In this document: one piece after another, positions 1-20,522 of the stretch | How the letters are laid out: each line of letters opens with the position of its first letter | Position numbering within the stretch: the first letter of the stretch is position 1 | From: a virus | IMG/VR virus record: IMGVR_UViG_3300032282_005311 | Span: 1 to 20,522 of that record | Length of the DNA stretch: 20,522 nt | Strand: one strand, 5' to 3' | Program-made: the position numbers and the translations under genes | The notes under the pieces: model-generated | The model's input: only the letters and a program-made list of their open reading frames with translations | Told to the model about the DNA's origin: nothing | Databases searched by the model: none

Positions 1-1
1 G

Positions 2-562
2 TTCGACGCCTCGCGCGTCGACGCCGCACCCGATCTGCGTCGCGTGGTCGTGGCGATTGACCCGGCGGTCACGGCACACGAGGGCAGCGACGAGACGGGC
101 ATCGTCGTGGCCGGGCTCGGCCTCGACGGGCGCGTGTACGTCCTCGAGGATGTGAGCGGCACCTACCCCGCCGAGCAGTGGGCGCGCCGCGCGGTCGAGG
201 CGTTCCGCCGGCACCGCGCTGACCGCATCGTATGCGAGGTCAACAACGGCGGCGACCTCGTCGCGTCGGTGCTCCGCGCGGTCGATCGCAGCGCTCCCGT
301 TGTGCAGGTGCGAGCGACACGCGGCAAAGCGCTGCGCGCCGAGCCCGTGGCTGCGCTCTACGAGCAGGGTCGCGTTAGTCACGTGGGCTCGCTATCGAGG
401 CTCGAAGACCAGTGCGCCTCGTGGGATCCGGCGAGCGACGCGCGTTCGCCTGATCGGCTCGACGCGCTCGTGTGGGCGATCACCGACCTCGTGATTGATC
501 GCGCCGCGCCGCTTGCGTCGCCGCCGCCAATGTTGGTACGCTCGCAACGCCGCGAATGGTAG
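2..562 (+). CDS. Phage terminase large subunit, C-terminal nuclease part (5' partial)
   Basis: This is the C-terminal half of the DNA-packaging motor protein that cuts phage DNA. The gene begins before the window: the frame is open from base 2 and reads FDASRVDAAPDLRRVVVAIDP. The GTG at position 44 is therefore probably an internal valine and not the start. The visible part has the RNase H-like nuclease layout: an Asp on the first strand (AIDPAVT, codon at 59), a Glu on the second strand (CEVNNGGD, codon at 236), and the Asp pair in DRLDALVWA (codons at 452 and 461). The ATPase domain must lie upstream. The stop TAG at 560 overlaps the portal start (ATGGTAG), and a portal gene following terminase is the Mu-like order. 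Family assignment rests on these motifs and on context; the exact terminase subfamily cannot be told from this fragment. Confidence 0.9.
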   Translation, partial: FDASRVDAAPDLRRVVVAIDPAVTAHEGSDETGIVVAGLGLDGRVYVLEDVSGTYPAEQWARRAVEAFRRHRADRIVCEVNNGGDLVASVLRAVDRSAPVVQVRATRGKALRAEPVAALYEQGRVSHVGSLSRLEDQCASWDPASDARSPDRLDALVWAITDLVIDRAAPLASPPPMLVRSQRREW

Positions 563-1890
563 ACACGATCACAGGCTACGAGGCGTCTGCGCTACGCGCT
601 CCACCGAGCGCATTTCTCGCGCGCGCGCCGTACAACGATCGTTTCCAGTACCGCCTCGGCAGCGCGCTCACGCCGCAGGCGCTCACGGCGATCCAGCGGC
701 AGGCCGACATCGGCTACCTCTACCAATGGGTCGACGCGCTCGATGAGCTGCGCGAGGCAGACCCGCACCTCCACGCCGAGCTCTTCCGACGCGAGGCGAT
801 GGTCGCTGGCGCCGCGTGGGATATCGAGGCACCGGAGGACTCGGGCGACGCGGGCGCAAAGATCGCTGACTACGTCAAGCGCGTGCTGTGCGAGCTGGAC
901 GGCCGCGGCGACATGGCGCTGTCTTTCCCCGATCTGCTGCATCACCTCCAGCAGGGCGTCTACTACGGTCGGTCGATCGCCGAGGTAATCTGGTCGCAGG
1001 ACGGTCGACGCCCGATCAGCGCGGAGTTCGTTCACCCCCGACGCCTCGCGTATGCGACCGATTGGCGAATCCATCTCTGGGACGCGACAGGCTCTGGCAC
1101 GGCGATCAACGTGCCACGCACCGACGCAGAGCAGGCGTTTGCTCAGTTCCCCGGCGTGCCGCTAGACCTCTTCCCCGCGGGCAAGTTCGTCGTGCATCGC
1201 CCGCGCGTCCGCGGAGGCTATCCGACGCGCGAGGGACTCGGCCGCACCGTGTGCTGGTACTCGCTTTTCAAGCGGTTCTCCATGCGCGATTTCCTCGCGT
1301 TCGCCGAGTGGGCTGGTCGCGGTCTGCGGGTCGGGCAGTACAGCAGCGGCACAGGCCCTGATGCGCCCGTGCGCGCGGCGCCGGAAGACGTCGCTGCGTT
1401 GCAGGACGCGCTGGAGGCAATGTCGAGCACGATCTCTGTCGTGATCCCCGACACGACGCAGCTCAAGGTGCTCGACGCGCCGAACGTGAACGCAATCCAT
1501 GAGCACCTCGTGGCGGTCTGCAACGCCGAGATGTCGAAGGCAATCGTGGGCAGCACGCTCGCGAGTGACGTCGGTGCCACGGGCGGCAACCGGGCGCTCG
1601 GCGAGGTGCACGAGCGAGTCACCCTGATGATCGCAGCGCGCGACGCAGAGGTGCTCTCGGCGACGCTCAAGCGCGATCTGATCGCGCCGATGGTCGAGCG
1701 GCAGTTCGGTCGCGGCGCTCCAGTGCCGACGATCCGATTCGCGACCGATCCCGGTCAAGACCTCGACGCGCTGGCGAAGCGCCTCGACGTGGCGGCGCGA
1801 GCCGGGATCGCCATCTCGCAGGCTGACGCGCGTCAGCTGCTCCAGATCCCCGATCCCGCCGAGGGCGCGCCGCTCATGGTGCCGCGGTGA
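556..1890 (+). CDS. Portal protein, DUF935 / Mu gp29 family
   Basis: This 444-residue protein is predicted to form the dodecameric portal at the unique capsid vertex, through which DNA enters and leaves. The family is recognisable from the central segment REGLGRTVCWYSLFKRF followed by SMRDFLAFAEWAGRGLRVG. That segment matches the conserved Mu gp29/DUF935 pattern of an aromatic-rich stretch, then an acidic/basic helix, then RxG. Upstream, the YYGRSIAEVIW segment is also typical of the family. The length is close to the usual size for DUF935 portals. The ATG at 556 overlaps the terminase stop, and the TGA at 1888 overlaps the next GTG, so translation is probably coupled on both sides. No separate Mu gp30 (F-like) head-morphogenesis gene follows it, which is unusual for a Mu-type head module. 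Confidence 0.92.
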   Translation: MVDTITGYEASALRAPPSAFLARAPYNDRFQYRLGSALTPQALTAIQRQADIGYLYQWVDALDELREADPHLHAELFRREAMVAGAAWDIEAPEDSGDAGAKIADYVKRVLCELDGRGDMALSFPDLLHHLQQGVYYGRSIAEVIWSQDGRRPISAEFVHPRRLAYATDWRIHLWDATGSGTAINVPRTDAEQAFAQFPGVPLDLFPAGKFVVHRPRVRGGYPTREGLGRTVCWYSLFKRFSMRDFLAFAEWAGRGLRVGQYSSGTGPDAPVRAAPEDVAALQDALEAMSSTISVVIPDTTQLKVLDAPNVNAIHEHLVAVCNAEMSKAIVGSTLASDVGATGGNRALGEVHERVTLMIAARDAEVLSATLKRDLIAPMVERQFGRGAPVPTIRFATDPGQDLDALAKRLDVAARAGIAISQADARQLLQIPDPAEGAPLMVPR

Positions 1891-3311
1891 CTGACGTCGA
1901 CCTTACGCCCCCGCAGGGCGCGCAGGAGGCAGCGCGCCGTGCCCTTGCAGCGCGCGCAAAGAAGCCGCCGTCGCAGCGCGGCATGACGTCCGTTGGCCTC
2001 GCTCGCGCTCGCGATCTTGCCAACGGCAAGAGCCTCTCGCCCGATACCGTGCGGCGGATGAAAGCGTTCTTCGACCGCCACCAGAAGGACAAGCAGGGCT
2101 CGTCGTGGGACGAGCAAGGCAAGGGCTGGCAGGCGTGGAACGGCTGGGGCGGCGACGCGGGCTACGCGTGGGCGCGCAAGGTCGTGCGGCAGTTGGAGTC
2201 GAGAGAGATGAGCGAGTCGAGCATTCACGCGCCGAGCGTGCCGATCACGATGGCTGCGGATCCCGTCTCGCAGTCCGTAATCCAAGTCGCCCGGGCGGGA
2301 GCCTTCAAGGGGCATCCGCAGGGCGGATTTGCGATGGACGGGGAAACCTTCGCGGGGATCATTCGGAATTTCGCCGCGTCAAAAAACCGCCGCGTGCCCG
2401 TCGACTACGAGCACGCGACCGAGATGGTGAGCGCGCCAGGCGTGCTCCAGCACGGCGCGCCTGCGGTCGGATGGGTCACGGCGCTGGAGATGCGCGGCGA
2501 CGACCTCTGGGCCGTCGTCGATTGGGTCGACACGAACGCCGTCGAAGCGATCCGCAGCGGTCGCTACGCTTACTGCTCTCCCGCGATTGTGTTCGGCGCC
2601 GTCGATCCTGAGAGCGGCGAGAACATCGGCGCGCGGCTCACATCCGTCGCGCTCACGAACCGGCCGTTCCTCGACGGCATGGAGCCCCTTACGGCGCGCG
2701 ACCCGCGCGTCGCATCGCTCTCGCCTGAGAGCGTGCACGTACCCGCGGCCGCCAAGGCCGAAAGGACACCCAAGATGGAAGACGAAAAGAAGATGGCGGA
2801 TATGCCCGCCCCGCCGCCCAACAAGACGATGGCGCGGCTCCGCGCGATGGCCGCGAAGTACATGGCCATGGACGAGCACGAGGCGACCGAGAACGAGATC
2901 GTCGACGCCATCGAAGGCCTGCTTGAGAAGTTCGAGCAGTCGCAGATGGCCGAAGCGGCGAACATGAGCGATCGTGTGATCGCTGAGGGCCGCGCCCCCG
3001 CCGCCGCTCGCGATCGTCTCGCGAAGCTCTGCCGCGCCGACCGCGCGACGTTCGACGCGCTCTACCCCGGGGGCGAGGCCCCTGCGGCCGACGCCAAGCT
3101 CATGAGCGCGCGCGTTGCCCCGCAGGGCGGCGCCCCCGCCGAGCGCGCCCCCGCCGCCCCTGTGCGCCACGCCGACGCCGCCGCGGATCGCGCGGCGCGC
3201 CTGATGTCGGCCGGAACGCTCGACTACAGGACCGCCCTTCTGCAGGCCTCGCGCGAGCTCCGCGATGAGGCTCTCCAGCCCATCACCGCCATCCTCGGAG
3301 GCCTCAAGTGA
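1887..3311 (+). CDS. Mu gpI-like prohead protease fused to scaffold
   Basis: This 474-residue polyprotein has three visible parts. Residues 1-107 hold a small conserved domain seen in phage head-maturation proteins: TSVGLARARDLANGK, then RMKAFFDRHQKDK, then GWGGDAGYAWARKV. Residues about 115-275 resemble the Mu gpI protease, with VPVDYEHAT (His176) and YCSPAI (Ser231). I infer that this His and Ser are catalytic. From about residue 297 the protein is charged, helical and Ala/Pro-rich, as expected of a scaffold that is cleaved away during capsid maturation. The GTG at 1887 overlaps the portal stop. In-frame ATGs at 2208 (GGAG at 2195-2198) and 2775 (AAGGA at 2761-2765) have good ribosome binding sites, so shorter products of the same frame are likely. 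It sits directly before the decoration and capsid genes, as expected. Confidence 0.85.
   Translation: MTDVDLTPPQGAQEAARRALAARAKKPPSQRGMTSVGLARARDLANGKSLSPDTVRRMKAFFDRHQKDKQGSSWDEQGKGWQAWNGWGGDAGYAWARKVVRQLESREMSESSIHAPSVPITMAADPVSQSVIQVARAGAFKGHPQGGFAMDGETFAGIIRNFAASKNRRVPVDYEHATEMVSAPGVLQHGAPAVGWVTALEMRGDDLWAVVDWVDTNAVEAIRSGRYAYCSPAIVFGAVDPESGENIGARLTSVALTNRPFLDGMEPLTARDPRVASLSPESVHVPAAAKAERTPKMEDEKKMADMPAPPPNKTMARLRAMAAKYMAMDEHEATENEIVDAIEGLLEKFEQSQMAEAANMSDRVIAEGRAPAAARDRLAKLCRADRATFDALYPGGEAPAADAKLMSARVAPQGGAPAERAPAAPVRHADAAADRAARLMSAGTLDYRTALLQASRELRDEALQPITAILGGLK
2761..2777 (+). promoter_or_regulatory. Internal ribosome binding site and start for nested scaffold
   Basis: AAGGA at 2761-2765 is followed after nine bases by the in-frame ATG at 2775. 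It lies inside an open reading frame, where no such site would be needed unless a second product is made. Confidence 0.55.
2775..3311 (+). CDS. Nested in-frame scaffold protein (Mu Z-like), internal start
   Basis: The reading frame is the same as that of the protease gene but starts at an internal ATG. This would give a 178-residue scaffold without the protease domain. The start is supported by AAGGA at 2761-2765, nine bases upstream. The change in protein character also falls exactly here: before it comes an Ala/Pro/Lys linker, and after it the charged helical MEDEKKMADMPAPPP start and a helix-rich body (for example EIVDAIEGLLEKFEQ). In phage Mu and in lambda (C/Nu3) the protease and scaffold are known to be nested in this way. 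The arrangement is established for those relatives, while its use here is inferred. Both products would share the C-terminus that is thought to contact the capsid protein. Confidence 0.6.
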   Translation: MEDEKKMADMPAPPPNKTMARLRAMAAKYMAMDEHEATENEIVDAIEGLLEKFEQSQMAEAANMSDRVIAEGRAPAAARDRLAKLCRADRATFDALYPGGEAPAADAKLMSARVAPQGGAPAERAPAAPVRHADAAADRAARLMSAGTLDYRTALLQASRELRDEALQPITAILGGLK

Positions 3312-3718
3312 CTACGTCCCGTCGCAACATCCAACTCGTCGCCCCTTTCGCCGTGTCGTCGCTGACGGCCGTCGAGGGCGCCGTGCTCGTGCAGGGCTCG
3401 GCTGACAACAGCGCCGCTCTCCCCGCGGGCGCCGACCCGAACCCCGTGAGCGTCGCCCTGCTCGGGCTCTCGCTCTTCGCCGTGACCTCGACGCAGACCG
3501 GCGCTGACGTCGTGACCGCCGGCATCTTCCCCGGTGTCGCTGCCGCGTCGATCTCGCGCGGGCAGGCGCTCACCGTCGCCAACACCAGCGGTGGCGTGAA
3601 GGCGGCTGCCCCGGCCGCGGGAGCGAACGTCGCGATCATCGGCTACGCCATGGAAGACGCCTCGTCGGGCGAGCGCGTAGCCATCGACATCCGCATCGGC
3701 GCCCTGCAGGGCGCGTGA
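3308..3718 (+). CDS. Head decoration / capsid-stabilising protein (DUF2190-like)
   Basis: This 136-residue protein is rich in small and hydrophobic residues and reads as a compact beta protein. The segment SRGQALTVANTSGGVKAAAP followed by ANVAIIGYAMEDASSGERVAI is typical of DUF2190-like decoration proteins that sit on the outside of the capsid lattice and stabilise it. The position between protease/scaffold and major capsid genes is the usual one for such a protein. The GTG at 3308 overlaps the preceding TGA, and the stop is followed after ten bases by the capsid start. I am confident of the role class but less so of the exact family. Confidence 0.72.
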   Translation: MTTSRRNIQLVAPFAVSSLTAVEGAVLVQGSADNSAALPAGADPNPVSVALLGLSLFAVTSTQTGADVVTAGIFPGVAAASISRGQALTVANTSGGVKAAAPAAGANVAIIGYAMEDASSGERVAIDIRIGALQGA

Positions 3719-3728
3719 GGTAGAGACC

Positions 3729-4754
3729 GTGAACATCAACGAACTCCAGCAGCAGATCCTCGGCGCTCACGGCATGGGCGCTGGCGACGTGGCTCACGTC
3801 ATGAGCCTCTCGCCGTCGACGGTGCACATCGACCGCGCGCTCACGAGCCTGGTCGCGCAGTACAACAACCGCGATTACATCGCCGACTACGCCCTGCCTG
3901 TGCTGACCGTGAAGCACCGCTCGGACAAGATCTTCGCGTTCCCGGTGACCACGATGCAGGAGATCGCCGACTCGGCGGTGGCCGGCGTCCGTGGGCAGGT
4001 GAGCGAGGTGAAGTACTCGCTCAACTCGAACCTCACCTACGCCGTGAGCGATTACGCGCTCATGGATTTCGTGAGCAACGACGAGATCGCCAACGCCGAT
4101 GCGCCCCTGCAGCCGAAGATCTACGCGCAGGACATCGTGATGAACTTCCTCATGCTCGCGCGTGAGAAGCGCGTCGCCGACGTGGTTTTCGGGTCGGGCA
4201 ACTACGGCGCGAACACCGCCGCGCTCTCGGGCGCCGACCGCTGGGACACCGCCACGAGCGACCCTATCCAGAAGATCGAAGACGCCATTGAGTCGTGCTT
4301 CGTTCGCCCGAACACGATGATCATCGGCGCGCAAGCGTGGATCAAGCTGCGACAGAACCCCAAGGTGCTGCAGTACATCCTCTCGCGCGCTTCGACCGCC
4401 GCGGGCGCCGTGCCGATGCGCGTGAACGAAGAGCTCTTCGCGGAGGCGTTCGGCCTCGACGAAGTGCGCATCGGTCGCGCGAAGTACAACACCGCGGCCG
4501 AGGGCGCCACCGCGTCGTCGGGCTACCTCTGGGGAAAGTCGTGCGCGCTCATCCGCGTCGAGAAGACCCCCTCGCCCCGGGCGACGAGGACCTTCGGGTA
4601 CACGTTCCGCTTCGGCGCCATCGAGACGCGCGAGATCGTCGACAACCTCCGCGGCGTTCGCGGCGGCGTGTTCCTCAAGACGTCGCACTCCGACTCCGAG
4701 TTCGTGATCGGTGGCGAGACGACGGGCTTTCTCTACACAACGGTCGTCTCCTGA
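3729..4754 (+). CDS. Major capsid protein (HK97-fold type)
   Basis: This 341-residue protein is the predicted shell subunit. Recognisable features are the N-terminal DYIADYALPVLTVKHRSDK segment, a central VVFGSGNYGANTAALSGADR segment followed by an Asp-Pro-Ile and helix, then PNTMIIGAQAWIKLRQNPKV, a pattern found in a widespread family of tailed-phage capsid proteins. The C-terminal half has the alternating strand pattern expected of the HK97 fold. It does not look like a close relative of Mu gpT itself, so the head genes appear to be mosaic. Codon use is strongly biased to C and G in third position, as expected of a highly expressed gene. The GTG at 3729 follows a GAGG (3716-3720 region), and the TGA at 4752 overlaps the next ATG. 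Confidence 0.88.
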   Translation: MNINELQQQILGAHGMGAGDVAHVMSLSPSTVHIDRALTSLVAQYNNRDYIADYALPVLTVKHRSDKIFAFPVTTMQEIADSAVAGVRGQVSEVKYSLNSNLTYAVSDYALMDFVSNDEIANADAPLQPKIYAQDIVMNFLMLAREKRVADVVFGSGNYGANTAALSGADRWDTATSDPIQKIEDAIESCFVRPNTMIIGAQAWIKLRQNPKVLQYILSRASTAAGAVPMRVNEELFAEAFGLDEVRIGRAKYNTAAEGATASSGYLWGKSCALIRVEKTPSPRATRTFGYTFRFGAIETREIVDNLRGVRGGVFLKTSHSDSEFVIGGETTGFLYTTVVS

Positions 4755-4984
4755 TGGCACGGCGCCGCGCGACACAAGCGGCGCCGACGCCGCGAGAGCC
4801 TGCGGAGACTAGCGCCCCGTCGTTGGTTCCGCAGGCACCTCGCTACCTCGCTCGCGTGGTGATCCACGCGGGCTACGGGATCACGTATCAACCAGGCGAC
4901 GAGATCCCCGAGCGCGTTGCGTTCGACGGGTTCACCGAGGGTAGAGAGTATGACCGAGCAGACGACGATCGCGACCTCGGCTGA
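4754..4984 (+). CDS. Small head-tail region protein (Mu gp35 position)
   Basis: This is a 76-residue protein with a basic, Ala/Pro-rich N-terminus and a short globular part, VVIHAGYGITYQPGDEIP, ending in an acidic Asp/Arg-rich tail. The ATG at 4754 overlaps the capsid stop (TGATG). The last 35 bases overlap the start of the next gene in another frame. By place it corresponds to the small Mu gp35-type gene between the capsid gene and gp36. I do not recognise a specific family from sequence alone. It may be a neck or packaging accessory protein. A longer version of the same frame extends upstream through the capsid gene, but this is only the shadow of that gene. Confidence 0.6.
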   Translation: MARRRATQAAPTPREPAETSAPSLVPQAPRYLARVVIHAGYGITYQPGDEIPERVAFDGFTEGREYDRADDDRDLG

Positions 4985-5432
4985 TCTCACTGCGCGCCTG
5001 TCGACGCAGGTATACACACGGCTCTTCGCGAAGAACGGCGGGAGCACGGTAGATACGACGTTCCGTGATCTGTGCATCGCAGAGGCGAACTCACTGTTCC
5101 GCACGATGACCCGCGTTGCGTTCGCACAGGGCGTCTACGCGACGACGGACACGGTTGACCCGGCGCTCGTCGGTTGCGTCGTCGACCTCGCTTGCGAGAT
5201 CGCCGCGCGGCGCCACGGGCTGTGGGACGAGCAGGGGAGCTTTGCCGAGCAGGGGCGTCGTGCGCGCGAACTGATCAAGCAACTCAACCGCGACGCCGAT
5301 GCGCGCGCCCCGGGCTCGACGCAGACGCCTCCGTTGCCTCGGGCGCAGGCGCTCAACGTGCAGACCTCCGTCGGGCAGAACACGAACGTCTGGAACCGCA
5401 TCGCCGACTACAAAGACACAGGCGGCTTCTGA
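4950..5432 (+). CDS. Head-tail adaptor, DUF1320 / Mu gp36-like
   Basis: This 160-residue protein is predicted to belong to the Mu gp36 (DUF1320) family of head-completion proteins that connect portal and tail. Family-like features are the N-terminal start (SADLTARLSTQVYTRLFAKN), a central VDPALVGCVVDLACEIAARR helix, and a C-terminal end with VWNRIADYKDTGGF. The start is taken as the ATG at 4950 because GAGGG at 4937-4941 sits nine bases before it. The frame continues upstream only to a TTG without a better site. The final bases run into the next gene (TGATG at 5430-5434). Its place between the capsid genes and gp37/gp38 agrees with Mu order. Confidence 0.75.
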   Translation: MTEQTTIATSADLTARLSTQVYTRLFAKNGGSTVDTTFRDLCIAEANSLFRTMTRVAFAQGVYATTDTVDPALVGCVVDLACEIAARRHGLWDEQGSFAEQGRRARELIKQLNRDADARAPGSTQTPPLPRAQALNVQTSVGQNTNVWNRIADYKDTGGF

Positions 5433-5785
5433 TGTCGCTGGTGGGCGCCGTCGACGCAATGCGCTCTGCGGTCGTGCGCGCGCTGCCTCCGGCGCTCGCG
5501 GCAGGAGGTCGTCTTGTCGCGGCGTTCGCGAAGGCAAATCACCCATACGTCAACCGCACCTTCCGCCTGCAAACAAACACCGAGTACCAGTTCACCGAGG
5601 GCTCGTTCGAGGCGGGCTATCGCGTGCGCGTAGACGGCGGGATGCCGTACGGATCGTTCGTCGAGAACGGCACAATCCGCTCGCGTCCCTACCCGTTCAT
5701 GTGGCCCGCATGGCGCGCGATGCGTGATACTGTCGCCGAAGTAGTCGCCGCCTCCATGGTCGGCGCAATCGAGCGTCTTCCATGA
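5432..5785 (+). CDS. HK97 gp10-like neck / tail completion protein
   Basis: This 117-residue protein resembles the HK97 gp10 family of neck or tail-completion proteins. The strongest sign is the segment PYGSFVENGTIRSRPYPFM followed by WPAW, which matches the family pattern of Tyr, Val-Glu-x-Gly-Thr, then Arg-Pro-Phe near a C-terminal helix. The preceding Arg/Val-rich strand (AGYRVRVDGGM) also fits. The ATG at 5432 overlaps the previous stop, and the stop at 5783 overlaps the next ATG. In Mu itself a gpG-type protein lies before the protease gene, so its place between gp36-like and gp37-like genes is a local rearrangement or a different lineage. Confidence 0.7.
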   Translation: MSLVGAVDAMRSAVVRALPPALAAGGRLVAAFAKANHPYVNRTFRLQTNTEYQFTEGSFEAGYRVRVDGGMPYGSFVENGTIRSRPYPFMWPAWRAMRDTVAEVVAASMVGAIERLP

Positions 5786-6402
5786 GCCTCGCCACAATCG
5801 ACTCTGCGATCCTCACCGCGCTTGCGGGCGCCGTTGCGGTGCCTGCTACGAGCTCCGCGCCGTTTGCGCTCGCGGGGCGCTACGCAGGCCCCGTGACCCG
5901 CGAGGGACTATCGCGCGTCTGCGGCGGTCAATTCCCGTCGGCGCTCCTGCGGTTCGACGGAGAGCAGCCGCAGCGCATCGTCAACACGCTGGCCGGTGTT
6001 GAGGACCGAGGCATCGCGACGTGGTCGATCATCGTTGCGCTCGAGGAGCCGCGCGCGGTCGACGACGCAATCAACCAAAGCGCTGCGGGCGCTGCGGGCA
6101 TCCTGCAGTGCCTCGACGTAGCCATTGGCGCCGTCAACGGTCTGATCGTAACGCCCGCCGGTACGACGTGGCGTGATCGCCCACTGCGAGCCGCCGCAGC
6201 CGTGCCAGAGCTCGTCGACGAGGGCGTCTGCTACGCCTACTCGGTGCGCATCGAGGCCATGCGCGACCTCGACCAGGCGACCAACACCGACCCGGGCGCA
6301 GGCCTGCCAGAGCTCAACCCCGTCGTCGGCGCCGTCGATCTTGAGGGCACCGCGTTCGAGAGCAGCCCGTTCGTTTCATTCACCTCGGAGCCCAACCCAT
6401 GA
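5782..6402 (+). CDS. Tail terminator-like protein, DUF1834 / Mu gp37-like
   Basis: This 206-residue protein is assigned mainly from place and general pattern to the Mu gp37 (DUF1834) group, thought to act at the head-tail junction or tail end. Visible features are a short N-terminal helix, the strand TWSIIVALEEPRAVDDAIN, a helix with AAGILQCLDVAIGAVNG, and the strand GVCYAYSVRIEAMRDL, which together look like the alpha/beta layout of tail-terminator proteins. The C-terminal 40 residues are Pro/Glu-rich and probably flexible. ATG at 5782 and stop at 6400 both overlap neighbours by four bases. Confidence 0.65.
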   Translation: MSLATIDSAILTALAGAVAVPATSSAPFALAGRYAGPVTREGLSRVCGGQFPSALLRFDGEQPQRIVNTLAGVEDRGIATWSIIVALEEPRAVDDAINQSAAGAAGILQCLDVAIGAVNGLIVTPAGTTWRDRPLRAAAAVPELVDEGVCYAYSVRIEAMRDLDQATNTDPGAGLPELNPVVGAVDLEGTAFESSPFVSFTSEPNP

Positions 6403-6596
6403 TGCTGTTGATTCAAGCCGTTGAGGGCCGTCACCTCTCAATGGTCGACGCGCGCGGCGTCGCCCTTCGGGGGCGATTCGCCGGTCGCGACAGGGCCGGT
6501 GCGCCCCTCGCCGATGGCGAGCTCGTGCCCGATCACATCCACTATCGCCGCGCGATCTCGCGTGGTGACGTCGCCCTCGTGGCAGAGCAGGAGTAG
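6399..6596 (+). CDS. Small DUF2635 / Mu gp38-like protein
   Basis: This 65-residue protein lies just before the sheath gene, where Mu-like phages carry the small gp38 (DUF2635) gene of unknown exact function. It is basic and contains the DGELVPDHIHYRRAISRGDV segment, which fits DUF2635 proteins that end with a Tyr/Arg-rich strand followed by Gly-Asp. Two ATG codons stand side by side at 6399 and 6402; the first overlaps the preceding TGA. The stop TAG at 6594 forms part of the region holding the sheath ribosome binding site. Confidence 0.68.
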   Translation: MMLLIQAVEGRHLSMVDARGVALRGRFAGRDRAGAPLADGELVPDHIHYRRAISRGDVALVAEQE

Positions 6597-6598
6597 CA

Positions 6599-8215
6599 AT
6601 GGCGATCTCGATTCCCGGCCTCGCGGCGTCGACGAAGACCCCGAGTGTCTATCTCAACGTTGTGCTCGGTGGCCCCGGCACGAGCGCGGGTGCAGCCCCG
6701 CAGAAGATCCTGCTGATCGGAAACAAGATCACGACGACTCTCACGGGCGCCGCTCCGGCGTTCGAGGTCGGCATGGGTCTGATGGCCAACGCGACGCCGA
6801 CTTTCTGTGCGTCGACCGGTGACGCGCTCCAGCTCGCGGGACAGGGCTCGGAACTGCATCGGATGGCGCGCGCCGTGTTTGCGCAGGATCCGACCGCCAA
6901 CGTGTGGCTCGCGTCGTGCGCCGAATCGGCGGGCGCGGCAGCTTCGGCAGCGCTCACGGTCGCCACGACGGCGACGGGCGCGTTCTCGGTGCGTCTGCGC
7001 CTCTGCGATCAGGTGCTCGACGTTGCCGTAGCGTCGGGCGACACCGCGACGAGCATCGCGACGAACATCGCGACCGCGATCAACAACGCGGCTGACCTCC
7101 CGTACACGGCGCAGTTCGCCCTCGGCGTCGTGACGATCACGGCGAAGAACAAGGGGTTGCGAGGCAACTCTCTGATCGTCGACGCGTACATCACCGCGCC
7201 CTTCACGCCGATCGAACTGCGGATCACGTCGTCGTCGACCGCGTCGCCGTTCGGCACGACGTTCCAGTGGACGTCGGTCGGCTCGGTGATCGGGCAGGAA
7301 TACCCGCTCTCGGGCGGCACGACGGCGGATTCCATCGCCAACGTGCTCGCGTCGGTCGCGGCGATGAAGTTCGATCGCATCGTGGTCGCCTCGAACGACG
7401 CGACGAACGTCGGTCGGCTGGTCACGCATCTCGACAGCCTCGCAGCCGTCACCGTGGGCCTGCGTCAGCAGGGCATCGCGACGACCATCGACACGCTCGC
7501 CAACGCGACGACGCTTGCCACCGGGCGCAACGCCTCGCGTCTCCAGATTGCGTGGCACTACGCGTCGAAGATCCCCGGCCCTGAGGTCGCCTCCACGGTA
7601 GCCTCCGCGCGACTCGCGGGTGACGGATCGCTCGGTGGTTCGCTCGTGGGCGAGTCCAGCGACCCCGCTGCGAACCTCGACGGCGTCCAGCTCGCCACCG
7701 TGCTCGCGCAGACGGGCATCGCCGATCAGCCGACGTCGACGGAGGTCGAAAGCGCGCTCAACAACGGACTCGCGGTGCTCACCCCGAGCGGCGCGCGCCC
7801 CGGGTTCTGCGTTCTCGCGCGCAGCATCACGACGCGCTCGCTCTTCAACAGCACGCCGAGCTACTCGGTGATCGACACGGCGTTCGTGACCGTGTGCGAC
7901 TACGTCGCCGACGATCTGCAGATCAGCATCGCGACGACCTATCAGGGATTCAAGCTCGGCGCTGACAGCGCGAGCGGGCTCCCGCCGCTCTCCCCGCGCG
8001 TGACGACGCCCTCGCTCGTGCGATCGTACATCCTCGACCGTCTCGCGGGCTACGAGGCTCGCGCGATCCTGCGCGACGTAACGGTCAACGCGTCTCTTCT
8101 CGTGGTCGAGGCCGACTCCGTAGTGAGCGGTCGCCTCAACTGCGAGATTCCCTGCGAGCCCGTCTCGGGCCTGCACATCGTCGCTGGCAACGTGCGCCAG
8201 CTCGCGAGCCTGTGA
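6599..8215 (+). CDS. Tail sheath protein (Mu gpL-like)
   Basis: This 538-residue protein is the predicted contractile sheath subunit, which shortens around the tube to drive DNA injection. The N-terminus, MAISIPGLAASTKTPSVYLN, is of the sheath type, with residues proposed in relatives to exchange strands with neighbouring subunits. An Ala/Thr-rich variable domain follows (about residues 115-215). The conserved core has SGARPGFCVLARSITTRS and a typical C-terminal region with VRSYILDRLAGYEARAIL and LNCEIPCEPVSGLHIVAGNV, the last being characteristic of Mu-type sheaths. The size is near that of Mu gpL. AGGAG at 6589-6593 lies five bases before the ATG. The tube gene follows eleven bases after the stop, the usual order. 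Confidence 0.92.
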   Translation: MAISIPGLAASTKTPSVYLNVVLGGPGTSAGAAPQKILLIGNKITTTLTGAAPAFEVGMGLMANATPTFCASTGDALQLAGQGSELHRMARAVFAQDPTANVWLASCAESAGAAASAALTVATTATGAFSVRLRLCDQVLDVAVASGDTATSIATNIATAINNAADLPYTAQFALGVVTITAKNKGLRGNSLIVDAYITAPFTPIELRITSSSTASPFGTTFQWTSVGSVIGQEYPLSGGTTADSIANVLASVAAMKFDRIVVASNDATNVGRLVTHLDSLAAVTVGLRQQGIATTIDTLANATTLATGRNASRLQIAWHYASKIPGPEVASTVASARLAGDGSLGGSLVGESSDPAANLDGVQLATVLAQTGIADQPTSTEVESALNNGLAVLTPSGARPGFCVLARSITTRSLFNSTPSYSVIDTAFVTVCDYVADDLQISIATTYQGFKLGADSASGLPPLSPRVTTPSLVRSYILDRLAGYEARAILRDVTVNASLLVVEADSVVSGRLNCEIPCEPVSGLHIVAGNVRQLASL

Positions 8216-8226
8216 GGAGCTGACAG

Positions 8227-8598
8227 ATGGCAACCGTATATTCAGGACCGGGCTTCGTGACTATCAACGCCGTGCCGGTGCTGCAGTCTTCGAGCATCGA
8301 CTTCGACGTCGACACGCAGAACAAGGACGTGCAGACGCTTCTGCTCGGCACCGCCGGGTTCAGCGTCGGGCCGCAGAAGGTAATGGTCCGTGTCGACAAC
8401 GCAATCCCGCAGTCGGGCATGGAGTTCAACTGGGTCGCGCTCGCGCTCGCGCAGCAGGTCGTGACGCTCGGGTTTCGCCTCGCCGGCACGACCTACACGT
8501 GCACGGGCGACATCCGCACCGTCAAGGCGGGCACGAAGGTGGCCGACGCCAACACCGTCTCGTGGGAGTTCCACGGGAAGATCACTTCGGGGCCGTGA
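8227..8598 (+). CDS. Tail tube protein (Mu gpM-like)
   Basis: This 123-residue protein is the predicted tube subunit that stacks in rings inside the sheath. Its size is typical of Mu-type tube proteins. The pattern is mainly beta: FVTINAVPVLQSSSIDFDVD near the N-terminus, then strands with VMVRVDNAIP, LGFRLAGTTYTCTGDIRTVK, and a final VSWEFHGKI strand. AGGAG at 8215-8219 lies seven bases before the ATG. The position between sheath and tail assembly chaperone is the standard one in contractile phages. Confidence 0.87.
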   Translation: MATVYSGPGFVTINAVPVLQSSSIDFDVDTQNKDVQTLLLGTAGFSVGPQKVMVRVDNAIPQSGMEFNWVALALAQQVVTLGFRLAGTTYTCTGDIRTVKAGTKVADANTVSWEFHGKITSGP

Positions 8599-8615
8599 CG
8601 TGGTAGCCTGCGCGC

Positions 8616-9272
8616 GTGAGCGATCTTGACCGCTTCCGCGTAGGCTCTCCTCTCGCAAAGCTCCTCGCGGGTCGCGCGCGCCCGCACAAGGCCTTCGACC
8701 TCGACATCGTACGCCTCGACGGCAAGAGCACTGTGCGCCTGGCGGTGCAGGCGCTCACTGCCGACGACGCCGCGCGTGCTCATGCCGAGGCCATAAAGTG
8801 GCTCGTGAGCACGGGCGGGTGGCACCGCGAAGACCTCATCGGCGACGCGGGCGATGCGGTGCTGAACCTCGAGGTGATGGTGCAGACGCTCGCGCGCGCG
8901 CTGGTCGATCCTGAGAAGCCCGACACGCTCTTCGCTGCCGACGCGGCAGAGGTGCGCCGACATTTTGAGGTCGACGAAATCCGCGCGTGTTGGGACGAGT
9001 ATCTTTCGTGGTCGCAGGAGCGCTCGCCGTTCCGCTCGCTCAAGACTCTCGACGAAGTTCGCGAGGTAGCTGACGCGCTGGGAAAAGGGCAGGCCTCCAT
9101 GACCAGCTTGCCGCGCTACGAGTACGGTACGCTGCGCGCCATCATCACTGCACTGGTCGACCGGCGTGCGACATGGACGACGGCGAACTCCTCGGGTATC
9201 TCGCAGCCGACCGTCTCGCACGACGACTCCTCCGAGAGCTTGACCCCGACGATTGAGATTCACGAGGGCTAG
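8616..9272 (+). CDS. Tail assembly chaperone (Mu gp41-like)
   Basis: This 218-residue protein sits between tube and tape measure, where all well-studied contractile and long-tailed phages keep the tail assembly chaperone that binds the tape measure during tail building. The sequence is helical and acidic, with FDLDIVRLDGKSTVRLAVQA near the start, and it lacks known enzymatic motifs. A slippery heptamer, GGGAAAA at 9080-9086, lies in the correct frame for a -1 shift after residue 157; the alternative product is described separately. The GTG at 8616 has no strong ribosome binding site. The last 30 residues (Ser/Thr-rich) look disordered. Confidence 0.75.
   Translation: MSDLDRFRVGSPLAKLLAGRARPHKAFDLDIVRLDGKSTVRLAVQALTADDAARAHAEAIKWLVSTGGWHREDLIGDAGDAVLNLEVMVQTLARALVDPEKPDTLFAADAAEVRRHFEVDEIRACWDEYLSWSQERSPFRSLKTLDEVREVADALGKGQASMTSLPRYEYGTLRAIITALVDRRATWTTANSSGISQPTVSHDDSSESLTPTIEIHEG
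9080..9256 (+). other. Probable -1 programmed frameshift site and alternative chaperone C-terminus
   Basis: GGGAAAA at 9080-9086 is read in the zero frame as ctG GGA AAA, which is the X XXY YYZ arrangement known from phage lambda (GGGAAAG). A -1 shift would continue from 9086 and stop at the TGA at 9254-9256, replacing the last 61 residues of the zero-frame product by 56 others. The alternative end includes DMDDGELLGYLAADRLARR followed by LLRELDPDD, a plausible helical, charged protein segment. Frameshifting in this gene position is well established in other phages (Mu uses -2, lambda and P2 use -1), but use of this site is inferred. Confidence 0.55.
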
Positions 9273-9275
9273 GCC

Positions 9276-11438
9276 ATGGCGCGCGCGGTACTCGAAATCG
9301 ACGCCAACACATCGGGCATCGCGGCAGCGTTCGGCGCGATCCGTACGCAGGCGCAGGAGACAGAGCGCGCCGTGCGCGGCTCGCTAGGCAATCTCTTCGC
9401 GGGCATCCCGCAAGGCTCGCGACGTGCGCAGCAAGCTGCGTCGCGCGATGCGCAGACGATGAGCCGTGATCAGGAGCGCGCTGCGCAATCGAGCGTGCGC
9501 GCGTTCGTCCGCGGCGAAGAGCAGAAGCGCCGCGCGGCGCAGCTTACCGCAGAGGGTCGCGCGCGCGCCGAGCGTCAAGCGACGGAGATCGCGCGTTCGG
9601 AGTCGCAGCGTCGGGGGCTTACTGCCGAGCAGGAGGCTCGGCTGCGGCAGACAGCGCTCGAGCGCGTGACACGATCTGTCGAGGGCGAGGAGCGCCGACA
9701 GACGCAGGCCGTCGAGCGCGAGTCTCGACGTCGTGAGCGCGCGGGCCGCGATATCGGGATCGGGCTCCGTCGCGGTCTCAACGTTGGCGGCGACGCGGCG
9801 CTCAACGTCGCGCGGCAGGCGCACTCGCAAATCCAAGACGCTCGGCGTCAGCGCGCCGAGAGCGAGCACACGCTCAACGCGGCGTTCTACCAGGCGGGCA
9901 TCGGCGGCGGTGAGGCGACCGCGATGCGCGCGCGGCTTGAACGCGAGATCTCTACGGGCGGGCTGCGCGGGCTGTCGATGGATCAGGTCTCGGGCGCTCT
10001 CATGGGCGCGCAGACGCAGTTCTCCGCTCTCTCGGGCGCGAACCCCGCAGAGCGCGCGGCGCGCTTCAACCGACAGATCGAACTCGCGCGATTCGCCCGC
10101 GCGACGTTTCAGGATCCCGGTGAGGTAATGCGCGTTGCGGGGATGCTCTCGCAGCAGGGCGTCGGCAGCGCCGATCAGATGGCCACGCTCCGGTCGCTCA
10201 CGGGGATGGCGCAGGCGGGGTCTATCGAGCTCTCAACGCTCACCTCAACCGCGCTGGGACCGCTCATGGCAAACGTGTCGCGCTCGGTCAGCGCCACAAT
10301 GGCGCCGGCCGAACGCGCGTCGGCAGTCCAGCGCGCGGTGTCGGAGACGATGGCTGTCGGCGAGCTCGGCGCGGCCGCAGGTCTCTCCCCGCGCGACTCG
10401 CTCAACGCTCTCGCGAAGATGCGCAGCAGCGTCGAGAATCCGATGGTCGCTGATCGGCTCGATGCTCGCCTTCGCGCGACGGGGCGCGAAGACCTGGCAG
10501 GGCAACTCGTCACGCGTGACGCGCAGGGCCGCGCGCAACTTCGAGATCGCAACCCTATCGCTCTGATGTCCTCGCTCGTCTCGGGCATGGGGGGCGACGC
10601 GAACGCAGTCAGCAATCTGCTGTCGGCGGGCGGGCGCAACGCTGCGATGGTGCTCGACTCGCAGCAGCGGCGGCTTATCCTCGGGATGGCCTCGCAGACG
10701 GGCAGCGGTCAAACGGTCGCACAGCGCGTCGCGCAGATGGAGGCAGCGGGCACGCGCTTCGGCGTGGGCGACATTGCGCGCGGAGCTGCCATGGTCGAGG
10801 GCGAGCAGCGCACGGCGCTGCAGGCCTCCGAGGAGACGCGGCTCGGCGCGCTCACCGACAACACCTCCGCGATGGTGCAGCTCTCGAACGCGATCAATGG
10901 CTGGACGGTGCGCAATCCTATTGCGGCTGCTGGCATCCAATCGGGCGGTGGGCTGCTCGGCGGCGCGCTCGGCGGCGCGTTGTTCCCGCGCGTCGGGCAG
11001 GCGCTTGCGGGCACCACCTTGGGCGGGTGGCTTACGGGTGGCGGCGTCGGCGCTAGCCTCATTGCCGCAAAGGCGTCGGTGATTGCGGCGCTCGGCTCAA
11101 TGGGCGGCATCGGCGCTACCCTCGCGGGGTCGGTCGGCGCGGCGGGCGTAGGCACCGCAGGCGCCGCTGCGCTGGCGTCCGCAGGAGCGGGCCTCGGCGT
11201 CGGCGCGCTCGTCAATCGCGCGCTCTACAGCGACGTCACGGGGGCCACCGAGGGCGGCGTCGCGACGGGCACAGCGCGCGGGCAGGCGTCGTACACGAAC
11301 CCCCTCAGCGCGGACTTCTGGCGCGGCTTCGGCACGTCTCTCTCGCAGGCCGTGCGAGACGGCATGAGCGACGCCACCATTACCGCAACCGTCTCGCCCG
11401 TCGACGCCACGCACGCCGCAACGCAGGGAGCGCCATGA
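9276..11438 (+). CDS. Tail tape measure protein
   Basis: This 720-residue protein is predicted to set tail length and to pass into the host on injection. It is the longest gene in the window. Residues about 25-190 are very rich in Arg, Gln, Glu and Ala with heptad-like spacing (for example RDQERAAQSSVRAFVRGEE), indicating long helices or coiled coil. The middle is helical and Met/Ala-rich. Residues about 553-660 form a Gly/Ala hydrophobic stretch with repeated GGALGGAL-type motifs, which could insert into a membrane. GAGGG at 9264-9268 lies seven bases before the ATG. The stop overlaps the next ATG (ATGA at 11435). At 720 residues it is short for a tape measure, suggesting a tail of roughly 100 nm if the usual proportionality holds. 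Confidence 0.9.
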   Translation: MARAVLEIDANTSGIAAAFGAIRTQAQETERAVRGSLGNLFAGIPQGSRRAQQAASRDAQTMSRDQERAAQSSVRAFVRGEEQKRRAAQLTAEGRARAERQATEIARSESQRRGLTAEQEARLRQTALERVTRSVEGEERRQTQAVERESRRRERAGRDIGIGLRRGLNVGGDAALNVARQAHSQIQDARRQRAESEHTLNAAFYQAGIGGGEATAMRARLEREISTGGLRGLSMDQVSGALMGAQTQFSALSGANPAERAARFNRQIELARFARATFQDPGEVMRVAGMLSQQGVGSADQMATLRSLTGMAQAGSIELSTLTSTALGPLMANVSRSVSATMAPAERASAVQRAVSETMAVGELGAAAGLSPRDSLNALAKMRSSVENPMVADRLDARLRATGREDLAGQLVTRDAQGRAQLRDRNPIALMSSLVSGMGGDANAVSNLLSAGGRNAAMVLDSQQRRLILGMASQTGSGQTVAQRVAQMEAAGTRFGVGDIARGAAMVEGEQRTALQASEETRLGALTDNTSAMVQLSNAINGWTVRNPIAAAGIQSGGGLLGGALGGALFPRVGQALAGTTLGGWLTGGGVGASLIAAKASVIAALGSMGGIGATLAGSVGAAGVGTAGAAALASAGAGLGVGALVNRALYSDVTGATEGGVATGTARGQASYTNPLSADFWRGFGTSLSQAVRDGMSDATITATVSPVDATHAATQGAP

Positions 11439-12328
11439 CGGACTTCGATAGACTGCCAGAGGCTGAATACCGGGGGATCCGATTCCCTCTCGAGACGAGC
11501 GACATGGAGGGCGGCAACGACTTCGTTGAGCACACCGCCTATCGTCGTCGCGGGGCAGACATGGAGCCCGCGGGCGTCAAAGCCTATCGAGGCTCGCTCA
11601 CGATCCCGCTCATCAACACCGGGCCGCTCGTGGCTCGCTACGGGACGCTGTGGCCCGACCTGCGCGGCGACCTCATCGCGGAGTTCGAGGCGCACCCCAT
11701 CGGCACGCTGGTGCACCCGACGTGGGGCACGCTGGAGATCGCGGTTCAGTCGTGGTCGGCGAGCGACGCGCCCGAGATGCGAAATGGCCAGCGACTCAAG
11801 GTTTCGTTCGAGGAGCACAACGCCTCGCTTGCCTCGCTCGTGGGCCTCGACGGTGCCGTGACCACGGACCCGACGACGACCGTGCAGACGCAGGCGCAGA
11901 CCGCCGACGCGCTCGGCGCGCCATACACGGGCTACACGCCGATGGCGCCGGACATCACAGCGACGCTGGATATGCTCGAATCACAAACCCTGCTCGCGCA
12001 GTCGCAAGTCGTGTCGGCGCTCACGACGATGCAGGGGCTCGTCACCTCGCGTCTGGCGCTACCGTCGCTTGCCGTTGCGACGGCGCACGCCGTCGTCGTG
12101 GCGCTGCTCGCGGTGCGCGTCGCGGTGCAGGGATACGCCGCTCGCTACGCGCCCGGGATCGTCGGTGTGCGGTACTTCGTGGTCCCCACGGAGATGAGCG
12201 TCGCGGACATCGCGCAGCGCCTCTACGGCGATCTCTCAAAGACTTCACTGATCTACGCGGCCAACAGCTTCGTTGATCCGCTGCTCGTCACCCCCGGCAC
12301 CGTGGTGACGGTGCTCCCCGCGTCGTGA
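11435..12328 (+). CDS. Mu gpN-like baseplate protein with C-terminal LysM-like domain
   Basis: This 297-residue protein follows the tape measure as Mu gpN (historically named DNA circularisation protein) does. The N-terminal part, YRGIRFPLETSDMEGGNDF then YRRRGADMEPAGVKAYRGSL, matches the gpN N-domain pattern of an early Arg-Gly-Ile-x-Phe, then a set of strands ending at an Arg-Gly-Ser/Thr. The middle is Ala/Thr-rich and helical. The last 50 residues (YFVVPTEMSVADIAQRLYGD, then LIYAANSF and LVTPGTVVTVL) form a LysM-like module: Val-x-x-Gly/Glu-x-(S/T)-x-x-Asp-Ile-A, Tyr-Gly and a Pro-Gly-x-Val end. In tails such modules connect hub parts and may touch peptidoglycan. ATG and stop both overlap the neighbours by four bases. 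Confidence 0.8.
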   Translation: MTDFDRLPEAEYRGIRFPLETSDMEGGNDFVEHTAYRRRGADMEPAGVKAYRGSLTIPLINTGPLVARYGTLWPDLRGDLIAEFEAHPIGTLVHPTWGTLEIAVQSWSASDAPEMRNGQRLKVSFEEHNASLASLVGLDGAVTTDPTTTVQTQAQTADALGAPYTGYTPMAPDITATLDMLESQTLLAQSQVVSALTTMQGLVTSRLALPSLAVATAHAVVVALLAVRVAVQGYAARYAPGIVGVRYFVVPTEMSVADIAQRLYGDLSKTSLIYAANSFVDPLLVTPGTVVTVLPAS

Positions 12329-13551
12329 TTGACCCGAGCGCGTACGATCACTCGGTCGACCTCGTGCTGTGCACGACAGGCACGACCATCGATGTGTGGG
12401 ACGAATACGTCATCACGCTTGATATGCTGCAAGCGGGCAACGCGTGGACCTTTGCGTTCTGGCGCAGCGCTGCACGACGCACGACGTGGGACGTAATCAA
12501 AACGCTGGTGCGCGCAGGCGACGACATCGGGCTCTCTATCGACGACGCGTGTCAGCTCACAGGGCGCATTGAAACAATTCGCACGGAGGCCGACCGCAAG
12601 AGCGGCGCGACGGTGATCCTCTCGGGACGCGACCTCGCAGGCCCCGCGCTCGACTTCGACGCAGACCCGACGCTCAACGTCCGCAACCTCGCTCTGGGCG
12701 AGGCGCTCCCACAGATCTTCGGGGCGCTCTCAATCCCATGTCGCGTGGTCGACTCGGCAGCCAACGTTCGTGTCACCACGGGCCGCGCAGCAGGGCTGCG
12801 CGGCACCTCGCAGACTGCTGCTCGCTCGGTCGTCGTCGACCGCGCGCACCCTACGCCTGGCGAGAAGTGCTGGGCGTTCGCCGACTCTATCGTGTCGCGG
12901 CTCGGGTACTTGTGCTGGGTGGCCCCCGACGCTGAGCGAGGACTTGCGCTCGTGGTCGACGTGCCCCGCACATCGGGCGCACCGTCGTACGTGCTCCTGC
13001 GACGCGAGATCACGGGCGGCTCAGGTGGCTACGAGGGCAACATCCTGACGGGCGGCGAGACCGTGAGCATCAAGGGCGTGCCTACGACGGTCAGCGTCTA
13101 CACGGGCTCAGATCGCGGCGCGGCAGTCTCCTCGCGCTCGGCGTCGACGACGTTCAACGTCGGGCTTACGGACCCTGCGGTGTCGCGCGGCCTCGTGCTG
13201 GACCCGCCGCCGCCGCAACCGAGGCACATCCGATCTCAGCGGGCGCGCACGCGAGCTCGCGCGGCGCAAGAGGGCTCGCGCACGATCCTCGAGGCCATGC
13301 GCGGATTCCGCAGCTACGAGTGCACCGTGCGTGGCCACGGGCAGACCGTCGACGGCGTGCGCACGCTCTTCGCGCTAAACACCGTGGCGCGCGTGCGCGA
13401 CGACGTCTGCCTCGACTCGCAGGGCGCGCCGCTCGACGAGGATATGCTCATCACTGGTCTGGAGTTCCGTCGCAGCCGCACTGGTGGTACGCTCACGCGG
13501 CTGCGTCTCGTGCCCCTCGGCGCGCTCGTTGTGGAGCCCTCCAGTGGATGA
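12325..13551 (+). CDS. Baseplate hub protein, Mu gpP / gp44-like
   Basis: This 408-residue protein fits the Mu gpP (gp44) baseplate hub family by position and pattern. The N-terminal half has an early FAFWRSAARRTTWDVIKTLV segment, then LTGRIETIRTEADRKSGATV and ILSGRDLAG, the typical hub domain where a Gly-Arg-Asp loop follows the strand. The middle has the DRAHPTPGEKCWAFADSIVS helix. A low-complexity linker (PPPPPQPRHIRSQRARTRAR region) separates the hub domain from a C-terminal domain with YECTVRGHGQTVDGVRTLFA, which is the usual final strand set of the family. The GTG at 12325 overlaps the previous TGA, and the stop lies within the start region of the next gene. Confidence 0.85.
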   Translation: MIDPSAYDHSVDLVLCTTGTTIDVWDEYVITLDMLQAGNAWTFAFWRSAARRTTWDVIKTLVRAGDDIGLSIDDACQLTGRIETIRTEADRKSGATVILSGRDLAGPALDFDADPTLNVRNLALGEALPQIFGALSIPCRVVDSAANVRVTTGRAAGLRGTSQTAARSVVVDRAHPTPGEKCWAFADSIVSRLGYLCWVAPDAERGLALVVDVPRTSGAPSYVLLRREITGGSGGYEGNILTGGETVSIKGVPTTVSVYTGSDRGAAVSSRSASTTFNVGLTDPAVSRGLVLDPPPPQPRHIRSQRARTRARAAQEGSRTILEAMRGFRSYECTVRGHGQTVDGVRTLFALNTVARVRDDVCLDSQGAPLDEDMLITGLEFRRSRTGGTLTRLRLVPLGALVVEPSSG

Positions 13552-14203
13552 TGTGATCCTTGAGTTCGGCAAGGTGCTAGCGATCACGTCATCGTCGTCT
13601 ACGCGTGCCGTGACTGTTCAGATCGCGGCGGTGGGACAGGAGGGCGCCGACGACTCCGCGGAGCGTGGCGACGACGTCGAGGTGTTGCAGCCTGCGGGAC
13701 TCGCTGCATCGCCCGCGCTTACGGCTACTGCAGAGGCGGCGTACGTTCGTCTCGACGATCGTCAAGTTGCGCTCGCGCTCATCGATAAGGGCGCGCCTGC
13801 GCAGACCGTCGAGGCTGGCGAGGTGCGGCTCTACGGGTGCGGCGCGCTCAACGCGACCGCGAACGTGCGCGTGCTCCCTTCGGGCGGCGTCGAGGTCAAC
13901 GCGAAGACCGGGCAGAGCGTCACCATCGTGGCTCCCGCGGCGGGCGTGGTGATCTTGCAGAACGGATCGCAGGCCTTCGTGCGCGGCAACGACTTCTCCT
14001 CGGCGCTCAACACGGGCCTCGACGCAATCGCAGCGCTCAATCTCGCAGTCGGAGTATTCGCAACGGCAGCGGGCACGTTCCTGCCTCCGTTGGCGCCCGC
14101 GGCCGTCGTCCTCAACACCGCCATCGGCGTGTGCAACACAGCGCTCAACGTGCTCAAGGCGTCGTCGAGTGTGTGGCTCTCGACGAAGGTGCTCGGCCAA
14201 TGA
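13544..14203 (+). CDS. Baseplate assembly / central spike protein, Mu gp45-like (gpV family)
   Basis: This protein of about 219 residues is predicted to form the trimeric spike at the tail tip. The start is taken as the GTG at 13544 (VDDVILEFGKVL) because GGAG at 13533-13536 precedes it by seven bases and because it overlaps the hub stop by eight bases. A more upstream start would run through the hub gene. The N-terminal OB-like barrel region has VTVQIAAVGQEGADDSAERG, then VEVLQPAGLAA. A strand-rich part follows (VRLYGCGALNATANVRVLP, then VEVNAKTGQSVTIVAP), which fits the beta-helical spike. The last 60 residues are Ala/Leu-rich helical and end in STKVLGQ, similar to the end of many gp45-like proteins. 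Confidence 0.82.
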   Translation: MDDVILEFGKVLAITSSSSTRAVTVQIAAVGQEGADDSAERGDDVEVLQPAGLAASPALTATAEAAYVRLDDRQVALALIDKGAPAQTVEAGEVRLYGCGALNATANVRVLPSGGVEVNAKTGQSVTIVAPAAGVVILQNGSQAFVRGNDFSSALNTGLDAIAALNLAVGVFATAAGTFLPPLAPAAVVLNTAIGVCNTALNVLKASSSVWLSTKVLGQ

Positions 14204-14571
14204 CATACGCTGTCACGCGACGACGCGCGCCTGCAACGGGCGAGGTGGTCATGAGCGGAAACGCGTGGTCGCGATCGACGGCACCAATGTCGGAGATCGT
14301 CGCGATGACCATGCGCACGCAGCTCGGCGCGTGCCTCGTAGATCCCGAGCTCGGCGTCGATTGGGCGCGCGTGTCGAAGAACGCGACGGGCGCCTCGGCG
14401 CTCGCGCGCACCACGATTGAAACGGCGCTCGCCAGGTATGTGCGCGCGGGACAGATTGCAGATCTTGCCGTGACGTGCGAGGTGTCCGGCGGGCGTCTGC
14501 TCTACGAAATTTCCTACCGCGATCCTCGCGCGACAACGCTCGTGCGGACACGCCTCACCGGAGCGATCTGA
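14200..14571 (+). CDS. Baseplate wedge protein, Mu gp46-like (gpW / gp25 family)
   Basis: This 123-residue protein lies between the spike and baseplate J genes, as Mu gp46 does, and is predicted to be the small wedge protein analogous to P2 gpW and T4 gp25, which starts sheath polymerisation. The core pattern is MRTQLGACLVDPELGVDWAR, then a helix (ARTTIETALARYVRAGQI) and a final pair of strands (LAVTCEVSGGRLLYEISYRD), in line with this family. The first 30 residues are basic and could be flexible. The ATG at 14200 overlaps the preceding TGA, and its own TGA at 14569 overlaps the next ATG. Confidence 0.8.
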   Translation: MTYAVTRRRAPATGEVVMSGNAWSRSTAPMSEIVAMTMRTQLGACLVDPELGVDWARVSKNATGASALARTTIETALARYVRAGQIADLAVTCEVSGGRLLYEISYRDPRATTLVRTRLTGAI

Positions 14572-16097
14572 TGGCCTTTACGGTGCGAACGCGCTCGGAG
14601 ATCCGAGATCAGCTCCTGTCGTACTGGAGCGCCGAGTACGCTCTTCGTGGCGAGACGCTTTTGACCTCGGCGGGCTCCGACGCCTACCTGCTCGCGTCGC
14701 AGATCGGCGTCGTTCAAGAGGCGCTCGACGCGCAGGCCTCGCAGATTGCTCGCGACATCTTGCCGGATCAGGCGTCGTCGACCTCGCTCGCGCGCTTCGG
14801 CGAGGTCTATGGCATCGCGCGCCCCGCGGGCACTGACGCGACGCTTGCAGCGCAGGTGACGGCCGCTGCGCCGCTCACGACGTACGCAATCCCCGCCGGC
14901 ACGCTGCTCGCGTACACCGACGGCTCGCTCTATCTCGTGAGCAACACGAGCATCACTACCGACGGGGCGTCGCACGCGACGATCCTTGCGACCTCGACGA
15001 CGATTGGCAGCGCGAGTTCTCGCAGCGTTGGCGACGTGCTGACGTTTCAGACGGCGCCGGCTGGACTCAACCCGACAGCGACCGTTACGACGGCTGTAGC
15101 GGGCACCAACGCAGCGACCGACGACGTCTACCGGGCGCTGATCGTCGCGCGTCTGCAGGAGCGTCCAGCTAGCGGCAATCGAGCCGATTGGCAGGCGTGG
15201 GTGTCGGGCTACCGCGGCACGTCGATCGTCGACGCCTACATCTATCCTCTCCTCCAGCCGCCTGCGAGCAACCCTGGCAACGGCACTGCCAACGTGCTCG
15301 GCTGCGTCACTGTCGTGGCCGTCGGCCCCGCACAGGGCGACTCGACGACGAACACGCGCATCGTGCCCGCCGACGACGTGTCGACGCGCGTTGCAGGCGG
15401 GCCGCTCCTGCGCGTGATCGACTACGTCGAGGGCACTCGCACCGCGGATGGGACGCCGACCGCGACGGGCGTGCAGTTGCGCCCCGTGACGATGGGCGCT
15501 GCGGACTACACAATACAGACGATCAACGTGCAGTCGCAGAACGTTCAGCTCGCGCTCACGGTAACGACCGCAAACGCTTTCCCCTTCGTGTCGTCCCCGG
15601 GTGTGAGCGCCACCTCCACGAGCACCGCGCTGATCGTTTCGGGCAACTACGGCGCGGGCGGGCTCGAGGATCTCTCGGGCCTCTCGGCGCTCGTGTACAT
15701 CGGCACCGCGAGCATCCGCGGGGGCTACCAGCAGGTCACGCTAGGCACGGGCACCTACAACGGCGGGACGGGCTTTACGACGTTTCCTGTCGCGCTCTCG
15801 CACGCGCCCGTCACGCCCTCGTTCGTCTATGCGGCGCCGCCCTGTTGGGCTGCTGTGCGCTCTGCGGTGTTCGCGTACTTTGACGCGCTTGCGCCGAGCG
15901 ACTCTTCGCCCGCCTCGCGGTGGCCCTCGGAGGATGCGAGCGGTGATCGCTCGACGCTCTACCTGAGCGCGCTTGCGGGCGCGATTACGCGCGTCGACGG
16001 CGTGCTCTCGTGCACGGTCACGACGCCCGCCGTCAACACGTCGCCCTCGACGTGGAAGACCGTTCTCACGCTCGGCTCACTGCTGGTGACGCCGTGA
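14571..16097 (+). CDS. Baseplate wedge protein J, Mu gp47-like
   Basis: This 508-residue protein is the predicted large baseplate wedge (baseplate J-like family, Mu gp47, P2 gpJ). Family features are the N-terminal helix pair (TRSEIRDQLLSYWSAEYALR), the segment DQASSTSLARFGEVYGI followed by ARPAGTDA, then PAGTLLAYTDGSLY. Next comes AGTNAATDDVYRALIVARLQ then PASGNRADWQAWVSGYRG, which is very typical. A Thr/Ser-rich insertion of about 100 residues (positions about 15550-15840) contains beta-like repeats of Gly/Thr and may be a surface domain not present in the smallest relatives. The start ATG at 14571 overlaps the gp46-like stop; upstream codons in the frame belong to that gene. Confidence 0.9.
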   Translation: MAFTVRTRSEIRDQLLSYWSAEYALRGETLLTSAGSDAYLLASQIGVVQEALDAQASQIARDILPDQASSTSLARFGEVYGIARPAGTDATLAAQVTAAAPLTTYAIPAGTLLAYTDGSLYLVSNTSITTDGASHATILATSTTIGSASSRSVGDVLTFQTAPAGLNPTATVTTAVAGTNAATDDVYRALIVARLQERPASGNRADWQAWVSGYRGTSIVDAYIYPLLQPPASNPGNGTANVLGCVTVVAVGPAQGDSTTNTRIVPADDVSTRVAGGPLLRVIDYVEGTRTADGTPTATGVQLRPVTMGAADYTIQTINVQSQNVQLALTVTTANAFPFVSSPGVSATSTSTALIVSGNYGAGGLEDLSGLSALVYIGTASIRGGYQQVTLGTGTYNGGTGFTTFPVALSHAPVTPSFVYAAPPCWAAVRSAVFAYFDALAPSDSSPASRWPSEDASGDRSTLYLSALAGAITRVDGVLSCTVTTPAVNTSPSTWKTVLTLGSLLVTP

Positions 16098-16690
16098 CCC
16101 AGATGCAGTCGTTGCCGACGTCGAGCACTACGGCGCGCGCTTCGACGCTCGCGATCGCGCGTCAGATCCTGCGCTCCGTTGGGCCTGGCTGGCAGGCTCC
16201 GCAGGATTCGCTCACCGCCGCTGACGCGCTGGCCTTTGCGGCATCGCTCGACGATGGACGCCTTGAACTCCTCTCCGTGCTCGACCAGGCGTTTGCGTCT
16301 AGCGCAACCGAGCTCCTTTCGGAGCTTGAGGCGCTCTACAGCCTGCCCGTCGATGCAGGGCTCACCACGAGCGAGCGGCAGGCTCGACTTACCGCCTACG
16401 TGCGCGCTTCAAGCGCAGGCACGCCCGACTCGATTGCGTCCGCGCTTGAGGCGCTGACCGGCGGGCCGTGCAGCGTCGGAGATTCGACCCCGGGCGGTCG
16501 AAGCGTGTTCCTCTTTGCGTGCGTTGTGCCTCTTGGATTCGTGCAACTCGCGGTGAAGAACGCGCGCGTGCGAGATCTCGTGGATCGTATGAAACCCGCG
16601 CACACCGACTACACTGTTGTTAACGCCGTCGGGTTCTACTGCGACGGCTTCAACAACACCTTTCTCGACTGCACCGCGCTCGGGAGCTGA
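16094..16690 (+). CDS. Tail protein, Mu gp48-like (DUF2313 / tail protein I role)
   Basis: This 198-residue protein is predicted to be the second baseplate wedge component, linking wedges to fibres. It follows gene J, as Mu gp48 (DUF2313) and P2 gpI do. Sequence features are a helical N-terminal half with LLSELEALYSLPVDAGLTTS and ERQARLTAYVRA. The typical end follows: RVRDLVDRMKPAHTDYTV, then GFYCDGFNNTFLDC, which matches the Lys-Pro-Ala-His-Thr pattern and final Gly-Phe/Cys end of the family. The GTG at 16094 overlaps the preceding TGA. A start further upstream would run through the J gene. Confidence 0.84.
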   Translation: MTQMQSLPTSSTTARASTLAIARQILRSVGPGWQAPQDSLTAADALAFAASLDDGRLELLSVLDQAFASSATELLSELEALYSLPVDAGLTTSERQARLTAYVRASSAGTPDSIASALEALTGGPCSVGDSTPGGRSVFLFACVVPLGFVQLAVKNARVRDLVDRMKPAHTDYTVVNAVGFYCDGFNNTFLDCTALGS

Positions 16691-16692
16691 CC

Positions 16693-17226
16693 ATGGATCG
16701 CGTCGCCACCTACACCACCAACGCCATCGTCACGAGCACGCAGCTCAACACGATCCAAGATCGCGCCGCGGGCGGCGTGCCGTCGACTACGGGGCTTCTC
16801 ACCGGCGCAAATTCGGGCGAGCGACTGCTCTGGTGGCAGAGCGCAAGCGACATTGCAAACGGCGCCATTCTGACCGTCGACACGGCATCGTGGAAAGACT
16901 TCGTCGTGTCGTGGGAGCTGTTCCTCGCGGCGGGCGCGTTGCAGGATATCGGCGCTGCCAACGACTACGTTTTCGATTCGGGAACGCAATCGCGCGGCGT
17001 CGGGTATCTCGGAAACGGAGCGCAAAACTCAACCGGCGGTCAGGTCACCAACGGCAACCCTCCGGTGCGAGCCGCAGGCGCATCGTGGGCTGCTGATCTC
17101 GGCGCCGGAATGTGGCTCTACGTCGACGGCTTCGACTCGAACACACTCAAGCTCTACAACAACACTGGCGGCTCAAAACGCACGCCATTCCTGCACGTCG
17201 TCGGCACAAAAACCAACAAGAGGTAG
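16693..17226 (+). CDS. Uncharacterised protein at tail fibre position
   Basis: This 177-residue protein is not one I recognise. It starts with VATYTTNAIVTSTQLNTIQD, a helix pattern often seen in proteins that attach fibres to the baseplate. It continues with strand-rich, Gly/Asn-rich sequence (for example WKDFVVSWELFLAAGALQDI and MWLYVDGFDSNTLKLYNNTG). The aromatic residues and the SNTLKLYNNTGG segment suggest a jelly-roll or lectin-like fold. GGGAG at 16682-16686 precedes the ATG by six bases. It lies between the baseplate genes and the fibre gene, so a role in the adsorption apparatus is likely. The gene ends Lys-Arg-stop, where AAGAGG also serves as ribosome binding site for the next gene. 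Confidence 0.6.
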   Translation: MDRVATYTTNAIVTSTQLNTIQDRAAGGVPSTTGLLTGANSGERLLWWQSASDIANGAILTVDTASWKDFVVSWELFLAAGALQDIGAANDYVFDSGTQSRGVGYLGNGAQNSTGGQVTNGNPPVRAAGASWAADLGAGMWLYVDGFDSNTLKLYNNTGGSKRTPFLHVVGTKTNKR

Positions 17227-17228
17227 TC

Positions 17229-17750
17229 ATGGGCAACCCCGCGTCTTTTGTCACCGCAGCCAGCATTCTCGATGTCAACACGTTCGCGCAGCTCCAGACC
17301 TTTTCGGGCGGTGTCGCCGTGACCGGTGGGATCACGGGCGGCGTGCGCCAAATCCTCCCCTTCGGCGAGCCGAACATCCCCTTCGGCGACAACGCCTCAC
17401 CTGCGCTGTCGACGCCTGTCGTGACGCACTGGTGCGGCGTGACCGCTCTCGGCACCGTCGGGTTCGTGGCGCCGCGCGCGGGCTCGCTCACGGGTCTCTC
17501 GGTCAACCTCTCGGTTGCCGCCGCTGGGAGCAACGTGATCTTCGGCGTCTACAAGAACGGTACGATTTTCAACGCCGCGGCGATCGTTACGCTCGCGAGC
17601 GCCACGAGCGACGTGAAGGCGAACACGACGTTCGCCGAGGGCACCTACACCTTCGCGGCGGGCGACATCATCACCGTCTGCCACCGCGCGGGCTCGGGCT
17701 GGACCGCGACCACTTCCGACGCCTCCGTGGCCGTCGAGATCGTGACCTAG
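17229..17750 (+). CDS. Uncharacterised fibre-associated beta protein
   Basis: This 173-residue protein is of unknown family. The start is the ATG at 17229 with AAGAGG at 17218-17223, five bases away; an upstream extension would read through the previous gene. The first 60 residues carry Gly-rich turns (FSGGVAVTGGITGGV). The remainder is a clear beta pattern with AGSNVIFGVYKNGTIFNAAA, EGTYTFAAGDIITVCHRAGS and a final VAVEIVT, as in small jelly-roll domains on phage fibres. The run VYKNGT with the final strands resembles modules of tail fibre and collar proteins. I infer a receptor-binding or fibre-capping role from place and fold pattern only. Confidence 0.58.
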   Translation: MGNPASFVTAASILDVNTFAQLQTFSGGVAVTGGITGGVRQILPFGEPNIPFGDNASPALSTPVVTHWCGVTALGTVGFVAPRAGSLTGLSVNLSVAAAGSNVIFGVYKNGTIFNAAAIVTLASATSDVKANTTFAEGTYTFAAGDIITVCHRAGSGWTATTSDASVAVEIVT

Positions 17751-17751
17751 G

Positions 17752-18084
17752 ATGCCCTCGCCACTCCTGCAGACCTACTCGACCACCTCGACGCTTGCGG
17801 CGGGCGTGGCGACCACTATCGACGTGCCGCTCAACGGCAGCACCAACTGGACGATCGCGCTCCGCAACACCGGGGCAACGAACGCCGTGACCGCGCTCAC
17901 GATCGCTGTGAGCCCGCTCGGCACGCTCTTCGAGGCCGCAGCGTCGATCACAACGGGCATCCCGCTCGCGGCGTCGACGTCGCTCGCGGCGATCGTCGGC
18001 AGCAACCAGCCTGCGACGACTGCCCGACTTGTCGTGACCTCGACCTCGGGCACCACTGTGAGCGTGGAGGCGCTCGGTCTGTGA
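17752..18084 (+). CDS. Small uncharacterised beta protein before fibre gene
   Basis: This 110-residue protein is rich in Thr, Ser, Ala and Leu, with alternating strands: AAGVATTIDVPLNGSTNWTI, TALTIAVSPLGTLF, TARLVVTSTSGTTVSVEAL. Almost no charged residues are present, which fits a beta-sandwich structural protein. It begins one base after the previous stop and ends at a four-base overlap (GTGA) with the fibre gene, so it is probably co-translated with it. I do not recognise a family. A role as fibre accessory or connector is inferred from its neighbours. Confidence 0.55.
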   Translation: MPSPLLQTYSTTSTLAAGVATTIDVPLNGSTNWTIALRNTGATNAVTALTIAVSPLGTLFEAAASITTGIPLAASTSLAAIVGSNQPATTARLVVTSTSGTTVSVEALGL

Positions 18085-19400
18085 TCACCGTCGGAACGCA
18101 AATCGTCAGCGGCGCTCCCTCGGGCGGCGGCGCCTCCGCGCCCGCGGGTACGGGCGTCGTCACGACGTCGAGCGGCGCGTTCGTCACGCCCGTGGCGTCG
18201 GCTGCGACCACGCGCAGCACGCTCGGACTCGGCTCGCTCGCAACCGCGAGCAACGTCACCGCGTCGCAGGTGAGCGACTCGACGACGGCGGGCCGCGCGA
18301 TCCTGACGGGCGCCGATGCGTCCGCGCAACGCACGTCGCTCGGGCTCGGCTCGCTCGCGACGGCGTCGACGGTGACGGCGTCGCAGGTGAGCGACAGCAC
18401 CACCGCGGGGCGCGCTCTGCTCACGGGCGCCGACGCAGCGGCGCAACGCACATCGCTCGGCCTCGGCGGCGCAGCAGTGCTCGCGGTCGGCACCACGGCG
18501 GGCACGGTCGCAGCGGGCAACGACTCGCGCTTTCTCGCGGTCGGCACGGGCGCGGGCACCGTGGCCGCGGGCAACGACTCGCGCTTCGTGACGGCCGGGC
18601 TCGACCTCGCGCGCGGCGCGGCGTCGGCTGTGGGCGCTCGGTACTTCGCGACGGACACGAGCGTCACCTACAACGACACCGGCAGCGCGTGGACAGGAGA
18701 CGAGACCGTGGGCCTCACGGGCTGGTCGGGCGCGACGGGGCGACTCACGTCGACAGCAGCGACGGGTGGCACTGCGTCGGGCCCGGTGCTGCTCACGGGC
18801 GGGTGCACGTGGATCCTCCGCTGGTATCAGGGCACCGTCGCGGGCGGGACGCAGCGGATCTTCGTCACGTACACGAACGGGTCGCGCGGATGGCAGATCG
18901 CACTGAGCAACCCCACCGCGAACAAGATCGGCATCATTCTGTTCGGAATCAACAGCTCTGCCGCCATCGAGAACAGCGCGTCGATCACCGTCGGGTGGCA
19001 CTGCGCCGCGTTCTCGGTGGCGAGCGGCGGTAACACCATCATCCACAGCGTCGATGGTGCGGTGGCCACGACCTCGACGCCGACGGGCACCTACCTTCCG
19101 CCCGTCACCGCGGATACTTTCTCGATCGGCGCGGGCCGCATCTCCGATGTGCCGCTCCAGAGCGACACCGAGCTTTATGAGCTGCGCGCCGTGTCGACGG
19201 CGCTCTCGGCCGCGCAGGTCGCTGCGATCACCGCGACTCCGAGCGTTGCGAAGCTGCCGACGCTCGCGAGCGTCACGACGGATTTTCTGGTTCGTCCATC
19301 GCTCATCACTCCTGATGGCACGGGCACCTCGTGGCTCTCGAAGGGCGCGACACCGCGCGTCGTGCTGCGCACGGGCACTCTCACCACGGCACTGAGGTAG
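18081..19400 (+). CDS. Tail fibre protein with repeats and C-terminal LamG/lectin-like domain
   Basis: This 439-residue protein is the predicted receptor-binding fibre. Residues 1-47 are Gly/Ser/Thr-rich. Residues 48-125 hold two copies of a 39-residue repeat, and residues 135-170 two copies of an 18-residue repeat with GTVAAGNDSRF, a motif common in shaft regions of phage fibres. A fibre-like GARYFATDTSVTYNDTGSAW segment follows (about 185-205). The rest resembles a concanavalin/LamG-type sandwich: GCTWILRWYQGTVAG, RIFVTYTNGSRGWQIALSNP, GWHCAAFSVASGG and ELYELRAVSTALSAAQVAAI, the last being typical of the final LamG strand and helix. The GTG at 18081 overlaps the preceding stop. The gene ends in Leu-Arg-stop within GAGGTAG, which also serves the next gene. 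Confidence 0.82.
   Translation: MITVGTQIVSGAPSGGGASAPAGTGVVTTSSGAFVTPVASAATTRSTLGLGSLATASNVTASQVSDSTTAGRAILTGADASAQRTSLGLGSLATASTVTASQVSDSTTAGRALLTGADAAAQRTSLGLGGAAVLAVGTTAGTVAAGNDSRFLAVGTGAGTVAAGNDSRFVTAGLDLARGAASAVGARYFATDTSVTYNDTGSAWTGDETVGLTGWSGATGRLTSTAATGGTASGPVLLTGGCTWILRWYQGTVAGGTQRIFVTYTNGSRGWQIALSNPTANKIGIILFGINSSAAIENSASITVGWHCAAFSVASGGNTIIHSVDGAVATTSTPTGTYLPPVTADTFSIGAGRISDVPLQSDTELYELRAVSTALSAAQVAAITATPSVAKLPTLASVTTDFLVRPSLITPDGTGTSWLSKGATPRVVLRTGTLTTALR
18222..18455 (+). repeat. Two tandem 117-base (39-codon) repeats in fibre gene
   Basis: Copies lie at 18222-18338 and 18339-18455. Aligned by codon, they differ at 15 synonymous and 3 amino-acid-changing codons, so 36 of 39 residues are the same. 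A third copy begins with LGLG but then diverges. Confidence 0.9.
18483..18590 (+). repeat. Two tandem 54-base (18-codon) repeats in fibre gene
   Basis: Copies lie at 18483-18536 and 18537-18590 and encode AVGTTAGTVAAGNDSRFL and AVGTGAGTVAAGNDSRFV. Sixteen of 18 residues agree. The GTVAAGNDSRF element is a familiar fibre-shaft motif. Confidence 0.88.
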
Positions 19401-19402
19401 TC

Positions 19403-19606
19403 ATGGCCACGATCACACAGCACTGCCTCTACTACACCGCGCAAAGCGACACGGTCGTCGCCCTGGTCGCGCACTACGGCCGCGACCTCGGCGACGGCAC
19501 GCACGAGGTCTACGTGATCTCGCGCGGCGGCCCCACGGTCGCCGTCGTCGCCGCGCGATGCGATCCCGCCACGCCCACCGCGGGCTGCTGGTCGGAGCTG
19601 CCGTGA
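19403..19606 (+). CDS. Small orphan protein, 67 residues
   Basis: This 67-residue protein is not recognised. It has a strand-like pattern (SDTVVALVAHYGRDLGDGTH, then YVISRGGPTVAVVAARC) and three Cys residues (near positions 8, 53 and 62), the last two close to the C-terminus. The start ATG at 19403 is preceded by GAGG at 19394-19397, five bases away. The 13 bases GAGGTAGTCATGG here are identical to those before the gene at 17229. The stop overlaps the next GTG (GTGA). No signal peptide or membrane segment is clear. Confidence 0.55.
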   Translation: MATITQHCLYYTAQSDTVVALVAHYGRDLGDGTHEVYVISRGGPTVAVVAARCDPATPTAGCWSELP

Positions 19607-19941
19607 CCGGAGCGGAGGTCGGCGCGATCGTGGCCTCGCTCGGAGGCGTCGGATCAATCGGCGCTGCCGCGCGCTGGTGGCTAGACCGCGCCGACCGTCT
19701 CCGCAAAGACGACCTGGCTCGCGAGGATGCACGCGAGGATGCGCGCGCCACACGCGCACAGGCGACGGGCGCTGCGCTCACGTCCGCTGCGGCGTCGATC
19801 ACGTCGCTGTCGTCAGAGATCGCGCGCGTGCCCGCGGCCCTCGCGACGCTGGAGGCGCGGCTCTCGCGAATCGAGCAGCAGCTCGCGGTCCTTGACGCGC
19901 GAGGCGCGAGCACTGACCATCACACGAACGGTGTCGCATGA
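19603..19941 (+). CDS. Membrane-anchored coiled-coil protein, possible inner-membrane spanin or lysis accessory
   Basis: This 112-residue protein has a weakly hydrophobic N-terminal segment (residues about 4-23, EVGAIVASLGGVGSIGAAAR) that may cross the inner membrane. A highly charged helix follows (LRKDDLAREDAREDARATRA), then a longer helix with heptad spacing (VPAALATLEARLSRIEQQLA). A short anchor followed by a coiled coil is the layout of inner-membrane spanins, and a lipoprotein gene starts about 500 bases downstream, as outer-membrane spanins do. The start is taken as the GTG at 19603, which overlaps the previous stop; the frame continues upstream only within the preceding gene. The spanin role is inference. 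Other small phage membrane coiled-coil proteins would look the same. Confidence 0.6.
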   Translation: MTGAEVGAIVASLGGVGSIGAAARWWLDRADRLRKDDLAREDAREDARATRAQATGAALTSAAASITSLSSEIARVPAALATLEARLSRIEQQLAVLDARGASTDHHTNGVA

Positions 19942-20441
19942 TCGCTGCCGATAGCGTCCTGCTCGGTGCCTCTGCTCTCGCGAGCGCGTGCGCTCTGCTG
20001 GAGACGTCTCGCGCGGCGCTCGCGCTGACCATCGACCAGATGCTCGAACGCGACCGGCGCTCGTGTCCGGCGCCCTCGCGCTCGGTGCTCGTGCTTGACG
20101 ACTCACCCGCCGTGCGGCTCGCGACGGTGCACGCGCTCGCGGCGCTCGGCGTGCCTGTGCTCGAGGCGGCATCGACCTCGGAGGCACGCGTCGCGATCCG
20201 GCAGAGCAGGCCCGCCGCAATCGTCGCTGACTACCACCTCGGCACCGAAACGTGCCTCGCACTGCTGCGCGACCGGCCCGCGTTCTGCCGCGCGGTCATC
20301 GTGTCGGGTCGCGTCGACCTCGCAACGCTCGCGCCTCTCGCGCGCGCCGTCTCGGCGGATTTGCGCGGGCGACCGCTCGACCTCGACGAGGAGCGCGCGC
20401 TCTGCGACCTCGTGCGCTCGTATCTACCGGAGGCCGTGTGA
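19938..20441 (+). CDS. CheY-like receiver (REC) domain protein with N-terminal hydrophobic helix
   Basis: This 167-residue protein has a receiver domain of two-component signalling at about residues 48-165. The visible pocket is the acidic pair Asp54-Asp55 in SVLVLDDSPAVR, the likely phospho-acceptor Asp98 in AIVADYHLG, Ser123 in VIVSG, and Arg145 in RGRPLD where the family almost always has Lys. The loop after Asp98 is shorter than in CheY (no PGMDG-like motif). Residues about 3-32 are a hydrophobic/Ala-rich helix (VLLGASALASACALLETSRA) that may anchor the protein in the membrane. No output domain follows. The ATG at 19938 overlaps the previous stop, and the stop overlaps the lipoprotein start, so it is made with the phage late genes. 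Function is unknown. Phosphorylation by a host kinase, or a non-phosphorylated decoy role, are both possible. Confidence 0.78.
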   Translation: MIAADSVLLGASALASACALLETSRAALALTIDQMLERDRRSCPAPSRSVLVLDDSPAVRLATVHALAALGVPVLEAASTSEARVAIRQSRPAAIVADYHLGTETCLALLRDRPAFCRAVIVSGRVDLATLAPLARAVSADLRGRPLDLDEERALCDLVRSYLPEAV

Positions 20442-20522
20442 GGCCGCTCCTCGTGCTCGCGCTCGCGCTCACAGGCTGCCCGGGCGGCGGTCTCGCAGGC
20501 GTCGTGGGCGTCGTCAAAACTA
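20438..20522 (+). CDS. Lipoprotein, N-terminal fragment (3' partial)
   Basis: Only the first 28 codons are in the window. From the GTG at 20438 the sequence reads MRPLLVLALALTGCPGGGLA, a short lipoprotein signal peptide: one Arg, a Leu/Ala core and the lipobox Leu-Thr-Gly-Cys, with the lipid-bearing Cys at residue 14. It overlaps the previous stop (GTGA). A short lipoprotein following a membrane coiled-coil gene at the end of a structural operon suggests an outer-membrane spanin, but the mature part lies outside the window, so an enzyme or another lipoprotein is possible. Confidence 0.7.
   Translation, partial: MRPLLVLALALTGCPGGGLAGVVGVVKT

Follow-up and report, generated by a model that had tools for sequence, protein, structure and literature searches.

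The timing of phage lysis is governed by the build-up of holin, by antiholins and by superinfection signals. Receivers that consist of a single domain, Spo0F and DivK among them, act in phosphorelays, and we know of no spanin system in which a receiver lies between the spanin-type genes. Stand-alone receivers are nevertheless encoded by isolated Alteromonas phages, where those of V22 and A5 have been published as class II AMGs (PMC7289586, PMC10579305) and that of R8W as a PhoB AMG; our literature search, which covered few subscription journals, found no paper that puts such receivers into a lysis mechanism. In the gp62/gp63 system of phage N4 (lysis regulator plus pinholin), control of a membrane lysis protein from the cytoplasmic side has been proposed for gp63, and the "Receiver domain" named there, a short conserved stretch close to the membrane helix, is not described as having a CheY-type fold (PMC12642591).

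Here we describe a receiver gene in a 20,522-bp window, i.e., a whole IMG/VR contig carrying a Mu-like run of late genes (portal, Mu-like protease, major capsid E, contractile sheath, DNA-circulation/hub, baseplate J, Gp48 and fibre genes). In our reading, which we hold at a probability of roughly 0.5, this gene encodes a membrane-associated single-domain receiver of the lysis module that would act as a post-translational regulator of lysis timing. Its product resembles V22 gp30 and A5 gp11, which are likewise single-domain receivers with no output domain whose genes come right after that of a membrane coiled coil. Those two genes have lysis genes next to them; unlike the window protein, their products have no N-terminal helix, possess the canonical lysine and were published as AMGs and not as lysis genes. 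R9Y1-3 gp12 and R8W gp48/H4/4 gp44 share with it the four-base overlaps on both sides and the position after a membrane coiled-coil protein, which in these phages has one TM. They lie beside a lysozyme or a holin gene; unlike in the window, their membrane partner is only a separate protein. Spo0F, DivK and other single-domain response regulators have the same fold, again a receiver without an output domain, but are chromosomal and soluble, with a complete active site including the lysine and with known kinases. The N4 system is akin to the model proposed below in that a lysis protein in the membrane is controlled from the cytoplasm to set the time of lysis.

A predicted receiver at the end of a phage late gene run

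The GC content of the receiver ORF by codon position (0.77/0.54/0.85) follows the phage pattern, which is absent from the overlapping antisense and other-frame ORFs. An earlier note on this DNA had placed the gene between membrane coiled-coil and lipoprotein genes with four-base overlaps on both sides, and this is confirmed by the shared ATGA (19938-19941) upstream and GTGA (20438-20441) downstream (Table 1). As the window is the entire IMG/VR contig, the lipoprotein gene is cut at the contig end. In size and character these two neighbours are similar to Rz/Rz1 spanins, with weak family matches (coiled-coil protein to the Rz-like spanin phrog_89, E = 0.003), and the coiled-coil protein weakly resembles A5 gp10. 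The fibre protein, a match to the head-fibre family phrog_5711, contains internal repeats (GLGSLATAS.VTASQVSDSTTAG).

Table 1 Features at the 3' end of the 20,522-bp window
Feature	Coordinates	Strand	Basis
Fibre-like protein, end of structural genes	18081..19400	+	phrog_5711 head fiber, E = 1.6e-9
Small protein (MATITQH...)	19403..19606	+	Sequence; counterpart at the same place in L049
Membrane/coiled-coil gene, GTG start, 112 aa	19603..19941	+	Hydrophobic N-terminus, WW, then coiled coil
Receiver-domain protein, family B, ATG to TGA, 167 aa	19938..20441	+	Profile matches, AlphaFold model, fold search
N-terminal helix, residues 1-46	19938..20075	+	Model helix 3-42; marginally hydrophobic at residues 2-21
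Receiver domain, residues 47-167	20076..20438	+	AlphaFold model; fold match across 47-165
Acidic pair D54-D55	20097..20102	+	Alignment, residue check
Phosphoacceptor-position D98	20229..20231	+	Alignment, residue check
S123, Ser/Thr position, end of beta4	20304..20306	+	Alignment; Thr in L049
R145 replacing the near-invariant Lys, end of beta5	20370..20372	+	Alignment; Arg in L049 too
Small lipoprotein gene start, GTG start, lipobox LALTGC	20438..20522	+	Sequence; counterparts in L049, L028, L041, L042

The window protein matches Pfam Response_reg with E = 5.2e-4 (20.6 bits, missing the cut-off of 30.2 bits), the NCBIfam models for NtrC (1e-5) and ActR/PrrA (1.4e-5) and, among PDB sequences, the NtrC receiver (4e-4), and a profile built from the receiver family matches PDB receivers with E-values down to 5e-14. 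Its AlphaFold model, computed from an alignment with relatives (mean pLDDT 72.8), begins with an N-terminal helix of 40 residues, after which strands (residues 50-53, 74-77, 94-98, 118-123 and 141-144) alternate with helices up to alpha5 at 149-162; the pLDDT is about 65-87 over the domain. In fold searches (Foldseek and VIA-align) response-regulator receivers rank first (Spo0F, with Z = 17.1 and an rmsd of 2.1 across 115 residues), and on the strength of this model the protein almost certainly has the (beta-alpha)5 receiver fold (REC, CheY-like) that the earlier note had claimed. A C-terminal DNA-binding domain was sought by Pfam and in the model and is absent; the sequence stops with the receiver, in keeping with the claimed lack of an output domain.

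The active-site residues read from the sequence beforehand (D54/D55, D98, S123 and R145) are exact. The window protein is an atypical receiver because the lysine position holds Arg145, which is followed by P146. In CheY, a lysine-to-arginine exchange leaves phosphorylation possible and blocks activation. The N-terminal helix reaches a best 19-residue Kyte-Doolittle mean of 1.72 (1.85 in the ortholog described below), at which its membrane insertion would be marginal and the membrane association of the window protein is only plausible; the membrane location suggested for the window protein from this helix is clear in a sister family, where it is provided by a C-terminal segment.

Relatives within the same phage group

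A direct search with the window protein against viral contigs and phages gave no match, and relatives were found via the portal gene (21 related contigs) and via the gene upstream of the fibre. One contig (L049) carries an ortholog with 53% identity, which we group with the window protein as family B. The two proteins share the arginine at the lysine position and 23 of 48 residues in the N-terminal helix, and both retain the acidic pair, the acceptor aspartate and the Ser/Thr. The gene order of L049 is also that of the window, i.e., small protein, coiled coil, receiver and lipoprotein, and this, together with the overlaps, bears out the earlier view that the receiver gene is part of the phage operon and not stray host DNA. 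Chance host DNA, or a gene decaying at a contig end, is an extremely improbable explanation: the gene does sit at the end of a metagenomic contig, but the ortholog and the sister family occupy the same place in independent contigs, the genes overlap and the sister family bears the mark of purifying selection. The window and L049 proteins are too diverged for a firm dN/dS estimate, and as both contigs stop within the lipoprotein gene, an endolysin downstream of family B is predicted from the relatives.

In a contig whose portal is 80% identical to that of the window (G005), a receiver at the equivalent distance from the portal is fused by a proline-rich linker to a hydrophobic segment. A viral scan recovered the same protein, hereafter family A, in L040-L044; a seventh contig (L045) stops after the first 69 residues of it. 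The membrane segment is C-terminal in six contigs, with a hydropathy of 1.6-2.44 among those measured, and the receiver part, which scores above the Pfam Response_reg cut-off (E = 3e-12 and 3e-10), has the active-site set E-D, D, S, K. The family A model is poor (mean pLDDT 57) and its membrane part was judged by hydropathy alone; membrane tethering by this segment is strongly supported in family A.

Downstream of the family A receivers lie genes for a lipoprotein, a short coiled coil, an Amidase_2 endolysin (N-acetylmuramoyl-L-alanine amidase; E = 1e-13 in L041), a membrane protein and a transglycosylase-like protein. This gene set is a lysis module, and we consider it very probable that the receiver belongs to the phage lysis module. 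Between L042 and L044 the receiver part shows a dN of 0.012 and a dS of 0.32 (dN/dS about 0.04), and between L040 and L041 there are zero nonsynonymous changes; judged from these substitution patterns, family A receivers evolve under purifying selection. In L042 and L044 the amidase has given way to another protein; its 315 aa, encoded at L042:8941-9885, include a PG_binding_1 domain at the C-terminus and no catalytic domain that could be recognised.

At that site four relatives (G016, G019, G035 and G037) encode small membrane proteins, a lipoprotein and an amidase but no receiver, so the receiver gene is dispensable within the phage group. Among the receiver-less relatives, L030 has an amidase-like endolysin downstream. 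A protein of ~230 aa with a zinc-protease-like motif sits between the lipoprotein and the amidase in the receiver-less L030 (L030:10536-11219, HECQH) and L056 (L056:10153-10857, HEEGH).

The distance from the acceptor aspartate to the Ser/Thr is 25 residues in all six phage receivers compared (four of family A, two of family B); among 80 bacterial receivers, chosen for their likeness to family A, it is 27-30 residues in 79 and 42 in one. The lysine at the end of beta5 is present in family A and in 80/80 of these bacterial relatives. The spacing common to both families suggests a single ancestral phage receiver, a descent that we propose for families A and B only. In a tree of phage and bacterial receivers, dominated by long branches, a single clade of A and B is neither rejected (p-AU 0.78) nor shown.

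Host and phosphodonor

The earlier note had spoken of a Mu-like prophage. The structural genes are indeed Mu-like, but a provirus search of 84,980 genomes with a portal alignment found no integrated copy, and a relative (G026, i.e., L057+L058; 35,393 bp, about 72% GC) has a 127-bp exact terminal direct repeat and is, for that reason, probably a complete 35.4-kb genome of the family A group. Among 379 Myxococcota genomes only distant portals were found; in the nine regions read these were 28-32% identical, and there was no matching receiver; a tRNA gene, sought in G026 as a clue to the host, is absent. A search for HATPase_c (histidine kinase) in 13 related records, the complete G026 included and the window itself being a fragment, found none. 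With no kinase in the phage records, any phosphodonor must be host-derived.

The same arrangement in Alteromonas phages

Stand-alone receivers in isolated Alteromonas phages were reached through a literature lead and tblastn, followed by a reading of the gene neighbourhoods. At least three sets of these phages that otherwise differ encode a single-domain receiver directly downstream of a one-TM coiled-coil gene, with spanin, holin, lysozyme or carboxypeptidase genes as neighbours. The claim that receivers are rare in phage lysis modules has to be corrected: in several lineages of Alteromonas phages such proteins occur repeatedly where fibre and lysis genes meet, labelled there as AMG, PhoB or hybrid kinase.

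The order in V22 and A5 is fibre, chaperone, (amidase, in V22), one-TM coiled coil, receiver, Rz-like spanin (phrog_4297, E = 7e-6 and 3e-8), two-TM protein and endolysin (in A5). In R9Y1 it is fibre, one-TM coiled coil, receiver and lysozyme (Glyco_hydro_108, E = 5e-24), with four-base overlaps, and in R8W and H4/4 long fibre, class II holin, one-TM coiled coil, receiver, membrane protein and terminase. In PB15 and XX1924 the receiver is preceded by a coiled coil whose TM is C-terminal, and in PB15 it is followed by an M15 peptidase. R9Y1 (a siphovirus by name) and R8W (a podovirus) have related coils (E = 7e-10) and receivers (47%) while the genes that follow differ, as though the two moved together. 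These lineages are not fully independent, since V22, A5 and P24 have their module in common through exchange. A pairwise BLASTP of the window receiver with V22 gp30 gave no alignment.

In V19, gp10 (L170:3498-3950) is a degenerate receiver after a one-TM protein, with both the acceptor aspartate and the lysine lost.

A receiver fold domesticated as a non-phosphorylated docking module, i.e., an adaptor for a membrane coiled-coil partner or spanin with no phospho-switch, would accommodate this V19 copy as well as the arginine at the lysine position of both family B members and the score of the window domain under the Pfam cut-off. We nevertheless think it distinctly unlikely, as the window and L049 proteins keep the acidic pair, the acceptor aspartate and the Ser/Thr, and the full set including the lysine is kept by family A, V22, A5, R9Y1, R8W and H4/4.

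Given that the receiver lies a few genes downstream of the fibre in the window, L049, V22, A5, R9Y1 and R8W, and that the V22 module has been named a host recognition module in the literature, the protein might instead be a tail fibre accessory or chaperone, or be carried in the virion. Position alone cannot separate a fibre link from a lysis link because lysis genes often follow fibre genes. Relatives that retain the fibre region yet have no receiver, the assignment of the V22 fibre chaperone activity to gp27 and not gp30, and membrane segments that would be odd for a chaperone all speak against this idea, which we consider very improbable.

The published view of V22/A5 ("class II AMG") and R8W ("PhoB") implies that the receiver is an auxiliary signalling gene that taps or redirects two-component signalling of the host (motility, phosphate, development) and so aids replication, its adjacency to lysis genes arising merely from accessory genes gathering at the ends of late operons. 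The ranking of Spo0F as the top fold match and the kinase-less phages agree with this. However, R8W gp48 (L168:3501-3962) and H4/4 gp44 (L169:3501-3962), annotated as DNA-binding response regulators, are 153-aa proteins made up of a receiver and a short helical tail, and with no DNA-binding domain R8W gp48 is not PhoB. A free cytoplasmic decoy would not be expected to overlap coiled-coil and lysis genes time and again or to be fused to a membrane segment in six contigs, and expression from this position would come late for host reprogramming. We regard the auxiliary role as unlikely, and for two effects raised in the earlier note, on host motility or development and as a sink for phosphoryl groups, we found nothing in support.

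Receiver matches in "Listeria phage", "Staphylococcus phage" and faecal "Bacteriophage sp." records were dropped as probable host contamination; Pseudomonas phage Y11 resembled host DNA. Stenotrophomonas phage Bhz63 is a different case, in which a complete PhoP-like regulator stands next to a kinase-like gene and away from the lysis genes.

A proposed regulator of lysis timing

That the protein could time lysis had been one of several suggestions in the earlier note; after comparison with the relatives it is the best reading, the effect itself being one that we infer. We propose that the receiver would be made late, translationally coupled to the membrane coiled-coil protein and the lipoprotein, and would be held to the inner membrane on its cytoplasmic side by its own N-terminal helix and perhaps by the coiled-coil neighbour. 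What recurs across these phages is a receiver together with a membrane anchor, placed among or next to holin, spanin and endolysin genes; the anchor is in cis in family A, and perhaps in family B, whereas elsewhere the coiled-coil neighbour would supply it in trans. The phosphorylation state of D98 would be set by host histidine kinases, phosphorelays or acetyl phosphate, and an altered alpha4-beta5-alpha5 face could then change the contact with the membrane partner, by which holin or spanin action would be held back or released and lysis delayed or advanced; this is the simplest mechanism for such a gene set.

For the regulation of lysis timing by the receiver we see an even chance. The arginine at the lysine position and the loss of acceptor aspartate and lysine in V19 suggest that phosphorylation is not always needed, and given Arg145 and this degenerate copy, an essential role of phosphorylation is rated below the regulation of lysis timing. 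More tentatively, and with some doubt, the pair of membrane coil and receiver, or the receiver-membrane fusion, may represent a recurrent phospho-gated lysis controller of tailed phages, with phosphorylation set by the host.

A receiver inside the lysis module would give host phosphorelays a direct post-translational channel to the lysis clock. If this is true, a phage without a kinase lets host kinases or acetyl phosphate decide the timing of holin and spanin action, with lysis tuned to host physiology, and viruses may sense the signalling state of the host when deciding on cell lysis. We also suggest that several proteins of Alteromonas phages published as "AMG" or "PhoB" be reinterpreted as members of the lysis module. 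The idea is testable at once because A5, V22, R9Y1, R8W, H4/4 and PB15 have all been isolated and their hosts are named.

In seven of these Alteromonas phages, no histidine kinase domain was found above the family cut-off. A sub-threshold HATPase_c (GHKL) match is located in A5 (W02:55928-56161), within an open frame of 854 codons.
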